Origin: Agromyces mariniharenae
Lineage (GTDB): Bacteria; Actinomycetota; Actinomycetes; Actinomycetales; Microbacteriaceae
DNA: 64,000 nt
NCBI RefSeq assembly: GCF_008122505.1
Contig: NZ_VSSB01000001.1
Span: 666,891 to 730,890 of the forward strand
Direction of reading: 5' to 3'
Shown: positions 1 through 64,000 of the stretch, piece by piece
Numbering within the stretch: the first letter of the stretch is position 1
How the letters are laid out: the number at the start of each line of letters is the position of its first letter
Program-made: the position numbers and the translations under genes
Notes under the pieces: model-generated
The model's database searches: none
Seen by the model: only the letters and a program-made list of their open reading frames with translations
What the model was told of the DNA's origin: nothing

Positions 1-1165
1 CGCCGGCATGGGAGACGCTGAGGACGCAGCCGGTGGCCTCGTCGAACTCGACGCCGGCGCCGAGGCCGTAGCTCGCCCCGCTCCGGCCGAAGTTCGGCGC
101 GAGGTCGGACCACCGCTGGGCCTGCAGCTCGGGCGTCACCCCCGCGCCCTCGCCGAGGGCCTCGCCCCACGCGTGCAGGTCGTCGAGCGTCGACACCATG
201 CCGCCACCGGCCCAGCTCTGGCCGTTCGACCAGTCGACGGTGTCGACGGGCGATCCGAGCGCCGGGCAGAAGACGGAGTACCCGTGGGTGAGCGGCGCCG
301 TGACCTGGCCGTCGGGCGCGAACCGGCTGCGGTCCATGCCGAACGGCTCGGTGATGCGGTCGTGGATGAGCGTGGCGAGGTCGGTGCCGGTCACCTGCTC
401 GAGGATGCCGCCGAGCAGGTAGTAGTTCGTGTTGGAGTACTCGAATCCCTCGCCTGGCGCGAAGTCGGCTCGCGGCGTCGCCGCGCCGATCGCGATGAGC
501 TCGTCGGGGGTCGGAATCCCATGCGGGTCGGCGCAGATGCGATCGACCTGCGCCCGCCCGGACTCGCCGATGCCGCTCGACTGGTTCAGCAGCATCCGCA
601 CCGTGATGCTCGACGCCTCGGGGAAGTCGGGGTACCACCGGTCGAGCGTGTCGTCGAGGCCCACGTCGAACCCGGCCTCGCCGATCACCTGCATCATGAC
701 GGTACTGACAATGGTCTTGGTGATGCTGCCGATCTTCTGCTGGTGGTCGGGGCCGATCGGCTCCCCCGTGCCGACCTCGGCCTCCCCGCGGTCCGTCACC
801 CACTCGCCCTCGCCGGGGATCCACACCCCGACGATGACGCCCGGCATCCCGGATGCCGCGAACCCCTCGTCGACCGCCGCTTCGAGTTCCGCGACCAGCT
901 CGGGGTCGAGCGAGCCGGACTCCGCGGCGGGCGATTCGGTGGCGGACGGGGACGGCTGCGCGGCATCCGACACGGAGCCCTGCGACCCCGACCAGATCGT
1001 CACCGCGATGACGACGATCGCGACGACCGCGATGACGATTCCGGTCCACAGCAGCGCCCGGCGCCTCGGTCTCGCGCCGGGCGGCCGGCCTCCTTCGGAA
1101 TCCCCGTCGGGCGGCGGAACGTCGCGCCCGGCGCCGTGGCCATCGGGTGCCGTCGGCTGGCTCAT
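1..1165 (-). CDS. serine hydrolase, beta-lactamase/D-Ala-D-Ala carboxypeptidase fold (3' end cut by window)
   Basis: A membrane-anchored serine hydrolase of the class C beta-lactamase / DD-peptidase superfamily. A Pro/Gly-rich cytoplasmic tail (about residues 1-36) is followed by one hydrophobic helix (38-58), a linker rich in Ser and Ala, and the extracellular hydrolase domain. The catalytic S-x-x-K is seen as S147-I-T-K150, the Y-x-N box as Y243-S-N245, and the third box as H386-A-G just at the window edge. The C-terminus lies outside the window. The ATG at 1165 begins with MSQPTAP. Substrate cannot be told: such proteins include esterases, peptidases and penicillin-binding homologues. It runs in the same direction as the M24/LacI pair but is separated from it by 62 bases. 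Confidence 0.88.
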   Translation of the reverse strand, partial: MSQPTAPDGHGAGRDVPPPDGDSEGGRPPGARPRRRALLWTGIVIAVVAIVVIAVTIWSGSQGSVSDAAQPSPSATESPAAESGSLDPELVAELEAAVDEGFAASGMPGVIVGVWIPGEGEWVTDRGEAEVGTGEPIGPDHQQKIGSITKTIVSTVMMQVIGEAGFDVGLDDTLDRWYPDFPEASSITVRMLLNQSSGIGESGRAQVDRICADPHGIPTPDELIAIGAATPRADFAPGEGFEYSNTNYYLLGGILEQVTGTDLATLIHDRITEPFGMDRSRFAPDGQVTAPLTHGYSVFCPALGSPVDTVDWSNGQSWAGGGMVSTLDDLHAWGEALGEGAGVTPELQAQRWSDLAPNFGRSGASYGLGAGVEFDEATGCVLSVSHAG

Positions 1166-1227
1166 GGTGGATGCTACCGCGCCGCGATCGCGGTGCTGAA
1201 GGAACCTCATGGCCCCGGTCCGGGGGG

Positions 1228-2361
1228 TCAGGCGACGTCGCTCGAACCGCGTTCGAGCTCGAGCGGGCGTTCGCGTCCGGCGACCCGCGTGGTCGGCCAG
1301 CGCGGATCGATCGTGAGCACCTCGAAGCCGGACGCCCCGTGCAGCACGGTGTCCTCCACCTTCGCGCCCGGCGCGGTGGGGTTCCACGCGAACGCCTGGC
1401 CCGCGTGCACCACGTCGGCGATGCCCGGCACCGCACGGGGGTCGCGGCCGGAGTAGCCGGCGGCGCCGCCCTGATGGTGGCGCCGCCACTCCTCGGGGTC
1501 GAAGCCGTTGGCCGCGTAGGCGGCGGTGCCGGACGCGAACACGTCGCCGAGCGTGGCGCCCGGCACGGTGGCGTCGAGGAACGCCGACTCGACCTCGAGG
1601 ATGCGGCGCGCGGCATCCGCCTCGCCCGGATCGACCGGCCCGAACCGCACCCAGCGCGTCGCGTTCGCGATGAGCCCGTGCCGGCGTCCGCAGACGACGA
1701 GCATGGCCCGGTCGCCGAGCGCCGCGTCGGTGGGCAGCGGATGCCGGTGGGCGAGCCGTGACCGTCCGGCGACGAGCGTCACGAGGGGGTCGATGCCGCG
1801 TGCCACGAGGTCGCCCGCGAGCCGTGACGCCACGGCGCGCTCGGGGTCGGGCGGGACCGCGGCGAGCGCGGCATCCGTCAGCACCTCGGCCACCTCGCGG
1901 CCGAGCGCGCGGTACCGGGCGAGCTCGGCCGGCAGCAGGCACGCCCGCGCGGCCCGCAGCTCGGCGGCGACGTCGGCCTCCTCGAGGTCGGCGATGCCGG
2001 CGGGCACGAGCGGCTCGTGCCAGGGCACCCGAGTGACGTCGAGGTCGCCGGCGTCGCCGAGCTCCTCGTCGAGCATCCGGTCGGCCTCGTTGTCGAACAC
2101 GCGCAGCTCGACACCGTCGCGCGTCACGACCCCCGCGACGACCGCATCGCCCGCGAGCGAGACGTGCGTGCGCGCGCCGTCGAGCACCCAGGCGAGGGCC
2201 GTGTGCGAGCGCAGCACGAGCGAGTCGGCGCCGCGTCGGTCGAGCAGCTCGACGAGGCGCGCGTGCTTCGCCGCGCGATCGGCGACCGATGGGGGCATCA
2301 CGGCGGATGCCGCGTCGGAGACCGCGTCGGAGGCGGCGACCGATGCCGCGACGCCCGTCAC
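1228..2361 (-). CDS. M24 peptidase-fold protein, probably metal-free
   Basis: About 377 residues with a creatinase-like N-terminal domain and a C-terminal pita-bread (M24, Xaa-Pro peptidase-like) domain. The block that normally carries the two metal-binding aspartates (D-x-G ... S-D-x-T-R) reads VVCGRRHGLIANATRWVRF, so both Asp positions are Cys/Gly and Asn. HHQGG and the late VEDTVL acidic segment remain. Peptidase activity is therefore doubtful. The GTG at 2361 overlaps the LacI stop (GTGA), which suggests translational coupling; an ATG at 2298 would remove a 21-residue low-complexity lead (VTGVAASVAASDAVSDAASAV) and give 356 residues. Co-transcribed with LacI, so it probably belongs to the sugar regulon across the promoter. 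Confidence 0.8.
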   Translation of the reverse strand: MTGVAASVAASDAVSDAASAVMPPSVADRAAKHARLVELLDRRGADSLVLRSHTALAWVLDGARTHVSLAGDAVVAGVVTRDGVELRVFDNEADRMLDEELGDAGDLDVTRVPWHEPLVPAGIADLEEADVAAELRAARACLLPAELARYRALGREVAEVLTDAALAAVPPDPERAVASRLAGDLVARGIDPLVTLVAGRSRLAHRHPLPTDAALGDRAMLVVCGRRHGLIANATRWVRFGPVDPGEADAARRILEVESAFLDATVPGATLGDVFASGTAAYAANGFDPEEWRRHHQGGAAGYSGRDPRAVPGIADVVHAGQAFAWNPTAPGAKVEDTVLHGASGFEVLTIDPRWPTTRVAGRERPLELERGSSDVA

Positions 2362-3368
2362 CCGACGGGACCCGTGCTCTCGCGCGCCTCGAGCCGCGGC
2401 CGGTACAGCACCGAGTGCTCGATCGGCCCGCCCGCGATGAGGGTGCGCAGGCGCGCCCACACCTGGGCGCCGATCTCGCCGCGCGGCACCGACATGCTCG
2501 TGAGGCTCGGGGTGGCGAACCCCGCCATCGGCACGTCGTCGAAGCCGGCGATCGAGAGGTCGCCCGGCACGTCGACGCCGAGTTGCCGGAGCCGCGTCAT
2601 GAGGCCGAGGGCGACGAGGTCGTTGAACGCGATGACCGCCGTCGCGCCGTCGTCGCGCGCGCCGAGCACGGCCTCGGCGAGCGCGTAGCCGTCCTCGAGC
2701 CGGGAGCCACCGGGCACGACGTCGATGCGGAGGTCGGGATGCACCTGCTCCGCCTCCTCCACGCCGCGCAGGCGCTCGGCGTTCGAGGCGCTCGTGGCCG
2801 GACCGCTCACGTACGCGAGGTGGCGGTGGCCGAGCCCGAGCAGGTGCTCGACGAGGTCGCGGATGCCGCGCACGTAGTCCACGCCGATGATCGGCACGTC
2901 GGCGTCGGGCAGCGGGCGGTTCACGACCACGACGGGCGCGACCTGCTCGACGAGCCGGCGGAGCCGCTGCTCGGGCATGCGGGGCGCGCAGAGCACGATC
3001 GCGTCGCATCGGTGCCGCGCCTCGATGGCGGTCGCCTCCTCGTCGTCGACCCGCTCGGCGGTGTCGGCGACGAGCACGCGGTAGCCGTCGGATGCCGCGG
3101 CGAGGCTCAGGCCCTTGAGGATGCCCTGGAACAGCGGGTTCTCGAGGTCGGGCACGACCATCGCGATCGTGTCGTTGCGTCCGTGGACGAGGCTCCGCGC
3201 GGCGACGCTGGGCGAGTAGCCGAGCGTCGCGATGGACGCCTGCACGCGCTGCACGATGGCTGGGTCGACGGTCTGCTTGCCGTTCAGCACGCGGGACACC
3301 GAGGCCTGCGACACGCCCGCGTGCGCCGCGACGTCGGCGATCGTCGTGGCGCGACTCCGCTCGCCCAT
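2358..3368 (-). CDS. LacI-family transcriptional regulator of the uronate locus
   Basis: 336 residues. An N-terminal LacI helix-turn-helix (about residues 9-30, TIADVAAHAGVSQASVSRVL) with hinge, then a periplasmic-binding-protein-like sensor domain (about 65-336; IAMVVPDLENPLFQGILKG, and GFDDVPMAGFATPSLTSM near the end, both typical). It stands head to head with the six-gene uronate/aldarate operon beginning at 3549, and two LacI-type palindromes lie in the 180-base gap, so it most likely represses that operon and itself. Effector is unknown; a uronate or aldarate intermediate is the natural guess. Confidence 0.92.
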   Translation of the reverse strand: MGERSRATTIADVAAHAGVSQASVSRVLNGKQTVDPAIVQRVQASIATLGYSPSVAARSLVHGRNDTIAMVVPDLENPLFQGILKGLSLAAASDGYRVLVADTAERVDDEEATAIEARHRCDAIVLCAPRMPEQRLRRLVEQVAPVVVVNRPLPDADVPIIGVDYVRGIRDLVEHLLGLGHRHLAYVSGPATSASNAERLRGVEEAEQVHPDLRIDVVPGGSRLEDGYALAEAVLGARDDGATAVIAFNDLVALGLMTRLRQLGVDVPGDLSIAGFDDVPMAGFATPSLTSMSVPRGEIGAQVWARLRTLIAGGPIEHSVLYRPRLEARESTGPVG

Positions 3369-3444
3369 GGCCCTCCTCTCCTGCCGCGCCCCCTCGTCGG
3401 CGGCAACGCCGGTCGGACGCCGGGGCGCACCGTACGCCGCCTTC

Positions 3445-3462
3445 CGGGAAACCGGTTCCTCA
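3445..3462. promoter_or_regulatory. LacI-type operator, proximal to lacI
   Basis: CGGGAAACCGGTTCCTCA is an imperfect palindrome around a central CCGG, of the usual LacI-family form, 77 bases upstream of the lacI start. It probably mediates autoregulation or looping with the second site 67 bases away. Confidence 0.6.
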
Positions 3463-3511
3463 GTGTACCCGCGAAGTTGCCCGGGACCGCCGAAGTCACC
3501 TAGGCTCTCCT

Positions 3512-3529
3512 CGAGAAAGCGGTTTCTCG
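3512..3529. promoter_or_regulatory. LacI-type operator, proximal to the uronate operon
   Basis: CGAGAAAGCGGTTTCTCG, palindromic except at the centre (one mismatched pair), ends 19 bases before the ATG at 3549. The position between promoter and ribosome binding site fits a repressor site. The GGAGGG ribosome binding site lies just after it (about 3540-3545). Confidence 0.7.
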
Positions 3530-3548
3530 AACACGCATTGGAGGGCGC

Positions 3549-4463
3549 ATGCTCGTCGTCGTCACCGGCTCGTCGGGCCGGCTCGGACGGAGCCTGAGCG
3601 CCGGGCTCGCGGCATCCGGGCACTCGGTCGTCGGCGTCGATCGCGCGCCGGCCGGACTCGACGGCGTGGACGAGCGCGTGCTCGACCTGCGCGACGAGCA
3701 CGCGACGGGCGAGCTCGTCGACGCGCTCCGGCCCGACGCGGTCGTGCACCTCGCGGGCATCGCGGTGCCGTTCAGCGCGCCCGAGCGCGAGATCCTCGTC
3801 ACGAACACGACCCTCGTGCACACGGTCTTCGCCGCCGCCGCCCGGGCCGGCGTGCGACGCGTGCTCGCCGCGTCGAGCCCCACGGTCGTCGGCTACAGCG
3901 CGCCGACGTGGCGGGCCACCGCCGTGCCCATCGACGAGACCCATCCGACGCAGCCCGCGAACGCCTACGCGCTGTCGAAGGCCGTGATCGAGGAGGCCGT
4001 GCGCATGTTCGCGCGCACGTCGTCGGGCGCCTACGGGTTCTTCCGGCCGTGCTACGTGATCTCGCCCGCGGAGTGGCGCGGCGCGCCCACCCAGCAGGGC
4101 CACACGATCGCCGAACGCCTCGCCGACCCGTCGCTCGCGGCCGTCAGCCTCTTCAACTACCTCGACGCCCGCGACGCCGCGGCGTTCGTCGACGCGTGGC
4201 TCGCCGCGCCCGCCGACGTCGTCGACGGCGAGGGGTTCTTCGTCGGCGCCGCCGACGCGCTCGCCGCCCGGCCGGTCGCCGAGCTGTGGCGCGAGTTCGC
4301 CCCTGCGCTCGGCGTCGGCGCCGACGCGCTCATGGGAACGCGGCCCGTCTTCTCCGTCGACAAGGCCGCCGAGCGGCTGGGCTGGCGCCCCGAACGCGAC
4401 TGGCGCAGCGAGCTCACGGCGGCCGCGGCCGCCACCACCCCCACCGAATCGAGGGCATCATGA
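3549..4463 (+). CDS. NAD-dependent epimerase/dehydratase, probable uronate dehydrogenase
   Basis: 304 residues, extended short-chain dehydrogenase with N-terminal Rossmann motif TGSSGRLG (about 6-13), VVHLAGIA at about 72-79 and the Y-x-x-x-K catalytic pair in YALSK (about 140-144). Uronate dehydrogenases belong to this family and oxidise glucuronate or galacturonate to the aldarolactone with NAD. The next three genes encode the following steps of exactly that oxidative pathway, which is the main reason for the call. Family membership alone would also allow other nucleotide-sugar or lactone substrates. First gene of an operon whose members all overlap or nearly touch; its stop overlaps the next ATG (ATGA). 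Confidence 0.78.
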   Translation: MLVVVTGSSGRLGRSLSAGLAASGHSVVGVDRAPAGLDGVDERVLDLRDEHATGELVDALRPDAVVHLAGIAVPFSAPEREILVTNTTLVHTVFAAAARAGVRRVLAASSPTVVGYSAPTWRATAVPIDETHPTQPANAYALSKAVIEEAVRMFARTSSGAYGFFRPCYVISPAEWRGAPTQQGHTIAERLADPSLAAVSLFNYLDARDAAAFVDAWLAAPADVVDGEGFFVGAADALAARPVAELWREFAPALGVGADALMGTRPVFSVDKAAERLGWRPERDWRSELTAAAAATTPTESRAS

Positions 4464-5404
4464 CCACACCCGCACCCGCCTTCGACGGGGTGCTGTTCTT
4501 CCCCGTGACGCCGTTCGACGCATCGGGCGCCGTCGACCTCGACGTGCTGGCCGACCACGTCGACTCGCGGCTCCGGTGGGGACCCGGCGGCGTCTTCCCC
4601 GCGTGCGGCACCGGCGAGTTCCACGCCCTCGCGGGGCGCGAGGCGATCGACGTCGTGCGCGCCACGGTCGACGTGGTCGGCGGTCGAGTGCCGGTGATCG
4701 CGGGAGCCGGCGGACCGCTGGGCCACGCGATCGAGCTCGCACGCGGTGCGGCCGAGGCCGGCGCCGACGGGCTGCTCCTGCTGCCGCCGTACCTCGTCGC
4801 GGGCACCACCGACGGACTCGTGGCCTGGGTCGAGGCGGTCGCCGCGGCATCCGACCTGCCCGTCATCGTGTACCACCGCGGCACCGCGCGCTACACCGCC
4901 GACGCCATCACGCGCTTGGCCGCGAACCCGAAGGTCGTCGGCTTCAAGGACGGCACGGGCGACATCGGCCTCGCGCAGGAGATCGTGCTCGCCGCCGAGG
5001 CGACCGGACGCGACCTGCAGTTCTTCAACGGCCTGCTCACGGCCGAGCTCAGCCAGGGCGCGTACCGGGGCATCGGCATCCCGCTGTACTCGTCGGCCGC
5101 GTTCGCGATGATCCCCGAGGTCGCCGCCCTGCACCATCGCGCCTACACCGAGGGCGACGAGGCCACGCGGATGACGCTGCTGCGCGAGTTCTACACGCCC
5201 CTCGTGCGGCTCCGCGACGAGGCCCCGGGCTTCGGCGTCTCGCTCATCAAGGCGGGCCTGCGGCTGCGCGGACTCGATGTCGGATCGGTGCGCCCGCCGC
5301 TCGTCGACCCCACGCCCGACCAGGAGGCGCGCCTCGGCGCCGTCCTCGACGCCGGGCTCGCCCTCGCCGAGCGCCTCGGCACCGCGGCGACGGCGCCGCG
5401 GTGA
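4460..5404 (+). CDS. kdgD: 5-dehydro-4-deoxyglucarate dehydratase (KdgD)
   Basis: 314 residues of the DHDPS/NAL aldolase superfamily. Early motif FFPVTPFDASG, then GGVFPACGTGEFHAL (glycine-rich loop typical of KdgD), the Tyr in VIVYHRG and the Schiff-base Lys in VVGFKDGTGD. KdgD dehydrates and decarboxylates 5-dehydro-4-deoxy-glucarate to 2,5-dioxopentanoate. The length fits the family (about 300). The ATG at 4460 overlaps the preceding stop by four bases. Flanked by an enolase-superfamily dehydratase and a dioxovalerate dehydrogenase, so the pathway assignment is strong. Confidence 0.93.
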   Translation: MTTPAPAFDGVLFFPVTPFDASGAVDLDVLADHVDSRLRWGPGGVFPACGTGEFHALAGREAIDVVRATVDVVGGRVPVIAGAGGPLGHAIELARGAAEAGADGLLLLPPYLVAGTTDGLVAWVEAVAAASDLPVIVYHRGTARYTADAITRLAANPKVVGFKDGTGDIGLAQEIVLAAEATGRDLQFFNGLLTAELSQGAYRGIGIPLYSSAAFAMIPEVAALHHRAYTEGDEATRMTLLREFYTPLVRLRDEAPGFGVSLIKAGLRLRGLDVGSVRPPLVDPTPDQEARLGAVLDAGLALAERLGTAATAPR

Positions 5405-6465
5405 CCGAGGTCATCCGGAGCCTGCGCACGCGCGCGATCCGCGTGCCGCTCACGCGGCCGTGGGGACCCGACGTGCGCGACCTCTCGCTCGTCGAGGTCG
5501 TCGTGGAGGACTCCGCGGGAGATGTCGGTTCCGGCTTCTCGTGGACCCCGTCGATCGGCGCCGCCGCGGTGCAGGCGCACCTCGACCACGACATCGCGGC
5601 GTACGCGGTCGGACGCGACGCCGACGCCGAGTCGCTGTGGCATCCGCTCTGGGCGCACCTGCACGAGGGCGGCGGAGGAGGCATCACGACCATCGCGATG
5701 GCCGGACTCGACCTCGCGCTCTGGGACCTCGCCGCACGTCGCGCCGGCGTCGGCATCACCGACCACCTCGGCCGCCGGCACGAGACCGCCGAGGTCTACG
5801 GCAGCGGCGTCAACCTGCACTACCCGCTCGACGAGCTCGCTGCGCAGGCCGAGCGCTGGGTCGCCTCCGGCTTCGACGCCGTCAAGGTGAAGGTCGGCAG
5901 CCCCGGCCTCGCGCGCGACCTCGAGCGGATCGCGGCCGTGCGCGACGTCATCGGCCCCGAGCGCCGGCTCATGGTCGACGCGAACCAGCGCTGGACCCTC
6001 GAACAGGCCGAGCGCGCGATCGGCGAGCTCGCCGCGTTCGACCTCTCCTGGGTCGAGGAGCCGCTGCGCGCCGACGACCTCGCCGCGCACGTCGCGCTGC
6101 GCGAGCGCATCGAGGTGCCCATCGCCCTCGGCGAGAACCTGCACACCCGCTACCGGTTCGCCGAGTTCATCGACGCGGGCGCCGTCTCGATCGTGCAGCC
6201 GAACATCGTGCGCGTCGGCGGCATCACGCCCTTCCGCGAGATCGCGACACTCGTTGACGACCGCGGCGTCGAGCTCGCGCCGCACCTGCTGCTCGAGCTC
6301 TCGGCGCAGCTCGCCCTGACGCTGCCCGGCGACCACCTCGTCGAGTCCGTCGAGGACGCCTCCTTCGAGGCGCTCGGCGCGCTCGCGTCGCCCTCCCCCG
6401 TCGCCGTGACGGGCGCCGAGGTGCGCACGACGGGGCAGCCCGGGCTCGGCATCCGATTCAATTGA
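5401..6465 (+). CDS. enolase-superfamily (mandelate racemase type) aldarate dehydratase or lactone cycloisomerase
   Basis: 354 residues. N-terminal capping domain, then a TIM barrel with the general-base pair in VKVKVG (K-x-K), metal ligands in DANQRW, VEEPL and GENLHTR, and a histidine in APHLLLELS. In this operon the expected role is to turn galactarate/glucarate, or its lactone, into 5-dehydro-4-deoxyglucarate, the KdgD substrate. The sequence alone does not separate a glucarate/galactarate dehydratase from a galactarolactone cycloisomerase. GTG start at 5401 overlaps the kdgD stop (GTGA), implying coupled translation. Confidence 0.85.
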   Translation: MTEVIRSLRTRAIRVPLTRPWGPDVRDLSLVEVVVEDSAGDVGSGFSWTPSIGAAAVQAHLDHDIAAYAVGRDADAESLWHPLWAHLHEGGGGGITTIAMAGLDLALWDLAARRAGVGITDHLGRRHETAEVYGSGVNLHYPLDELAAQAERWVASGFDAVKVKVGSPGLARDLERIAAVRDVIGPERRLMVDANQRWTLEQAERAIGELAAFDLSWVEEPLRADDLAAHVALRERIEVPIALGENLHTRYRFAEFIDAGAVSIVQPNIVRVGGITPFREIATLVDDRGVELAPHLLLELSAQLALTLPGDHLVESVEDASFEALGALASPSPVAVTGAEVRTTGQPGLGIRFN

Positions 6466-6470
6466 CATGC

Positions 6471-6490
6471 ACGGATGCCGCGGCATCCGT
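6471..6490. repeat. perfect 20-bp palindrome of the GGATGCC family
   Basis: ACGGATGCCGCGGCATCCGT is its own reverse complement and fills the short gap between the racemase-type gene and the aldehyde dehydrogenase. It can form a small hairpin or be a protein site. There is no T-run after it, so a classical terminator inside this operon is unlikely. One of several copies in the window. Confidence 0.85.
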
Positions 6491-6506
6491 TGACTCTGGA
6501 GGAACC

Positions 6507-8015
6507 ATGACCAGCACCGCGACCACCACCACCACCGCGGCATCCGCCTCGACCGACCGCGTCGACGGGCTCGACGACGTCGCCGCGGGCGCACGCGCCG
6601 CCTTCGCGACCACCGTCGCCTCGACCGCCGCCGACCGCGCGACCTGGCTCACCGCCGTCGCCGACGCGCTCGACGCCGCGGCCGACGAGCTCGTCCCTCT
6701 GGCCGACGAGGAGTCGCACCTCGGCACGGCGCGGCTGACGGGCGAGCTCGCGCGCACGACCGCCCAGCTGCGCCTGTTCGCGACGGCGATCGTCGAGGGG
6801 TCCTACCTCGAGGCGACGATCGACCACCCCGACCCGACGACCACGCCGCCGCGGCCCGACCTGCGCCGCATCCTGCGCCCGCTCGGCCCGGTCGCCGTGT
6901 TCAGCGCCTCCAACTTCCCGTTCGCGTTCTCGGTCGCGGGCGGCGACACCGCGTCGGCACTCGCCGCCGGATGCCCCGTCATCGTGAAGGGCCACTCCGC
7001 CCACCCGCGGCTGTCCCGGCGCACCGCCGAGGTCGTGGCGGGCGCGCTCGCGGCGGCGGGCGCCCCCGACGGGATCTTCGGACACGTCGAGGGACGCGAG
7101 ACGGGCGTCGCGCTCGTGCGACACCCCGAGATCCGCGCGGTCGGCTTCACCGGCTCGCTGCACGGCGGACGGGCGCTCTTCGACCTCGCGTCGTCGCGTC
7201 CCGACCCGATCCCGTTCTACGGCGAGCTCAGCGCGGTGAACCCGGTGCTCATCACCGCGTCGGCGCTCGACGCGCGCGCCGACGAGCTCGCCGCCGGCCT
7301 CGCCGCGTCGTTCACGCTCGGCGCCGGCCAGTTCTGCACGAACCCGGGCGTCGTGTTCGCGCCCGCCGGGTCGGACTTCGCCGCTCGGGTCGCTTCGGCG
7401 GTGGGCGCCGCGGCATCCGTGCCCATGCTCACCGACGGCATCGCCGCCGCCTTCGCGAGCGGACTCGAGGCACTCGCGGCCCGCGACGACGTGTCGGTGG
7501 TGGCGGGCGACGTCGCGCAGCAGCCCGGCACCGCATCGGCGGTCGTGCTCTCGACGACGGCGTCGGCCGTGCGCGCCGACCCCGGCGCCCTGCTGGCGGA
7601 GTGCTTCGGTCCGTCGACCCTCGTGGTCGAGTACGACGACGTCGACGACGCGCTCGCGGCGATCCGAGCGGTGGGCGGCAGCCTCACGGCGACCGTGCAC
7701 GCCGAGCCCGGCGAGGACCTCACCGGCATCCTGGCGGTGCTCACCGAGGTGGCCGGACGCGTGCTCTTCGCCGGATGGCCCACGGGCGTCGCGGTCAGCT
7801 GGGCGCAGCAGCACGGCGGTCCGTGGCCGTCGACCACGTCGATCCACACGTCGGTCGGGGTCACCGCGCTGCGCCGCTTCCTGCGACCGGTCGCCTACCA
7901 GGACGCACCCGAGTCGGCGCTGCCGCTCGAGCTCCGCGATGAGAACGCGCTCGGCATCCCGCGCCGCGTCGACGGCGTGCTCGTCGTGCCGACGGCCGAC
8001 CGTCACCCGTCATGA
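6507..8015 (+). CDS. 2,5-dioxovalerate (alpha-ketoglutaric semialdehyde) dehydrogenase
   Basis: 502 residues, aldehyde dehydrogenase superfamily. Visible motifs: FSASNFPFAFSVAGGDTASALAAG, cofactor-loop FTGS, catalytic Glu in YGELSAVNP, and the nucleophile Cys in GAGQFCTNPG; these variants are typical of NADP-dependent dioxovalerate dehydrogenases. The reaction oxidises 2,5-dioxopentanoate from KdgD to 2-oxoglutarate, feeding the TCA cycle. The ATG at 6507 is chosen because TGGAGGA sits four bases upstream. The N-terminus (about 1-17) is a Thr/Ala/Ser run of low complexity. Confidence 0.9.
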   Translation: MTSTATTTTTAASASTDRVDGLDDVAAGARAAFATTVASTAADRATWLTAVADALDAAADELVPLADEESHLGTARLTGELARTTAQLRLFATAIVEGSYLEATIDHPDPTTTPPRPDLRRILRPLGPVAVFSASNFPFAFSVAGGDTASALAAGCPVIVKGHSAHPRLSRRTAEVVAGALAAAGAPDGIFGHVEGRETGVALVRHPEIRAVGFTGSLHGGRALFDLASSRPDPIPFYGELSAVNPVLITASALDARADELAAGLAASFTLGAGQFCTNPGVVFAPAGSDFAARVASAVGAAASVPMLTDGIAAAFASGLEALAARDDVSVVAGDVAQQPGTASAVVLSTTASAVRADPGALLAECFGPSTLVVEYDDVDDALAAIRAVGGSLTATVHAEPGEDLTGILAVLTEVAGRVLFAGWPTGVAVSWAQQHGGPWPSTTSIHTSVGVTALRRFLRPVAYQDAPESALPLELRDENALGIPRRVDGVLVVPTADRHPS

Positions 8016-9076
8016 CGGACGACGCCGTCACCACCCACGACGCGTTCCACCCGGGTCGCGTGTGGCTGGACACGAACGGGGAACGCATCCACGCGCACGG
8101 CGGATCGATCTTCGACGAGGCCGGCGTCTACTACTGGTACGGCGAGAACAAGGAGTTCACGCGCCCCGGGAACGGCATCCGGACCTGGGGCGTGCGCTGC
8201 TACCGCTCGACGGACCTCTACAACTGGGAGGACCTCGGGTTGATCATCCCGCCCGACGAGGACGACCCGACCTCCCCGCTGCACCCCGCCCGGCAGCTCG
8301 ATCGTCCGCACATCGCCTTCAACGCCGCCACCGGCACGTACGTGTGCTGGATCAAGGTGATGGGCGGTGACGTGCAGCTCTCGACGGTGCTCGTGGCCGA
8401 CTCCTTCCTCGGCCCGTACCGCATCGTGCACCGCGACTTCCGGCCGCTCGGCATGAACGCGGGCGACTTCGACCTGGTCGTGCACCCGACCGACGGCAAG
8501 GGCTACTACGTGTTCGAGCGCGTGCACAGCGAGCTCGTCTGGGCGGACCTCACCGACGACTACACCGACGTGACCGGGTACTACACGACGCACTTCCCGC
8601 TGCGCCAGCCGCCGTTCGTTCGCGAAGCGCCGGCGTACTTCTCACGCGGAGGACGCCACTACCTCGTCACGTCGGGCACCACGTCGTACTTCCCCAATCC
8701 GTCCGAGGTTGCCGTTGCCGACACCTACCACGGACCCTGGACCACACTCGGCGACGTGCACCCCGACGACGCGTCGCGCACGTCCTTCCGCACGCAGGTC
8801 AGCTCGGTCTTCCGGCACCCGGCGAAGCGCGACCTCTACATCGCGCTCGGCGACCGCTGGGTCCCCGGCCTGGCGGCCGACGCGTCGAACTTCGAGCGCG
8901 AGTTCGAGCGGATGTTCGACCCGGACGATCCGGAGCGCGACCTCGTGCTTCCGACCGTCGACACCTCCGTCGCCGACTACGCCTGGCTGCCGATCCGGTT
9001 CGACACGGGCGTCCCACGCATCGACTGGCGCGACGAATGGCGGCTCGACGAGTTCGAGGATGTCCACCCCTCGTGA
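8012..9076 (+). CDS. glycoside hydrolase family 43-like five-blade propeller protein
   Basis: 354 residues, no signal peptide, so cytoplasmic. The repeated pattern (GGSIFDEAGVYYWYGENK, STDLYNWEDLG, NAATGTYVCWIK, NAGDFDLVVHPTDGKGYYVF, VREAPAYFSRGGRHYLVTSG) is that of GH43-like beta-propellers, with acidic residues at the expected blade starts. It may remove arabinose, xylose or galactose from a short oligosaccharide after import. Its ATG overlaps the dehydrogenase stop (ATGA) and the MFS gene overlaps its own stop, so it is part of the uronate operon. Substrate is inferred only from context. Confidence 0.75.
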   Translation: MTDDAVTTHDAFHPGRVWLDTNGERIHAHGGSIFDEAGVYYWYGENKEFTRPGNGIRTWGVRCYRSTDLYNWEDLGLIIPPDEDDPTSPLHPARQLDRPHIAFNAATGTYVCWIKVMGGDVQLSTVLVADSFLGPYRIVHRDFRPLGMNAGDFDLVVHPTDGKGYYVFERVHSELVWADLTDDYTDVTGYYTTHFPLRQPPFVREAPAYFSRGGRHYLVTSGTTSYFPNPSEVAVADTYHGPWTTLGDVHPDDASRTSFRTQVSSVFRHPAKRDLYIALGDRWVPGLAADASNFEREFERMFDPDDPERDLVLPTVDTSVADYAWLPIRFDTGVPRIDWRDEWRLDEFEDVHPS

Positions 9077-10236
9077 GCGCGATCGCCTACCTGACCGCGG
9101 CGACGCCGCCGCGCCTCGCCGTGGGCGGCATCACCGTCGCGATCCCCGTGCTCGCCGTCGAGCAGCTCGGCGACGTCGCACTCGGCGGACTCCTCGCCGC
9201 CGCCGCCCTCGGGCCGAGCATCGTGGCCGCCCCGGTCGTCGGAGCGGTGCTCGACCGGACCCGGCGGCCGGGCGCGTTCGTCGCGGGCGCCGGCCTGCTC
9301 ATGGCCGCGGCCTTCACGATCTCGGCCTTCCTCGGGCCGGTGCCGGCCTGGGTGGTCGCCGTCGCCCTCGCGATCTCGGGACTCGCCACGCCCTTCGTGT
9401 TCGGCGGACTGTCGAGCTTCGTCACCGAGGGCATCCCGAACGAGCGCCGCGCGTACGCGATGGACGCGCTCGCCTACAACCTCGGCGCCGTCGCGGGCCC
9501 GGCCGCCGTCGCCGCGGCATCCGCGCTCGGGAACGCCCGCATCGCGACGCTCGTCATGGCCGCCGCCGCACTCCTCGGCGCGGTCGGGACGATCCCGCTC
9601 CGCCTCCGCCCGCTGGCGGGCGAGCCGCACGCGTCGATGCTCCGCACCATCGCAGCCGGGTTCCGCCACATCGCGACGCACCGGCCGCTTGCGCTCATCA
9701 CCGCGAGCGGCACGGTGAGCCAGTTCGGCGCCGGCGGCCTCGCGATCGCGGCCGTCGCACTCGCGATCGGCAGCACCGGGGATGCCGCGGGCGGCGCGGT
9801 CATCGTCACCGCCTTCGCCGTCGGCGGGCTGCTCGGCGCCCTCTGGAACTCCGCGCACCCGAGCCGCCTCCGCCCCGAGCTCGAGATGGGACTCGGTTTC
9901 GCGGCGACCGGCGTGTTCACCGTCGTCGCCGCACTCGACCTCGGCCAGCTCTGGGCGGTGCTCGCGATCGGCGTGTCTGGGCTGTTCACGGCGCCGGCCG
10001 CCTCGGCCATGCTGCTCATCCGCAAGCAGCAGAGCCCGCCGACGCTCCGCTCCCAGGTGTTCACGGTCGGCGCGGGCCTCCGTGCGGCGGCCGCGGCGGC
10101 GGGCGCGGCGGTCGCGGGACTCGCAGCGGGCGTCGGCGGGCCGGCACTCCTCGCCGCGATCGGCGTCGTGTGGATCCTCTCGGGCGCGATGCTCGTCGCC
10201 TACCCGAAGCACGCGCCGCCGATCGACGGCGCCTGA
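9073..10236 (+). CDS. MFS transporter of the uronate operon
   Basis: 387 residues, almost entirely hydrophobic with roughly 10-12 membrane helices separated by short charged loops (DRTRRPG after the second helix is the MFS loop 2-3 signature; IPNERRAYAMDA another cytoplasmic loop). Probably imports or exports an acidic sugar or a short oligosaccharide processed by the GH43-like enzyme. The GTG start at 9073 overlaps the previous stop by four bases. Last gene of the six-gene operon, ended by a palindrome at 10244-10261. MFS direction and substrate cannot be read from sequence. Confidence 0.82.
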   Translation: MSAIAYLTAATPPRLAVGGITVAIPVLAVEQLGDVALGGLLAAAALGPSIVAAPVVGAVLDRTRRPGAFVAGAGLLMAAAFTISAFLGPVPAWVVAVALAISGLATPFVFGGLSSFVTEGIPNERRAYAMDALAYNLGAVAGPAAVAAASALGNARIATLVMAAAALLGAVGTIPLRLRPLAGEPHASMLRTIAAGFRHIATHRPLALITASGTVSQFGAGGLAIAAVALAIGSTGDAAGGAVIVTAFAVGGLLGALWNSAHPSRLRPELEMGLGFAATGVFTVVAALDLGQLWAVLAIGVSGLFTAPAASAMLLIRKQQSPPTLRSQVFTVGAGLRAAAAAAGAAVAGLAAGVGGPALLAAIGVVWILSGAMLVAYPKHAPPIDGA

Positions 10237-10243
10237 CGGGCGA

Positions 10244-10261
10244 CGGATGCCGCGGCATCCG
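10244..10261. terminator. palindrome between convergent genes, candidate bidirectional terminator
   Basis: CGGATGCCGCGGCATCCG is a perfect 18-bp palindrome placed between the MFS stop (10236) and the flavohaemoprotein stop (10276), which converge. The location fits a terminator, though no U-tract follows on either strand. Confidence 0.5.
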
Positions 10262-10275
10262 CGCCCCTCGCTCGG

Positions 10276-11469
10276 TCAGTTGCTCGAGGCGAGCCAGAGG
10301 TCGGGGCCGAAGACCTCGTAGCGGATCCGCTGCGCCGGCACGCCCATCGCGATCGCCTCCGAGCGGATCTTCTGCATGAACGGGAGCGGGCCGCAGAGGT
10401 GCAGCGTGGCGTCCTCGGGGAGGGCCACGTCGGAGAGCCGCATGAAGCCCGCCTTCGCGGCCGCGGCGCCCTCGACGGGTGCGCCGGCGGGATCCTCGAG
10501 CCAGAGGTGCAGCTCGGCGTCGTCGATCCGCTCGACGTCGCCGAGCATCTGGCCGCTCAGCGCCCACGTGTCGACGCTGCGGTCGGCGTGCAGCACGAGC
10601 ACCTCGCGGTCGGAGCCCGCGTCGGCGAGCGAACGCAGGATCGACGCGCTCGGCGTGCAGCCGATGCCGGCCGATGCCAGGACGAGCGGGCCGTCGCCGT
10701 CGTCGAGCGTGACGTCGCCGTACGGGTTCGAGAGCTCGACGACGTCGCCGACCTCGATGCGCTCGTGCATGATCGGCGAGACCTCGCCGCCGTCGTTGAG
10801 CTTCGTCGTGATGGTGCGGCGCTCGGTGGACTCCGCGTCGGCCGACAGCGTGTACTGGCGGGCCTGGAGCACACCGTCGGCGACCGGGATGCGGACGCTC
10901 ACGTACTGGCCGGGCGCGCCCGGCGTCACGGGCGTCGCGTCCGCCGGCTCGAACACGAAGGTCATGGTCGTCGGGCTCGCGGGCGCCTTCTCGACGACCC
11001 GCCACGAGGCCCACATCACGTCGTTCGCCTGCCTCGCGTAGAGGCCCTTCTCGAGCTTGATGAGCGCGTCGGCCATGAGCCAGTAGACCTCGCTCCAGGC
11101 CGAGGCGACCTCGGGCGTCACGGCGTCGCCGAGGTCCTCGGCGATCGCCTCGAACAGGTAGCGGTAGACGATCGGGTACTGGTCCTCGGTGATGCCGAGC
11201 GAGGCGTGCTTGTGCGCGATCCGGCTGAGCACCGCCTCGGGCAGCGTGCCCGGGTGCTGCACCAGGTGCGTCGCGAAGGCCGCGATCGCGCCGGCCAGGG
11301 CCTTGCGCTGCTCGCCGTTGGCCTGGTTCGCCCGGCTGAAGGTCCCGTTCAGCAGCTCGGGGTGGGCCGCGAACATCTTCTGGTAGAAGATCGGCGTGAT
11401 CTCGCCGATGCGCGCGCCGACGATCGGCAGGGTCGCTTCGATGACGGGGCGGGCGGTGTCCGAGAGCAT
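10276..11469 (-). CDS. hmp: flavohaemoprotein, nitric oxide dioxygenase
   Basis: 397 residues, the usual flavohaemoglobin length. Globin domain (1 to about 140) with the B10 Tyr in FYQKMF, NQANGEQRKAL and proximal His region IAHKHASLG; FAD domain with RQYTLS (about 205-210); NAD(P)H domain with GIGCTPSASIL and the C-terminal YEVFGP. It oxidises NO to nitrate with O2 and NAD(P)H and protects against nitrosative stress. Start ATG 11469 has AGGAG a few bases upstream. Two copies of a 17-bp inverted repeat lie 36-76 bases upstream, so transcription is very likely repressed in the absence of its inducer. Confidence 0.96.
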   Translation of the reverse strand: MLSDTARPVIEATLPIVGARIGEITPIFYQKMFAAHPELLNGTFSRANQANGEQRKALAGAIAAFATHLVQHPGTLPEAVLSRIAHKHASLGITEDQYPIVYRYLFEAIAEDLGDAVTPEVASAWSEVYWLMADALIKLEKGLYARQANDVMWASWRVVEKAPASPTTMTFVFEPADATPVTPGAPGQYVSVRIPVADGVLQARQYTLSADAESTERRTITTKLNDGGEVSPIMHERIEVGDVVELSNPYGDVTLDDGDGPLVLASAGIGCTPSASILRSLADAGSDREVLVLHADRSVDTWALSGQMLGDVERIDDAELHLWLEDPAGAPVEGAAAAKAGFMRLSDVALPEDATLHLCGPLPFMQKIRSEAIAMGVPAQRIRYEVFGPDLWLASSN

Positions 11470-11504
11470 GGGGCTCCTCAGTCTCGAGCGGGTGGATACC
11501 CGTT

Positions 11505-11545
11505 TTCTACGGTTGGTAGAAGTCAGTCTTCTACCGTGCGTAGAA
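11505..11545. promoter_or_regulatory. two tandem TTCTAC-N5-GTAGAA operators upstream of hmp
   Basis: Perfect inverted repeats TTCTACGGTTGGTAGAA (11505-11521) and TTCTACCGTGCGTAGAA (11529-11545), centres 24 bp apart. Identical 6-bp arms with different 5-bp spacers argue for selection on the arms. They sit where the hmp promoter must lie. The regulator is not encoded next door; an NO-sensing Rrf2/NsrR-type or other repressor is an inference. Confidence 0.8.
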
Positions 11546-11565
11546 ATTCGCAAGCCGGCGAGCGA

Positions 11566-11656
11566 CGGATGCCGCGGCATCCGCTCACCCGCCCCGCACG
11601 CCGCGCCCGCGGCATCCGCTCACCCGCCCCGCACGCCGCGCCCGCGGCATCCGCCC
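11566..11656. repeat. palindrome plus 35-bp tandem repeat
   Basis: Starts with the palindrome CGGATGCCGCGGCATCCG (11566-11583). From 11574 a 35-bp unit beginning GCGGCATCCGCTCACCCGCC is present twice in full (11574-11608, 11609-11643) and once in part (from 11644). The region between hmp and the Gfo/Idh gene (11546-11800) is otherwise without coding potential I can support. Confidence 0.85.
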
Positions 11657-11701
11657 GCCCCCCGTGACATGCGCCCGCTCGCGGCGCGCACGGACCGCGA
11701 A

Positions 11702-11751
11702 GTGACGCGATCCGCCCGCTCAGCGTGCCTCGGAAGGGCAGATCGCGTCAC
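11702..11751. terminator. long stem-loop downstream of the Gfo/Idh gene
   Basis: Left arm GTGACGCGATCCGCCC pairs with right arm GGGCAGATCGCGTCAC (11736-11751): 15 of 16 pairs, loop about 18 bases. It lies 50-99 bases after the stop of the minus-strand dehydrogenase (11801), so a terminator or 3'-end stabiliser is likely. The long exact outer 11 bp could equally be a protein site. Confidence 0.55.
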
Positions 11752-11800
11752 CTCACGACGAATCGCGGATCGGGTCGGCCGCGGCACCCCGCCGACGCCG

Positions 11801-13141
11801 TCAGATGCCGAGCTCGAGGTCGGCGATGCGCACGGGCTCGCCCGTGGCGAGCGACAGGTTGCCCGCGATGCCGACCGACACCGCCTTGACGCCGTCGGCG
11901 TAGCCCGCGACGCGGCCGAGCGGCTGGTCGTCGGTCACCCGTCCGAAGACGTGCTGCAGCAGGTACGCGTCGCCGCCGCCGTGGCTGCCGATGCCCTCGG
12001 GGATCGGCACGACGCGCGCGCCCTCCCAGTGCCGCTGCACGACGAGGCGCTCGGAGTCGGGGCGCACCTCGTCCTCGGGCGAGTAGCCGGGGTGCATGCT
12101 CGGGTCGACGACGACGCGGCCGTCCTCGCCGACGAGCACGGCGCCGCGCTCGACGACCTCGAGCTCGGCGCGCCCCTCGGTGCCGTTGACCGTGACGCGG
12201 TAGCCCTCCCACGGTGCGTGGGCGTTGAGCGAGTAGCTCATGGTCGCGCCCGAGTCGTAGTCGACGAGGGCGGCGAGGTTGTCCTCGATCGTGATGCCCT
12301 CGTCGAACACGTCGCGGTCGCGCAGGTAGCCGTCGTGGTGCTCCTGGTCGAGGTAGAGCTCCTTGAGGTGCGGGTCGCCCGCGAGGTCCAGCGCGAAGGG
12401 GTCGCCCGTCGCGCCGGTGCCGCGTGCCGGGCGCGCGCCGAGACCGCGGGCGGCGGCGTTCTCGGCGCCGTAGAACCGCAGGCCGCCGCTCGCGAACACG
12501 CGCACGGGCGTCGCGGCGATCCACCAGTTCACGAGGTCGAAGTGGTGCGACGCCTTGTGGATGAACAGGCCGCCCGAGTTCGCCTTCTGCCGGTGCCAGC
12601 GACGGAAGTAGTCCGCACCGTGCACGGTGTCGAGCGCCCACTCGAAGTGCACCGACGTGACCGCCCCGATCTCGCCCTCGGCGATGACCCGTCGCAGCGT
12701 CGAGTTGCGCGGGCTGTAGCGGTAGTTGAAGGTCGTGATGACCTCGCGGCCGGTCTCGGCGATCGCCGCGCCGATGCGCCGCACGCTCTCGGCGTCGATC
12801 GTGAGCGGCTTCTCGACCACGACGTCGGCGCCGGCGTGCAGGGCACGCACCACGAAGTCGGCGTGTGTGAAGTCGGGGGTCGTGACGATGACGCGGTCGA
12901 TGCGCTCGTCGCGGATCATCCGCTCGAGGTCGTCGGGCGCGTAGCGAGCCGGTGCCGGATGCCCCGCCGCCACGACGTCGCGCTCGTGCACGTCGAGACG
13001 CCCGGGATTCACGTCGCTCCAGGCGACCAGCTCGGCGACCTCGGGCACGCGTTCGGCGCCGAGCTGGGTGCCGCTCAGCGCGCGCACGTACATGCCCGCG
13101 CGGCTTCCCGTGCCGATGAGTCCGTACCGTTCCTGCGCCAT
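11801..13141 (-). CDS. Gfo/Idh/MocA-family oxidoreductase (sugar dehydrogenase)
   Basis: 446 residues. Rossmann motif GLIGTGSRAGMY at about 7-18, the family EKPLT motif (E-K-P) after ADVVV, then an alpha/beta domain with KASHHFDLVNWW, the histidine region used in catalysis. Such enzymes oxidise a sugar or inositol hydroxyl with NAD(P), often at C3. At 446 residues it is longer than many members, with an insert around 225-290. Start: ATG 13141 preceded by GGAG at a 6-base spacing; a GTG at 13153 is less likely. Divergent from a LacI gene with two LacI operators between, so probably sugar-inducible. Substrate unknown. Confidence 0.88.
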   Translation of the reverse strand: MAQERYGLIGTGSRAGMYVRALSGTQLGAERVPEVAELVAWSDVNPGRLDVHERDVVAAGHPAPARYAPDDLERMIRDERIDRVIVTTPDFTHADFVVRALHAGADVVVEKPLTIDAESVRRIGAAIAETGREVITTFNYRYSPRNSTLRRVIAEGEIGAVTSVHFEWALDTVHGADYFRRWHRQKANSGGLFIHKASHHFDLVNWWIAATPVRVFASGGLRFYGAENAAARGLGARPARGTGATGDPFALDLAGDPHLKELYLDQEHHDGYLRDRDVFDEGITIEDNLAALVDYDSGATMSYSLNAHAPWEGYRVTVNGTEGRAELEVVERGAVLVGEDGRVVVDPSMHPGYSPEDEVRPDSERLVVQRHWEGARVVPIPEGIGSHGGGDAYLLQHVFGRVTDDQPLGRVAGYADGVKAVSVGIAGNLSLATGEPVRIADLELGI

Positions 13142-13167
13142 CGCGTGCTCCACTCGGGGTCATCGTA

Positions 13168-13241
13168 CGAGAAAGCGCTTCCTCGGTCACGCCCGCGCAC
13201 TGGCGGATCAGGAGGGAATCAGGCGGGAAAGCGCTATCTCG
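13168..13241. promoter_or_regulatory. two LacI-type operators in the divergent promoter
   Basis: CGAGAAAGCGCTTCCTCG (13168-13185) and CGGGAAAGCGCTATCTCG (13224-13241), each a near-palindrome about AAGCGCTT, centres 56 bp apart. The first lies 27 bases before the dehydrogenase start. They are close relatives of the sites at 3445-3529. Confidence 0.72.
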
Positions 13242-13355
13242 GATCCAGGACATTTCTACCAGCACGACGGCGCGTGTCCAAACCTCGGCGTCACGGAGCC
13301 GCTCGCGCGGTAGCATCGAGGCGCCCCGAGGGGGCGGGCACATGCGGGAGGACGG

Positions 13356-14405
13356 ATGACCGAGGGCGGCACCGGAACCGGGCGGAGCGCACCGGCGACG
13401 CTGCACGACGTCGCGCGCGAGGCGGGCGTCTCGCGCGCGACCGCGTCGCGCTCGCTGAACGGCAGCACGCGCAAGGTCAACGAGGAGTACCGCAAGCGCG
13501 TGCTCGAGGCCGCCGCCCGGCTCGACTACTCCCCCAACCTCTCGGCGCAGGCCGTCGCCCGCGGCACGACCACGACGGTCGCGCTGCTCGTGGCCGACAT
13601 CGCCGACCCGTACTTCTCGTCGATCGCCGCCGGCGTGGTCGCCGAGGCCGACCGCGAGCGGCTCATCGTCACGATGGCGGCGACCGAGCGCGACCCCGAG
13701 CGCGAGCTGGAGCTCGTGCGCACCCTGCGCGGACAGCGTCCCCGGGTCATGATCCTCGCGGGTTCGCGACCGACGACCGACCCGACCGAGGGCGCCCTGG
13801 GCGAGGAGCTCCGCGCCTACGAGCGCTCGGGCGGCCTCGTCGTGCTGATCAGCCGCAACGAGCTCGACCTCCGCACGGTGCTCGTCGACAACCTCGCCGG
13901 CGCCGAGGCGCTCGCCCGCGCCCTCGTCGGCATCGGCTACCGCCGCTTCGCCGTCATCACCGGCGGCGAGGGACTGCGCACCGCGGCCGACCGCGTCGAG
14001 GGCTTCCGCGCCGGGCTCGCCGCCACCGGCGGCACGCTCGAGGACGACGACGTCATCCGCGACGCGTTCACCCGTGATGGCGGTTACGACGGCATGCGCC
14101 GCCTGCTCGAACGCGGCCTCGGCGACGTCGAGTGCGTGTTCGCCGCCAACGACGTCATGGCCGTCGGCGCCCTGTCGGCCATCCGCGACGCGGGCCTCGT
14201 TCCCGGCGCGGATGTCGCGGTCGCCGGCTTCGACGACATCCCCACGGTGCGCGATGTGACGCCCGCCCTGACCACCGTGCGGGTCCCCCTCGAGGAGATC
14301 GGACGCCGCGCCCTCCGCCTCGCGCTCGGCGACGCGGCCGCCCGGGCCGAGGGCGCCGTTCGCACCGAGGTCGTCATCCGCGAGTCCACGCCGCCGCGCA
14401 AGTAG
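13356..14405 (+). CDS. LacI-family transcriptional regulator
   Basis: 349 residues. HTH and hinge at about residues 15-65 (TLHDVAREAGVSRATASRSLNG), then the sugar-binding sensor (VALLVADIADPYFSSIAAGV ... VAVAGFDDIPTVRDVTPALTTVRVP). The ATG at 13356 follows GGGAGGAC. Divergently placed against the Gfo/Idh gene and probably its repressor. HTH residues differ from the 2358-3368 regulator although operators look alike, so cross-talk is possible. Confidence 0.93.
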   Translation: MTEGGTGTGRSAPATLHDVAREAGVSRATASRSLNGSTRKVNEEYRKRVLEAAARLDYSPNLSAQAVARGTTTTVALLVADIADPYFSSIAAGVVAEADRERLIVTMAATERDPERELELVRTLRGQRPRVMILAGSRPTTDPTEGALGEELRAYERSGGLVVLISRNELDLRTVLVDNLAGAEALARALVGIGYRRFAVITGGEGLRTAADRVEGFRAGLAATGGTLEDDDVIRDAFTRDGGYDGMRRLLERGLGDVECVFAANDVMAVGALSAIRDAGLVPGADVAVAGFDDIPTVRDVTPALTTVRVPLEEIGRRALRLALGDAAARAEGAVRTEVVIRESTPPRK

Positions 14406-14436
14406 CCCGCCGCGCCCGCCACGGCACGGCGGTGCA

Positions 14437-14462
14437 CGGATGCCGCGCGCCCGCGGCATCCG
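14437..14462 (+). terminator. hairpin after LacI gene
   Basis: CGGATGCCGCG, a 4-base loop, then CGCGGCATCCG: an 11-bp perfect stem 31 bases after the LacI stop. Position suggests a terminator; no T-run follows. Confidence 0.55.
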
Positions 14463-14526
14463 CTCGCCCTGCGCCCGGCACGCCCGACGCAAGCCGACGA
14501 CGCCCGCCGCATCGGCTCCGATCGAA

Positions 14527-14598
14527 TGCAGGAACTTACAGACGACACGCCGCGGGCGCGTGGCATCCGGACGCGGCGCGTCTTCGGAAGTTCCTGCA
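14527..14598. repeat. 72-nt hairpin element, copy 1
   Basis: Begins TGCAGGAACTT and ends AAGTTCCTGCA (perfect 11-bp arms). Inside, GACGACACGCCGCG faces CGCGGCGCGTCTTC with 12 of 14 pairs, leaving a loop of about 17 bases. The whole reads as one long imperfect stem. A similar element follows at 14691. Confidence 0.75.
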
Positions 14599-14690
14599 CA
14601 CCCGGATGTTCACCGCGGCATCCGCCGGACCCCTCTCGCCCCGCGACCGGGTGGCGGGCCGCCCGGCCCGCGGCACCCGCTCCGACCGGA

Positions 14691-14761
14691 TGCAGGAACT
14701 TCCCACGGACACGCCGCGCGCCCGCGTCATCCGCTCGGGGTGTCGCCCGGTTCTTCCTGCA
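14691..14761. repeat. 71-nt hairpin element, copy 2
   Basis: Begins TGCAGGAACTTCC and ends GGTTCTTCCTGCA; the outer 8 bp pair perfectly. Its left half matches copy 1 closely (TGCAGGAACTT, then ACACGCCGCG, then CATCCG). Two near-equal elements 164 bp apart suggest a repeat family rather than chance. Confidence 0.65.
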
Positions 14762-15026
14762 GACGCGCCGAGCGAGCGCGTCTGTCCACGGATGCCGCGC
14801 GCCCGCGTCATCCGCTCGATGGCGAAGCCCGAGTCGCAGGACGATTCGACCGACGCGCCGGCGGCGGGCCGGCGAGCCACGCGATTCGTCCTTCGATTCG
14901 GGAGTGTGCACATTCCCGCCACGGCAGACGACCGCATCCGGTCGGCATCGCGTCGCCCTCCGCCGCCGTCGTGCCCACGACGCCCGCCTCGCGACACCGC
15001 GTGACGACACCCCCGCGACCTGGGTG

Positions 15027-15073
15027 TTGCGCGATCGCGCGATCGTGTCCTACACTCGGGTAAACGCTTTCCC
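15027..15073 (+). promoter_or_regulatory. promoter and LacI-type operator of the DUF993 trio
   Basis: TTGCGC (15027-15032) and TACACT (15051-15056) with an 18-base spacer form a plausible vegetative promoter. GGGTAAACGCTTTCCC (15058-15073) is a LacI-type near-palindrome covering the expected transcription start. The gene start is at 15126, after AGGAATCACC. Confidence 0.6.
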
Positions 15074-15125
15074 GCAGCGGTGCGGCGGCCTCCGCCACCC
15101 GCTCCCGGACCGAACAGGAATCACC

Positions 15126-16397
15126 GTGGCAGAGCAGACCACCCAGCAGGCCAGCCCGCAGGCCCAGTCCATCGGCATCATCATGAACGGCGTCTCCGGG
15201 CGCATGGGATACCGGCAGCACCTCGTGCGGTCGATCCTGGCGATCCGCGAGCAGGGCGGGGTCGAGCTCTCCGACGGCACGCGCGTGCAGGTGGAGCCCA
15301 TCCTCGTCGGCCGCTCCGAGCAGAAGCTCGCCGAGCTCGCCGAGAAGCACGGCATCGAGCACTGGACGACGAACCTCGACGAGGCGCTCGCCGACGACCG
15401 CTGGCAGATCTACGCCGACTTCCTCGTGACGAAGGCCCGCGCCGCCGCGCTCCGCAAGGCCATCGCCGCCGGCAAGGCGATCTACACCGAGAAGCCGACC
15501 GCCGAGAGCTTCGAGGAGGCGCTCGAGCTCGCGAAGCTCGCCACGGCCGCCGGCATCAAGAACGGCGTCGTGCACGACAAGCTCTACCTCCCCGGCCTCC
15601 AGAAGCTGAAGCGCCTCATCGACTCGGGCTTCTTCGGCCGCATCCTCAGCGTCCGCGGCGAGTTCGGCTACTGGGTCTTCGAGGGCGACTGGCAGCCCGC
15701 GCAGCGCCCGAGCTGGAACTACCGCGCCGAGGACGGCGGCGGCATCATCGTCGACATGTTCCCGCACTGGAACTACGTGCTCGAGAACCTCTTCGGCCGT
15801 GTCGAGTCGGTCTACGCGAAGGCCGTCACCGAGATCCCCGAGCGCGTCGACGAGAAGGGTGACACCTACCCGGCCACCGCCGACGACGCCGCGTACGCGA
15901 TCTTCGAGCTCGAGGGCGGCGTGATCGCCCAGCTCAACTCCAGCTGGACCACGCGCGTCAACCGCGACGAGCTCGTCGAGTTCCAGGTCGACGGCACGCT
16001 CGGCTCGGCCGTCGTGGGCCTGTTCGGCTGCAAGATCCAGCCGCGCAACGCCACCCCGAAGCCCGTGTGGAACCCCGACCTCGCCGACGCGCACGACTAC
16101 GCCGCCGACTGGATCGAGTCCCCCGGCAACCGGGAGTTCGAGAACGGCTTCAAGACGCAGTGGGAGGAGTTCATCCGCCACGTCGTCGAGGACGCACCGA
16201 ACCACTACGACTTCCTCGCCGGCGCCCGCGGCGTGCTCCTCGCCGAGGAGGGCCTGCGCTCCTCCGCCGAGGGCCGCCGCATCGCCATCCCCGAGGTCAC
16301 GATCGAGACGACGGATGCCGCGACGGCGACGGATGCCGCGACCCCCGTCGAGGCGCAGGCGGCCGACGCCGCCCCCGAGCTGACCGGAGCCCGCTGA
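15126..16397 (+). CDS. Gfo/Idh/MocA-family oxidoreductase, first gene of DUF993 trio
   Basis: 423 residues, GTG start at 15126 with AGGAA upstream. N-terminal nucleotide-binding region IGIIMNGVSGRMGYRQH, the E-K-P motif as YTEKPTAESF, and a C-terminal domain with HDKLYLPGLQKLKRLID and VDMFPHWNYVLEN where a catalytic His is expected. The last 30 residues are an Ala/Asp/Thr-rich tail carrying two copies of the GACGGATGCCGCGA motif. Probable NAD(P)-dependent oxidation of a sugar or cyclitol; the product would be handled by the next two enzymes. Two bases separate it from the DUF993 gene. Confidence 0.88.
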   Translation: MAEQTTQQASPQAQSIGIIMNGVSGRMGYRQHLVRSILAIREQGGVELSDGTRVQVEPILVGRSEQKLAELAEKHGIEHWTTNLDEALADDRWQIYADFLVTKARAAALRKAIAAGKAIYTEKPTAESFEEALELAKLATAAGIKNGVVHDKLYLPGLQKLKRLIDSGFFGRILSVRGEFGYWVFEGDWQPAQRPSWNYRAEDGGGIIVDMFPHWNYVLENLFGRVESVYAKAVTEIPERVDEKGDTYPATADDAAYAIFELEGGVIAQLNSSWTTRVNRDELVEFQVDGTLGSAVVGLFGCKIQPRNATPKPVWNPDLADAHDYAADWIESPGNREFENGFKTQWEEFIRHVVEDAPNHYDFLAGARGVLLAEEGLRSSAEGRRIAIPEVTIETTDAATATDAATPVEAQAADAAPELTGAR

Positions 16398-16399
16398 CC

Positions 16400-17677
16400 A
16401 TGACCGCGATCACCCTCATCGACGGCGAGGGCGCGCTGCGCTCGGTGCCGCTGGCGGAGGCGCCCGCGTTCCAGAAGCCGCGGCATCCGCTCGCGAGCCG
16501 GGTCGCGTACGCGGCGGCGCACGTCGTGCCGAAGCCGTTCGCCGACAACACGCCCGGCGAGCCGGCCGAGATCGATTGGGACGCCACGCTCGCCTTCCGC
16601 CACCATGTCTGGTCGTGGGGGCTCGGCGTCGCGGACGCCATGGACACCGCGCAGCGCAACATGGGCCTCGACGCCCTCGCCACGCGCGAACTGATCTCCC
16701 GCAGCGCCGCCGAGGCGGCGACCGTGGGCGCGAACCTCGTCGTCGGCGTGAACACCGACCATGTCGGCGACGAGTCCATCTCGCTCGAGCAGGTCATCGA
16801 CGCCTACAAGGAGCAGCTCCACCACGCCGAGGACGCGGGTGCGGGCGTCGTGCTCATGGCGAGCCGCCACCTGGCCCGGGCGGCGCGCACGCCCGACGAC
16901 TACCGCCGCGTGTACCGCGAGGTGCTCGCCGCGGCGGGCGCCCCGGTCGTGCTGCACTGGCTCGGCACGGCGTTCGATCCCGCGCTCGCGGGCTACTTCG
17001 GCTCCGACGACACGGATGCCGCGGCGGCGACCCTGCTGCAGGTCATCGAGTACAACCGCGACAAGGTGCAGGGCGTGAAGATGAGCTTGCTCGACGCCGA
17101 CGCGGAGGTCTCGGTGCGCGAGCGGCTCCCCGAGACCGCCCGCATGTTCACGGGCGACGACTACCACTACGTCGGCCTCATCGAGGGTGACGAGCGCGGG
17201 CACTCCGACGCGCTGCTCGGCGCGTTCGCCGCCCTCGCGCCGAACGCCTCGGCGGCGATCCAGGCACTGGACCGCGGCGACGTCGCGGCGTACCGAGAGA
17301 TCCTCGCGCCCACCGAGCCGCTGTCGCAGCAGGTCTTCGCCGCGCCGACGTACTACTACAAGACGGGCGTCGCGTTCCTGTCGTGGCTCAACGGCCACCA
17401 GGCCGCGTTCCAGATGGTCGGCGGCCTGCACGCCGCGCGCAGCATCCCGCACCTCTCCAGCATCGTCGAGCTGGCGAACGCGTCGGGCGCGCTCGAGCGC
17501 CCCGAGCTCGCCGCCGCTCGCTGGCACTCGCTGCTCACGCTGAACGGCGTCGACGTCACGGCGGCCACGCCCGCGGCATCCGTCGACGCTGACACTGACA
17601 CTGACGCTGACGCTGACGCTGACGCACAGGATGCTGCAGCCGCGCCGGCGGCCGACGACGTGGAGGTGCTCGCGTGA
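16400..17677 (+). CDS. DUF993 (TIM-barrel, DHDPS-like) protein
   Basis: 425 residues of the DUF993 family, whose barrel resembles dihydrodipicolinate-synthase-type aldolases. Recognisable stretches: HHVWSWGLGVADAMDTAQRNMGLD, VGVNTDHVGDES, VVLHWLGTAFDPALAGYFG and a lysine in DKVQGVKMSLLDA at the position where an aldolase Schiff base would sit. The reaction has not been established to my knowledge; cleavage or dehydration of a keto-sugar made by the preceding dehydrogenase is the inference. The C-terminal 45 residues are a disordered Asp/Ala tail containing a hexanucleotide repeat. Stop overlaps the next GTG. Confidence 0.85.
   Translation: MTAITLIDGEGALRSVPLAEAPAFQKPRHPLASRVAYAAAHVVPKPFADNTPGEPAEIDWDATLAFRHHVWSWGLGVADAMDTAQRNMGLDALATRELISRSAAEAATVGANLVVGVNTDHVGDESISLEQVIDAYKEQLHHAEDAGAGVVLMASRHLARAARTPDDYRRVYREVLAAAGAPVVLHWLGTAFDPALAGYFGSDDTDAAAATLLQVIEYNRDKVQGVKMSLLDADAEVSVRERLPETARMFTGDDYHYVGLIEGDERGHSDALLGAFAALAPNASAAIQALDRGDVAAYREILAPTEPLSQQVFAAPTYYYKTGVAFLSWLNGHQAAFQMVGGLHAARSIPHLSSIVELANASGALERPELAAARWHSLLTLNGVDVTAATPAASVDADTDTDADADADAQDAAAAPAADDVEVLA
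17588..17623 (+). repeat. six copies of a GCTGAC/ACTGAC hexamer inside the DUF993 gene
   Basis: Units read GCTGAC, ACTGAC, ACTGAC, GCTGAC, GCTGAC, GCTGAC and encode the D-A/D-T tail. Because the unit is 6 bp, slippage would change tail length without a frameshift. The T-containing GCT/ACT codons are unlike the surrounding GCC/GCG usage. Confidence 0.9.
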
Positions 17678-18585
17678 GCGCTCCGTCGACGAGCTCGGCC
17701 GCGCACCCGCGGCTGTCGCTCAACCAGGCCACGATCAAGTACGCCGACCTCGACCAGGCGCTGCGCGCAGTGGCCGACGGCGGGTACGAGGCGATCGGCC
17801 TCTGGCGCGAGCCCGTGCAGGCGGTCGGCATCGAGGAGTCGGCCCGCCGGCTCGCGGACTCGGGCCTGCGACTCTCGACGTACTGCCGCGGCGGGTTCTT
17901 CACGGTGCCCGAGGGCCCCGCGCGCCGGGCCGCGATCGACGACAACCGCCGCGGCATCGAGGAGACCGCGACGCTCGCGGCCGCCGGAGCACCCGGCTCG
18001 CGCGCCGTGTTCGTGCTCGTCGCGGGCGGCATCCCCGCGGGGTCGACCGACCTCGTCGGCGCCCGTGCACAGGTGGCCGACGCGCTCGCCGAGCTCGCCC
18101 CCGAGGCGCAGGCCGCCGGTGTCACGCTCGCCATCGAGCCGCTGCACCCGATGTACGCCTCCGACCGCGCAGTCGTGTCGACGCTCAAGCAGGCGCTCGA
18201 CCTGGCCGCGCCGTTCGACCCCGCCGTGGTCGGCGCGACGGTCGACACGTTCCACATCTGGTGGGACCCCGAGGTGCTCCCCCAGATCGCGCGCGCCGGC
18301 GCCGAGGGTCGCATCGCGACCTACCAGGTGTGCGACTGGAATACCCCGCTGCCCGCCGACGTGCTGCTCAGCCGCCACGAGCCGGGCGACGGCGTGATCG
18401 ACTTCGCCTCGCTCACCGGCGCAGTCGGGGCCACCGGCTACACGGGCGACATCGAGGTCGAGATCTTCAATCAGGAGCTCTGGGACGCGCCGTTCGCCGA
18501 CGTCGTCGCCCGCACCGCCGCGGCGTTCGAGGCCGCGGTCGTGCCGCACCTCGCGGCATCCGTGCCGCTCTCGGTGGTCGAGTAG
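17674..18585 (+). CDS. sugar phosphate isomerase/epimerase family TIM barrel
   Basis: 303 residues, AP-endonuclease-2/xylose-isomerase-like barrel: SLNQATIKYADLDQALRAVADGGYEAIGLWRE at the start, metal-ligand candidates in LAIEPLHPMYA (Glu), TVDTFHIWWDP (Asp, His) and EVEIFNQELW (Glu) at the end. Together with the preceding dehydrogenase and DUF993 protein it forms a compact catabolic trio, probably for an oxidised sugar. GTG start overlaps the DUF993 stop. The last residues VVE and the stop come from GGTGGTCGAGTAG, a half copy of the extragenic repeat that follows. Confidence 0.85.
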   Translation: MSAPSTSSAAHPRLSLNQATIKYADLDQALRAVADGGYEAIGLWREPVQAVGIEESARRLADSGLRLSTYCRGGFFTVPEGPARRAAIDDNRRGIEETATLAAAGAPGSRAVFVLVAGGIPAGSTDLVGARAQVADALAELAPEAQAAGVTLAIEPLHPMYASDRAVVSTLKQALDLAAPFDPAVVGATVDTFHIWWDPEVLPQIARAGAEGRIATYQVCDWNTPLPADVLLSRHEPGDGVIDFASLTGAVGATGYTGDIEVEIFNQELWDAPFADVVARTAAAFEAAVVPHLAASVPLSVVE

Positions 18586-18596
18586 CCCCCGCTCCG

Positions 18597-18689
18597 GTGG
18601 TCGAGTAGCGCCCGGCGCAGCCGGACGCGTATCGAGACCCACGCTGCGTCTCGATACGCGTCGCCTGCGGCGGCGCTACTCGACGACCG
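18597..18689. repeat. large inverted repeat of the GGTCGAGTAGCGCC / TATCGAGACC family
   Basis: The left arm runs from GGTCGAGTAGCGCCC through GCGTATCGAGACC; the right arm from GTCTCGATACGCGTCGCC to GGCGCTACTCGACGACC. The arms are about 40 bases with few mismatches, giving a hairpin of about 90 nt between the convergent isomerase and DUF1254 genes. I recognise this sequence type as a common intergenic repeat in Microbacteriaceae; here it may also terminate both transcripts. Confidence 0.85.
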
Positions 18690-18702
18690 GGACGGACCGG
18701 GC

Positions 18703-20031
18703 TCAGTCGAGTCGCGTGATCGGCGGCATCGTGAAGGTTCCGTCGATCATCTCGGCGCGCGGCTGGTAGACCCGCAGCATCGGGCGGAACCTGCCCTCGG
18801 GCGTCGGCAGCCAGTTCGCCGCGGCGGTCTCGTCGTCGGGGCGCTCGCGCTGCATGCGGATGACGAGCGACCCGTCCTCGCCCGTCACGAGCCCGGGCGT
18901 GCGATCGCCGATCGAGTACCGGTCGATCGGGTTGTCGACGAGGTAGAAGTCGGGCACCGAGTACATCGTGATCGACCAGAACGCGTCGGCGGGCGGCAGC
19001 TCCGTGAGGTGCAGCTCGTACGCGTGCGACCCGTCGAGGCGGCGTCCTTCGGAGTCGACGAAGACCTCGGCGTAGACGGCCTCGTAGCCGTGGTTGCCCC
19101 AGAGCCCGTTGCGGGCGGCCCGCGCCCGGGTCGCATACGACGTCGCCCGGTCGGCGATCCGCCACTCGGGTGCGTCGACCGTGCCCGGCCCCAGGAAGTC
19201 GACGTTGTAGTCGAAGCCGTGCGGCCACGCCTGCCACCCGTTCACCGCGGCGGCCGGGTCGGGCTTCGAGAGGTCCTCGACGCGGTTGCGGCCCTCGACG
19301 AACGCGTTGGCGAGGTGCTCCTCCTGGTCGCGCGCGACCACCCCGTACGGATTGCCGCGGGTCGTGACCCCGTAGTCCGCGAAGCGGTGCAGGTAGTCGA
19401 CGTCGGGCTTCGCCGGCGGGAAGGCGAGGCTCCACGCGCGCAGCAGCTCCCAGAAGCGCAGGTGCTCGGGGATCTCCCCGTGCGGCTGCGGGATGCCCCG
19501 AAGGGGGCCGTTGCCCTCGAGCGGCGAGAGCGTGAACTGCGGCTGCAGCGCGGCGACCGCGGGCATGTCCTCGGGGCCGTCCACCGCGATGCGCCCGACG
19601 ATCGCCGCCAGGTCGGTGGGCGACGGGATGACCGGCACGCCGTCGGGCGCCTCCCCCGACCAGCCGGGCGGTGCGATGAGGGAGGTCCCCTCGGCGGTTC
19701 CGGTGGCGCGCCGGCCGACGTAGGCGAAGTTGTTCGTCCACGCGTCGACGAACTGCAGCACGTAGTACCGGCCGTCGGTGTCGGGCACGTGCAGGAGCAG
19801 CGGGCCGCCCGAGAGGTCGAGCACCGCGAGGGCGTACACGGTGTCGTTGTTGATGCTCACGAACGTGTCCGACGGCGACCCGAGCTTCGTCGCATGCGCG
19901 AACCGATTGATCCCAGACGGTGGCAGCGAGCCGAGCCCGTGCGTCGCGATCGCCTGCATCGACGACACGTTGTACACCATCGGGTACCCGAAGACGTACG
20001 CGTCGACGAGGAACTCCTCGGTCCAGCCCAT
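18703..20031 (-). CDS. DUF1254/DUF1214 domain protein
   Basis: 442 residues. An N-terminal DUF1254 domain (AYVFGYPMVYN, INNDTVYALAVLDLSGGPLLLHVPDTDGRYYVLQFVDAWTNN in part) and a C-terminal DUF1214 domain (AFWSITMYSVPDFYLVDNPIDRYSIGDRT, NWLPTPEGRF) in the usual order. No signal peptide is visible, although many homologues are exported. Biochemical function is unknown. ATG at 20031. Same direction as the membrane protein and STAND genes, with a 39-base gap to the former. Confidence 0.88.
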   Translation of the reverse strand: MGWTEEFLVDAYVFGYPMVYNVSSMQAIATHGLGSLPPSGINRFAHATKLGSPSDTFVSINNDTVYALAVLDLSGGPLLLHVPDTDGRYYVLQFVDAWTNNFAYVGRRATGTAEGTSLIAPPGWSGEAPDGVPVIPSPTDLAAIVGRIAVDGPEDMPAVAALQPQFTLSPLEGNGPLRGIPQPHGEIPEHLRFWELLRAWSLAFPPAKPDVDYLHRFADYGVTTRGNPYGVVARDQEEHLANAFVEGRNRVEDLSKPDPAAAVNGWQAWPHGFDYNVDFLGPGTVDAPEWRIADRATSYATRARAARNGLWGNHGYEAVYAEVFVDSEGRRLDGSHAYELHLTELPPADAFWSITMYSVPDFYLVDNPIDRYSIGDRTPGLVTGEDGSLVIRMQRERPDDETAAANWLPTPEGRFRPMLRVYQPRAEMIDGTFTMPPITRLD

Positions 20032-20070
20032 CGATCCCCCTCCTGCGCGCCACGCGGCGCGACTCCCGCC

Positions 20071-20937
20071 TCACACGCTACGCGTGGCGCGCCGTTCGAG
20101 CGAGAAGTAGAACAGCGTGTACACGGCTGCGGACACGACGATCCCGATCGCGAAGAGCCAGGCGCTCGGCCGCTCCCACTCGAAGTCGGCGAGCCGCACG
20201 ACGATCGCGAGCAGGATGCACGCGAGGCTCACGAGCTGCGCCTGGAACACGCGGCGGAACGCCGACCAGCGGTCGTCCCAGAGCATCCAGATGTTCACCA
20301 GGCCGGGCAGGGTGAGCACCGCACCGACGACCCGGGCGGTGAGCGGCGTGACCTCCCACGCCCATGCGCCGATCAGCAGCGACGGCACGGTGAAGAGCAC
20401 GAGGCCGGTCACGGTGGATGCCGCGCCGACGAGCGCGAGCACGTAGCGCCACGGCGCGGGGATCTCGACGTCGTCTCCCTCGGGCATCCCGTCGTCCTCG
20501 CGGACGTTGAGGATGAGCGCCACGAGCACGAGCACCGGGGTCGAGACGTAGAGCGCCACCCACGTGATGAACGAGACGTGCCCGAAGTGGAACCGGTCCC
20601 AGTGCAGGAAGGTGGCGATGCCGAGCAGCGTCGCGAACACGAGCACGGCGGGGAACCCGTGCCGCACCCGGTGCCAGCGCCGCTGCACGGCGACCTGCAC
20701 GAAGAACCAGATCCCGCCGGCGTACGCCGAGCCGAGCAGCATCGCGGTCACCGGCGGCTGGATGGTCCAGGCGAAGTGCTGCTCGGTGCCGCCCGGAAGC
20801 ACGAGCAGCAGGAACGCGGCCGCGACGAGGAACGGGATGATGACGAACGCGAGCACGCGCGTGTACGGGAGCACGCGGTCCTCGGGGCCGGCGCGGTGGC
20901 GCTCGGCGGCGTCGGTTCCGGGTGCGGTCTCGCTCAT
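20071..20937 (-). CDS. membrane protein of unknown function, about seven helices
   Basis: 288 residues: a charged 25-residue N-terminal tail and about seven hydrophobic segments (VLAFVIIPFLVAAAFLLLVL; AMLLGSAYAGGIWFFVQVAV; GFPAVLVFATLLGIATFL; FITWVALYVSTPVLVLVALI; VLALVGAASTVTGLVLF; AWLFAIGIVVSAAVYTLFYF among them). I recognise no family. It begins 41 bases after the STAND-TPR gene on the same strand, with only a palindrome between, so the two are probably co-transcribed and may act together. Confidence 0.72.
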   Translation of the reverse strand: MSETAPGTDAAERHRAGPEDRVLPYTRVLAFVIIPFLVAAAFLLLVLPGGTEQHFAWTIQPPVTAMLLGSAYAGGIWFFVQVAVQRRWHRVRHGFPAVLVFATLLGIATFLHWDRFHFGHVSFITWVALYVSTPVLVLVALILNVREDDGMPEGDDVEIPAPWRYVLALVGAASTVTGLVLFTVPSLLIGAWAWEVTPLTARVVGAVLTLPGLVNIWMLWDDRWSAFRRVFQAQLVSLACILLAIVVRLADFEWERPSAWLFAIGIVVSAAVYTLFYFSLERRATRSV

Positions 20938-20978
20938 GGGTGCCTCCTCGATGGGGCGGATGCCGCGGGGCTCGGTGG

Positions 20979-23588
20979 TCAGGTGGCGGATGCCGCGGCA
21001 TCCGCCGTCTCGCGCTGCAGCGCGAACGCGACCGCGTCGTCGACGTGCATCCGGCGCCCGCGCGCGCGGGCCGCCTCGAACACGTCGCGGCCCGGTCCGG
21101 CGAGGATCGGATCGACGAACTGCTGGTGGAACGAGAACGAGGGCGCGTTGTACAGCCCCGTCCGCTCCCGCACGATCTGCGCGGCCCCGAGCAGCGTGCC
21201 CGCGCGGGGGAGGTCACCGGCGGCCGCGGCCACGGCCGTGAGCCCCTCGAGCCCGTACGCGACGCCGTCGTCGTGGTGCAGCCGGATCGACTCGCTGAGG
21301 CTCTCCTCGAAGCAGTCGCGAGCGACGGAGAAGTCGCCGACCAGCACCTCGGCCCAGCCCAGGTGGTGCAGCGCGATCGCCTCGCCGAGCGAGTCGTGCT
21401 GCCGCCGCGCCACCGCGAGGCTCGCCTCGAACCGCTCGACGGCCGCGCGCACGTCCCGGCTGAGGAGCGCCACGCGCCCGGTCGTGACGAGCGCCATCGC
21501 CTCGCCCCACGTGTCGTCGGCCTCGCGGAACAGGCCGAGGCTGCCCTCGAGCGCCTCGCCCGCACGCGCGACGTCGGGCTCGCGTGAGGCGAGCAGCGCG
21601 AGCGCGAGCGAGATGAGGGCGAGCGCCTCCCCCGACCGCTCGCCCTCGGTGCGGAACAAGGCGGCGCTCTCGCCGAGCCCGGGCACGAGGAGCTCGTCGG
21701 GATCCTGCCAGAACCCGATCGCACGGGTGAAGTAGAGGGCACGCGCTCGCGTGGCGGCGTCGAGCTCGTCGCCCGAGTCGAGCACCTCCTGCATCCAGGC
21801 GTGCACCTCGCCGAGGTGGCCGTCGACCCACCAGTACACGTAGAGCGTCCACGCGAACTGCGCGGCGACGGTCCACTGCCGGGTGTCGAGCAGGTGACGC
21901 ACGGCGGACCGCAGGTTGTCGCCCTCCTCGTGGAGCCGGGCGATCCATGCGAGCTGCGTGGCGCCCTCGAGCTCGTGCTCGGCCTGCTCGCCGAGCCGCA
22001 CGTAGTACTGCGCGTGCCGGTCGCGCAGCGCGCGCAGGTCGTCCCGGCCGTCGAGGCGGTCGCGTGCGTACTCGCGCACGGTCGAGAGCATGGTGAACAC
22101 CGCGCGGTCCCCGCGGTCCTGCTGGCGCACGAGGCTGCCGTCGACGAGGGCGGCGAGGTCGTCGAGGGTGTCGGCGCCCGCGATGCCCTCGGCGATCCAG
22201 TCGGCGGCGTCGAACGTGAACACGCCGGAGAACAGGCCGAGCCGGGCGAGCAGCTCCCGCTGGGTCGGCGTGAGCAGCTGCGTGCTCCACTCGATCGTGG
22301 AGCGGATCGTGCGCTGCCGCTCGGGGAGGTCGCGGGCGCCGCCGCGGAGCACGAGCAGGCGCTGGTCGAGCCGGTCGAGGAGCTCCGCCGGCGTGAGCAC
22401 GCGCCCCCGCGCGGCGGCGAGCTCGAGTGCGAGCGGCACGCCGTCGAGCGCGACCACGATGCGCTCGACGTCCTCGACGTTCTCGGCCGTGAGCTCGAAG
22501 TCGGGCTTGGTCGCGCGCACCCGCTCGACGAAGAGCGCGACCGACGGCGTGCCGAGCGCCCGTGCGACGGTCGCGCCGCGTCGCATGTCGGGAAGGGCGA
22601 GCGGGCCCAGCTCGACGCCGTGCTCGCCGGTCACCCGCAGGAGGATGCGGCTCGTCGCGAGCACCGTGAGGTGCGGGGCATCCGTCAGCAGGGCGCGGAT
22701 GGCGGGCGCCGCGTCGACGACCTGCTCCACGTTGTCCAGGAGGAGCAGCAGGCGGCGGTCGCGCACGGCCATGCGCAGCTTCTCGTGCAGCGTGCCGTCG
22801 CCGTTGTCGATGATGCCGAGCGCGCTCGCGATGGCGGCGGGCACGAGCGCCGGATCCGTGACGGGCGCGAGGTCGACGAACGCGATGCCGCCGGGGAACC
22901 GGTCGCGCACGCGGTTCGCGGCCTCGATCGAGAGCCGGCTCTTGCCGATGCCGCCGGGACCCGTGAGCGTGACGAGCCGCACCGCCTCGTCGGCGAGCAG
23001 CTCGGCGACGGCGGCGACCTCCTGTTCGCGGCCGATGAGCGAGGTGAGCGAGGTCGGGAGCTCGACCGTGCCGCCCATCGACGTGAAGGGCGCCTCGTCG
23101 GGCTCGGCCGCGCGCGTGAACCGCTCGGCGAGGAGCGTCGCGAGGTCGCCGCGTACGAGCTCCGCGAGCTGCTGCGGGTCGGTGAAGTGCACGTAGGAGG
23201 CGCGGTCGTCGGCCTTGATGCGGGCGAGGAGGTCGACGAGGCGCGGTTCGCGGTCGCCGTCGTCCTTCACGTACACGAGCTTCGGCATGGCCGGCGGCGC
23301 CAGCCGGTACTCGTCCTCGAGGCCAGAGACGTCCTCCCCCGGCGCCACCCAGCCGTACTGCTCGCCGTAGAGCCCGATGAAGATGTCGCTCTGCGCGAGG
23401 TAGGCGCGGTAGAGGTCGCGCGGCGGATGCGGTCGCGCCCCGAGCTCGAACATCACGGGTGCCAGGTTGAGCTGCTCGATCGCGGCGCGCACCGCGCGGC
23501 GCTCGGGCGCGAGCTCCCGGAGCGTGGAGCTCACGAACACGCGCAGGCGCTGGTCTGGCGTGCGGATCGCCGGATCGGCGGGGATCAT
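20979..23588 (-). CDS. DUF4062-STAND ATPase-TPR protein
   Basis: 869 residues. DUF4062 domain at about 14-100 (RVFVSSTLRELAPERRAVRAAI; QSDIFIGLYGEQYGWVAPG); an NB-ARC/AfsR-like NTPase with Walker A GPGGIGKSR (210-218) and Walker B LLLLLDNVEQ (D285), sensor-like TSRILLRV and GVPLALELAA; a winged-helix region near 400-520; then TPR-like helices (about 560-840). No DNA-binding effector domain is present, unlike BTAD/LuxR members. Such NLR-like architectures serve in signalling or, in some lineages, in anti-phage defence. Alone that is only a possibility. The ATG at 23588 gives the complete DUF4062. The last codons (ADAAASAT) are encoded by the palindrome at 20985-21006. Confidence 0.87.
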   Translation of the reverse strand: MIPADPAIRTPDQRLRVFVSSTLRELAPERRAVRAAIEQLNLAPVMFELGARPHPPRDLYRAYLAQSDIFIGLYGEQYGWVAPGEDVSGLEDEYRLAPPAMPKLVYVKDDGDREPRLVDLLARIKADDRASYVHFTDPQQLAELVRGDLATLLAERFTRAAEPDEAPFTSMGGTVELPTSLTSLIGREQEVAAVAELLADEAVRLVTLTGPGGIGKSRLSIEAANRVRDRFPGGIAFVDLAPVTDPALVPAAIASALGIIDNGDGTLHEKLRMAVRDRRLLLLLDNVEQVVDAAPAIRALLTDAPHLTVLATSRILLRVTGEHGVELGPLALPDMRRGATVARALGTPSVALFVERVRATKPDFELTAENVEDVERIVVALDGVPLALELAAARGRVLTPAELLDRLDQRLLVLRGGARDLPERQRTIRSTIEWSTQLLTPTQRELLARLGLFSGVFTFDAADWIAEGIAGADTLDDLAALVDGSLVRQQDRGDRAVFTMLSTVREYARDRLDGRDDLRALRDRHAQYYVRLGEQAEHELEGATQLAWIARLHEEGDNLRSAVRHLLDTRQWTVAAQFAWTLYVYWWVDGHLGEVHAWMQEVLDSGDELDAATRARALYFTRAIGFWQDPDELLVPGLGESAALFRTEGERSGEALALISLALALLASREPDVARAGEALEGSLGLFREADDTWGEAMALVTTGRVALLSRDVRAAVERFEASLAVARRQHDSLGEAIALHHLGWAEVLVGDFSVARDCFEESLSESIRLHHDDGVAYGLEGLTAVAAAAGDLPRAGTLLGAAQIVRERTGLYNAPSFSFHQQFVDPILAGPGRDVFEAARARGRRMHVDDAVAFALQRETADAAASAT
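20985..21006. repeat. perfect 22-bp GGATGCC-family palindrome at the end of the STAND gene
   Basis: A palindrome centred on CCGCGG that extends CGGATGCCGCGGCATCCG by GG and CC. It lies inside the last codons of the STAND gene, and a further CGGATGCCGC lies at 20958-20967. It may be a 3'-end hairpin. Confidence 0.85.
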
Positions 23589-23738
23589 GCCTTCGAGTCT
23601 GTTCCCCGCGGCATCCGGCTGTAAATACCCATCACGGGGCTCGCCGGGCGCGCGTGCTGGCGGCCCGCCGCAGCCCGGCGGTACAGTGGCGCCGTGGCGG
23701 CCTTCCGCCGCTCGCCGCGCCGCTCCGGGGGGAGTCGA

Positions 23739-25475
23739 ATGGTTGCCCAGCAGCACTCCGCCGGCCAGCCGGTGATCCTCGTGGTCTCGGCCGACGAGGA
23801 CGTGCGCGCGTCCCTGCTCGAGCCGCTGCGACGGCGCTACGCCGACGACTATCGCGTGGTCGAGGCCGACGGTCCGGCGAGGGCCGTCGCGGCCGTCGAG
23901 GAGCTCGCCGCGATCGAGGGCGGCAGCATGGCGCTCGTGCTGTCGGATGACGCGTCGCCCGTCGACGACCACGAGAGCGTCTTCGCGGCGGCCCGTCGCC
24001 GGTTCCCCGACGTGCGCCGCGGGCTCGTCATCGAGTGGGGCTCCTGGGCCGACCGGGTCACGTCGGATGCGGTGCTGCAGCTCATGACGCACGTGCAGAT
24101 CGACTACTACGTGGTGCGGCCGACGCACTCGCCCGACGAGTCGTTCCACCGGGCGATCACCGACTTCCTCCGCGAGCACGAGGCCGCGGCGGGCAAGCGC
24201 CATCGGGCCTACACGGTCATCGGCGACGTCTCGCAGCCCCGTACGCACGAGCTGCGCAACCGCCTCGCCCGTGCGGGCGTGCCGGCCGATCACCTCGATC
24301 CCACCGCCGCCGACGCGCAGTCGATGCTGGATGCCGCGGGCGTCGCGTACACCGGCGTGCCGCTCGTGCGCACGGCCGACGGTCGCGTGCTCGTCGATCC
24401 CGACGACGCGGAGCTCGCCCGCGCCTACGGGCTCTCGACCTCCCTGCCCGATCACGTCGTCGACGTGGTCGTGATCGGCGCCGGGCCCTCGGGGCTCGCC
24501 GCGGCGGTCTACGCCTCGTCGGAGGGCCTCGACACCCTCGTGCTCGAGGGCGAGTCGATCGGCGGGCAGGCGGGGTCGAGCTCGCTCATCCGCAACTACC
24601 TCGGATTCTCGCGCGGCGTCTCGGGCGCCGAGCTCGCGCAGCGCGCCTACCAGCAGGCATGGGTGTTCGGCGCGCAGTTCGCCCACACGCGCCGGGTCAC
24701 GGGCGTGCGAATGGTCGACGACGGGTTCGAGGTCGTCGTGTCCGCCGCCGGCGCGAACGGCGCCGCGGGCGACGTGGTGCGGGCACGGGCCGTGGTGCTC
24801 GCGTCGGGCGTGACGTACCGCCGGCTCGCGGCCCCGGGCCTGGCGCGGTTCGTGGGCTCGTCGGTGTTCTACGGCGCGTCCTCGGTCGAGGCGCGGGCCC
24901 AGACGGGCCGCGACGTGCTCGTCGTCGGCGGCGGCAACTCCGCCGGGCAGGCGGCGCTGCACCTCGCGCGGTACGCCCGGTCGGTGTCGCTCGTCGTGCG
25001 GGGTCCGTCCCTCGCCGCGAGCATGTCGCAGTACCTCATCGACCAGCTCGATGCCGCGGGCGTCGGGCTCATCACCGGTTCCCACGTCGTGGATGCCGGC
25101 GCCACCCGCGACCCCGACCGCCTCGACCACGTCGTGCTCCAGCGCTCGGACAGCGGCGAGCAGGTCTCGGTGCCGGCCGACGCGGTGTTCATCACCATCG
25201 GCGCCCGGCCGCACACCGAGTGGCTGCCGCCCGAGGTGCTGCGCGACCAGTGGGGCTCCGTGATCACGGGCGCCGAGGTGCTCGAGGAGGGCGGCCGCCG
25301 CGCGTGGCTCGGCAGCGGACGCGACCCGTTCCCGCTCGAGTCGTCGGTGCCCGGCTTCTTCGCGGTGGGCGACGTGCGGCGCGGCTCGATCAAGCGCGTC
25401 GCCTCGGCGGTCGGCGAGGGCTCGGTCGTGATCTCCACGGTGCACCAGCACCTCGGGCCGCACGTCGGCGGTTGA
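23739..25475 (+). CDS. thioredoxin-reductase-like flavoprotein without redox cysteines, with receiver-like and thioredoxin-like N-terminal parts
   Basis: 578 residues. A response-regulator-like segment (about 11-140, VILVVSADEDVRASLL), a thioredoxin/glutaredoxin-like segment (about 155-230), then a two-dinucleotide-domain flavoprotein: FAD motif VIGAGPSGLAAA (245-256), NADPH motif VVGGGNSAGQAA (395-406), and late ATG-like FFAVGDVRRGSIKR. Where thioredoxin reductase has C-A-T-C the sequence is YGASSVEA (378-385), with no cysteine, so it cannot pass electrons through a disulfide. The family is frequent in actinobacteria but its acceptor is not known to me. ATG 23739 follows GGGGGAG; GTG 23694 is an alternative. 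It is divergent from the STAND gene with a 150-base gap. Confidence 0.85.
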   Translation: MVAQQHSAGQPVILVVSADEDVRASLLEPLRRRYADDYRVVEADGPARAVAAVEELAAIEGGSMALVLSDDASPVDDHESVFAAARRRFPDVRRGLVIEWGSWADRVTSDAVLQLMTHVQIDYYVVRPTHSPDESFHRAITDFLREHEAAAGKRHRAYTVIGDVSQPRTHELRNRLARAGVPADHLDPTAADAQSMLDAAGVAYTGVPLVRTADGRVLVDPDDAELARAYGLSTSLPDHVVDVVVIGAGPSGLAAAVYASSEGLDTLVLEGESIGGQAGSSSLIRNYLGFSRGVSGAELAQRAYQQAWVFGAQFAHTRRVTGVRMVDDGFEVVVSAAGANGAAGDVVRARAVVLASGVTYRRLAAPGLARFVGSSVFYGASSVEARAQTGRDVLVVGGGNSAGQAALHLARYARSVSLVVRGPSLAASMSQYLIDQLDAAGVGLITGSHVVDAGATRDPDRLDHVVLQRSDSGEQVSVPADAVFITIGARPHTEWLPPEVLRDQWGSVITGAEVLEEGGRRAWLGSGRDPFPLESSVPGFFAVGDVRRGSIKRVASAVGEGSVVISTVHQHLGPHVGG

Positions 25476-25503
25476 GCACCCGGCTTGCTCTGGCGCCAGC
25501 GCC

Positions 25504-25565
25504 GGAATCCCGTTCGTGCGCTCGAGTCCCGCACGTTCGGGATTCCAGCGCACGAACGGGATTCC
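25504..25565. terminator. 19-bp perfect inverted repeat between convergent genes
   Basis: GGAATCCCGTTCGTGCGCT (25504-25522) pairs exactly with AGCGCACGAACGGGATTCC (25547-25565). The 24-base loop contains CACGTTCGGGATTCC, a partial third copy of the right arm. It sits between the flavoprotein stop (25475) and the ABC exporter stop (25587), so it is probably a bidirectional terminator. Confidence 0.75.
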
Positions 25566-25586
25566 GTGCGATCGACGCTCCGGCGG

Positions 25587-27356
25587 CTACGCCGACTGCA
25601 CCCGGTCGAGCTCCGCATAGCGCCCGCCCGCCGCGAGCAGCTCGTCGTGCGAGCCGACCTCGACGATGCGTCCGCGCTCGAGCACGACGATGCGATCCGC
25701 GCTGCGGATCGTCGAGAGCCGGTGCGCGACGACGAGCGTGGTGCGCCCCCGCATGAGGTGCTCGAGCGCGCCCCTGATCTTCGCCTCGGACTCGGGGTCG
25801 AGCGCACTCGTCGCCTCGTCGAGCAGCAGCACGCGCGGGTCGCGCACGAGCGCCCGCGCGATCGAGAGCCGCTGGCGCTGCCCGCCCGACAGCCGGGCGC
25901 CCCGCTCGCCGACGACCGTGTCCCAGCCCTCGGGCTGCGCCTCGACGATCTCGAGCGCGTTGGCGTCGCGGAGCGCGGCGAGCACGCGCTCGTCGCTCAC
26001 CTCGCCGAGCCCGTAGACGATGTTCTCGCGGATCGTACCTTCGAAGAGCACCGACTCCTGCGGCACGACCGACACGAACCGGCGGAACGTGCGCAGGTCG
26101 AGCTCCTCCATGTCGACGCCGTCGAGGCGCACCTGCCCGCGGGTCGGCCGGAGGAACCCGAGCACGAGGTTGAGCAGCGTCGACTTGCCCGAACCCGACG
26201 ACCCGACGAACGCGACCGTCTCGCCGGGCCGGACGTCGAGCGACACGTCGTCGAGCGCCGGCGGGATGCCGAGGTCGTAGCGGTACTCCACGCGCTCGAG
26301 CCGGATGCCGCCGCGCACCGCCTCGACGGCGCGCTTGCCCTCGTTGAACTCGAGGTCGGGCTCCTGCACGACCTCGGCGATCGAGCGGATCGACTCGGTG
26401 CCGCGCGCGATCACGGGCAGCAGCATGAGCAGGTTCGTGGCCGCCCCGGTGAGCAGCGCGAAGTAGGAGCTCAGCAGCACCACCTGGCCGGCCGTGATGG
26501 GGATGAACCCGGTGATCGAGATCCAGGCGGCGAGCACGAGGCATCCGACGCCCAGCAGCTGCAGGCTCACCCACGACAGCGAGGCGAAGCGCCCGTTCAG
26601 CAGGTCGAGCGCGAAGCCGGCCGTGCGCACCCCCTCGGCGCCGTGCGCCACCCGGCGCACCGCGGTCTGCTCGAGGCCGTGCGCGCGGGTGATCGGCATG
26701 AGCGTGGCCATCTCGCCGACTCGGGCCGAGAACTGCTCGACCTCGCGACGAAACGTCTCGTTGCGGGCGGCGCTGCGCCGGTTGAGGATCGCGCGCAGCA
26801 GCACCGCCAGCGGGATCGCGAGTGCGTAGACGGGCAGGAACGCTGGCACGTTGATCGCGGTCATGACGATCGCGCCGATCAGCACCATGGTCGCCGAGAG
26901 CAGCGGATGCGCCGTCTGCTGCAGCATGACCTCGACGTTCTCGACGTCGCGCACGACCTTCGTCTGCACGATCGCGGAGTTCGCACGCGAGTGGAAGCCG
27001 ATCGAGAGCGACTGCAGGCGCGACGCGAGCGCGTTGCGCAGGTCGGCGCCGATCGAGCGCACGGCGCCCATGAAGAGCCGCGTGTAGGTGACGTGGTTCG
27101 GGTAGTTCTGCAGCAGCGCCACGAGGGCGACGCCCGCCCAGATGGCGAGCGTCGAGAGCGGCCCTCCCGCGACGACGACGTCGATGACCCCCGCCGTGAC
27201 GACGGGCAGCAGCCAGAGCGGCGTGTCCTTCAGCGCGAAGAAGCCCACCGCGGCGAGCACGCGGCCGCGGTGCAGGTCGAGCAGGCGCAGCACGGAGCGC
27301 AGCGGATGCCGCCCGTCGATCGCGTGCTCGATCTGGGAAAGCGTTTGCCCGATCAT
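25587..27356 (-). CDS. ABC exporter, fused permease-ATPase
   Basis: 589 residues. An ABC-transporter type 1 membrane domain with about six helices (residues 30-330; GFFALKDTPLWLLPVVTAGVIDVV, PAFLPVYALAIPLAVLL, ITAGQVVLLSSYFALLTGA) and a C-terminal nucleotide-binding domain with Walker A GSSGSGKST, Q-loop VVPQE, signature LSGGQRQR, Walker B VLLLDEAT and switch AHR. Half-size exporter acting as a homodimer; substrate unknown (lipid, peptide or drug). ATG 27356 is used; a LacI-like palindrome covers codons 2-8. Confidence 0.92.
   Translation of the reverse strand: MIGQTLSQIEHAIDGRHPLRSVLRLLDLHRGRVLAAVGFFALKDTPLWLLPVVTAGVIDVVVAGGPLSTLAIWAGVALVALLQNYPNHVTYTRLFMGAVRSIGADLRNALASRLQSLSIGFHSRANSAIVQTKVVRDVENVEVMLQQTAHPLLSATMVLIGAIVMTAINVPAFLPVYALAIPLAVLLRAILNRRSAARNETFRREVEQFSARVGEMATLMPITRAHGLEQTAVRRVAHGAEGVRTAGFALDLLNGRFASLSWVSLQLLGVGCLVLAAWISITGFIPITAGQVVLLSSYFALLTGAATNLLMLLPVIARGTESIRSIAEVVQEPDLEFNEGKRAVEAVRGGIRLERVEYRYDLGIPPALDDVSLDVRPGETVAFVGSSGSGKSTLLNLVLGFLRPTRGQVRLDGVDMEELDLRTFRRFVSVVPQESVLFEGTIRENIVYGLGEVSDERVLAALRDANALEIVEAQPEGWDTVVGERGARLSGGQRQRLSIARALVRDPRVLLLDEATSALDPESEAKIRGALEHLMRGRTTLVVAHRLSTIRSADRIVVLERGRIVEVGSHDELLAAGGRYAELDRVQSA
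27334..27351. promoter_or_regulatory. LacI-like palindrome over the exporter start
   Basis: TGGGAAAGCGTTTGCCCG resembles the other LacI-type sites here (GGGAAAGCGNTT) but lies within codons 2-8 of the exporter. It would still be able to block transcription. It could also be coincidence of coding sequence. Confidence 0.35.
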
Positions 27357-27401
27357 TCCTCCATTGTGCCGTCGATCAGGCTGGCTCGCTACGCTGGCGG
27401 G

Positions 27402-28718
27402 ATGCCGTTCGATCCCCGCAGCATCCCGGTCGACCCCGTGGCATCCGCCGCACTCGCACGACACGGCTTGGAGTACCGCCTGCTCGACCCAGACGACCAC
27501 GCCGGGATGCTCGCCTGGATCGAGGCGGAGAACCGCGGCTTCCACCACGGAAGGCCCCGTGACGTCGACCGCGACTACGACCTGTCCGTGGCCTCCGAGC
27601 GGCGGGTGCACGGCGTCTACGACCCGACCGCGGCGCAGCCCGAGACCCCCGTCGCCACGGTCGACGCCTGGCCGACCGGCCTCAGCGTGCCGGGCGGGCG
27701 CAGCGTCGACGCGTGGGCCGTGAGCGCCGTGACCGTCTCCCCCACGCATCGTCGTCGCGGCATCGCCCGCGCCCTCATGGAGGGCGAGCTCGCCAACGCG
27801 CGCGCGGCCGGCGCCGCCGTGGCCATGCTCACGGCGACCGAGGCCACCATCTACGGCCGGTTCGGCTTCGCCCCGGCGGCCAAGGCCGCCACGATCACGG
27901 TCGACCGCCGTCGCACGCACTGGGTCGGGCCGGATGCCCCGGGGCGGGTGCACTTCGTCGCGGCATCCGACCTGCGCGAGGCGGCGCCCGCCATCGCGCG
28001 CCGCGCCGTCGCCCGCACGCCCGGCGAGATCGACCGCTGGCCGGGGATCCTCGATCGCGCGCTCGGCCTCGTCGACCCCGACGGCGACGGCGCCCGGTCG
28101 ATCCGCGCCGTGCGCTACGACGACGAGCACGGGCAGGCCCAGGGATTCGCCGCCTACCGCATCACTCGCGAGCCGAACCAGCCCGGGTTCCTCGAGTTCG
28201 ACTTCCTCGTCGCCGCGACCGACGACGCCGAGCGCGCGCTCTGGCGCTTCCTCATCGAGCAGGACTTCGTGACCGGCGTCCGCGCCCGGCTCCGCTCGGT
28301 CGACGAACCGCTGCCCTGGCTCCTCGAGGACCCGCGCGCCGTCAGCGTCACCGACGTCGACGACCACCTCTGGGTGCGCATCCTCGACCCGATCGAGGCG
28401 CTGCGCGCACGCCGCTACGGCACGAGCGGCACGCTCGTGCTCGACGTCTCCGACGTGCTGGGCCACGCCCGTGGACGGTTCCGGCTCACGGTCGACGATC
28501 GCGGCCGGGCCGAGGTCGAGCCGGTCGAGGGCACGGATGCCGCGGGTCCCGGCCTGCGCCTCGGCATCCAGGAGCTCGGGGCGATCTACCTCGGCGGCGT
28601 GCGGCCGTCGCTGCTCGCCCGCGCCGCGCGCATCACGGAGACGGCGCCGCGCACGCTCGTGCTCGCCGACCGCATGTTCGCGTCCGAGCGCACGCCGCAC
28701 CTCAGCATCTGGTTCTGA
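27402..28718 (+). CDS. Eis-like GNAT N-acetyltransferase
   Basis: 438 residues, longer than simple GNAT proteins and like the Eis family: an N-terminal GNAT domain with acetyl-CoA loop SPTHRRRGIARALM (about 108-122) and FGFAPAAKAA, a second GNAT-like domain, and a C-terminal sterol-carrier-protein-like domain (GTLVLDVSDVLG ... LGGVRPSLLARAARI). The C-terminal Phe (SIWF) is at the position where Eis enzymes use the terminal carboxylate. Eis acetylates amines, including aminoglycosides; the natural substrate here is unknown. Divergent from the exporter, 45-base gap. Confidence 0.9.
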   Translation: MPFDPRSIPVDPVASAALARHGLEYRLLDPDDHAGMLAWIEAENRGFHHGRPRDVDRDYDLSVASERRVHGVYDPTAAQPETPVATVDAWPTGLSVPGGRSVDAWAVSAVTVSPTHRRRGIARALMEGELANARAAGAAVAMLTATEATIYGRFGFAPAAKAATITVDRRRTHWVGPDAPGRVHFVAASDLREAAPAIARRAVARTPGEIDRWPGILDRALGLVDPDGDGARSIRAVRYDDEHGQAQGFAAYRITREPNQPGFLEFDFLVAATDDAERALWRFLIEQDFVTGVRARLRSVDEPLPWLLEDPRAVSVTDVDDHLWVRILDPIEALRARRYGTSGTLVLDVSDVLGHARGRFRLTVDDRGRAEVEPVEGTDAAGPGLRLGIQELGAIYLGGVRPSLLARAARITETAPRTLVLADRMFASERTPHLSIWF

Positions 28719-28859
28719 ACCGCGGCGTCGCCGGAACCGCCGAGCGGTTCCGGCGCGCGGCCGCCGGTAAGCGGATTCCCGCCCGTACCGCCGCCACCCC
28801 AGTCCGGGGGGCGTGCGTGAGAGCGCTCCCCCGTCGCGCCCGGATTCCCACGCACCCTC

Positions 28860-28881
28860 ACTTACTGTCTCGTCAGTAAGT
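28860..28881. promoter_or_regulatory. palindromic operator upstream of the xylFGH-like operon
   Basis: ACTTACTG-TCTCGT-CAGTAAGT is a perfect inverted repeat with 8-bp arms, in an AT-rich patch (28860-28915) that is unusual for this genome. It lies 125 bases before the binding-protein gene and is the obvious regulator site, perhaps for a ROK-type repressor as in other actinobacterial xylose importers (inference). The rest of 28719-29005 shows nothing else I can support. Confidence 0.7.
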
Positions 28882-29005
28882 TACGGAAGTGTTATCAACC
28901 TTTTGTTCGGCAGCGCGACATTTGGGCGCATGATGACAGTGCCGCCGCCGAGGACGACGGGGGTACCCGGAGGGGTCGACCTCAACCTTGAAGAAGGGGA
29001 GAGCC

Positions 29006-30073
29006 ATGAAGACGTCTTCACTGGTCTCTGTCGCTGCGGTCGCCGGGGTTTCGGCGCTGCTGCTGGCGGCGTGTTCGAGCGGTGGTTCCGGTGGTGAGAC
29101 CGACGGCGGCGGTGGTGAGGCGGCCACGCGTGCCTGCGTGATCCTGCCCGACGCTGCGTCGTCGCCGCGGTGGGAGAACTTCGACCGCAAGTACCTCGAG
29201 GAGGGCCTCGACGCGGCCGGCTTCGAGTCCGACATCCAGAACGCGCAGGGCGACGTGAACAAGTACGCCACCATCGCGGACCAGCAGCTCAGCCAGGGCT
29301 GCGGCGTGATGCTGCTCGTCGACTACAACGGCGCCGGCGCCGCCGTGGCCGAGAAGGCCAAGGCCGAGGGCATCCCGGTCATCGCCTACGACCGCCCGAT
29401 CGAGGGCGTCGACTACTACGTCTCGTTCGACAACGTCGAGGTCGGGCGCCTCGAGGGGCAGTCGATCGTCGACGGCCTGGCGACGGCGGGCAAGGACCCG
29501 GCGAGCGCGGTGGTCGTCTACATGGGCGGCGACCCGTCCGACGGCAACGCGAAGATGTTCCACGACGGTGCGGTCGAGGTCATGGAGGCCGCTGGGATCA
29601 GCCCGGCCGCCGAGCCCCCGGGCGTGTGGGACGGCGAGAAGTCCGCGACCAACTTCGAGCAGGCGCTGACCTCGCTCGGCGGCAAGGTCGACGCGGTGTG
29701 GGTCGCCAACGACACCAACGCGGCGGGCGTGATCACGATCCTCGACAAGAACGGCCTGGTCGTTCCGGTCTCCGGTCAGGACGCGTCGATCGCGGGCCTG
29801 CAGAACGTGCTGCTCGGCAAGCAGACCGCCACGGTCTACAAGCCGGTCAAGCTCGAGGCCGACGCCGCGGTCGAACTCGCGGTGGCGCTGCTGGAGGGCG
29901 AGTCGCCCACGGCCGACCAGGAGCTCGAGGACGGCACGCCGTACGTGGCGGTCACCCCGCAGCTCGTCGGCCCCGAGCAGGTCGTCGACGTGGTCGACGC
30001 CGGCGACGCCGACCCGGCCGAGCTCTGCCAGGGCGAGGTCCAGGCCAAGTGCGGCGAGTACGGAATCCAGTAG
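29006..30073 (+). CDS. xylF: sugar ABC transporter substrate-binding lipoprotein, XylF type
   Basis: 355 residues. Lipoprotein signal (MKTSSLVSVAAVAGVSALLLAAC, lipobox LLAAC with Cys23), a Gly/Ser linker, then a periplasmic-binding-protein type 1 fold: CVILPDAASSPRWENFDRKY, NAQGDVNKYATIADQQLSQG, VIAYDRPIEGVDYYVSFDN, VWVANDTNAAGVI. This matches xylose-binding XylF-like proteins of high-GC Gram-positives. The ribosome binding site AAGAAGGGGAGAG is strong. The operon order (binding protein, ATPase, permease) with a hairpin after this gene suggests higher expression of the binding protein. Xylose specificity is inferred by resemblance, and related simple sugars are possible. Confidence 0.85.
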   Translation: MKTSSLVSVAAVAGVSALLLAACSSGGSGGETDGGGGEAATRACVILPDAASSPRWENFDRKYLEEGLDAAGFESDIQNAQGDVNKYATIADQQLSQGCGVMLLVDYNGAGAAVAEKAKAEGIPVIAYDRPIEGVDYYVSFDNVEVGRLEGQSIVDGLATAGKDPASAVVVYMGGDPSDGNAKMFHDGAVEVMEAAGISPAAEPPGVWDGEKSATNFEQALTSLGGKVDAVWVANDTNAAGVITILDKNGLVVPVSGQDASIAGLQNVLLGKQTATVYKPVKLEADAAVELAVALLEGESPTADQELEDGTPYVAVTPQLVGPEQVVDVVDAGDADPAELCQGEVQAKCGEYGIQ

Positions 30074-30085
30074 TACCTGACCTCT

Positions 30086-30134
30086 GATCGGGCCCCGGGC
30101 CTCGGCGGGCGACCGCCGAGTCCGGGGCCCGATC
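30086..30134 (+). terminator. strong hairpin after the binding-protein gene, attenuator
   Basis: GATCGGGCCCCGG...CCTCGGCGG, loop GCGA, CCGCCGAG...CCGGGGCCCGATC: over 20 nearly continuous base pairs starting 12 bases after the xylF stop. It probably ends most transcripts and stabilises the xylF message, with read-through to the ATPase and permease. Confidence 0.8.
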
Positions 30135-30202
30135 TCCCCCTCCCGGCCTCGGCCCCCGAGTGCCACACTGAAAGCTGGACAGCGTCGTCGAAAGGATGCG
30201 GC

Positions 30203-30976
30203 ATGGATGCGAGCAGGGACGGCGCCGGAACGCCGATCATCGAGCTCGAAGGGGTCGTCAAGAGCTTCGGTCCCGTGAGCGTGTTGAAGGGCGTGGACCT
30301 GAAGGCCTACCCGGGCAAGGTCACCGCACTGGTGGGTGACAACGGCGCGGGCAAGTCGACCCTGATCAAGGGGTTGGCGGGCGTGCAGCCGTACGACGAC
30401 GGCGTGGTGCGGTTCGACGGCGAGCCGGTGAACCTGCACACCCCGCGTGACGCGTCCCGCCTCGGCATCGAGGTCGTGTACCAGGACCTCGCGCTGTGCG
30501 ACAACCTCGACATCGTGCAGAACATGTTCCTCGGCCGCGAGGAGACCGAGTTCGGCACGTTCGACGAGGGCCGCATGGAGCGGGACGCCTCCGACACCCT
30601 CCGCTCGCTCTCGGTGCGCACCGTGAAGTCGGTGCGGCAGAAGGTGTCGAGCCTCTCGGGCGGGCAGCGGCAGACCGTCGCGATCGCCCGCGCCGTGCTG
30701 AAGAAGGCGCGGCTCGTGATCCTCGACGAGCCGACCGCGGCCCTGGGCGTCGCGCAGACCGAGCAGGTCCTGCACCTCGTGCAGCGCCTCGCCGAGCAGG
30801 GCGTCGCGGTCATCATCATCAGCCACAACCTCGCCGACGTGTTCGAGGTGGCCGACTACATCAGCGTCCTGTACCTCGGGCAGATGGTCGCATCCCTCGA
30901 CGCCGACCAGACCACCCGCGACGACGTCGTCGGCTACATCACGGGCGCGAAGACGCCGCAGGGAGCGAGCGCATGA
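30203..30976 (+). CDS. xylG: sugar ABC transporter ATP-binding protein, XylG type (single domain)
   Basis: 257 residues, a single nucleotide-binding domain: Walker A GDNGAGKST (about 48-56), Q-loop VVYQDL, signature LSGGQRQ, Walker B LVILDEP and switch His in IISHN. E. coli XylG has two such domains; the one-domain form is usual in actinobacterial xylose/fructose importers and would work as a homodimer. ATG 30203 has AAAGGA upstream at a fair distance. The stop overlaps the permease ATG (ATGA). Confidence 0.88.
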   Translation: MDASRDGAGTPIIELEGVVKSFGPVSVLKGVDLKAYPGKVTALVGDNGAGKSTLIKGLAGVQPYDDGVVRFDGEPVNLHTPRDASRLGIEVVYQDLALCDNLDIVQNMFLGREETEFGTFDEGRMERDASDTLRSLSVRTVKSVRQKVSSLSGGQRQTVAIARAVLKKARLVILDEPTAALGVAQTEQVLHLVQRLAEQGVAVIIISHNLADVFEVADYISVLYLGQMVASLDADQTTRDDVVGYITGAKTPQGASA

Positions 30977-32256
30977 GCACGCAGAAGACGTCGCCGGCTG
31001 TCGACCCGTCGGTGACCACGATTCCGGCCGACCTGATCGGCTCGGGCCAGGAGGGGTCGCTGGGCGACCAGGTCCGCGCGTACTTCCAGCGCCTGCGCTC
31101 GGGCGACATGGGCGCGCTGCCCGCCGTCGGCGGGTTCGTGGTGCTGACCATCCTGTTCAGCTTCCTCAGCCCGTTCTTCCTCACCGAGCGGAACTTCGCG
31201 AACCTGCTCACCCAGGCCGCGACGCTCGTCATGCTCGGCATGGCGCTCGTGTTCGTGCTCCTGCTCGGCGAGATCGACCTGTCCGCCGGCGTCACCTCGG
31301 GCATGACCATGGCGCTGTTCATCGTGCTCGTGAACGTGAACGGCGTGCCGTGGATCCTCGCCCTGCTCGTCGCGTTCGCGGTGGGCATCCTCACCGGCAC
31401 GTTCATCGGGTTCTTCGTCGCGAGGGTCGGCATTCCGTCCTTCGTAGTGACACTCGGCCTGTTCCTCGGCTACCAGGGCATCACGCTCTGGATCATCGGA
31501 GCGGGCGGTCTCTACCGCGTGCAGATCCCCGAGATCACCGCGATCCAGAACTCGAACATGCCGGTCTGGGCCGGCTGGGCCATGCTCGGCGTGATCCTCG
31601 CCGTGTCCGCCGCGACCTCGTTCTGGGACCGCGCGCGACGTCGGCGCGCGGGGGTGGCGAACCGCACGATCGCGCTCGTGTGGATCAAGCTCGGCGTCAT
31701 CGCCGTCGTCGGCGGAGCTGCGATCGCGATCCTCAGCCGCAACCGCGGCCAGTCGGTCGGCGTGGTCGAGGGCGTCCCGATCGTCGTCCCGATCGTGCTC
31801 GTCATCCTCTGGATCGGCACGTTCGTGCTCGACCGCACCAAGTACGGCCGCTACCTCTACGCGATCGGCGGCAACGCCGAGGCGGCTCGCCGCTCGGGCG
31901 TGAAGGTCATGCTGATCCGCTGGACGGCGTTCATCTGCTGCTCCACCCTCGCGGTCGTGTCGGGCCTGTTCTCGATCAGCAAGGTCGGGTCCGTCGACGC
32001 CGCCGCCGGACGCGAGATCGTCCTGTCCGGCGTCGCCGCCGCGGTCGTCGGCGGCGTCAGCCTCTTCGGCGGACGCGGCCGGCTCCTGCACGCCGCCATC
32101 GGCGCCCTCGTGATCGCCGTGATCACGAACGGCCTCGGCCTGCTGAACCTGCCGGCCGGCGTCAACCTCGTCGTCACCGGCAGCGTCCTCATCCTCGCCG
32201 CCACCGTCGACGCCATCAGCCGCGTCCGCGCGGGCGGCTCGGTCCTCCGGACCTGA
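30973..32256 (+). CDS. xylH: sugar ABC transporter permease, XylH type
   Basis: 427 residues with a 50-residue charged N-terminus and about 10-12 membrane helices. Typical stretches: LTERNFANLLTQAATLVMLGMALVFVLLLGEIDLSAG, FFVARVGIPSFVVTLGLFLGYQGI, LYAIGGNAEAARRSGVKV (the EAA-like coupling loop) and a late helix LHAAIGALVIAVITNGLGLLNL. Permease of the branched-chain/ribose-xylose class, one gene encoding the homodimeric channel. The gene is followed by a strong palindromic terminator. Confidence 0.88.
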   Translation: MSTQKTSPAVDPSVTTIPADLIGSGQEGSLGDQVRAYFQRLRSGDMGALPAVGGFVVLTILFSFLSPFFLTERNFANLLTQAATLVMLGMALVFVLLLGEIDLSAGVTSGMTMALFIVLVNVNGVPWILALLVAFAVGILTGTFIGFFVARVGIPSFVVTLGLFLGYQGITLWIIGAGGLYRVQIPEITAIQNSNMPVWAGWAMLGVILAVSAATSFWDRARRRRAGVANRTIALVWIKLGVIAVVGGAAIAILSRNRGQSVGVVEGVPIVVPIVLVILWIGTFVLDRTKYGRYLYAIGGNAEAARRSGVKVMLIRWTAFICCSTLAVVSGLFSISKVGSVDAAAGREIVLSGVAAAVVGGVSLFGGRGRLLHAAIGALVIAVITNGLGLLNLPAGVNLVVTGSVLILAATVDAISRVRAGGSVLRT

Positions 32257-32277
32257 CCGGTTCACCCCGGTCGAGCT

Positions 32278-32314
32278 CGACGGATGCCGCGACGCCGCGT
32301 CGCGGCATCCGTCG
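32278..32314. terminator. 16-bp perfect hairpin of the GGATGCC family
   Basis: CGACGGATGCCGCGAC, loop GCCGC, GTCGCGGCATCCGTCG. It lies 22 bases after the permease stop and 55 bases before the convergent AI-2E-family stop, a good place for a bidirectional terminator. Confidence 0.7.
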
Positions 32315-32368
32315 TGTTCGGAGTGCCCTCGATCGCAACCGGGTGACCGTGAACGCGCTTCGTGCCCG

Positions 32369-33496
32369 CTAGATCGCGTCCTGACGCGGGAAGATCACCT
32401 TCTCGACGATGATGATGAGCGACGCCGCCACCGGGATCGCGACAAGCGCGCCGAGCACGCCGCCGAGCGTGCCGCCCGCCACCGCGGCGATCACGACCAG
32501 GGCGCCCGGCACGGCCACCGCGCGGTTCATGATGCGCGGGCTCAGCACGTAGGCCTCGACCTGCATGTAGATCAGGTAGTAGATGCCCGCGGCGATCGCG
32601 GTCGCCGGCGACGCCGTGAGGCAGACGAGCGTGATGATGATCGCGCCCGTCAGCGTGCCGACGAGCGGCACGAGGGAGGCGAGGAAGGCGATGAACGCGA
32701 GCAGGATCGGGAAGGGCGCGCCGATGATCGACAGGAACACGAGGCTCAGGATGCCGTTGATCGAGGCGAGGCTCACCTGGCCGATGACGTAGCGGCCGAC
32801 CGAGCCCGTGACCTCCTCGGCCACCGACCGGAACTGCGTGCGGTGGCTCGCGGGCACGAACCGGGCTGCGTAGCGCTTCATGGCCTCGAGCGAGGCGAGG
32901 AAGTAGAGCATGAGGATCAGCACGATCACCGCGCCGGTGAGGCCGCCGGCGATGCCCGCTCCGACCGCGAGGATGCCGCCGGTCAGCGCACCGAGGTTGG
33001 CGGGGTCGCCGAGCCAGTCCACCGCCGAGTCGATCGCCGCGTCGAGGCTCAGGCCCTCGCCGCCGATGGACGCGATCCAGGCGACGAAGTCGCTGTTCTG
33101 CACGCCCTCGACGATCGAGTCCCAGTCGTCGATGATCCTCGTGGTCTGCTCGACGACGATCGGCACGATGGTGGCGATGAGGGCGACGAAGACGCCGATC
33201 ACGACGACGAACACGAGGAGGATCGCGAGCCAGCGCGGCACGTCGTGCCGCTGCAGCCAGCTCACGACCGGGTCGAGGCCGAGGGCCAGGAACAGCGCCA
33301 GCGCGACGTAGAGGATGACGGTGCCGAGCTGGCCGACGATGCCGCCGAGCAGGAGCGCGAGCAGCACGCCGATCGCGCCGACGAAGCCGATGCGGAACGC
33401 GTGGATCTTCACCTCGGGCGCGTGCGTCTCGGCATCCGACGTGATCTCGGCCACGGGCGGCGGATCGACGACCGGTGCCTGCCTGCGTCTCCACAT
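32369..33496 (-). CDS. AI-2E family (PerM/TqsA-like) membrane protein
   Basis: 375 residues with a 30-residue cytoplasmic start and the family pattern: two early helices (FVGAIGVLLALLLGGIV; VILYVALALFLALGLDPVVSWL), a paired helix with a following soluble segment (VEQTTRIIDDWDSIVEGVQ), then five or six helices ending AVPGALVVIAAVAGGTLGGVLGALVAIPVAASLIIIVEKV. The glycine-rich ending is diagnostic. Family members include AI-2 exporters and Na+/H+ antiporters; the role here is open. Neighbours are not obviously related. Confidence 0.88.
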   Translation of the reverse strand: MWRRRQAPVVDPPPVAEITSDAETHAPEVKIHAFRIGFVGAIGVLLALLLGGIVGQLGTVILYVALALFLALGLDPVVSWLQRHDVPRWLAILLVFVVVIGVFVALIATIVPIVVEQTTRIIDDWDSIVEGVQNSDFVAWIASIGGEGLSLDAAIDSAVDWLGDPANLGALTGGILAVGAGIAGGLTGAVIVLILMLYFLASLEAMKRYAARFVPASHRTQFRSVAEEVTGSVGRYVIGQVSLASINGILSLVFLSIIGAPFPILLAFIAFLASLVPLVGTLTGAIIITLVCLTASPATAIAAGIYYLIYMQVEAYVLSPRIMNRAVAVPGALVVIAAVAGGTLGGVLGALVAIPVAASLIIIVEKVIFPRQDAI

Positions 33497-33554
33497 GCGA
33501 GTGACGCTACGCGCTCGGGCCGCGGGCGGCTGGCGCCGCGCCGGTGTGGCGGGC

Positions 33555-34568
33555 TCAGAGCGCGCCGGCACCGAGCACGGCTCCGACGACCGCGACGACG
33601 AGCACCACGGCCCCGCCGACGACCGAGCTCGCGAGCACCGCGGTGCGCGCCGCGGTCGAGCGGCCCGCACCGACGACTCGACGCCCGCGCTCGTGCTTGC
33701 CGCGCCCCTCGATGATCATCGAACGGATGATGTCGCGCAGGGTCGCCGCGACGTCGTGCGCCGTGGGCCGCTTCGCCGGGTCGTCGTGGGTCATGGCCCG
33801 CAGCAGTTCGCGCCAGTCCTCCGGCACCTCGTCGGGGATCGCCGGCGGCCGGTGCAGCCGGGCGAGCGCGGCCTCGATCGCGGTGCCGGTGTACTCGCGT
33901 TCGCCCCGCAGCGCCTCGAGGAGCACGAGCCCGAGCGAGTAGACGTCGCTCGGGGTGCCGACCTCGTCCCCGCGCGCCTGCTCGGGCGAGATGTAGGCGG
34001 CAGTGCCCATGATGGCGCCGTCGCTCGTGAGGCGGGATCCGTCGACGAACTGCGCGACGCCGAAGTCCGCGAGCTTCGCGAGCAGGGTGTAGCCGAGTGC
34101 GGGCGTCTCGTCGAGCAGCACGTTCTCGGGCTTGACGTCGCGGTGCACGATCGACCGCGCGTGCACGTAGCTCAGCGCATCGGCCAGCTGCGAGCCGATG
34201 TCGGCCACCTGCCGCGGCTTCATGGGCGCCTTGGCCAGGCGATGCGCGAGCGAACGGCCCTCGACGAGCTCCATCACGAGGTAGCGACGCGGGTGCCCGT
34301 CGTGCAGGAGCGTCCCGGCGTCGAACACGCCGACGAGCCCCGGATGGTTCAGCGTGCCGAGCAGGTGGATCTCGCGCTCCCGCCGCTGCTGGTCGGCGAT
34401 CGTGTCCTCGTCGTCGCGGAACACCTTGATCGCGACATCGCGACCGAGCTCGGTGTCGCGCGCGCGGTACACGTCGGCCATGCCGCCCGAGCCCAGGTGC
34501 TCGAGGAAGTCGTAGCGGAGCCGCGATGGGGAGGCGGTCGCCGGGTCGGCGGGTTGCGGGTCGATCAT
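33555..34568 (-). CDS. PknB-type Ser/Thr protein kinase with C-terminal membrane helix
   Basis: 337 residues. Kinase domain at about 20-280: glycine loop LGSGGMADVYRA, ATP-anchoring Lys in VAIKVF, catalytic loop IVHRDVKPEN, DFG in LADFGVAQF, activation segment GTAAYISPEQARG, and APE-region SDVYSLGLVLLE. A basic juxtamembrane stretch (GKHERGRRVVGAGR) and one helix (about 312-334) end the protein; there is no extracellular sensor such as PASTA repeats. It is an inside-facing membrane kinase with unknown trigger. Divergent from the DHA2 efflux gene. Confidence 0.92.
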   Translation of the reverse strand: MIDPQPADPATASPSRLRYDFLEHLGSGGMADVYRARDTELGRDVAIKVFRDDEDTIADQQRREREIHLLGTLNHPGLVGVFDAGTLLHDGHPRRYLVMELVEGRSLAHRLAKAPMKPRQVADIGSQLADALSYVHARSIVHRDVKPENVLLDETPALGYTLLAKLADFGVAQFVDGSRLTSDGAIMGTAAYISPEQARGDEVGTPSDVYSLGLVLLEALRGEREYTGTAIEAALARLHRPPAIPDEVPEDWRELLRAMTHDDPAKRPTAHDVAATLRDIIRSMIIEGRGKHERGRRVVGAGRSTAARTAVLASSVVGGAVVLVVAVVGAVLGAGAL

Positions 34569-34746
34569 GGTCGGCTCCTGGTCGTACGTCGTATCGGGTG
34601 GCGCACCACACTGGTCATCCATGCGTACCAGCCAGTCTGTCCGAACCGGGCCTCGAGCGGATCCCATTGACACGGGGGCCATGACGTGCATGCATTCCTG
34701 CGCATCGGATGCCGCGAAAGCGGGAATGGATCCCGATCCGACGCGT

Positions 34747-34761
34747 TGCACCTGTGGTGCA
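34747..34761. promoter_or_regulatory. inverted repeat upstream of the efflux gene
   Basis: TGCACCTGTGGTGCA, 6-bp arms with a 3-base centre, 50 bases before the GTG at 34811. It may be a repressor site for the efflux pump; no regulator gene lies next to it. Confidence 0.45.
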
Positions 34762-34810
34762 GGGTGCTTCGCCGCGCCCGCGCAAGGCGACCACGGCGAC
34801 GAGGAGGAAC

Positions 34811-36262
34811 GTGACCGAGCAGACCGCCGTGGGATTCCGCTCCGAGCGCGGACCGGTGCTCATCGCCCTGATGCTGTGCACCGGGCTCGTGGCGATCGAG
34901 GCGACGATCCTCGCGACGGCGGTGCCGTCGATCGTGGCCGACATCGGCGGCTTCGCGCAGTTCCCGTGGCTGTTCTCGATCTACCTGCTGGCCCAGGCCG
35001 TCTCGGTGCCGGTCTACGCCAAGCTCGCCGACACGGTCGGCCGCAAGCCCATCATCCTGGTCGGCATCGGCACGTTCCTCGTCGGCTCGATCCTCGCGGG
35101 CTTCGCCTGGGACATGACCTCGCTCATCGTGTTCCGCGCGATCCAAGGCCTCGGCGCCGGTGCCGTGCTCCCGGTGTCGATCACCATCACCGGCGACATC
35201 TACACCGTGCGCGAGCGGGCCCGGGTCCAGGGCTACATCGCGAGCGTGTGGGCCGCGTCATCCGTCATCGGGCCCTCGCTCGGCGGGATCTTCGCCGAGT
35301 TCCTCTCGTGGCGCTGGATCTTCTTCGTCAACATCCCGCTGAGCATCCTCGCGGCGTGGATGCTCATCAGGAACTACCACGAGACCGTCGAGCGCAAGAA
35401 GCACCGCATCGACATCGCGGGCGCGGCCGTGCTCACCGTCGGGCTCACGCTGCTGATCCTCGCGGTGCTCGAGGGCGGCCAGGCCTGGGCGTGGAACTCG
35501 TGGCAGAGCATCGGCGCGTTCGCCGTCGCGGCGCTGCTGCTCGTCGCGTTCGTGCTCATCGAGCGGCGGGCCGCAGAGCCGGTGCTGCCGCTCTGGGTGT
35601 TCTCCCGGCGGCTCATCGTCACGACCTCCCTGATGTCGTTCGGCGTCGGCGCCGTGCTCATCGGCCTGACCTCGTACGTGCCGACGTTCCTCGAGGTGTC
35701 AGCCGGTGCCACGCCGATCGTCTCGGGCCTGGCGGTCGCCGCCCTCACGCTCGGCTGGCCGATCTCGGCGTCGCAGTCGGGGCGCCTGTTCCTGCGGATC
35801 GGCTTCCGCAACACCGCGTTCGTCGGGCTCGGCATCGCCGTGCTCGGCACCACCGGACTCGTCGCGGCGACGTTCGTCCCGAACCCGGTCACCGCCGCGA
35901 TCGCCTGCTTCGTCGTCGGCCTCGGGCTGGGGCTCGTGGCCTCGCCGACGCTCATCGCCGCGCAGTCGTCGGTGCCGTGGTCGGAGCGCGGCGTCGTCAC
36001 GGGCGCGAACATGTTCCTGCGCTCGATGGGCAGCGCCGTGGGCGTCGCGATCTTCGGGGCCGTCGCCAACGCGATGATCGACGCCTCGGGGCTCGGCGCG
36101 CACTCCGCAGCCGCGATCCAGGGGGCCTCGGCCGCGGTGTTCATCGGCGTGGCGATCGCGGCGGTGGCGACGATCGCCGGCGCCGTCGCGATGCCACGCG
36201 CCCACGTCGACGACATCGAGCACCGCCCGGCGGAGGCGGAAGCGGCCCCGGTCGTCGAGTAG
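34811..36262 (+). CDS. MFS drug efflux protein, DHA2 (EmrB/QacA) type
   Basis: 483 residues, 14-helix MFS. Motifs: VAIEATILATAVPSIVADIGG (motif D1), KLADTVGRKPIILVG (motif A), IQGLGAGAVLPVSITITGDIY (motif B), VIGPSLGGIFAEFLSWRWIFFVNIPL (motif C). Exports hydrophobic cations or drugs with protons. The GTG at 34811 follows GAGGAGGAAC; a longer frame from 34709 has no such site. The C-terminus APVVE-stop is made by GTCGTCGAGTAGCGCC, another half copy of the extragenic repeat seen at 18597. Confidence 0.92.
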   Translation: MTEQTAVGFRSERGPVLIALMLCTGLVAIEATILATAVPSIVADIGGFAQFPWLFSIYLLAQAVSVPVYAKLADTVGRKPIILVGIGTFLVGSILAGFAWDMTSLIVFRAIQGLGAGAVLPVSITITGDIYTVRERARVQGYIASVWAASSVIGPSLGGIFAEFLSWRWIFFVNIPLSILAAWMLIRNYHETVERKKHRIDIAGAAVLTVGLTLLILAVLEGGQAWAWNSWQSIGAFAVAALLLVAFVLIERRAAEPVLPLWVFSRRLIVTTSLMSFGVGAVLIGLTSYVPTFLEVSAGATPIVSGLAVAALTLGWPISASQSGRLFLRIGFRNTAFVGLGIAVLGTTGLVAATFVPNPVTAAIACFVVGLGLGLVASPTLIAAQSSVPWSERGVVTGANMFLRSMGSAVGVAIFGAVANAMIDASGLGAHSAAAIQGASAAVFIGVAIAAVATIAGAVAMPRAHVDDIEHRPAEAEAAPVVE

Positions 36263-36283
36263 CGCCGACCGGCCCACCCCGCG

Positions 36284-37723
36284 TCACGGCAGCCCCGCCG
36301 GCCCGATCACCTCGTGCTCGAAGGTGCGCATCCAGCGCTGCCCCGTCGCGCGGTACTCGGCGTGCGTCGAGAACCGGTACAGGTACGCGTGCGCCCGCAC
36401 CCACGTCGGCGGCTCGCCGTCGAACGGGTCGTGGCGCAGCAGGCGCAGCGTCGCGGCATCCGCCTGCAGCAGCCGCAGCAGGAACACCTCGAACCACGGC
36501 TCCCACATGCGCCCGAGCGGCAGGAACCACATGAGCCAGTCGAGCCGCAGGTGGTACGGCGCGAACTGCCGCGGGATGCGCCGCAGGTCGCCGGGCTTGC
36601 CCTTGAAGCCGTACTCGCGCCACTCCGAGTCGTCGTCGGGGTACTCGTCGAGCGTGCCCTCGACCACGATCTCGATGCGGCGCTTCGTCACGGTGCCGAA
36701 CGCGCCGTACGCGTTCACGAGCATCCAGCGGTTGAAGCTCGCGTTCATCAACTGCCGCCGCGAGAGCAGGTTCCTGATCGGCCACCAACTCAGCACGAGG
36801 AGGAGCACCGTCACCGCGGCGACGATGGCGAACCACCAGACCGGCGTCGTCGCGGCATCCGTGCCCAGGTCGGCGGGGATGGCCGGGATGAGCCAGTGCC
36901 AGGCCGAGTCGGTGACGGCGGATGCCGCGAGCACGACCGTGATCCAGTTGAGCCAGGCGAAGTTGCCCGTGACGATGAGCCAGAGCTGGGTGAGGATGAC
37001 GATCGTCGCCGCGATCGAGCCGACCGGCCCCGGGACGAACAGCAGGAACGGCACGACGAGCTGCGCGAAGTGGTTGCCGACCACCTCGCCGCGGTGGAAC
37101 CACTTCGGCAGCAGGTGCGCCTGCCGGCTCACGGGGTTGGGCATCGGCTGCGTCTCATGGTGGTACATGAGCGCAGTGAGGTCACGCCATTCGCGCCCGC
37201 CGCGGATCTTGATCATGCCCGCGCCGAACTCGAGCCGGAACACGAGCCACCACACGAGCACGATGATCGTGATGGGCGGCGGCTGGTCGTTCGACCCCAG
37301 GAACGCGATGGTGAACAGCGCCTCGCAGAGCAGCATCTCCCAGCCGAAGCCGTAGAACGTCTGGCCGACGTTCACGATCGAGAGGTAGAGGATCCACAGC
37401 GCGAGGAACACGAGCATCGGCACGAACGGCGGGGCGAGCTGCGGCAGCCCCAGCACGACGGATGCCGCGAGCACCATGCCCGTCACCGCGACCGCGACGA
37501 GGCGGCGGTCGGTGTAGCCCCACCGGAACAGCGTCGGCCCGCGCAGCCGCCTGGCGATGCGCAGCAGCTCGGGGACGGGAAGGAGCCCGCCCTCGCCGAG
37601 CAGCGGACGGAACTGGTTCAGCGTCGAGAGGAACGCGACGAATGCGAGCGCGGCCACCCCGCGCTGGAGCACCTGGCGGGCGATCTCGTAGTCGTGCGCG
37701 TCGAACCAGTCGAGCCAGTCCAC
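36284..37723 (-). CDS. lipase maturation factor family membrane protein
   Basis: 479 residues, LMF1-like (lipase maturation factor) family: GVAALAFVAFLSTLNQFRPLLGEGGLLPV at the start, QTFYGFGWEMLLCEALFTIAFLG, LEFGAGMIKIRGGREWRDLTALMYHHETQPMPNPVS (family signature), and FAPYHLRLDWLMWFLPLG near the end. About eight to ten helices. In animals LMF1 folds lipases in the ER; bacterial function is not established. GTG start at 37723. Confidence 0.88.
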   Translation of the reverse strand: MDWLDWFDAHDYEIARQVLQRGVAALAFVAFLSTLNQFRPLLGEGGLLPVPELLRIARRLRGPTLFRWGYTDRRLVAVAVTGMVLAASVVLGLPQLAPPFVPMLVFLALWILYLSIVNVGQTFYGFGWEMLLCEALFTIAFLGSNDQPPPITIIVLVWWLVFRLEFGAGMIKIRGGREWRDLTALMYHHETQPMPNPVSRQAHLLPKWFHRGEVVGNHFAQLVVPFLLFVPGPVGSIAATIVILTQLWLIVTGNFAWLNWITVVLAASAVTDSAWHWLIPAIPADLGTDAATTPVWWFAIVAAVTVLLLVLSWWPIRNLLSRRQLMNASFNRWMLVNAYGAFGTVTKRRIEIVVEGTLDEYPDDDSEWREYGFKGKPGDLRRIPRQFAPYHLRLDWLMWFLPLGRMWEPWFEVFLLRLLQADAATLRLLRHDPFDGEPPTWVRAHAYLYRFSTHAEYRATGQRWMRTFEHEVIGPAGLP

Positions 37724-37763
37724 GTGCTCACGCTACGCCCGGGTCCCACCACCGGCACAGGCC

Positions 37764-39206
37764 TCACTCGATCCCGAACCGCTCCTTGAGCGCGAGCTTC
37801 GCCGCCCACCACCCGTTCATGCCATGCACGGCCGGCCCGGGCGGCGTCGCGCTCGAGCAGAGGTAGACGCCCTCGAGCGGCGTGCGCCACGGCTTCGTCG
37901 ACACGACCGGTCGCTTCACGAACTGCCGCATCGAGAGCTCGCCGGCGTAGATGTCGCCGCCGACGTAGTTGGCGTTCTGCGCGCCGATCTCGACGGCGGT
38001 GCGCGAGGCCGACGCGAGCACGAGGTCGCGGAATCCGGGCGCGAACCGCTCGACCTCGCGCGTGACGAGCTCTGTGGCGTCGAGCGTCGACCCGGCCGGC
38101 ACGTGCGTGTACGCCCACAGCACGTGCTTGCCGGCCGGCGCCCGGCTCGGGTCGACCACGGTCGGCTGCGTCGCGAGCACGTACGGATGCCGCGGCGCGG
38201 CGTCGTCGACGCCGGGTTGGAGCCCGGCCCGCACCGCGTTCTCGGCCGCCGCGATCTCCTCGCGGCTGCCGCCGAGGTGCACCGTGGGCGCGAGCCCCAC
38301 CTCGGCGTTCGCCCACGGCACCGGGCCCTCGAGCGCGAAGTCCACCTTCGCCACGCCGGAGCCGTACCGGTACCTCCGCAGCGCCCGCCGGTACCGACCG
38401 GGGAGCTCAGCACCGAGCAGCAGCTCGGGTGCGGTGTCGAGCAGCACCGCGCGACTGCCCCGCACCTGGTCGAGCGAGCTCACCGGGGCATCCGTGATGA
38501 TGCGGCCCCCGAGCGAGATGAGCTCGTTTGCGAGCGTGTCGGCGATCTGCTGCGAGCCGCCCTTGGGGAATCCCCAGCCCACCCCGTGGGCGTGCATGGC
38601 GAGCAGCAGCCCGGCGCCCGCGGAGGCGAGCGAGGGCATGCCGCCGGCGGCATGCGCCACCACGCCGGTGAACATGGCGGGCGCGACGTCGCGCGAGAAG
38701 CGGGCGTCCCAGCGACGCGTGCCCTGCTCGAGCGCACGCAGGCCGAACCGCAGGGCCGCGATCGGGTCGCGCGGCAGCTGCAGCAGCTGGGATCCGGTGA
38801 ACGACACCACCCCGCGCTGCCGGGCGAGGAGCGGCGCGATGAGCCGCCGCCACGCCCGCCCGTCGGCGCCGAGCCCGTCGACCGTGCGGTCGAGGTCGCG
38901 CCAGGCGACGCCCGCGCGCCCGCCGTCGAGCGGATGCGCGTAGGAGGCCTCGGGCACGATCCACTCGATCCGGTCGAGCAGCCCGAGCCGTCGGAACACG
39001 GGCGACGCGAGGGCCGCCGGATGCACCGCCGAGCACACGTCGTGCAGGAACCCGGGCAGCGTGAGCCCCGCCGACCGCACGCCGCCGCCCACCGACGATG
39101 CCGCCTCGAAGACGCGGACCGACAGCCCGGCCCGCGCGGCGACCACCGCGGCGACGAGCCCGTTGGGCCCGCTGCCGACGACCGTGACGTCGACGACGTC
39201 GGTCAC
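37764..39206 (-). CDS. FAD-dependent phytoene-desaturase-like oxidoreductase
   Basis: 480 residues. N-terminal FAD-binding GSGPNGLVAAVVAARAG, then RVFEAASSVGGGVRS, and the C-terminal second flavin motif YLCSSATPPGPAVHGMNGWWAAKLAL. The closest group is the NAD(P)/FAD family related to CrtI and PYROXD2. No carotenoid synthesis genes are near, so the substrate is unknown. GTG start at 39206; four bases separate it from the Nudix stop at 39211, so the two are likely co-transcribed. Confidence 0.88.
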   Translation of the reverse strand: MTDVVDVTVVGSGPNGLVAAVVAARAGLSVRVFEAASSVGGGVRSAGLTLPGFLHDVCSAVHPAALASPVFRRLGLLDRIEWIVPEASYAHPLDGGRAGVAWRDLDRTVDGLGADGRAWRRLIAPLLARQRGVVSFTGSQLLQLPRDPIAALRFGLRALEQGTRRWDARFSRDVAPAMFTGVVAHAAGGMPSLASAGAGLLLAMHAHGVGWGFPKGGSQQIADTLANELISLGGRIITDAPVSSLDQVRGSRAVLLDTAPELLLGAELPGRYRRALRRYRYGSGVAKVDFALEGPVPWANAEVGLAPTVHLGGSREEIAAAENAVRAGLQPGVDDAAPRHPYVLATQPTVVDPSRAPAGKHVLWAYTHVPAGSTLDATELVTREVERFAPGFRDLVLASASRTAVEIGAQNANYVGGDIYAGELSMRQFVKRPVVSTKPWRTPLEGVYLCSSATPPGPAVHGMNGWWAAKLALKERFGIE

Positions 39207-39210
39207 GAGT

Positions 39211-39951
39211 TCAGAACCCGGCTCCCATGGTGTTCGTGTAGATCCACGGCAGGCGGTCCATCACGAGCCGGTGCTGGGTGCCCTCCGCGTCTGGGCCCTC
39301 GTCGGGTACCGCCGGGTCGTCCTCCTGGAGGCGACGCTCGTCGGCGTACTCGTCGTCCTCCTGCCAGATGATGGTGCGGCCGTCCTCGCTGAACCGGCTG
39401 ACGTAGGGCGTGATCTCGCCCGAGCGCAGCTCGGCGAGCGCCGCGTCGACGGATGCCGCGCGCTGCAGCCCGTGCAGGGTCACCCAGGTCGGCGGCCACA
39501 ACGTCATCGAGCCGGCCGCGTGCCGGTCGAGCGCATCGACGGGCCGGAGCCACTCGACGGACATGACCTCGTCGGGCGCGGGCCGGATCTCCCCCTCGGG
39601 CACGCGCACGGCGAAGAACGTGGTGCGCAGCTGCTTCGGCGAGCCCTTCGGCGGGGTCCAGTGCGAGAACGGCACGAGATCCCAGCGGTCGAGCTCGAGG
39701 CCGATCTCCTCGCGCGTCTCGCGCACGGCTGCGCGGCGGGCGGCGTCCTCGGTGTCGACCGAGCCCCCGAGGGCGTCGGCATCGTCGACGGCGCCTCCCG
39801 GGAACACCCAGGCTCCAGCGAACGAGCCCCGGTCGCGAGGACGTTCCGCCAGGAGCACCTCGAGGCCCCGCTCGCCGTCGCGCAGCAGCACGACGGTTGC
39901 CGCGGCCCCCGGAACCTCGTCGTTCGTCAGGGATTCAAGGTCGCTGTCCAT
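39211..39951 (-). CDS. Nudix hydrolase, NUDT7/19-like
   Basis: 246 residues. Nudix domain at about 15-150 with GAWVFPGGAVDDAD and the helix part RRAAVRETREEIGLEL, which fits R-E-x-x-E-E-x-G; the acidic residue seven before the RE is Asp in place of Glu. The second half is longer than in small Nudix enzymes, as in the NUDT19/CoA-pyrophosphatase-like group. Probably cleaves a nucleotide diphosphate or acyl-CoA; substrate unknown. ATG 39951. Confidence 0.88.
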   Translation of the reverse strand: MDSDLESLTNDEVPGAAATVVLLRDGERGLEVLLAERPRDRGSFAGAWVFPGGAVDDADALGGSVDTEDAARRAAVRETREEIGLELDRWDLVPFSHWTPPKGSPKQLRTTFFAVRVPEGEIRPAPDEVMSVEWLRPVDALDRHAAGSMTLWPPTWVTLHGLQRAASVDAALAELRSGEITPYVSRFSEDGRTIIWQEDDEYADERRLQEDDPAVPDEGPDAEGTQHRLVMDRLPWIYTNTMGAGF

Positions 39952-40103
39952 GACCCCAGACTAGGACGGACCGCCCGGCGGCGCACCGGTCGCACGCCGG
40001 TCACCCGGGTGCATGCGCCCGAGTCGGGGCAGGTCGGTCGCCGGGAAGCGCCGAGCCGCACGCGCCCGGGCGTGTCCGCGGCCGCGCTCGATACACTGCC
40101 GAC

Positions 40104-40913
40104 ATGCACCTGCCACGACTGCGCGGTCCCGACAGCGAGGCGGTGTCGCCGCTCGCGACCCTCGTGCGAGCGCCGAACCCGGGGCCGATGACCCTCGACG
40201 GCACGAACTCCTACGTGCTGCGCCGCCCCGAATCGGCCGGCGTGGTGGTCGTCGACCCCGGCCCGTCGATCGCCGAGCACCTCGAGCACCTCGCGAGCTT
40301 CGGCACGGTCGAGCTCGTGCTGCTCACGCACCACCACCCTGACCACAGCGAGTCGCTCCACGAGTTCGCGCGCCTGGTCGGCGCCCCGGCGCGCGCGATC
40401 GACGCGAAGTACTGCCTCGACGCCGAGCCGATCACCGACGGCGAGCGGCTGCAGGTCGCGGGCATCGAGCTCGAGGTGATCGCCACCCCCGGGCACACGG
40501 CCGACTCCGTGAGCTTCCTCCTGCCCGCCGACGGGGACTGGGGCTCCGTGCTCACGGGCGACACGATCCTGGGCCACGGCACGACGATCATCTCCGACCC
40601 CGATGGCGCACTCGGCCCCTACCTCGAGTCGCTCCGACGGCTGCGCACGATCGGCCAGCGCGCGGGCGGGCCGGTCGCGGTGCTGCCCGGACACGGGCCC
40701 GTGCGGCGCGACCTCGCCTCGATCGCCGACGACTACCTCGCGCACCGCGCCGAGCGGCTCGACCAGATCCGCGACGCGCTGCTCAAGCTCGGTGCCGAGG
40801 CGTCGGTCGCCCAGGTGACCGACCTCGTCTACAGCGACACGGATGCCGCGGTGCGACCCGCCGCGGAGGCATCCGTTCGAGCGCAGCTCGTGTACCTCCG
40901 CGGGCGGGCGTAG
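40104..40913 (+). CDS. metallo-beta-lactamase-fold hydrolase, LACTB2/glyoxalase II-like
   Basis: 269 residues. Metal motif LTHHHPDHSE (H-x-H-x-D-H), second His in ATPGHTADS, Asp in LTGDTILG, last His in LPGHGPVRRD; a C-terminal winged-helix-like region (HRAERLDQIRDALLKLG) is typical of LACTB2-like enzymes. Probably a hydrolase of thioesters or RNA ends. The start at 40104 follows a weak ribosome binding site. Its 3' end and the following bases form an inverted repeat. Confidence 0.9.
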   Translation: MHLPRLRGPDSEAVSPLATLVRAPNPGPMTLDGTNSYVLRRPESAGVVVVDPGPSIAEHLEHLASFGTVELVLLTHHHPDHSESLHEFARLVGAPARAIDAKYCLDAEPITDGERLQVAGIELEVIATPGHTADSVSFLLPADGDWGSVLTGDTILGHGTTIISDPDGALGPYLESLRRLRTIGQRAGGPVAVLPGHGPVRRDLASIADDYLAHRAERLDQIRDALLKLGAEASVAQVTDLVYSDTDAAVRPAAEASVRAQLVYLRGRA

Positions 40914-40927
40914 CACCGCGGCATCCG
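40840..40927. terminator. inverted repeat at the 3' end of the metallo-hydrolase gene
   Basis: CGGATGCCGCGGTG (40840-40853, inside the gene) is the exact complement of CACCGCGGCATCCG (40914-40927, starting at the base after the stop). The arms are 60 bases apart. It lies before the convergent NADP reductase (stop 40965). Confidence 0.45.
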
Positions 40928-40964
40928 TTCGTTCGATGCAGGCTCGCGCCTGCGCGGCTCGCGA

Positions 40965-41540
40965 CTACGCGACGAGCGCGACGCCCGCGTTCCAGCCGAC
41001 CTTCTCCTGCACGGCGAGCGTGAGCTGGAGGAAGCCGACCGACTCGAGCTCGCGAGCGCGGGCGAGCGAGCCCGCGTCGACCGCGTTCACGCCGCCGGCG
41101 CGCACGATGTCGATGAGCGCCTGCTTGGCGAGGTCGTCGTCGCCGGCGACCAGCACGGTGGTGGGCTGCGCGTCGCCGACGGTCTTGGTGGCGAGCGTCG
41201 CGGCGAAGTTCGTGTTGAACGCCTTGAGCACGCGCGACTCGGGGAGCGCCTTGGCGAGCTCGCTCGCGCGCGAGCCGTCGGCCGGCACGACGAGGGAGTC
41301 GAAGGTCTCGAAGTCCAGCGGGTTCGTGATGTCGACCACGACCTTGCCCGCGAGCTCGGCGCCGCGGGCGGCCACGATCTCGTCGAGCGAGGTGTGCGGC
41401 ACGGCGAGCACGACGAGGTCGCCCGTGATGGGCTCGCTCGCGTCGCGTCCGACGAACTCGACGGCGTTGCCGCCGGCCGCCACGATGCCGCCGATGGCGG
41501 TGCCCATGTTGCCGTTGCCGATGATGCTGACGGTGGTCAT
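40965..41540 (-). CDS. NADPH-dependent F420 reductase-like oxidoreductase
   Basis: 191 residues. N-terminal Rossmann motif SIIGNGNMGTAIGG (about 5-18), VVVDITNPLDF and RVLKAFNTNFA, all typical of the F420-dependent NADP reductase fold (Fno-like). At under 200 residues it is the small form, probably reducing NADP, F420 or a flavin. Divergent from a MarR gene with two small palindromes in the 100-base gap, so likely induced by the MarR ligand. Confidence 0.88.
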   Translation of the reverse strand: MTTVSIIGNGNMGTAIGGIVAAGGNAVEFVGRDASEPITGDLVVLAVPHTSLDEIVAARGAELAGKVVVDITNPLDFETFDSLVVPADGSRASELAKALPESRVLKAFNTNFAATLATKTVGDAQPTTVLVAGDDDLAKQALIDIVRAGGVNAVDAGSLARARELESVGFLQLTLAVQEKVGWNAGVALVA

Positions 41541-41573
41541 GTCGTCCTCCCTGCGCCGGTTGGGCGCAATTAC

Positions 41574-41620
41574 TTGTAGGTACAACCAACATCATAGGGC
41601 TAATCAGTTGTCGCGTCAAC
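41574..41620. promoter_or_regulatory. two palindromes between the NADP reductase and MarR genes
   Basis: TTGTAGGTACAA (41574-41585) and GTTGTCGCGTCAAC (41607-41620). The gap is AT-richer than its surroundings, as expected for two overlapping promoters. The second site is close to the operator copies at 55199-55258. Confidence 0.6.
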
Positions 41621-41640
41621 CAATGCGGTAGGATGGAGTC

Positions 41641-42162
41641 ATGGCGACCGACACGAGATGGCTCAACACCGAGGAATCGGCCGCTTGGGTGCGCCTCATC
41701 GCGCTCGCCGAACTGCTGCCCGGTGCGCTCGACGCCCAGCTCCTGCGCGACGCCGGGCTCACGCACTTCGAGTACGTGGCGCTCATGTCGCTGGCGGATG
41801 CCCCGAACCGCACGATGCGCATGACCGAGCTCGCCTCTCGCACCAACGCGACGCTCCCCCGCCTCTCGCACGTCGCCCGCCGCCTCGAGGAGCGAGGACT
41901 CATCGAGCGCTTTCCGTGCCCCGAGGATCGCCGCGCGACCAACGCGACCATCACGAGGGCGGGTCTCGACCTGCTCGCCTCGGCAGCGCCGGGTCACGTC
42001 GACACCGTGCGCGCGAACGTGCTCGACGCGCTCTCGCCCGAGCAGCTCGAGCAGCTCTACCAGATCGCGGGCGCCGTGCTCACCCGGCTCGACCCCGACG
42101 AGCGCCTCACGGCCACCTCGTGCCAGTTCAGCGAGGGTCCGGCCGCCGCCCGCATGGGCTGA
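41641..42162 (+). CDS. MarR-family transcriptional regulator
   Basis: 173 residues with the MarR winged helix at about 40-115 (THFEYVALMSLADAPNRTMRMTELASRTNATLPRLSHVARRLEERGLIERFPCPEDRRAT). Usually a dimeric repressor released by a phenolic or oxidised ligand. It is divergent from the NADP reductase gene and probably represses both. ATG 41641 follows GGATGGAG. Confidence 0.92.
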   Translation: MATDTRWLNTEESAAWVRLIALAELLPGALDAQLLRDAGLTHFEYVALMSLADAPNRTMRMTELASRTNATLPRLSHVARRLEERGLIERFPCPEDRRATNATITRAGLDLLASAAPGHVDTVRANVLDALSPEQLEQLYQIAGAVLTRLDPDERLTATSCQFSEGPAAARMG

Positions 42163-42187
42163 CGAGCACTCCCGGACTGGACCCCGC

Positions 42188-42664
42188 TCAGGCGGCAGCG
42201 ATGCGCGCGCGCACGAATCCGAGCGTCGTCGGTGGGAACAGCTCGACGGGCAGCACGGTGTAGGTGCTCCCGTTCCTCGTCTTGAGGAGGACCGCAGACC
42301 CGCTGACCGCCGCCGACTCGAATGCGCGGTAATCGATCGCACCGTCGGACAGCGCGGTCGTCACATGCAGCGAATCGGGACCGACGCGAACGGCGGTCCG
42401 CTGCCCGCCGGCCGTGATGCTGCGCAGCTGTCGAGCCAGCCGACGACGACTCGCAGAGATGAGGATCCAGACGATCCCGGCAATGAGCGCGAGCCCGACC
42501 CCAGCACCGGGCCACGAACTGATGCCGAGCACAGCCGTGAGTGCCACCGCCAGGCAGATCACGACGCCCGTCGCGATCACCGGCGGGCGGGTGTAGACGT
42601 ACCGGATGGAACCCGCGGCGAGTCGATCGGACGTCGTGGCGTCGGCGGTGAACTCGTGCTCCAT
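42188..42664 (-). CDS. YcxB-like membrane protein
   Basis: 158 residues. Two adjacent hydrophobic segments (IATGVVICLAVALTAVLGI; GVGLALIAGIVWILISA) and a soluble C-terminal domain (VGPDSLHVTTALSDGAIDYRAFESAAVSGSAVLLKTRNGSTYTVLPVELF) that matches the YcxB-like pattern. Function unknown. ATG 42664 gives the usual family length; an ATG at 42697 would add 11 residues. Confidence 0.75.
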   Translation of the reverse strand: MEHEFTADATTSDRLAAGSIRYVYTRPPVIATGVVICLAVALTAVLGISSWPGAGVGLALIAGIVWILISASRRRLARQLRSITAGGQRTAVRVGPDSLHVTTALSDGAIDYRAFESAAVSGSAVLLKTRNGSTYTVLPVELFPPTTLGFVRARIAAA

Positions 42665-42847
42665 GATGACGACCTCGTCGTCCTGTCCGACGGACATCCA
42701 CCACCCGCTCTCGTTCGATACCGCGTCGATCCTAGTGAGCGGAGTGCCTCGAGAGTGCACGAACGGTCGGTATCCACGCTCGATTCCGGCATTCCGAGCA
42801 GTCTCGAGCATCCAGGCTGGCGGGCGGGCGGGCTGAGCGCGCTGAGC

Positions 42848-42866
42848 GCACTGCCGAGGGCAGTGC
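42848..42866. promoter_or_regulatory. hairpin upstream of the accessory clpP pair
   Basis: GCACTGCC, GAG, GGCAGTGC: 8-bp perfect arms, 53 bases before the clpP start. It is preceded by GAGCGCGCTGAGCGC, a direct repeat of GAGCGC. It could be an operator for the clpP pair or the end signal of something upstream; I cannot decide. Confidence 0.4.
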
Positions 42867-42919
42867 TGCCCTGGGCAGCATCGGGCCCGCGGCATCCGCT
42901 CGCGTCGCAGGCTGGGGAC

Positions 42920-43546
42920 ATGAGCGAACACGAGACCCCACCACCCGTCCAGCCCATCGACGCCGAGCTCACCCGGCGCCTCTTCCACGAGCGCATCATC
43001 GTGCTCGGCGAGGAGCTCGACCAGGCCGGCGGCAACCGGCTCATCGCGCAATTGCTCACCCTCGCGGCCGACGACCCGCGCCGCGACATCCGCTTCTGGA
43101 TCAACTCGCCGGGCGGCTCGGTGCCCGCGATGCTCGCGATCATGGATGTGATGCGGGCCATCCCGAACGACGTGACGACGATCGCCGTCGGGTGGGCGGC
43201 GAGCGCGGGGCAGTTCCTCCTCACCGCGGGCACGCCGGGCAAGCGGTTCGCGCTGCCGCACGCGCGCATCCTCATGCACCAGGGGTCGGCGGGGATCGGC
43301 GGCACCGCGGTCGACGTCGAGCTGCAGGCCGACGACCTGCGGTACACGCGCGACGTCGTGCTCGGCATCACCGCCGAACTGACCGGCCAGCCGCTCGACC
43401 GCATCACGCAGGACTCGCTGCGCGACCGCTGGTACACCGCCGAGCAGGCGGTCGACTACGGCTTCATCGACCGCGTCGTGCACGGCTCGGAGGAGCTCTT
43501 CGGGGGCAGCGCACGACCCGTGGCCGGACTGCGGGTGCCGGCATGA
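42920..43546 (+). CDS. ClpP-family serine protease, catalytically intact subunit
   Basis: 208 residues of the ClpP/S14 family. Catalytic Ser95 in AVGWAASAGQFLL, His120 in ARILMHQG; INSPGGSVPAMLAIMDVM is the oxyanion-side glycine loop. Canonical GQAAS is GWAAS here. It sits directly before a second clpP-like gene (ATGA overlap), and no clpX or tig follows, so this is probably an accessory pair rather than the housekeeping clpP1P2. Works as a ring with a AAA+ unfoldase supplied from elsewhere. Confidence 0.9.
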   Translation: MSEHETPPPVQPIDAELTRRLFHERIIVLGEELDQAGGNRLIAQLLTLAADDPRRDIRFWINSPGGSVPAMLAIMDVMRAIPNDVTTIAVGWAASAGQFLLTAGTPGKRFALPHARILMHQGSAGIGGTAVDVELQADDLRYTRDVVLGITAELTGQPLDRITQDSLRDRWYTAEQAVDYGFIDRVVHGSEELFGGSARPVAGLRVPA

Positions 43547-44169
43547 GCTCGTACACCATCCCCTACGTCGTCGAGAAGCGCGGCAACGCCGAGCGCACGA
43601 TGGACGTGTACAGCCGCCTGCTCTCCGAGCGCATCGTCTACCTCGGCACCGAGATCGACGACGGCGTCGCGAACGTGCTCATCGCGCAGTTCCTGCACCT
43701 CGCATCCGAGTCGGGCGACGTGCCGATCAGCCTCTACCTCAACTCCCCCGGCGGCTCGCCCGGCGCGGCGCTCGCGGTCTACGACACGATGCAGCACATC
43801 CGGCCGGATGTCGCGACGACGTGCGTCGGCCAGGCGGGCGGCCCGGCCGCGGTGCTGCTCGCGGGCGGCGCGAAGGGGCAGCGGGCGATCCTCCCCCACG
43901 GCACGGTCACGCTGCACCAGCCCTCGACGCAGGGACGCGGCACCGTGCCCGACCTCATCCTGCACGCCGACGAGGTGCTGCGCGTGCGCGCCGACCTCGA
44001 GGCGGCGCTCGCGGCCGACACCGGGCGCGACGTGCTGACGCTACGGCACGACACCGATCGCGACCTGATCCTGCCGGCGGCCGACGCGGTGGCCTACGGG
44101 CTCGCCGACCACGTGCTCACGGCACCGGTGCCGGTGAACGCCGGGTCGTCGCCTGCGAGGGTCCGATGA
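43543..44169 (+). CDS. ClpP-like subunit lacking the catalytic serine
   Basis: 208 residues, ClpP fold with LYLNSPGGSPGAALAVYDTM and LHQP (His125 kept). The nucleophile segment reads CVGQAGGPAAVLLAGG; aligned to GQAASMGA the catalytic Ser is Gly100 (codon GGC, 43840-43842). No other serine is within this loop. It is therefore predicted inactive by itself and probably forms a mixed ring with the upstream active subunit, like ClpR in other lineages. Start overlaps the preceding stop. Its 3' end overlaps the convergent ROK gene by 53 bases. Confidence 0.9.
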   Translation: MSSYTIPYVVEKRGNAERTMDVYSRLLSERIVYLGTEIDDGVANVLIAQFLHLASESGDVPISLYLNSPGGSPGAALAVYDTMQHIRPDVATTCVGQAGGPAAVLLAGGAKGQRAILPHGTVTLHQPSTQGRGTVPDLILHADEVLRVRADLEAALAADTGRDVLTLRHDTDRDLILPAADAVAYGLADHVLTAPVPVNAGSSPARVR

Positions 44170-45115
44170 CGGATGCCGCGGACCAGGTGTCGATGACGTC
44201 GCCGAGCCCGGCCGCCCCGAACGCGAGGATCGCGGCGCCGATGCGGCCCGCCTCGTCGGCGAGCTCGCTCGTGAGCACCTCGGGACGCTCGCGCCACGCC
44301 AGGCCCGCGGTCATCCGCTCGGCGAGCGGCTCGAGCAGCGCGTCGCCCGCGCGCGAGAACCCGCCGCCGAGCACGATGACGCCGGGGTCGAGCAGCAGGG
44401 TGAGGATGTTGAGGCCCTGGGCCAGCACGTCGACCGCCTCCGACCAGACGCGATCGGCGATGGCATCCGATCCGAGGCGGTCGGCGATCTCGCGGGAGCT
44501 GCGTTCGCCGCCGCCGGCCGCCGCGTACCGCCTGGCGAGGCCGGCGCCCGAGACGTAGACCTCGAGGCATCCGCGCTGGCCGCAGGCGCACGGCTCACCG
44601 CCGGCGATCACCGGGATGTGGCCGAATTCGCCGGCGGCGCCCGTCGCCCCGGTCACCGTGCCCCCGCCGGTCACCACCGCGGCGGCCACCCCGGTGCCGA
44701 TCGGGATGAGCACGAAGTCCTCGCGGCCCCGCGCCGCGCCGAATCGCTGCTCGGCGAGACCCGCCGACCGCACGTCGTGACCCACGGCCACCGGCAACGA
44801 GAGAGCTGAAGCGAGCACGTCGAGCAGCGGCATGTCCTGCCAGCCGAGGTTCGACGCGTACCGCACCACGCCGCGCGACTCGTCGACCGACCCCGGCGTC
44901 ACGACCGCCGCGCCCACCGGGATCGTCGCCGCGGCCACGGCGAGGTCGCGCAGTTCGGTGAACAGCTCGACCAGCGCGAGCTCGACGTCGTGCGACGGGG
45001 TCAGGAGGGTCCGCTGCGCGAGGGTTCGCCCGAACTCGTCGACGACCGCGCCCTTCATCGTGGTGCCGCCGAGGTCGACCGCGAGGACGGCCCGGGGACG
45101 GTTCGGGGCGGTCAT
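44117..45115 (-). CDS. ROK-family sugar kinase
   Basis: 332 residues. ATP loop VDLGGTTMKGAVVDEFG (about 14-30), GTGVAAAVVTGG, and the ROK zinc motif CACGQRGCLEVY (C-x-C-x4-C) at about 160-171; no HTH, so a kinase rather than a repressor. Glucokinase, allose, fructo- or N-acetylmannosamine kinases look like this. It is the last gene of a seven-gene overlapping operon with an amino-acid importer, asparaginase II and CutC, so a hexose or amino sugar released from an amino-acid conjugate would fit. ATG 45115 overlaps the cutC stop (ATGA). Confidence 0.88.
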   Translation of the reverse strand: MTAPNRPRAVLAVDLGGTTMKGAVVDEFGRTLAQRTLLTPSHDVELALVELFTELRDLAVAAATIPVGAAVVTPGSVDESRGVVRYASNLGWQDMPLLDVLASALSLPVAVGHDVRSAGLAEQRFGAARGREDFVLIPIGTGVAAAVVTGGGTVTGATGAAGEFGHIPVIAGGEPCACGQRGCLEVYVSGAGLARRYAAAGGGERSSREIADRLGSDAIADRVWSEAVDVLAQGLNILTLLLDPGVIVLGGGFSRAGDALLEPLAERMTAGLAWRERPEVLTSELADEAGRIGAAILAFGAAGLGDVIDTWSAASVIGPSQATTRRSPAPVP

Positions 45116-45882
45116 GCGCACGCCATCGTGTGGTCGAGGACGGCGCGCATGCGGGCGACGAGCACGCCCGAGGTCGCGATGCGGTGGCCGGAATCGTAGC
45201 TCCGCGCGGTGGGCGAGGCGTCGATCGTGCTGGCGATCGCCGCACTGGGCACCGCCGCGCCGGGGCGGAGGTGCACCTCGCGGACGCCGGTCGTCCGCAC
45301 GAGCGCTTCCACGTTGTCGGGACGCACCCCGCCACCCGCGAGCACCGCGATGCGACCCGAGGCGTGCGAGACGAGCGCTGCGAGCCGCGCGGAGCCCTCG
45401 CTCGCGGAAGCGGCCCCACCCGAGGTGAGCACCCGCTCGACGCCGAGGTCGACGAGCTGGTCGAGGGCTGCGAACTGGTCGGGAGTCTGGTCGAACGCCT
45501 TGTGGAAGGTCACCGGCACGTCGCGAGCGACCGCCACGAGGCGCTCGGTGGCCGCGCGATCGATGGTCCCATCGGGCATGAGGGCGCCGACCACGAACCC
45601 GAGCCGCACCGCGGCGGGGCGGGGCAGGGCACGGATCATCCGGATGTCGGCGGCCATCGCCTCGAGCTCGGCGCTGCTGTAGACGAAGTCACCCGGGCGC
45701 TGGCGCACGAGCACCTGCACGCCGACGCGGTGCACGCGGTCGAATACGGCGGCCACCGTGCCGGCGCTCGGGGTGATGCCGCCGTCGCCGAGCGCGGCGC
45801 ACAGCTCGAGGCGGTCGGCTCCGGCGGCCTCTGCGACCGGAGCGCCGTCGACGTCGTCGAGGCAGACCTCGAGCAGCGTCAT
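45112..45882 (-). CDS. cutC: CutC family TIM-barrel protein
   Basis: 256 residues. Family signature at the N-terminus LLEVCLDDVDGAPVAEAAGADRLELCAAL, then GGITPSAGTV, RPRPGDF-like RQRPGDFVYSSAELEAM, VTFHKAFDQ and VLTSGGAASASEG. CutC was first tied to copper tolerance, but that role is disputed, and it is often found with sugar catabolic genes, as here. Placed between asparaginase II and the ROK kinase with four-base overlaps on both sides. A sugar-processing role is an inference from context. Confidence 0.9.
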   Translation of the reverse strand: MTLLEVCLDDVDGAPVAEAAGADRLELCAALGDGGITPSAGTVAAVFDRVHRVGVQVLVRQRPGDFVYSSAELEAMAADIRMIRALPRPAAVRLGFVVGALMPDGTIDRAATERLVAVARDVPVTFHKAFDQTPDQFAALDQLVDLGVERVLTSGGAASASEGSARLAALVSHASGRIAVLAGGGVRPDNVEALVRTTGVREVHLRPGAAVPSAAIASTIDASPTARSYDSGHRIATSGVLVARMRAVLDHTMACA

Positions 45883-46892
45883 CGTGCGGCCACGCGCACG
45901 CGCAGCGCCGCGTCGAGGTCGGCGCCGACGCCGATCGCGCCGACGGGACGGCCGCCGCCGAGCACCGGAACCCGGGCGAGCTCGCCCGCGCCGGAGACGT
46001 CGACGCCGAGCGCGCCGAGCACGGCGAGGGCCAGCAGCGTCGTGGCCCGCGGACTGCCGTCGACGACCTTCATCGCGACGGCGGTGCCGTCGGGCGCCGC
46101 GACGCCGATCACGCCCTCGGCGCCGCCCTTGGCCAGCGCGCCTGGCACCGTCTCCATGAGCCGGGTGTTCTGGTGGCCCGTGCCGCCGACGTGGAACGGG
46201 TGCGCGCGCATGGCGGCTGCGACCTGGCCCGCCGGCGTCGCCGGGCCGGCGAGGACGAGCGCACGGAACGCCTGCGCCAGTCCTCGGACCGTCGTGTCGA
46301 AGAGCGGCGCCCCGCACCCGTCGACGGCGTCGCGGGCGACGGGGACGCCGGTGACCTGCGCCATCGTGCGGCGCACGGCCTGCTGGACGGGATGGCCGTG
46401 GTCGAGGTAGTCGTGCGTCGACCAGCCGTTCGCGGCGCACGCGAGGAGCATCGCGGCATGCTTGCCCGAGCAGTTCATGCGGATGGGCGTCCTCGCCGCA
46501 CCGGCGCGGAGGAGCCGCTCGAAGGTCGGCTCGTCCTCCGGACGATCGGCCGGGCAACCGAGCGCGGATTCGTCGAGGCCGGCGCGGTCGAGGAGGTCGG
46601 CGACCACGCGCACGTGCTCGTCCTCGCCCGTGTGGCTGCCCGCGGCGATCGCGAGCTCGGGGCCGCGGAGCTCGGCGCCCTCGGTCAGGCACGCGAGCGC
46701 CTGCAGCGGCTTCACCGTCGAGCGCGGAAGGATGCGCGCGTCGGGAGCTCCGAGTTCGAGCAGCGTCTCGCCGTCGGGTCCGATCGCGACGATCGAGCCG
46801 AAGTGACGGCTCTCGATCATGCCAGAGCGTTCGACGACCGCGAGCTCGGCGAGCGCGGGATCGGTCGGGTGCGCGGTGGACGGGTGGGGCAT
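45879..46892 (-). CDS. asparaginase II family (PF06089-type) amidohydrolase
   Basis: 337 residues of the Rhizobium etli-type L-asparaginase II family: VVERSGMIESRHFGSIVAIGPDG, RSTVKPLQALACL (with the Ser/Lys pair of the active site), AAGSHTGEDEHV, MNCSGKHAAMLLAC and DGCGAPLFDTTVRGLAQAF. It hydrolyses the side-chain amide of asparagine or related amides to aspartate. Coupled translationally to the ABC permease upstream (TGATG) and to cutC downstream (ATGA). With a polar amino acid importer and a sugar kinase, a glycosyl-asparagine-like substrate is possible; plain asparagine use is the simpler alternative. Confidence 0.9.
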   Translation of the reverse strand: MPHPSTAHPTDPALAELAVVERSGMIESRHFGSIVAIGPDGETLLELGAPDARILPRSTVKPLQALACLTEGAELRGPELAIAAGSHTGEDEHVRVVADLLDRAGLDESALGCPADRPEDEPTFERLLRAGAARTPIRMNCSGKHAAMLLACAANGWSTHDYLDHGHPVQQAVRRTMAQVTGVPVARDAVDGCGAPLFDTTVRGLAQAFRALVLAGPATPAGQVAAAMRAHPFHVGGTGHQNTRLMETVPGALAKGGAEGVIGVAAPDGTAVAMKVVDGSPRATTLLALAVLGALGVDVSGAGELARVPVLGGGRPVGAIGVGADLDAALRVRVAAR

Positions 46893-47815
46893 CACGAGGC
46901 CTTCCTGGCGGCGCCCGAGAGGGCGGGGAGACGAGGGAGTCGTGGCAGCGGCGAGCCCGTGCGATGCAGGCGGTGCTGCAGGTGCGCCGCGAGCGCGGAG
47001 AGGCTTCCGTTGACGACGAGGTAGATGAGCGTCACCACGAGGTAGGTCGGGATGAGCAGGTGGAGGTACGTCGCGAGGACCTGGCCGCGGTAGAGCAGTT
47101 CGGTGAAGGCCACGATGAACCCGAGCGACGTGTCCTTCATGAGGCTCACGAGCTGGGTCACGAGCGACGGCGTCACGTTGCGCACGGCCTGGGGCAGCAC
47201 GACGAGTCGCGTGGCCTGCGCGGAGCGCAGCCCGAGGCTGAGCGCCGCCTCCCGCTGTCCGCGCGGCAGGCTCAGGACGCCCGCCCTGATGATCTCGGCG
47301 AACACGGCGGAGTTCGCGATCGTGAGCGGGATGGCGAGCTTCCACAGCGTGGGCACGTTGATGCCGATCTGCGGAAGTCCGAACAGCATGAGGTAGATCA
47401 CGAGCAGCACGGGCACGGTGCGGGCGATCTCGATGTACGCGCCGCTCAGGCCGCGGATCCATGGGCGGTGGCTCATGCGACCGAACGCGAGCACGACGCC
47501 GAGGGCCGACCCGAGCACCGCGACCACCACGGTGGCCTCGAGCGTGCCCATGAGACCGACCAGCAGGTACTGCCAGACGGCGGGATCGGTGAAGGGGACC
47601 CATTTCTCGGCGTCGAGCTGCCCGTGGGAGGCGAACTGCCACAGCCCGAGGCCGACGACGACCGCGAACACGGCGCAGCTCACGATGGAGCCGATGAGGT
47701 GACGGCGCTTCGCACGCGGCCCGGGCTCGTCGTAGAGGAAGGCGGCGGCGTACCGGGGTGCCCGGTCCTGGCGGCGGACGGCCGTCGGGCGGTCGGGGAT
47801 GAGCTGGGCGGTCAT
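46892..47815 (-). CDS. polar amino acid ABC transporter permease (GluD-like)
   Basis: 307 residues: a 45-residue cytoplasmic head, about five to six helices, and the HisM-type signature (TVPVLLVIYLMLFGLPQIG; AEIIRAGVLSLPRGQREAALSLGLRSAQATRLVVLPQAVRNVTPSLVTQLVSLMKDTSL). The longer N-terminus and C-terminus resemble GluD of the actinobacterial glutamate importer. Partner of the 47812-48456 permease; its start overlaps that stop by four bases. Confidence 0.9.
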   Translation of the reverse strand: MTAQLIPDRPTAVRRQDRAPRYAAAFLYDEPGPRAKRRHLIGSIVSCAVFAVVVGLGLWQFASHGQLDAEKWVPFTDPAVWQYLLVGLMGTLEATVVVAVLGSALGVVLAFGRMSHRPWIRGLSGAYIEIARTVPVLLVIYLMLFGLPQIGINVPTLWKLAIPLTIANSAVFAEIIRAGVLSLPRGQREAALSLGLRSAQATRLVVLPQAVRNVTPSLVTQLVSLMKDTSLGFIVAFTELLYRGQVLATYLHLLIPTYLVVTLIYLVVNGSLSALAAHLQHRLHRTGSPLPRLPRLPALSGAARKAS

Positions 47816-48456
47816 CGGACGATCGCCACCTTTCGTTCGACCCTGCCGGCGGCGAGCCCGATGGCGAGCGCGATGCCCATGTAGATGATGCCGGCGCTCG
47901 AGAAGATGAGGATGGGCTGGGCGGCCACGAGGTTGATCTTGTTCACGGCGGCGGTCAGTTCGACCACGCCGACCGCGGCGGCGAGGGCCGTGTTCATGGC
48001 GAGCGCGATCATGACATTGCCGATCGGCTGCACGACCGCGCGGAGCGCCTGGGGAAGCACCACGAGGCGCAGCGATTGCGCGAGCGTGAGTCCGAGTGCC
48101 CGGGACGCCTCGAGCTGCCCGACGGCGACCGTGTTCACGCCGCTGCGCACGGCCTCCGAGACGTAGGCGGCCTCGTAGACGATGAGCACGATGATCGCGG
48201 TCGGCGTGAGCGGCAGCATGAGCCCGGCGTCGGGCAGTGCGAACACCGCGAGCAGCAGGAGGGCGAGCAGCGGCACGTTGACGAAGAACTGCACGTACCC
48301 GAAGGCGGCGACCCGGAGGGCGCGGATGGGGCTCACCCGGGCCACGGTGACGAGCACGCCCAGCAGGATGGAGCCGACGCCCGCGATGACCGCCATCATG
48401 AGGGTCGTGCCGAGCGCCTCGAGCACGAGGCCGAGGTTGTCGATGAGGGGATTCAT
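47812..48456 (-). CDS. polar amino acid ABC transporter permease (GluC-like)
   Basis: 214 residues, five helices. HisM-type loop YVSEAVRSGVNTVAVGQLEASRALGLTLAQSLRLVVLPQALRAVVQPIGNVMIALAMNTAL. Forms the heterodimeric channel with the next gene. ATG 48456 is chosen (MNPLIDNL); a GTG at 48462 is possible. 72 bases after the binding-protein gene. Confidence 0.9.
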   Translation of the reverse strand: MNPLIDNLGLVLEALGTTLMMAVIAGVGSILLGVLVTVARVSPIRALRVAAFGYVQFFVNVPLLALLLLAVFALPDAGLMLPLTPTAIIVLIVYEAAYVSEAVRSGVNTVAVGQLEASRALGLTLAQSLRLVVLPQALRAVVQPIGNVMIALAMNTALAAAVGVVELTAAVNKINLVAAQPILIFSSAGIIYMGIALAIGLAAGRVERKVAIVR

Positions 48457-48528
48457 GAGCACTCACTGGCGCGGTGCGCCGGTCGGAGCGGGTGCGGCGG
48501 GCCGGGCGGCTCGCCGCACCCGCGTCGA

Positions 48529-49470
48529 TCAGGAACCGGGGACGGAGCCGATCTCGGGTGCGGTGGGCACGTCGGAGTCGGTGACGGTGCCGAGGGTGGT
48601 CTTCCAGGCCTCGGCCCAGTGGCCGCTCTCCTGGATCTCGAGCAGCCAGTCGTTGATGAACGACTTGAACTCGTCGTCGCCGTGCTTGAGGCCGATGCCG
48701 TAGGGCTCCTTCGTGAAGGGCGTGCCGACGACCTTCAGCGCGGAGTCGTTGGCCGCATTGCTCGCGAGCAGCGTGTAGTCCTGCACGTACGCGTCGCCGC
48801 GGCCCTGGAGGAGTGCCTGCACGGCGGCCGGGTCCGTCGCGAACGCGGTGACGTTGGCCGTGGGCGCCTGCTCGGGCACGGCGGTGACGGCGGGCGTGTT
48901 CGCACCGACGATGACCTCCTTGCCGTCGAGGTCCTCGATGCCCTTGATCTCGTCGTTGTCGCTCTTGACCGCGACGGCCAGGCCTGACTCGAAGTACGGG
49001 CCCGCGAACGAGACCTGCTCGGCGCGCTCGGGCGTGATCGTGTACGTGTTGAACACGACGTCGACCGTGTCGTTCTGGAGCATCGCCTCGCGCGTCTCGG
49101 TGGCCGGCGGGACGATCTCGACGTTCGGCTCGCCCAGGATGTAGATCGCGAGGAGCTTCGCGAGGTCGGCGTCGAAGCCCTCGACGCTGTCGGGGTCGGT
49201 CGGGTTCTGCTGGGACAGGAGCGGCGCGTCGAGCGCCTCGGCCACGACGAGCGTGCCGCGCTCCCTGATCCGCTCCATCGTCGAGCCGGGCAGGATCAGG
49301 TCATCCGCGGCGACCGGCGCGTCGGCGAACACGGAGCTCGTCTCGGCCGCGGCATCCGCGTCGTTCTCGTCGCCCGGCAGGCTCGTGGTGCTCGAGCACG
49401 CGGCGAGGGCGAGGGCTGCGGCGGCCAGTGCGGCGCCGGCGACAGCCTTCCGTCGTGTGATCCGGATCAT
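48529..49470 (-). CDS. polar amino acid ABC transporter substrate-binding lipoprotein (GluB-like)
   Basis: 313 residues. Twin-Arg-like start MIRITRRKAVAG, hydrophobic core and lipobox LAAC (Cys25). Type 3 (SBP_bac_3) domain: MERIRERGTLVVAEALDAPLLSQQNP, VEGFDADLAKLLAIYILGEPNVEIVPPATETREAMLQNDTVDVVFNTYTITPERAEQVSFAGPYFESG. The FNTYTIT and threonine/arginine pattern is that of glutamate/glutamine binders; specificity for a modified amino acid cannot be excluded. Confidence 0.9.
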   Translation of the reverse strand: MIRITRRKAVAGAALAAAALALAACSSTTSLPGDENDADAAAETSSVFADAPVAADDLILPGSTMERIRERGTLVVAEALDAPLLSQQNPTDPDSVEGFDADLAKLLAIYILGEPNVEIVPPATETREAMLQNDTVDVVFNTYTITPERAEQVSFAGPYFESGLAVAVKSDNDEIKGIEDLDGKEVIVGANTPAVTAVPEQAPTANVTAFATDPAAVQALLQGRGDAYVQDYTLLASNAANDSALKVVGTPFTKEPYGIGLKHGDDEFKSFINDWLLEIQESGHWAEAWKTTLGTVTDSDVPTAPEIGSVPGS

Positions 49471-49548
49471 GGGTGGTGCGTCCTTCCTCTGGGGTGGTTG
49501 GGGTGGTGAAGGTCTCAGGCGACCGCGCGAGGCCGGTCGACAGGGGGC

Positions 49549-50301
49549 TCAGTGCGACAGCACGGAGGCCAGGAACGAACGGGCGCGCTCGGAGTCGGGC
49601 GCATCGAAGAACCGATCGGGGGCGGCCTCCTCGACGATCTGCCCCTGGTCCATGAAGACGACCCGGTCCGCGGCCCGGCGCGCGAAGCCCATCTCGTGGG
49701 TGACGACGATCATCGTCATCCCCTCCGCGGCGAGCGAGGTCATCACGTCGAGCACCTCGCCGACCATCTCGGGGTCGAGCGCCGACGTCGGCTCGTCGAA
49801 CAGCATGACCTTGGGACGCATCGCGAGCGCGCGCGCGATCGCGACACGCTGCTGCTGTCCGCCCGAGAGCTGGGCGGGCAGGTGCCCGGCCTTGTCGGCG
49901 ATGCCGACGCGGTCGAGCAGTTCCATCGCCTCCCGACGCGCCTCGGCCTTGGGCACGCGTCGCACGTTGACGGGCGCGAGCGTCACGTTCTCGAGCACGG
50001 TGCGGTGCGCGAACAGGTTGAACGACTGGAACACCATGCCGACGTCGGCGCGCAACGCCGCGAGGGCCGGTCCCTCGACGGGAAGGAGCTCGCCGTCGAC
50101 CCGGATCTCGCCCGCGTCGACGGACTCGAGCCGATTGATGGAGCGGCACAGTGTCGACTTGCCGGAGCCCGACGGGCCGACCACGACGACGACCTCGCTC
50201 GCGCGGACGGTCAGGTCGATGTGCCTGAGCACGTGCAGCTCACCGAAGTACTTGTCGACACCCCGCAGGCTGACCATGGGCCGGGGCTCCGTTGCTGGCA
50301 T
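49549..50301 (-). CDS. polar amino acid ABC transporter ATP-binding protein (GluA/GlnQ-like)
   Basis: 250 residues: Walker [11 protein letters not shown]-loop MVFQSFNLF, signature LSGGQQQR, Walker B VMLFDEPT and switch VVTHE, all typical of GlnQ/HisP ATPases. First gene of the importer-asparaginase-cutC-ROK operon. ATG 50301 is preceded by GAGGAAAG; an ATG at 50313 has no ribosome binding site. Divergent from the ROK repressor, sharing a 170-base AT-richer promoter region. Confidence 0.92.
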
Positions 50302-50350
50302 CTTTCCTCGCATCGTCGTCGGGTTGTTGCGGCGAGCGTACTAACATCAC

Positions 50351-50391
50351 TCCAAAGGTGCAAGTATGCATTTTCTTCATCCAGTTTTGGA
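50351..50391. promoter_or_regulatory. divergent promoter region with TCCAAA/TTTGGA arms
   Basis: TCCAAA (50351-50356) and TTTGGA (50386-50391) flank an AT-rich core containing GCATTTTCTTCATC. The region between the ABC operon and the ROK gene stands out from the GC-rich surroundings. The symmetrical ends may be the ROK repressor's half-sites; the 29-base spacing makes this tentative. Confidence 0.45.
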
Positions 50392-50471
50392 CGAATGGAC
50401 GTACAGTAGTCTCGGACGCACCACTCAGCGTCGAGATCTCGCGTCAACGTGGAGGAAGGGATCCGGGGGCG

Positions 50472-51644
50472 ATGAACGGCTCGAACGACCTGCTTCGGCA
50501 TCAGGCCTCGGCCGGCGCCATGCTCGGTCTCATCCGCAGCGGGCAGGCGCGTTCGCGCGCCGAGATCGCGCGCGTCACCGGACTGTCGCCCACGACGGTG
50601 GCGCAGCGCATCGACGTGCTCATCGACGCGGGCTACGTGCGCGAGGCGGGCATGGGCGTCTCGCAGGGCGGTCGCCGTCCCCGCGCGCTCGAGGTCGACC
50701 CGACGACCGGCGTCGTGTGCGCCGTCGACCTCGGCTCGCAGCACGCGACCTTCGGGCTCCTCGACCTCTCGGGCCGGCTCATCGCCACGCGTCGCGAGCG
50801 CATCGACATCGCCGACGGCGTCGAGCCCATCCTCACCTGGATGGTCGGCGTCGCCGACGCCCTCGTCGCCGAGCACGCCGAACCGGGGCAGCGCCTTCGC
50901 GGATACGGCATCGGGGTGCCGGGGCCGGTCGACTCCCGCACCGGGACGCTGGTGTCGCCCTCGCGCATGCCGGGCTGGAACGGCGTCGACGTCGCCGCCG
51001 CGGTGTCCGACCTCACCGAGCTCCCCACCGTCGTCGACAACGACGCGAACCTCATGGCGCTCGGCGAGCACGGGCTCGATCGGAGCATCGACGACCTCGT
51101 CTTCGTGAAGGTCGGGTCGAGCATCGGATGCGGCGTCATCGCGTCGGGCTCGCTGCACCACGGCCACCACGGCATGGCGGGCGACATCAGCCACGTCACC
51201 GTCCCCGACGCGCCGCCGGTGCTGTGCTCATGCGGGCGCACCGGATGCCTCGACGCCGTCGCCGGGGGCCGGGCGATCGTCCGCGAGCTCCGCGACGCCG
51301 GGGTCCAGGTCGAGAGCGTCGACGACGTCCTCGCGCTCGCGAGGGACGCGCATCCACTCGCGACCCGGATGCTCCGCGAGGCCGGCACCCGGGTCGGGCG
51401 CGTCCTCGCGACGATCATGAACTTCTTCAACCCGCAGCGCCTCGTCCTCGGCGGCATCCTCGGCGAGGCCGAGGCGTTCGTCGCGGGCGTGCGGTCGGCG
51501 ATCTACCTCGAATGCCTCCCGATGATCACCGACGAGCTCGACATCGTCGTGAGCCAGGCGAAGGAGCACGCCGGCATCCTCGGCGCCGGAGGTCTCGTGC
51601 TCGACCGGATCTTCGACGTGCACGAGCTCGAAGCGGCACGATGA
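50472..51644 (+). CDS. ROK-family transcriptional repressor
   Basis: 390 residues. Winged HTH at about 5-70 (MLGLIRSGQARSRAEIARVTGLSPTTVAQRIDVLIDAGYVREAG), then a ROK domain with VVCAVDLGSQHATFGLLD, GIGVPGPVDSRTG, the H-x-H-H-G-M-A-G-D region and zinc motif CSCGRTGCLDA. The ATP loop (DLGSQHATF) lacks the canonical GGT, as in repressors. It stands head to head with the importer operon and overlaps the next gene (ATGA), so it probably senses the sugar of this locus and controls both arms. Confidence 0.92.
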   Translation: MNGSNDLLRHQASAGAMLGLIRSGQARSRAEIARVTGLSPTTVAQRIDVLIDAGYVREAGMGVSQGGRRPRALEVDPTTGVVCAVDLGSQHATFGLLDLSGRLIATRRERIDIADGVEPILTWMVGVADALVAEHAEPGQRLRGYGIGVPGPVDSRTGTLVSPSRMPGWNGVDVAAAVSDLTELPTVVDNDANLMALGEHGLDRSIDDLVFVKVGSSIGCGVIASGSLHHGHHGMAGDISHVTVPDAPPVLCSCGRTGCLDAVAGGRAIVRELRDAGVQVESVDDVLALARDAHPLATRMLREAGTRVGRVLATIMNFFNPQRLVLGGILGEAEAFVAGVRSAIYLECLPMITDELDIVVSQAKEHAGILGAGGLVLDRIFDVHELEAAR

Positions 51645-52579
51645 CGGCGCACCGCATCGCCATCGTCGGCGCCGGGCGCATGGCGACGGCGCACGCCGGC
51701 GCATGGCGCCGGGCCGGGCTCGGCGACGCGATCGCCTACGTCGTGTCCCCCCGCACCCGACCGCAGCTCGAGGCGGCGCCGCTCGCCCGCTGGGTCACCC
51801 ACCTCGACGACGTGCTCGCCGACGAGGCGGTCGACATCCTCTCGGTGTGCACGCCCACCCCGTCCCATGCCGAGATCGCGATCGAGGCGCTCCGCCATGG
51901 ACGGAACGTGCTGCTCGAGAAGCCCATCGCGCTGACCGTGGCCGACGCCGAGGCGGTCGCGGAGGCCGCCCGTCGCAGTACGGGTGTGCTGATGGTCGCG
52001 CAGGTCGTCCGGTTCATGCACCGGTACGCGGAACTCGTCGACCGGGTCGCCGACGGATCGGTCGGCAGGGCGCGCGCGGTCCGCGCCGCCCGACTCTCGT
52101 CGGGCCCGCCCAGCGGGTCGTGGTTCGACGATGAACGGAGTTCGGGCGGGGTCCTGGTCGACTTCGCCATCCACGACTTCGACCAGGCGAACCTGCTGCT
52201 CGGCACCCCGGTCGCGGTGCGCAGCGTCCGTGTCGGCGAGAGCGCCGGCGGCTTCGGCGCACCGGTCGCGACGACCGTGGAGTACGCCGGCGGCGGTGTC
52301 GCCCAGGTCTTGAGCGTCGCCGACCTGCCCGCCGATTCCGAGTTCCGCACCGCACTCGAGATCGTGGGAACGACCGGAACCGACGCGATCGCCTCGGTCG
52401 ACTCCGCCGACCCGCCCGACGACCCGTTCCTCTCGCAGGCCCGGTACTTCCTGGAGTGCGTCGAGTCGAGCGCCGACCCTCGCCGATGCCCGACGGAGGA
52501 CGCGATCGCGGCCCTCCGCGTCGCGCTCGCCGCGCGCACGTCGCTCGCGACGGATGCGCGCGTCCCGCTCGTCGACTGA
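51641..52579 (+). CDS. Gfo/Idh/MocA-family oxidoreductase
   Basis: 312 residues. Rossmann IAIVGAGRMATAHAGAW (about 6-22), VCTPTPSHAE, EKPIALT, and DFAIHDFDQANLLLG, where Asp/His act in catalysis. Short form of the family. Translationally coupled to the ROK repressor and followed by an SDR, hence likely one of two oxidation steps on the sugar handled by this locus. Substrate unknown. Confidence 0.88.
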   Translation: MTAHRIAIVGAGRMATAHAGAWRRAGLGDAIAYVVSPRTRPQLEAAPLARWVTHLDDVLADEAVDILSVCTPTPSHAEIAIEALRHGRNVLLEKPIALTVADAEAVAEAARRSTGVLMVAQVVRFMHRYAELVDRVADGSVGRARAVRAARLSSGPPSGSWFDDERSSGGVLVDFAIHDFDQANLLLGTPVAVRSVRVGESAGGFGAPVATTVEYAGGGVAQVLSVADLPADSEFRTALEIVGTTGTDAIASVDSADPPDDPFLSQARYFLECVESSADPRRCPTEDAIAALRVALAARTSLATDARVPLVD

Positions 52580-52613
52580 AGCCGAAGGCCCGGTCCCGAC
52601 CAGAGGAGTCCCA

Positions 52614-53381
52614 ATGAACGCACTCGACACGTTCTCCCTGCGCGGCAGGACCGCGCTCGTCACCGGGGGCAGCCGGGGGCTCGGCCGGGCCATGGCGCAG
52701 GCGCTCGGCGAAGCCGGTGCCGCCGTCGCGGTCAGCGCGACGACCGCGGAGGCCGCGCAGCGCGCCGCCCGAGAGCTCGCCGACGCCGGGATCCGGGCGT
52801 ACGGCGTGCGCCTCGAGGTCTCCGACGTCGACGACGTCGAGCGCGCCGTCGCCGAGGTGGAGGACGAGTTCGGCCCGATCGACGTGCTGGTGAACAACGC
52901 GGGGATCGGCATCGGCGGCGCGGCGTTCGACGCGCCCGACGAGGTGTGGCGCGACGTCATGGCGGTCAACGTCGACGGCGTCTGGTACTGCAGCCGCGCC
53001 GTGGCCAGGCGCATGGCCGAGCGCGGCGGCGGCGCGATCGTGAACATCGGGTCGATGTCCGCGCAGATCGTCAACCAGACGAGGTGGCAGGTCTCGTACC
53101 TCACCTCGAAGGCCGCCGTGCACCACCTCACCGAGGGGCTCGCGGCCGAGTGGGCGCCATACGGCATCCGCGTCAACGCGATCGCGCCCGGCTACTTCCT
53201 GACGGAGATGTCGCCCGTCGACCAGCCCGAGTTCACGCCCCACGTCGTCGATCCGGCGCCGATGAAGCGCTATGGACTCCCCCACGAGCTCGGGCCCGTG
53301 GCGATCTTCCTCGCCAGCGACGCCTCGAGCTTCATGACCGGCTCGATCGTCAAGGTCGACGGCGGCTTCACGCTGTTCTAG
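52614..53381 (+). CDS. short-chain dehydrogenase/reductase
   Basis: 255 residues, classical SDR: TGGSRGLG (cofactor), NNAGIG, catalytic Ser in NIGSMSAQI, Y-x-x-x-K in SYLTSKAA, and APGYFLTEMS after the active site. C-terminal VDGGFTLF completes the fold. Typical of gluconate 5-dehydrogenase or similar sugar-alcohol dehydrogenases; substrate unassigned. GAGGAG ribosome binding site before ATG 52614. Third gene of the ROK-Gfo/Idh-SDR arm. Confidence 0.9.
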   Translation: MNALDTFSLRGRTALVTGGSRGLGRAMAQALGEAGAAVAVSATTAEAAQRAARELADAGIRAYGVRLEVSDVDDVERAVAEVEDEFGPIDVLVNNAGIGIGGAAFDAPDEVWRDVMAVNVDGVWYCSRAVARRMAERGGGAIVNIGSMSAQIVNQTRWQVSYLTSKAAVHHLTEGLAAEWAPYGIRVNAIAPGYFLTEMSPVDQPEFTPHVVDPAPMKRYGLPHELGPVAIFLASDASSFMTGSIVKVDGGFTLF

Positions 53382-53497
53382 GCGCGGTGGCAGCATCCTC
53401 GCTTGAAGTCGAGCCATCCTCGACACTCGTTGTGGGGCTGGGAGCGGGCACGGCGTCGGGGTAGCGTGCGCGAGTGGGGGCTCGAGGGAGGTCCACC

Positions 53498-54069
53498 ATG
53501 CTTCGTTCGACGACGACGCTCGCGATGATCATCGGATTCGGCGCGGTCGCGGTCGCGGTCCCGACCGCCGCCCACGCCGCACCACCGGTGGAGCACGAGC
53601 ACTATGAGTTCTCCGACACCGGGACGTTCGACGACTGCGGCTTCGAGATCAGGTCGACGCCTCAGGGCACGGCAACTCGCTGATCAAGGAGGTCCCCGGC
53701 TCGGACGGGCAGGCGTTTTTCGGACACGACAACTACAGCTACCGTCAGATCCTGACGAACGTGGAGACGGGCGCGTTCTTCGTGGTGTGGGGCAAGGGCC
53801 TGTTCAAGGAGACGACCGCCGTCCACGTCGACGGAGACATCTGGGAGTTCACGGCGCAGGACACGGGTCGGACATTCGTCGTCGAGGACAGCGACGGCAA
53901 CGTGGTGCTGCGAGAACGGGGTCGGGTGACGTTGCGCGTCCTGTTCGACACACTCGGTGACGGCCAGCCCGGCGGAATCGTGCTCGAAGAGGAGATCACC
54001 GGGGTCTTCGGTCCGCACCCGGCCATCGACACCGACTTCTGCGAGATCGCCACCGACCTCATCGGCTGA
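53498..54069 (+). pseudogene. secreted protein gene broken by a one-base frameshift
   Basis: ATG 53498 (GGGAGG upstream) opens a signal peptide (MLRSTTTLAMIIGFGAVAVA, cleavage near AHA-AP) and a mature start HEHYEFSDTGTFDDCGFEI, then runs to an early stop at 53683 after 62 codons. The frame one base earlier continues without a stop from before 53650 to 54069: QVDASGHGNSLIKEVPGSDG, then TNVETGAFFVVWGKGLFKE and ITGVFGPHPAIDTDFCEIATDLIG. One missing C near 53650 (GAGATCAGG for GAGATCCAGG) restores a single protein of about 190 residues with matching composition. Either a real pseudogene or a sequencing error. I recognise no family; it looks like a small extracellular beta-rich protein. Confidence 0.82.
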
Positions 54070-54090
54070 CGTCCGATGTGAGCCGCTCGA

Positions 54091-54555
54091 CTAGGCGGCG
54101 AGCAGGAACACATCGGCAGGCTCGGCGAGCGTCGCAGCGCCGAGCCCGATCGTGCCCGGTGCATCCGAGCCGGTGAGATCGAGCGGATGCACCGGCTCGA
54201 CGTCGACGCGGAACGCGAACGACGCCTCGACGAGCAGGCGCTCGCGGCGCTCGGCCTCGCGACGCTCGTCGTCGAGGCGCGCGCCGAGCCGGTCGCCGAC
54301 GCGGTGCACGACGTCGAACAGCTCGAGCCCGAGCGCGTCGGCGACCGAGCCGAGGATCTCGGACGACGGCTCCTTGCGGCCCCGCTCGATCTCGGAGAGG
54401 TACTGCGGCGACACGCCCGCGGCGGCGGCCACCTCGGTGAGGATGCGCTCCTGGTCGAGGCGCTCCTCGCGGAGCACCTCGCCGAGCACGTGCCGCCAGA
54501 GCGGCTTCGATGCGCGCGGACCGGTCGCCCGCGAGAACTCGACGACCTTGCCCAT
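54091..54555 (-). CDS. XRE-family transcriptional regulator
   Basis: 154 residues. Helix-turn-helix at about 22-80 (LGEVLREERLDQERILTEVAAAAGVSPQYLSEIERGRKEPSSEILGSVADALGL), followed by a charged helix (DDERREAERRERLLVE) and a short Ala-rich end. Of the class that controls redox or cell-envelope genes in actinobacteria; target unknown. Stop 21 bases from the convergent frameshifted gene. Confidence 0.88.
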   Translation of the reverse strand: MGKVVEFSRATGPRASKPLWRHVLGEVLREERLDQERILTEVAAAAGVSPQYLSEIERGRKEPSSEILGSVADALGLELFDVVHRVGDRLGARLDDERREAERRERLLVEASFAFRVDVEPVHPLDLTGSDAPGTIGLGAATLAEPADVFLLAA

Positions 54556-54613
54556 GTGCCGAGGCTAATCGCGAGTGCCGGTCGGCGTCAGGCCGATCCG
54601 CTCAGAGCAGAAT

Positions 54614-54644
54614 CGGATGCCGCGCGCCCGCGCTGCGGCATCCG
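54614..54644 (-). terminator. hairpin downstream of MarR gene
   Basis: CGGATGCCGC, an 11-base loop, GCGGCATCCG: 10 bp stem of the GGATGCC family placed after the MarR stop and before the XRE start. Confidence 0.5.
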
Positions 54645-54694
54645 TCGCTCAGCTCGCCGTGCTCGCGCTGCGGCATCCGTCGCTCAGCTCGCCG
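54632..54694. repeat. 28-bp direct repeat, period 35
   Basis: A unit beginning GCTGCGGCATCCGTCGCTCA and ending GCTCGCCG occurs at 54632-54659 and 54667-54694. The second copy holds the MarR stop codon (54684-54686), so the first is a duplicate of the MarR 3' end. Confidence 0.85.
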
Positions 54695-55175
54695 CGCGCT
54701 CGGTCGCCTCGCGCCCCGCCGCCTCGTCGAGCCGCTCGAGCACCCGCTCGGACGCCCGCGCCATCGCGCGCTTCTCGTCGGGCCCGAGCGCGTCGAGGAA
54801 CAGGCTCCGGATCGAGGCGGCGTGGTCGCGCAGCGCGTGCAGCAGGGTGCGCCGCCCGTCGCGGGTGAGCACGACCCACGAGCCGCGCCCGTCGGTCGTG
54901 CACTCGGCGCGCTCGACCAGGCCGCGCGCGGCCATGCGCGTGAGCTGGTGCGAGAGCCGGCTCTTCTCCCAGCCGAGCGCCTCGCCGAGCGCGCCCGGGC
55001 GGAGTCGCCGGTCGGTCGCGTCGAACAGCGTGAGCAGCACCGAGTAGTCGGCCTGCGAGATGCCGGCATCGCGCTGCAGGCGGCCGTCGAGCTCGCGCAT
55101 GAGGTCGCGGTGCATCGTGAGGAAGCCGCGCCAGAGCGCCCAGTCGGCCTCGTCGATCTCGGACACCACGGACAT
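54684..55175 (-). CDS. MarR-family transcriptional regulator of the FMN reductase
   Basis: 163 residues. Winged helix at about 35-115 (ISQADYSVLLTLFDATDRRLRPGALGEALGWEKSRLSHQLTRMAARGLVERAECTTDGRGSWVVLT in part). Divergent from the FMN reductase; three matching 14-bp operators cover both promoters. Likely a redox- or ligand-released repressor. ATG 55175. Confidence 0.93.
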   Translation of the reverse strand: MSVVSEIDEADWALWRGFLTMHRDLMRELDGRLQRDAGISQADYSVLLTLFDATDRRLRPGALGEALGWEKSRLSHQLTRMAARGLVERAECTTDGRGSWVVLTRDGRRTLLHALRDHAASIRSLFLDALGPDEKRAMARASERVLERLDEAAGREATERAAS

Positions 55176-55198
55176 GACGCCAGCCTACCCGAGATTTG

Positions 55199-55258
55199 GT
55201 TGACATGTCATCTTTCTGGGTTATGATGACGCGTCAACCATTGTGATGACACGTCAAC
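55199..55258 (+). promoter_or_regulatory. near-consensus promoter with three MarR operators
   Basis: TTGACA (55200-55205), 16-base spacer, TATGAT (55222-55227): nearly ideal vegetative promoter, directed to the FMN reductase. Three copies of G(A/T)TGAC-NN-GTCA(A/T)C overlap it: 55199-55212 (on the -35), 55225-55238 (on the -10 and start) and 55245-55258 (downstream). Centres are 26 and 20 bp apart. Expected outcome is strong expression when the MarR protein is released. Confidence 0.88.
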
Positions 55259-55279
55259 TACTTCTCGGAAGGACCACCC

Positions 55280-55870
55280 ATGACCGCAGTCAGGATCGGC
55301 ATCATCATCGGCAGCACGCGACCGGGTCGCGTCGGCGACCAGGTCGCCAAGTGGGTGCTCGAGCACGCCGCGACCCGAAGCGACGCCGAGTTTGAGCTCG
55401 TCGACCTCGCCGACTTCGCGCTGCCGCACCTCGACGAGGCCGTGCCGCCGAGCATGGGCCAGTACGCGCAGGCGCACACGAAGGCCTGGGCCGAGAAGGT
55501 GGACTCCTTCGACGGCTACATCTTCGTGACCCCCGAGTACAACCACTCGACCTCGGGCGCCCTCAAGAACGCGCTCGACTTCGTCTACGGCGAGTGGAAC
55601 GACAAGGCCGCCGGGCTCGTCAGCTATGGCGCCGCGGGCGGCACGCGCGCCGCCGAGCACCTGCGCCTCATCCTCGGCGAGCTGCAGGTCGCCGACGTGC
55701 GCCAGCAGGTGTCGTTCTCGCTCATGACCGACTTCGAGCAGTACGTGAACTTCACGCCCGCCGCCTATCACCAGGGCATGCTCGCGACCCAGCTCGACCA
55801 GCTCGTGCCGTGGGCCGCGGCGCTCAAGGGCGTGCGCGAGTCGCGCGCCGAGCTCGCCCGCGCGGCGTAG
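55280..55870 (+). CDS. NADPH-dependent FMN reductase
   Basis: 196 residues, flavodoxin-like fold of the NADPH-dependent FMN reductase (azoreductase/quinone reductase) family: IGIIIGSTRPGRVGDQVAKWV (FMN phosphate loop), TPEYNHSTSGALKNALDF (flavin-binding signature), and SYGAAGGTRAAEHLR. Probably reduces quinones or other electrophiles as a stress response. ATG 55280 has GAAGGA upstream. Controlled by the divergent MarR protein. Confidence 0.93.
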   Translation: MTAVRIGIIIGSTRPGRVGDQVAKWVLEHAATRSDAEFELVDLADFALPHLDEAVPPSMGQYAQAHTKAWAEKVDSFDGYIFVTPEYNHSTSGALKNALDFVYGEWNDKAAGLVSYGAAGGTRAAEHLRLILGELQVADVRQQVSFSLMTDFEQYVNFTPAAYHQGMLATQLDQLVPWAAALKGVRESRAELARAA

Positions 55871-56021
55871 TCCGGGCAGACGGGGCCCGGGTGGCCGGGA
55901 GCCCCCGACGCCGTACTTGCGAACACGCGAGCATGAGCAACGCGCCCGTCAGCCACTGGCGGGCGCGTTGCATCCGATCATGGCCGTTCGCGGAGCCCTG
56001 CCCCGCGGAACGCACTGCGGG

Positions 56022-56324
56022 TCAGGCGGGCTGGTAGGTCAGGCAGTCGGCGTCGTCGGCGCCGGGCCCGATGCGCACGGATGCCGCGTTGCACTCGAGC
56101 GAGTCGTTGTGGATGCACTCGGCGCGCTGGCACGCGCCGACGTGGGTGACCACCTTGTCGAGGCCGCCCTTGGTGCCGAGGGGGATGAAGGTGGCGCACT
56201 CGGCGTCGCCGACCGCTCCCCCGATGGTGACCGCGGCGGCATGGCAGTGCGAGTGGTCGTTGTAGGAGCAGCCGCTCACCGAACACTCGGCAACGGCGGG
56301 CAGATCGTCGAGCGTCATGCTCAT
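56022..56324 (-). CDS. DUF1540 protein with two cysteine-rich repeats
   Basis: 100 residues containing two DUF1540 units: CSVSGCSYNDHSHCHAAAVTIG ... CATF (about 14-45) and CQRAECIHNDSLECNAASVRIG ... CLTY (about 64-96), each with four Cys in the same spacing, suitable for Zn or Fe. AGGAGGTCACC precedes ATG 56324. Function unknown; an iron-box-like palindrome lies 115 bases upstream. Confidence 0.9.
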   Translation of the reverse strand: MSMTLDDLPAVAECSVSGCSYNDHSHCHAAAVTIGGAVGDAECATFIPLGTKGGLDKVVTHVGACQRAECIHNDSLECNAASVRIGPGADDADCLTYQPA

Positions 56325-56438
56325 GGTGACCTCCTGAGGGGGTTCGCGACCGTGCGTTACGGGCGATGCTAGCCCTGGAGGACCGTCGCGCGCAGTACCC
56401 CCGGCGGTCTTTTTCGCAGATCAGGGTGGATTTCTTGG

Positions 56439-56457
56439 TTAGGTATGCCTCACCTAT
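56439..56457. promoter_or_regulatory. DtxR/IdeR-like iron box
   Basis: TTAGGTATGCCTCACCTAT agrees with the DtxR/IdeR consensus TTAGGTTAGGCTAACCTAA at 14 of 19 positions, including TTAGGT and ACCTA. It lies in an AT-richer stretch upstream of the DUF1540 gene and after the stop of a small acidic protein gene. Confidence 0.6.
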
Positions 56458-56474
56458 CCAAGGAGCAGCGGGGC

Positions 56475-56642
56475 TCAGGCGGGCGGGTTGTCGGGGTCCA
56501 GCGTCTCGACGGAGTCCGCCTCGACGGCGTTGTCGGCGTCGAGCTGATCGGCGTCGGGACCGGGCTGCGCGTCGTCTGCTCCGGCGTCGCGGGCGGGGTC
56601 GCGCTCGGGGCGTTCGGGGTCGTGCTCGCGCGGGTTCGTCAT
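56475..56642 (-). CDS. small acidic protein of unknown function
   Basis: 55 residues, MTNPREHDPERPERDPARD then a run of Asp/Ala ending ETLDPDNPPA; almost no hydrophobic residues, so likely disordered. GGAGGGTGCACC gives ATG 56642 a good ribosome binding site. No family recognised. It precedes the iron-box and DUF1540 gene on the same strand. Confidence 0.55.
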   Translation of the reverse strand: MTNPREHDPERPERDPARDAGADDAQPGPDADQLDADNAVEADSVETLDPDNPPA

Positions 56643-56799
56643 GGTGCACCCTCCTCCATCGATGCCCCCAGCGTCGGGCGCGGCCGCCGACCCCGTCAAC
56701 GGCTTGACGCCGTCGACTCGCCGGGTCATCTGGGCCCAGGCACTGGTCCCGGCGGGACTCCTCTTGCCAGAATGGGCGGGACACTCCCGGAGGTGCGCC

Positions 56800-56904
56800 A
56801 TGGATGTGGAAACCGTGCTCTGGTCGATCCTCGGCCTCATCGGCGCCGTGGGCGGCGTCCTGCTCCTCGCGGCCCTCTGGTCGCTCATCCGCGCGCCACG
56901 GTAG
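56800..56904 (+). CDS. 34-residue single-helix membrane protein
   Basis: MDVETVLWSILGLIGAVGGV followed by LLLAALWSLIRAPR: one transmembrane helix with a positively charged end. GGAGG seven bases before ATG 56800. It stops 16 bases before the NhaA-DsbA gene and may be co-transcribed and associate with it. Confidence 0.6.
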   Translation: MDVETVLWSILGLIGAVGGVLLLAALWSLIRAPR

Positions 56905-56920
56905 TCAGGGCCCCCACCGC

Positions 56921-58795
56921 ATGACGACCCCCGGCGTCAGTGCGACCACCGTCGCGTCGGTGCGTCGCGCCCTGAAGAAGGGCGGCACCACCGACCGCAG
57001 CGCCGCGATGCTGCTGCTGCTCGGCACCGTGATCGCGATCGCGTGGGCGAACTCGCCGTGGGGCTCGAGCTACGAGGCGTTCTGGGAGACCGAGGTCGAG
57101 ATCACGATCGGCACGTTCTCGGCGCACCTCACGCTGCACCAGCTCGTCAACGACGGGCTCATGGCGTTCTTCTTCTTCATCGTCGGCCTCGAGGTGAAGC
57201 GCGAGTTCACGATCGGCGAGCTCACCGACCGCTCGCGCGCGGCCGTGCCGGTGATCGCGGCGATCGCCGGGCTCATCCTGCCGGCCCTCATCTTCCTCCT
57301 GCTCAACGCGAACACCGGCCAGGCCGATGCGTGGGGCGTCGTGATCTCGACCGACACCGCGTTCCTGCTCGGCGCGCTGGCCATCATCGGCCCGAAGTTC
57401 CCCGCGCGCCTGCGCACGTTCCTGCTGACCCTCGCCGTCGTCGACGACATCGGCGCACTCGTCGTCATCGCGGTCTTCTACAACAACGGCCTGCAGGTCG
57501 TGCCGCTCGCGATCGTCGCGGTGCTGCTCGTGCTCCTCGCCCTCGTGCGGTTCCTGCCTGCGGGCCGCGGTCCGGCCTACACGGTGCTCGGCTTCGCGCT
57601 GTGGCTCGCGGTCGCCGCCGCGGGCGTGCACCCCACGCTCGCGGGCGTGGCGGTCGCCCTGCTGATCCCGGTGTTCCCGCCGCGCCGCACCGAGGTCGAG
57701 CGTGCGGCCGAGCTCACGCGCGCCTTCCGCGAGTCGCCGAACACCGCGTATGCGCGCGCCGCCACCCGCAGCCTGCGCGATTCGATCTCGATCAACGAGC
57801 GCCTCCAGTCGGCGTGGGCGCCCTACATCGACTTCATCGTGCTGCCGATCTTCGCGCTCGCGAACGCCGGCGTGCGGCTCGACCCCGAGACCCTCGGCGC
57901 GGCGGTGTCGTCGCCGATCACGTGGGGCATCGTCGCCGGTCTCGTCGTCGGCAAGTTCGTGGGCATCACGGGCGCGACGGCGCTCGTGCGGATGCTGCGG
58001 ATCGGCCGCCTGGCGCCGGGGCTCACGATGCCCCGCATCGCGGGCGGCGCGGCGCTGTCGGGCATCGGGTTCACGATCGCGCTCTTCATCGTCGGACTCG
58101 CGATCGAGGACGAGGAGACGCAGGACCTCGCGCGCGTGGGCGTGCTCGCGGCATCCGTCATCTCGTTCGCGCTGGGCTGGGCGATCTTCGTCGTCGGCGA
58201 CCGGCTCCGCCCGCCGGTGCCCATCGGCAAGGTGCTCGTGCGACCGTTCGACCCCGAGCGCGACCACTATCGAGGCCGACCCGACGCCCCCTTCCAGATC
58301 ACCGAGTACGGTGACTTCGAGTGCCCGTTCTGCAGCCGCGCGACCGGGTCGATCGACGCGGTCATCGACCACTTCGGCGACGACGTGCGCTGGGTATGGC
58401 GGCACCTGCCGCTCGAGACCGTGCACTCGCACGCGAAGGAGGCGGCGCAGGCCTACGAGGCGGCGGCGCTGCAGGGCAAGTTCCTCGAGATGGCGCGCAC
58501 GCTCTTCGCGAACCAGGACGACCTCACGACCGACGACCTCTTCGAGTACGCGCGGCAGCTCGACCTCGACATGGAGAGATTCGCGGCCGACCTGCGCTCC
58601 CCCGCGGTGATCCGGCGCGTCGAGGACGACCAGCTCGACGCCGAGATGATGGACCTGCACTCGACGCCGACGTTCTTCATCGGCGGCAAGCGGCACATGG
58701 GGCCGTGGGATTCGAGGACGCTCATCCGCGCACTCGAGGCGAGCCGCCCGGCCCCCGAGCCCGAGCGCGAGCCCCGATCGGATGCCACGGGCTGA
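56921..58795 (+). CDS. nhaA: NhaA Na+/H+ antiporter fused to a DsbA-like thioredoxin domain
   Basis: 624 residues. NhaA part (1 to about 430): WANSPWGSSYEAFW, NDGLMAFFFFIVGLEVKREF, STDTAFLLGALAIIGPKFP, LAVVDDIGALVVIAVFY (the ion-binding Asp-Asp pair), and GIGFTIALFIVGLAI. After a short linker (VRPFDPERDHYRGRPDAPFQ) a DsbA/thioredoxin-like domain follows with active-site C-P-F-C in FECPFCSRA and cis-Pro in STPTFFIGG. The fusion is known among actinobacteria; the redox domain's side of the membrane and partner are unclear. Alone, NhaA is about 390 residues. ATG at 56921 has no strong ribosome binding site. Confidence 0.93.
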   Translation: MTTPGVSATTVASVRRALKKGGTTDRSAAMLLLLGTVIAIAWANSPWGSSYEAFWETEVEITIGTFSAHLTLHQLVNDGLMAFFFFIVGLEVKREFTIGELTDRSRAAVPVIAAIAGLILPALIFLLLNANTGQADAWGVVISTDTAFLLGALAIIGPKFPARLRTFLLTLAVVDDIGALVVIAVFYNNGLQVVPLAIVAVLLVLLALVRFLPAGRGPAYTVLGFALWLAVAAAGVHPTLAGVAVALLIPVFPPRRTEVERAAELTRAFRESPNTAYARAATRSLRDSISINERLQSAWAPYIDFIVLPIFALANAGVRLDPETLGAAVSSPITWGIVAGLVVGKFVGITGATALVRMLRIGRLAPGLTMPRIAGGAALSGIGFTIALFIVGLAIEDEETQDLARVGVLAASVISFALGWAIFVVGDRLRPPVPIGKVLVRPFDPERDHYRGRPDAPFQITEYGDFECPFCSRATGSIDAVIDHFGDDVRWVWRHLPLETVHSHAKEAAQAYEAAALQGKFLEMARTLFANQDDLTTDDLFEYARQLDLDMERFAADLRSPAVIRRVEDDQLDAEMMDLHSTPTFFIGGKRHMGPWDSRTLIRALEASRPAPEPEREPRSDATG

Positions 58796-58851
58796 CGCGC
58801 CGCCCGCCCTCGCCCACGACCTGCGCCGAGTCTCGGACGGACGTCCGTCGC

Positions 58852-59547
58852 TCAGCCCCGCGCCGCCACCACCTCGTCGACCCAGGCCGGCACCTCGAAG
58901 CTCGCGGGGCCGTGGCGCACCTCGTCGAACAGCGGCGTGATCTCGCTCGCCGCGAGGTTGAGCTCGACCGTGCGCGCGCCCTGCTCCGCGGCCGTCATCA
59001 CGAACCCGGCCGCCGGGTAGACGGCGCCCGACGTGCCGATCGCGGCGAACACGTCGCAGGCGAGCAGCGCCTCGTCGATCGCATCGAGCTCGTACGGCAT
59101 CTCGCCGAACCAGACGACGTCGGGTCGCAGCATCCGCCGGCCGCAGACCGGGCACGGCGGCCGTTCGACGAGCTCGGCCGTGACGGGCGTTCGCGCGCCG
59201 CAGTTCGCGCACAGCGCGGTGAGCAGGTCGCCGTGCATGTGCACCACGCGCTTCGAGCCCGCCCGCTCGTGGAGGTCGTCGATGTTCTGCGTGACGACGA
59301 GCAGGTCGTCGCCGAGGGCGCGCTCGAGCCGGGCGAGCGCATCGTGCGCCGGATTCGGCTCCGCCTGCGCGACCGCGTGGCGGCGCAGGTCGTAGAACCG
59401 CTGCACCGTGTCGGGGTCGCGCTCGAACGCCTCGGGCGTCGCGACGTCCTCGACGCGGTGCCCCTCCCAGAGGCCGCCGGCATCGCGGAACGTCGGCACG
59501 CCGCTCTCCGCGGAGATGCCGGCACCCGTGAGCACGACGAATCGCAT
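58852..59547 (-). CDS. cobB: Sir2-family NAD-dependent protein deacylase (sirtuin class III)
   Basis: 231 residues. GAGISAESGVPTFRDAGGLW (NAD loop), FYDLRRH (the Tyr/Arg pair of class III desuccinylases), TQNIDDLHERAG and catalytic His in VHMHG, zinc knuckle CANCG ... CPVCG, and IGTSGAVYPAAGF. Removes acetyl or succinyl groups from lysine using NAD. ATG 59547. Stands alone between the antiporter and a membrane protein. Confidence 0.94.
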   Translation of the reverse strand: MRFVVLTGAGISAESGVPTFRDAGGLWEGHRVEDVATPEAFERDPDTVQRFYDLRRHAVAQAEPNPAHDALARLERALGDDLLVVTQNIDDLHERAGSKRVVHMHGDLLTALCANCGARTPVTAELVERPPCPVCGRRMLRPDVVWFGEMPYELDAIDEALLACDVFAAIGTSGAVYPAAGFVMTAAEQGARTVELNLAASEITPLFDEVRHGPASFEVPAWVDEVVAARG

Positions 59548-59674
59548 GGTCCATTGAACCGCGCCGATCCCCCGCGTCGCATCCGTCGACTCGCCGGGCG
59601 TACGACGACGGGCGTACCGCAGGTGACTCCGTCGAGCGGATGCCCCGCCGCCGCGCCGCAGGCATCGTGGAGGC

Positions 59675-60319
59675 ATGTCCACCGCCACGCGCACGACCTC
59701 GCCCGGCCCGGCGCCGGCACGAACCGCCCCGGCGCGCTCGACGCCGACCCGAAACGCCTCGGCGGCGTCCCGAGCCGCTCGGCTGACCTCGGCCGCACCA
59801 CGTCCGGCGACGGGTGCCCGCGTCATCCGGATGCCGCTGTCCACACGGCTGCGGAAGCTCCTGCTGCTCGTGCACATCGCATCCGCCGGGGTGTGGCTCG
59901 GCCTCGACCTCGTGCTCGGGATCCTCGTCGGGACCGCCCTGCTCGGCGACCCGACCGGCGCCGGCGCGGCCGCAGCGACCATGGCCGCCGTCGCGACGTG
60001 GCCGCTCGTGGTGGTCGGCGGGCTCACGCTCGCGACCGGCGTGCTGCTCGGCCTCGGCACGAAGTACGGGCTCGTGCGCTATTGGTGGGTGCTCGTGAAG
60101 CTCGTCGTGAACGTCGTGCTCGTGACCCTCGTCGTGCTCGTGCTCTGGCCCGGCGTCACGGCAGTGGGCGAGGCGGGGCGTTCGGCACTCGCCGATGGCA
60201 GCGCGCCGACGATGCCCGCGACGCTGGTCTTTCCGCCCATCGTCTCGTCGACGGCGCTCATCGTGGCGATGACCCTCTCGGTGTTCAAGCCCTGGGGTCG
60301 CACGCGCCGAGCGGGTTAG
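59675..60319 (+). CDS. membrane protein, DUF2269-like
   Basis: 214 residues. A disordered Ser/Thr/Ala/Pro head (1 to about 50) then four to five helices: LLLLVHIASAGVWLGLDLVLGILVG, MAAVATWPLVVVGGLTLATGVLL, YWWVLVKLVVNVVLVTLVVLVL, TLVFPPIVSSTALIVAMTLSVF. The pattern with VHIASAGVWLG resembles DUF2269-type proteins. ATG 59675 follows GGAGG closely; an ATG at 59831 would drop the head. Function unknown. Confidence 0.75.
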   Translation: MSTATRTTSPGPAPARTAPARSTPTRNASAASRAARLTSAAPRPATGARVIRMPLSTRLRKLLLLVHIASAGVWLGLDLVLGILVGTALLGDPTGAGAAAATMAAVATWPLVVVGGLTLATGVLLGLGTKYGLVRYWWVLVKLVVNVVLVTLVVLVLWPGVTAVGEAGRSALADGSAPTMPATLVFPPIVSSTALIVAMTLSVFKPWGRTRRAG

Positions 60320-60334
60320 CGCTTCGCGTCGGCG

Positions 60335-60662
60335 GTGCCGAAGTGCCGAAGTGCCGAAGGGCCGAAGTGCCACTCTCGTACTCGAATCTCGGTTCCGAAG
60401 TGCCGAAGTGCCGAAGTGCCGAAGTGCCGAAGTGCCACTCTCGTACTCGGAGCTCGGTTCCGAAGTTCCGAAGTTCCGAAGTGCCGAAGTGCCGAAGTGC
60501 CACTCTCGTACTCGAATCTCGGTTCCGAAGTTCCGAAGTTCCGAAGTTCCGAAGGATCCGGGGACTTCGACGTTCCGGATCCGTTGCCGCCAGACAAGTC
60601 GGTTCCCAAGTTCCCGAGTTCCCGAGTTCCCGAGTTCCCGAGTTCCCGAGTTCCCGCGTTTC
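60335..60662. repeat. octamer satellite with a 65-bp higher-order unit
   Basis: Runs of three related 8-bp units: GCCGAAGT (from about 60335), TTCCGAAG (from about 60458), and GTTCCCGA (about 60602-60655). Within 60369-60556 a 65-bp unit starting GCCACTCTCGTACTCG is repeated at 60369, 60434 and 60499. Because 3 x 8 = 24 bases, each strand reads as an open frame with an 8-residue period (ALRHFGTS), but there is no ribosome binding site or other coding evidence. The region (60320-60737) lies between two convergent membrane-protein genes. Confidence 0.93.
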
Positions 60663-60737
60663 CGGGATCGTTGGATCTCCCCGATTCCGGCGCCGAAGTG
60701 GCGAACTGAGCGGATGCCGCGCCGAGCTGGGCCGCGC

Positions 60738-60932
60738 TCAGCGCTCGATCTCGCGCCGGTCGTCGGACGGACGCACGAGCGCCCGCAGCACGAAGAACAC
60801 GATCACCGCGACGACCGCCACGATCGCGAGCTTGCCGATGAACCAGAGCAGGCTGAACAGCAGGTCCACGAGGAACCACGCGACGATGACGGCGACGATC
60901 ACGCCGAGGACGGTCCAGACGGTGCGGCTCAC
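60738..60932 (-). CDS. small membrane protein
   Basis: 64 residues, GTG start: two hydrophobic segments (VLGVIVAVIVAWFLVDLLFSLLW and LAIVAVVAVIVFFVLRALV) and a charged end RPSDDRREIER. I have the impression of similar small proteins in related genomes; function unknown. Confidence 0.7.
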   Translation of the reverse strand: MSRTVWTVLGVIVAVIVAWFLVDLLFSLLWFIGKLAIVAVVAVIVFFVLRALVRPSDDRREIER

Positions 60933-60941
60933 CCTTCGAGG

Positions 60942-61709
60942 CTAGTCCGCCGCGGCTGGAATCCCGCCGAGTCGTGCTGAGATCTCCGCCGCCGTCGCGC
61001 GAGCGGCGGCCACCACCTCGTCGAGGCCGACCGAGCTGTACGACGTCGCGACGTACGGCACCGTGAGGGCGGCGACCGTGTGCCCGCGCCGGTCGGTGAT
61101 CGCGACCGCGACATCCGTCACGCCCGCCTGCAGCCGGTCGGGCCGGGCGAGCCAGCCGTCGGCGAGCTGCGCGGCCTCGCCCGGTCCGAGCGGAGTGGCC
61201 GCCGCGGCATCCGTGCCCGCGGCGAGCACCGCACCGGTCGCGGTCGACTCGATCGGGAAGCGCGCCCCGACCCGCACCTGGTAGCCGAAGTCGGCAGGCG
61301 ACTCCGCCTGCGCGACGATGCGCACGGCGCCGGCGTCGTCGATGCCGAGGTTGCAGGACTGGCGCACCGCGTCGGCGAGCGCGCGCATCGGCCCCGAGGC
61401 GAGCTGTACGAGCCCGCGCAGCGGAGGGTGCCGGTGCGCGAGGTCGAACAGCGCCATCGAGAGCACGTACCGGCCCGACCGGTCGTCGCGCGTGAGGTAG
61501 CCGCGCCGCTCGAGGGTGGCGAGCACGCGGTAGATCTGGCTCACGTTGCGGCCGACGCGCTCGGCGATCTCGGTCTGCGTGAGTCCGCCCGCTTCGCCCG
61601 CGAGGAGCTCGAGGATGTCGAGCGCCTTGTCGAGGGCCGGGGCGGCGTAGTCGGTGCCGCGGTCGGCCCGCACGGTGCGTTCGGTGCGTGAGGCGCTGCG
61701 CTCGGCCAT
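60942..61709 (-). CDS. IclR-family transcriptional regulator
   Basis: 255 residues. Winged HTH at about 22-85 (APALDKALDILELLAGEAGGLTQTEIAERVGRNVSQIYRVLATLERRGYLTRDDRSGRY in part), then the IclR ligand domain (GYQVRVGARFPIESTATGAVLAA). It begins 20 bases after the SAHH-like gene's stop, on the same strand, so they form one operon, divergent from the transsulfuration gene. Probably controls both through the AT-rich sites at 62921-62950. Confidence 0.93.
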   Translation of the reverse strand: MAERSASRTERTVRADRGTDYAAPALDKALDILELLAGEAGGLTQTEIAERVGRNVSQIYRVLATLERRGYLTRDDRSGRYVLSMALFDLAHRHPPLRGLVQLASGPMRALADAVRQSCNLGIDDAGAVRIVAQAESPADFGYQVRVGARFPIESTATGAVLAAGTDAAAATPLGPGEAAQLADGWLARPDRLQAGVTDVAVAITDRRGHTVAALTVPYVATSYSSVGLDEVVAAARATAAEISARLGGIPAAAD

Positions 61710-61729
61710 CGGATGCCCCGTCGCGGCCG

Positions 61730-62911
61730 TCAGCGGTCGGCGCCGAGCGCGCGCACGAACCGGCGGGCGATCTCGCGCTCCAGGTCGTCGGGCACGGGCT
61801 GCGCCCCGGGCACGAGCGTGGACGCGGCCGTCGCGACCCGCTCGAGCGAGAGCGACTGCAACAGGAAGCCGAGGTCCATGGCCTCGAGCGAGTTGCCCTT
61901 GGGCTCGCGGCCGGCGAGGTTCACCATGCGTCCGCCGGCGAGCAGGATCACGTGCCGACCGTCGGGCAGGTCGATGCGCTCGATCGCGGCGTCGAGCTCG
62001 GTGACCTCGCTCGCGCGGGCGTACAGCGACGCCACGTCGATCTCCCACGGGAAGTGACCCGCGTTCGCGAGCACCGCGCCGTCGGGCATGCGGTCGACGA
62101 TCTCGTCGGTGATGATGCCCGGATGCCCCGTCGCGGTGATGAAGAACTCGCCCCACTCGGCGAGCTCGCCGAGGTCGGCGACGCGGTAGCCGTCGAGCGC
62201 GGCCTCGAACGCCTTGAGCTCGTCGATCTCGGCGACGGCGACCCGGCCGCCGAACGCGCGGAGGTACTGCGCGATGCCGCGGCCGCACCACCCGTAGCCC
62301 GCGACGACGAACCGACGCCCCGGGATCATCAGGTTCGTGATGCGCATGAGGCTCTCGACGACCGACTGCCCGACGCCGTGCCGGTTCTCGCCGATCGCCT
62401 TCAGTGCGCTGTCGTTGATGACGATGGTCGGGAACGGGATGCGGCCAGCGAGCTCCGACCGCAGCCGGATGCCGCCGCTCGTCGTCTCCTCGGTGCCGCC
62501 CACCACGCCGTCGGCGAGGCCGGCCGCCACGACGCCCGCGGCGAGGTCGGCGCCGTTGTCGAGCAGGATGTGGGGGCGCGCCTCGACGACGGAGGCCACG
62601 TTCGCCTCGTGCTGGGCGAGCGTGTCGTCGCGCGCGCCGAACACGGTCATGCCCTGGCCGCGCAGGAACGCGACGACGTCGTCCTGCGTGGAGCCGTGGT
62701 TGCCGGTCGCGACGATCTCGGCGCCACCGGCGGCGAGCACCTCGAGCAGCACGGCCGTCTTCGGCTCGACGTGCAGTGACATCCCGACGCGGCGGCCGTC
62801 GAACGGCCGGCGCTCGGCGAACTCGTCGCGCACCGCGGCGAGGAGCGGCATCCGCGACCTGATCCAGCGGGTGCGCGCGGCACCGCGTTCGAGGAGCTCC
62901 GACATCGGCAT
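61730..62911 (-). CDS. S-adenosylhomocysteine hydrolase-like protein, divergent
   Basis: 393 residues. Recognisable SAHH blocks: MSLHVEPKTAVLLEVLAAGGAEI, GNHGSTQDDVVAFL (canonical N-P-L-S-T-Q-D-D), EETTSGGIRL, INDSALKAIGENRHGVGQSVVESLMRITN, and NAD motif VVAGYGWCGRGIAQYLRAFG. It is shorter than classical SAHH (about 430-490), lacks the C-terminal K-x4-Y-R-Y tail that binds NAD in the neighbour subunit, and has HGST for PLST. It may use another substrate. ATG 62911 (MPMSELL) or 62905 (MSELL). Divergent from a transsulfuration enzyme, consistent with homocysteine metabolism. Confidence 0.85.
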   Translation of the reverse strand: MPMSELLERGAARTRWIRSRMPLLAAVRDEFAERRPFDGRRVGMSLHVEPKTAVLLEVLAAGGAEIVATGNHGSTQDDVVAFLRGQGMTVFGARDDTLAQHEANVASVVEARPHILLDNGADLAAGVVAAGLADGVVGGTEETTSGGIRLRSELAGRIPFPTIVINDSALKAIGENRHGVGQSVVESLMRITNLMIPGRRFVVAGYGWCGRGIAQYLRAFGGRVAVAEIDELKAFEAALDGYRVADLGELAEWGEFFITATGHPGIITDEIVDRMPDGAVLANAGHFPWEIDVASLYARASEVTELDAAIERIDLPDGRHVILLAGGRMVNLAGREPKGNSLEAMDLGFLLQSLSLERVATAASTLVPGAQPVPDDLEREIARRFVRALGADR

Positions 62912-62920
62912 GACCTGACT

Positions 62921-62950
62921 TTCATATATGAATGGTGCTTTCACATATGG
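62921..62950. promoter_or_regulatory. AT-rich palindromic sites in the IclR-controlled divergent promoter
   Basis: TTCATATATGAA (62921-62932) is a perfect palindrome; TTTCACATATGG (62939-62950) is a related half-symmetric copy about 19 bases on. They begin 10 bases upstream of the SAHH-like start and stand out strongly in this GC-rich sequence. Likely operators for the IclR protein. Confidence 0.7.
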
Positions 62951-63053
62951 TAACGGATGCCGCGTCACGACCGCCATCCCCGGGATACGCTGGCCCGTGC
63001 GCCTGCCGCCGCCGCGGCATCCGCTCCCCTCAGGACCACCGGGAGGCACCGCA

Positions 63054-64000
63054 GTGCACGAGACGACCGAGGCCGGCGCACCGGCCCTCCACCCCGACAC
63101 CGTCGCGATCATCGCCGGGCGTCCGCCGCACGAGCCCGACGCCCCGATGAGCGTGCCCGTGCACCTCACGTCGACGTACGTGGCGGGCGGCGATCACGTG
63201 TACGGCCGGTACGGCAACCCCACCTGGACGGCGTTCGAGGACGCGCTCGGCGCGCTCGAGGGCGGCCGGTGCGTGGCGTTCGCCTCGGGAATGGCCGCGA
63301 TCGCGGCGGTGCTCGACCTCGTGGAGCCGGGCGGCGTCGTCGTCGCGCCGCGTCACTCGTACACGGGCACGGTCGCCCTGCTCGACGAGCTCCAGGCGAA
63401 GGGTCGCCTGCGTGCCGCCTACGTCGACATCACCGACACCGCGGCGGTCGCCGCCGCGTGCCGCGACGCGGCGATGGTCTGGTTCGAGTCGCCGACGAAC
63501 CCCGCGCTCGAGGTGGCCGAGATCTCCGCCATCGCCGCGGCGGCGCACGAGCACGGCGCGCTCGTCGTGGTCGACAACACGTTCGCGACCCCGCTGCTGC
63601 AGCAGCCCCTCGCCCTCGGCGCCGACCTCGTGGTGCACTCGGCGACGAAGTACATCTCGGGCCACAGCGACGTCCTCATGGGCGCGGTCGTCGCAGCATC
63701 CGACGCGCACGCCGACGCCGTCGTGCACCGACGCTCGCTCACCGGCGGGATCCCGGCGCCGCTCGAGACGTTCCTCGCGCTGCGCGGCCTGCGCACCCTG
63801 CCCGTGCGACTCGAGCGCGCACAGGCGAACGCGCAGGAGCTCGTGCGCCGGCTCACGGGGCATCCGGCGCTCGAGGAGGTGCGCTACCCCGGCTTCGGCG
63901 CGATCGTGTCGATCGTCGTGCGCGGCGGCGCCGAGCCCGCCGAGGCCCTCGCCGAGCGCACGAGCCTGTGGGTGCACGCGACGAGCCTCGGCGGCGTCGA
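63054..64000 (+). CDS. PLP-dependent transsulfuration enzyme (cystathionine gamma-synthase/lyase family), 3' end outside window
   Basis: At least 315 residues, open to the window end. MetB/MetC/MetZ-family blocks: VHLTSTYVAGGDHVYGRYGNPTWTAFEDALGALEGG, FASGMAAIAAVLDLV, WFESPTNPALEV, VVDNTFATPLLQQPLALGADLVVHSATKYISGHSD with the PLP-binding Lys in SATKY. GTG start at 63054 after GGGAGGCACC. It makes or breaks the thioether of cystathionine or a similar sulfur amino acid. Divergent from the SAHH-like/IclR operon. Confidence 0.93.
   Translation, partial: MHETTEAGAPALHPDTVAIIAGRPPHEPDAPMSVPVHLTSTYVAGGDHVYGRYGNPTWTAFEDALGALEGGRCVAFASGMAAIAAVLDLVEPGGVVVAPRHSYTGTVALLDELQAKGRLRAAYVDITDTAAVAAACRDAAMVWFESPTNPALEVAEISAIAAAAHEHGALVVVDNTFATPLLQQPLALGADLVVHSATKYISGHSDVLMGAVVAASDAHADAVVHRRSLTGGIPAPLETFLALRGLRTLPVRLERAQANAQELVRRLTGHPALEEVRYPGFGAIVSIVVRGGAEPAEALAERTSLWVHATSLGGV

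Follow-up and report, generated by a model that had tools for sequence, protein, structure and literature searches.

Gene content of the divergent locus

The window, by which we mean the whole stretch of 64,000 nucleotides of Agromyces mariniharenae DNA that was analysed, carries a ten-gene locus at positions 44117 to 53381. A sequence-only reading had described this gene set, with overlaps of 1 to 4 bases and a ROK repressor facing the other arm, and the frames, families and junctions agree with it. The ten reading frames lie where it had placed them, and all ten proteins score above the Pfam cut-off of the family named for each.

44117..45115, minus strand: ROK-family sugar kinase, proposed GlcNAc (or 1-amino-GlcNAc) kinase (PF00480, 202.8 bits)
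45112..45882, minus strand: CutC-family TIM-barrel protein, proposed amino-sugar enzyme (PF03932, 210 bits)
45879..46892, minus strand: class-3 "L-asparaginase II" of a separate clade, proposed glycosylasparaginase (PF06089, 341.7 bits)
46892..47815, minus strand: ABC permease 2, polar amino-acid type (PF00528; HEQRo_perm_3TM above cut-off)
47812..48456, minus strand: ABC permease 1, polar amino-acid type (PF00528; HEQRo_perm_3TM above cut-off)
48529..49470, minus strand: lipoprotein-like family 3 solute-binding protein (PF00497, 76.9 bits)
49549..50313, minus strand: ABC transporter ATPase, GlnQ type, start codon uncertain (PF00005)
50314..50471, no strand: predicted AT-rich divergent promoter region between the two arms
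50472..51644, plus strand: ROK-family repressor (rokR), winged helix, NagC/Mlc-like (PF00480 and HTH_24)
51641..52579, plus strand: Gfo/Idh/MocA oxidoreductase, accessory (PF01408)
52614..53381, plus strand: SDR oxidoreductase, accessory (PF13561)

Read from the sequence, the junction is ATGA between the two permease genes, TGATG between permease 2 and the asparaginase, and ATGA again at the asparaginase/CutC, CutC/ROK kinase and rokR/Gfo-Idh overlaps; a gap of 78 bases separates the ATPase from the binding protein gene and one of about 70 bases separates the latter from the permease. The ROK kinase may start at ATG 45115 or GTG 45121, and it contains DLGGT, EFGH and CxCGxxGCxE, which we take to be kinase motifs. 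An SBP_bac_3 protein, kin to the binding proteins for glutamine and other amino acids, two HEQRo permeases and the GlnQ-type ATPase make up a polar amino-acid ABC importer; for the ATPase the top NCBIfam model is GlnQ, at 319.5 bits and under the model cut-off of 379.

The asparaginase matches the structure of ReAIV (8cly) and is assigned to class 3 by its score of 341.7 bits and by two Ser-Lys pairs and a Cys-Lys-Cys zinc site aligned with the ReAIV chain, Ser80 and Lys263 being mapped by motif only; the roles of the catalytic and zinc-site residues have been described for this class (PMC8602277). The genome has another PF06089 copy, 49% identical and outside the clade of the window enzyme. 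When cluster asparaginases were compared with others, only two near-diagnostic columns emerged, G85 and H240, so there is no clear active-site change in the cluster enzymes, and we set aside specificity columns as proof of an altered asparaginase.

Conservation of the gene set among relatives

We compared 56 related loci, defined by a close asparaginase (53-78% identical to that of the window), with 53 control loci centred on different PF06089 genes (46-53% identical, not all of them housekeeping paralogs; 5 of the 53 are under 12 kb long). A partner was counted if it lay within 9 kb and above set identity limits, and the same limits were applied to the controls. Both permeases and the binding protein are found near the asparaginase in 53 of the 56 related loci, the ROK repressor in 50, CutC and the ATPase in 43 each and the ROK kinase in 26. 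Among the loci that lack the kinase (30/56) or CutC (13/56), L133 and L139 are clipped by contig ends. Partners above the identity limits occur in 0/53 control loci, where 16 unrelated ATPases and 3 SDRs lie close by under those limits. A Kribbella locus excluded from the 56, with an asparaginase 55% identical to that of the window, has zero partners (L064). The association of the gene set is more than chance, and the gene order, which conservation across relatives was to check, is not unique to this strain.

The ten-gene unit originally proposed stands as a conserved core of eight genes, with Gfo/Idh (9/56) and SDR (3/56) as accessory members. A relative of the Gfo/Idh gene (46%) lies downstream of the ROK kinase gene in L125, and in both L125 and L127 a relative of the SDR gene (67% in L127) is flanked by rokR and nagB. 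We found no firm link from either protein to genes linked to CutC elsewhere: the window Gfo/Idh is 27-30% identical to proteobacterial ones near CutC and gave no match with the L159 protein whose gene overlaps CutC, and the corresponding identities for the SDR are 30-37%.

The arms diverge, and because of this the ROK repressor would be expected to control both. The dyad in the window, TTCATCC..GGACGAA, is not significant (13 of 60 shuffles were as good), and we discarded it as a shared operator. In a set of 34 intergenic sequences, the dyads found in L120-L122 outdid their shuffles (0-1 of 60 as good) and those of L124 and L046 were less strong (2 of 60); the signal of a shared operator is weak because a large number of arm lengths was tested and only single-base composition is preserved by the shuffles.

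CutC and the amino-sugar context

The window CutC is a member of PF03932 by family score and by fold. Its predicted structure (pLDDT 90) has the same fold as the solved Shigella and human CutC proteins, to which it is 37-39% identical, and the closest folds, CutC itself aside, are those of phosphate-binding barrel enzymes; the conserved charged residues (E5, E26, R60, H127, D131 and H204) would suit an enzyme. The family, which extends from bacteria to humans, is annotated as a copper homeostasis protein, a role questioned in at least one case (PMC4993169). In contrast to this annotation, the context of CutC here is mostly amino-sugar catabolism. CutC and ROK share a single open frame in 12 loci (11 genomes), their domains occur together in 108 of 120 protein clusters among the matches listed, and one protein, P0103, is a CutC-ROK-NagB fusion. 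None of the annotated CutC neighbourhoods examined contains another gene named for copper, and 3 of the 18 plasmid CutC neighbourhoods examined contain no amino-sugar gene. Among CutC genes outside the cluster in Microbacteriaceae, 3 of the 13 fetched sit near nagA and nagB. A GH2 gene lies near CutC in a Micromonospora locus (L047), which may be chance.

Of the 56 related loci, 8 contain nagB: five have it after the kinase gene, two after rokR-SDR and one as part of a convergent nagA-nagB pair; in L141 the kinase gene is followed by nagB-nagA. All six NagB proteins scanned from these loci pass the curated NagB model and the L141 NagA passes the NagA model. The genome of the window has its own nagA (above cut-off) and nagB, both outside the locus, and its NagB is 72-76% identical to five of the six locus proteins and 55% identical to the sixth; the enzymes that take GlcNAc-6-P to fructose-6-P are thus available. 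A GH85 endoglycosidase was sought as a companion of the cluster and dropped: it was found in 0 of 55 genomes (22 with the cluster and 33 without it), so this test carries no information on the cluster.

Similar company is kept in other phyla. A plasmid of an alphaproteobacterium (L177) carries the same module, consisting of a PF01112 enzyme, an ABC importer with its binding protein, ROK and CutC, and the PF01112 enzyme scores 128.5 bits to a solved glycosylasparaginase and 96.8 to a solved asparaginase. In N-glycan loci on three Hymenobacter plasmids the glycosylasparaginase and CutC genes overlap, with GH92 in all three, ROK in two and nagB and GH18 in one. In L174, L175 and L176 a glycosylasparaginase occurs without CutC alongside. 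The nag genes in relatives' operons, the CutC-ROK(-NagB) fusions and these glycosylasparaginase-CutC pairs favour two earlier proposals, a sugar role for CutC and a glycosylasparagine substrate, the latter being the best-supported idea. Gene company suggests that CutC may be an enzyme of amino-sugar metabolism, despite its copper name. In the literature as represented by titles and the opening lines of abstracts, subscription papers and preprints aside, CutC is not tied to amino-sugar catabolism.

A candidate pathway and its relation to known systems

From gene content we propose, with a probability of roughly two in three, that these genes form a module for the catabolism of N4-(beta-N-acetylglucosaminyl)-L-asparagine (GlcNAc-Asn), which is the sugar-amino acid remnant of N-glycoproteins, or of a closely related compound. 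The ABC importer with its family-3 binding protein would recognise the free amino-acid end of GlcNAc-Asn, and the class-3 "asparaginase" would cut the beta-amide to give aspartate and 1-amino-GlcNAc, which would yield GlcNAc and ammonia. The ROK kinase would then form GlcNAc-6-P, and NagA and NagB, encoded in some relatives' operons and elsewhere in the window's own genome, would convert this to fructose-6-P. CutC, whose association with the kinase is observed, may act beside it on the amino sugar or its 6-phosphate; Gfo/Idh and SDR would be lineage-specific extras. That the asparaginase clade consists of glycosylasparaginases whose fold is unrelated to that of the known enzymes, and that CutC is an enzyme of the amino-sugar route beside a GlcNAc kinase, probably acting on 1-amino-GlcNAc or GlcNAc-6-phosphate, is as a joint claim an even bet.

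The locus might instead serve asparagine or aspartate scavenging, with an importer and a true asparaginase placed in a sugar-responsive operon such that nitrogen uptake follows amino-sugar supply, and with CutC and the kinase serving free GlcNAc. ReAIV and ReAV, which belong to the same family, hydrolyse free asparagine (PMC10917881), the window binding protein resembles plain amino-acid binders, and in eight Nonomuraea loci CutC and the kinase are absent while the permeases, the binding protein, the asparaginase and the repressor are retained. However, this leaves unexplained both the occurrence of the same module with a glycosylasparaginase-type enzyme in an alphaproteobacterium and the close linkage between the amidase, CutC and the kinase, and the genome already has its other PF06089 copy; we consider it unlikely. 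The substrate might also be another amino-sugar amide or a glycopeptide, for instance a cell-wall fragment or a glycoamino acid that is longer or carries fucose. This would fit L159 and L163, where CutC has murQ for company, and L182, where its neighbours are a peptide ABC importer, an aminopeptidase, a fucosidase and ROK. Glycosidase, murQ and peptidase genes are all absent from the ten genes of the locus, however, and family-3 importers mostly take single amino acids. Such a substrate seems to us decidedly unlikely.

Fructosyl-asparagine or another Amadori or Heyns compound, of which the sequence-only reading had put forward the Amadori type, would have to pass from the amidase, as its aspartate form, to the ROK kinase and then to a NagB-like or CutC deglycase. 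Salmonella FraB is an SIS deglycase, FraD a PfkB kinase and FraE an asparaginase, and we take an SIS-domain deglycase and a PfkB-family kinase to be the families expected of an Amadori (fra/frl) pathway; neither family is found among the ten window proteins, and we dropped the Amadori route on this ground. The Salmonella fra operon resembles the window locus in joining a kinase to further enzymes for an amino acid-sugar conjugate; there the conjugate is fructose-asparagine and a deglycase is among the enzymes (PMC4941530). A Heyns compound might in principle be handled by NagB chemistry, but the associated NagB scores as a glucosamine-6-phosphate deaminase and L141 carries NagA, and we regard an Amadori or Heyns substrate as very improbable.

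Turning to systems that share parts of the proposed GlcNAc-Asn module, Rhizobium etli ReAIV and ReAV are also PF06089 proteins; the window protein shares their Ser/Lys and zinc-site motifs but falls in a separate actinobacterial group and an amino-sugar operon; glycosylasparagine activity was not found in the accessible parts of their descriptions (PMC8602277, PMC10917881). In phytopathogenic Xanthomonas, the nix N-glycan genes cluster with cutC (XAC3091), which is filed under copper metabolism and lies inside the N-glycan degradation region (PMC6718126), and an asparaginase (XAC3092) is named nearby; STITCH links VirK to CutC, nixI and this asparaginase (PMC5700972). The available portions of these two papers tell of no amino-acid ABC importer or ROK partner for the nix cutC. 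PMC6718126 prints the cutC-nix neighbourhood, so the neighbourhood is published; the amino-sugar reading of CutC is not. In PMC3146418, as far as its available part goes, cutC and asnA2 appear in the expression table only.

If our reading is true, actinobacteria feed on the asparagine-linked stump that remains when N-glycoproteins decay, using an importer and a hydrolase that are not known to serve this purpose, and class-3 asparaginases, which have been studied as possible leukaemia drugs, gain a possible natural substrate. The surprise, and the part open to test, is the reading of CutC as an enzyme of amino sugars: its function becomes directly and cheaply testable, and the CutC-ROK fusions are suited to expression and assay.

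The hydrolase of the alf-2 cluster of Lactobacillus casei is presumably of the PF01112 Ntn type. The window enzyme, a PF06089 protein, falls outside the PF01112 Ntn-hydrolase glycosylasparaginases and may therefore work like the alf-2 enzyme but is not a homologous copy of it. The earlier view that no pathway with such a set had been described was too strong, since alf-2, a regulated cluster described for fucosyl-alpha-1,6-GlcNAc-Asn, encodes both a glycosylasparaginase and a ROK kinase and splits GlcNAc-Asn into aspartate and GlcNAc for the kinase, with another hydrolase and another transporter (PMC6960285). The window locus is like it in having a sugar kinase in the operon. The alf-2 hydrolase is annotated as N4-(beta-N-acetylglucosaminyl)-L-asparaginase and processes itself, the importer is an MFS permease requiring the fucose and the regulator is of the GntR type, in contrast to the PF06089 enzyme, ABC importer and ROK repressor of the window; CutC is not mentioned in the available text of that paper (PMC6960285). 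The type of pathway is thus known from alf-2; what is new here is the ABC importer, the non-homologous amidase and CutC.

Conservation of the locus

In Agromyces mariniharenae (Microbacteriaceae; genome size 4.08 Mb) what looks like an ordinary importer operon proves to be a conserved, putative module for an amino-sugar/amino-acid conjugate. Its leftward arm has seven genes, for an ATPase, a binding protein of family 3, a pair of polar amino-acid permeases, an 'asparaginase II' of family PF06089, CutC and a ROK kinase, and overlaps of 1 or 4 bases join the last five of these, from the permeases through the kinase. On the rightward arm the gene for a ROK repressor is followed by those for Gfo/Idh and SDR oxidoreductases, and it overlaps the Gfo/Idh gene by 4 bases. 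The ROK kinase retains the motifs typical of such kinases. A search of the divergent promoter region for a dyad operator gave nothing significant. Just past the kinase gene lie two tandem ClpP-family protease genes (PF00574; window 42365-44169, plus strand), the second of which shares 53 bases with the 3' end of the kinase gene on the other strand.

An asparaginase at least 60% identical to the window's is encoded by 24 of 398 Microbacteriaceae genomes, the window genome included; among the ten same-genus genomes listed, the window genome is the only one. The best 80 from a scan of named genomes added loci in Leifsonia, Agreia, Frigoribacterium, Georgenia, Klenkia, Micromonospora, Nakamurella, Planotetraspora, Nonomuraea, Actinomadura, Microbispora, Streptomyces and others. 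The 56 related loci exclude L040 and L041 as duplicates of L130 and L134, and also Kribbella L064, where the asparaginase is 55% identical and the partner genes are absent.

Genes near the asparaginase in the 56 related loci (near: within 9 kb and above set identity limits; L133 and L139 are truncated by contig ends)
Permeases and binding protein: 53/56
ROK repressor: 50/56
CutC: 43/56
ATPase: 43/56
ROK kinase: 26/56
Gfo/Idh: 9/56
nagB: 8/56
SDR: 3/56
nagA: 2/56

Under the same limits, no partner gene is near in any of the 53 loci centred on other PF06089 genes that served as controls. The ROK kinase is missing from 30 of the 56 related loci and CutC from 13. Nine reduced loci without CutC and kinase (L051-L055, L057 and L060-L062; eight Nonomuraea, one Planotetraspora) retain the asparaginase together with the permeases, the binding protein and the ROK repressor, and the eight from Nonomuraea also have no ATPase gene nearby. 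In a tree of 109 asparaginases the Microbacteriaceae housekeeping copies separate as a single clade of 29; on the other side 55 cluster rows stand together with 25 more rows that lack the cluster, and the cluster label requires five changes, not one. The host's second PF06089 copy is 49% identical to the window asparaginase, and no active-site change was evident between cluster and other PF06089 asparaginases.

Amino-sugar genes and CutC-ROK fusions

The sugar handled by the module is probably an amino sugar. At five loci (L130, L131, L132, L138, L141) nagB lies behind the kinase gene in the same orientation, with nagA next at L141; at L125 and L127 it lies on the opposite arm behind the ROK repressor and SDR genes, and Klenkia L044 has an adjoining, convergent nagA-nagB pair. 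All six cluster NagB proteins scanned score above the NF001684 or TIGR00502 cut-off; the nagA model is passed by the L141 NagA and failed by that of L044. The host's nagA is on the window's own contig, about 2 Mb distant, and a NagB encoded within 20 kb of it shares 72-76% identity with five cluster NagBs and 55% with the L044 protein.

At 12 loci from 11 genomes (L040 and L130 are the same contig) a single open frame with no intervening stop spans CutC and the ROK kinase; at 17 loci the two are separate genes, as they are in the window. Such fusions are classic evidence for steps of one pathway. Pfam detects both domains in the L184, L131 and L141 proteins. When the L184 fusion was compared with 5.8 billion proteins, scoring the 8,000 best candidates gave 216 matches; 108 of the 120 clusters listed have both domains and 12 have ROK only. 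One protein, P0103, combines CutC and ROK with a NagB domain scoring above the NF001684 cut-off, a fusion that could be a sequence or assembly accident because it is a lone metagenome protein whose ROK match ends early. At L184 a ROK repressor gene stands opposite the fusion, and the 19.5 kb examined there holds no match to importer or asparaginase. The host's second CutC gene (G000:C2:441470-442078, L151) is 40% identical, and no amino-sugar gene was recognised around it.

Parallel modules in other phyla

Parallel loci in other phyla show that two unrelated amidase families, PF06089 and PF01112, fill the same slot in the same type of module, and it is mainly on this substitution that we propose glycosylasparagine cleavage by the PF06089 clade. 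On an alphaproteobacterial plasmid (L177), genes for a pair of amino-acid ABC permeases, an ATPase, an asparaginase of family PF01112 and a binding protein of family 3 adjoin LacI, ROK and CutC genes; the PF01112 enzyme scores 128.5 bits against a solved glycosylasparaginase and, among the matches listed, at best 96.8 bits against solved asparaginases or isoaspartyl peptidases. On three Hymenobacter plasmids a glycosylasparaginase gene overlaps cutC by 4 bases, with GH92 on all three, ROK on two, and nagB and GH18 on one; the H. volaticus enzyme scores 368 bits against a solved glycosylasparaginase. On Novosphingobium plasmid L171 one strand encodes nagA, a SIS protein and CutC, and the opposite strand encodes a TonB receptor, GH92 and glycosylasparaginase. 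Plasmids of Enterococcus, Sphingomonas and Persicobacter have glycosylasparaginase with no CutC nearby. The Xanthomonas nix N-glycan cluster is reported to contain cutC and to have an asparaginase nearby (PMC6718126, PMC5700972).

Four of the plasmid loci (L171, L172, L173 and L160; Novosphingobium and Hymenobacter) are loci for N-glycan utilisation that combine GH92 with glycosylasparaginase. An Alkalihalophilus pseudofirmus plasmid (L182) has a row of genes for a peptide ABC importer, a leucyl aminopeptidase family protein, CutC, alpha-L-fucosidase and ROK, and looks like a glycopeptide form of the module. In three Paracoccaceae plasmids (L159, L162, L178) the CutC and Gfo/Idh genes share 4 bases and have a sugar ABC importer as their neighbour; the overlap may hint that these two proteins share a step.

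A proposed pathway for GlcNAc-Asn

From gene order, protein families, fusions and nag genes we infer all the reactions and the regulation of a module for N4-(beta-N-acetylglucosaminyl)-L-asparagine (GlcNAc-Asn), a reading to which we give a probability of about 0.65. Four observations fit this proposal poorly: many related loci lack the kinase or CutC, the Enterococcus, Sphingomonas and Persicobacter plasmids have glycosylasparaginase with no CutC near it, the cluster asparaginases show no evident active-site change, and the window's operator is not significant. GlcNAc-Asn would be taken up by the amino-acid ABC system and its amide bond split to yield Asp and 1-amino-GlcNAc, from which GlcNAc would be released, a step said to be nonenzymatic in Lactobacillus casei (PMC6960285). 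The ROK kinase would then phosphorylate GlcNAc, and NagA and NagB would act after it. CutC may accelerate or protect a step at or near 1-amino-GlcNAc, or act on GlcNAc-6-P; a role in a step general to all GlcNAc use is just as likely, since CutC also occurs in GlcNAc loci that have no asparaginase. CutC as an amino-sugar enzyme would surprise the specialist and is easily testable. The proposed GlcNAc-Asn pathway is a new variation on the type represented by alf-2, the GlcNAc-Asn cluster of L. casei.
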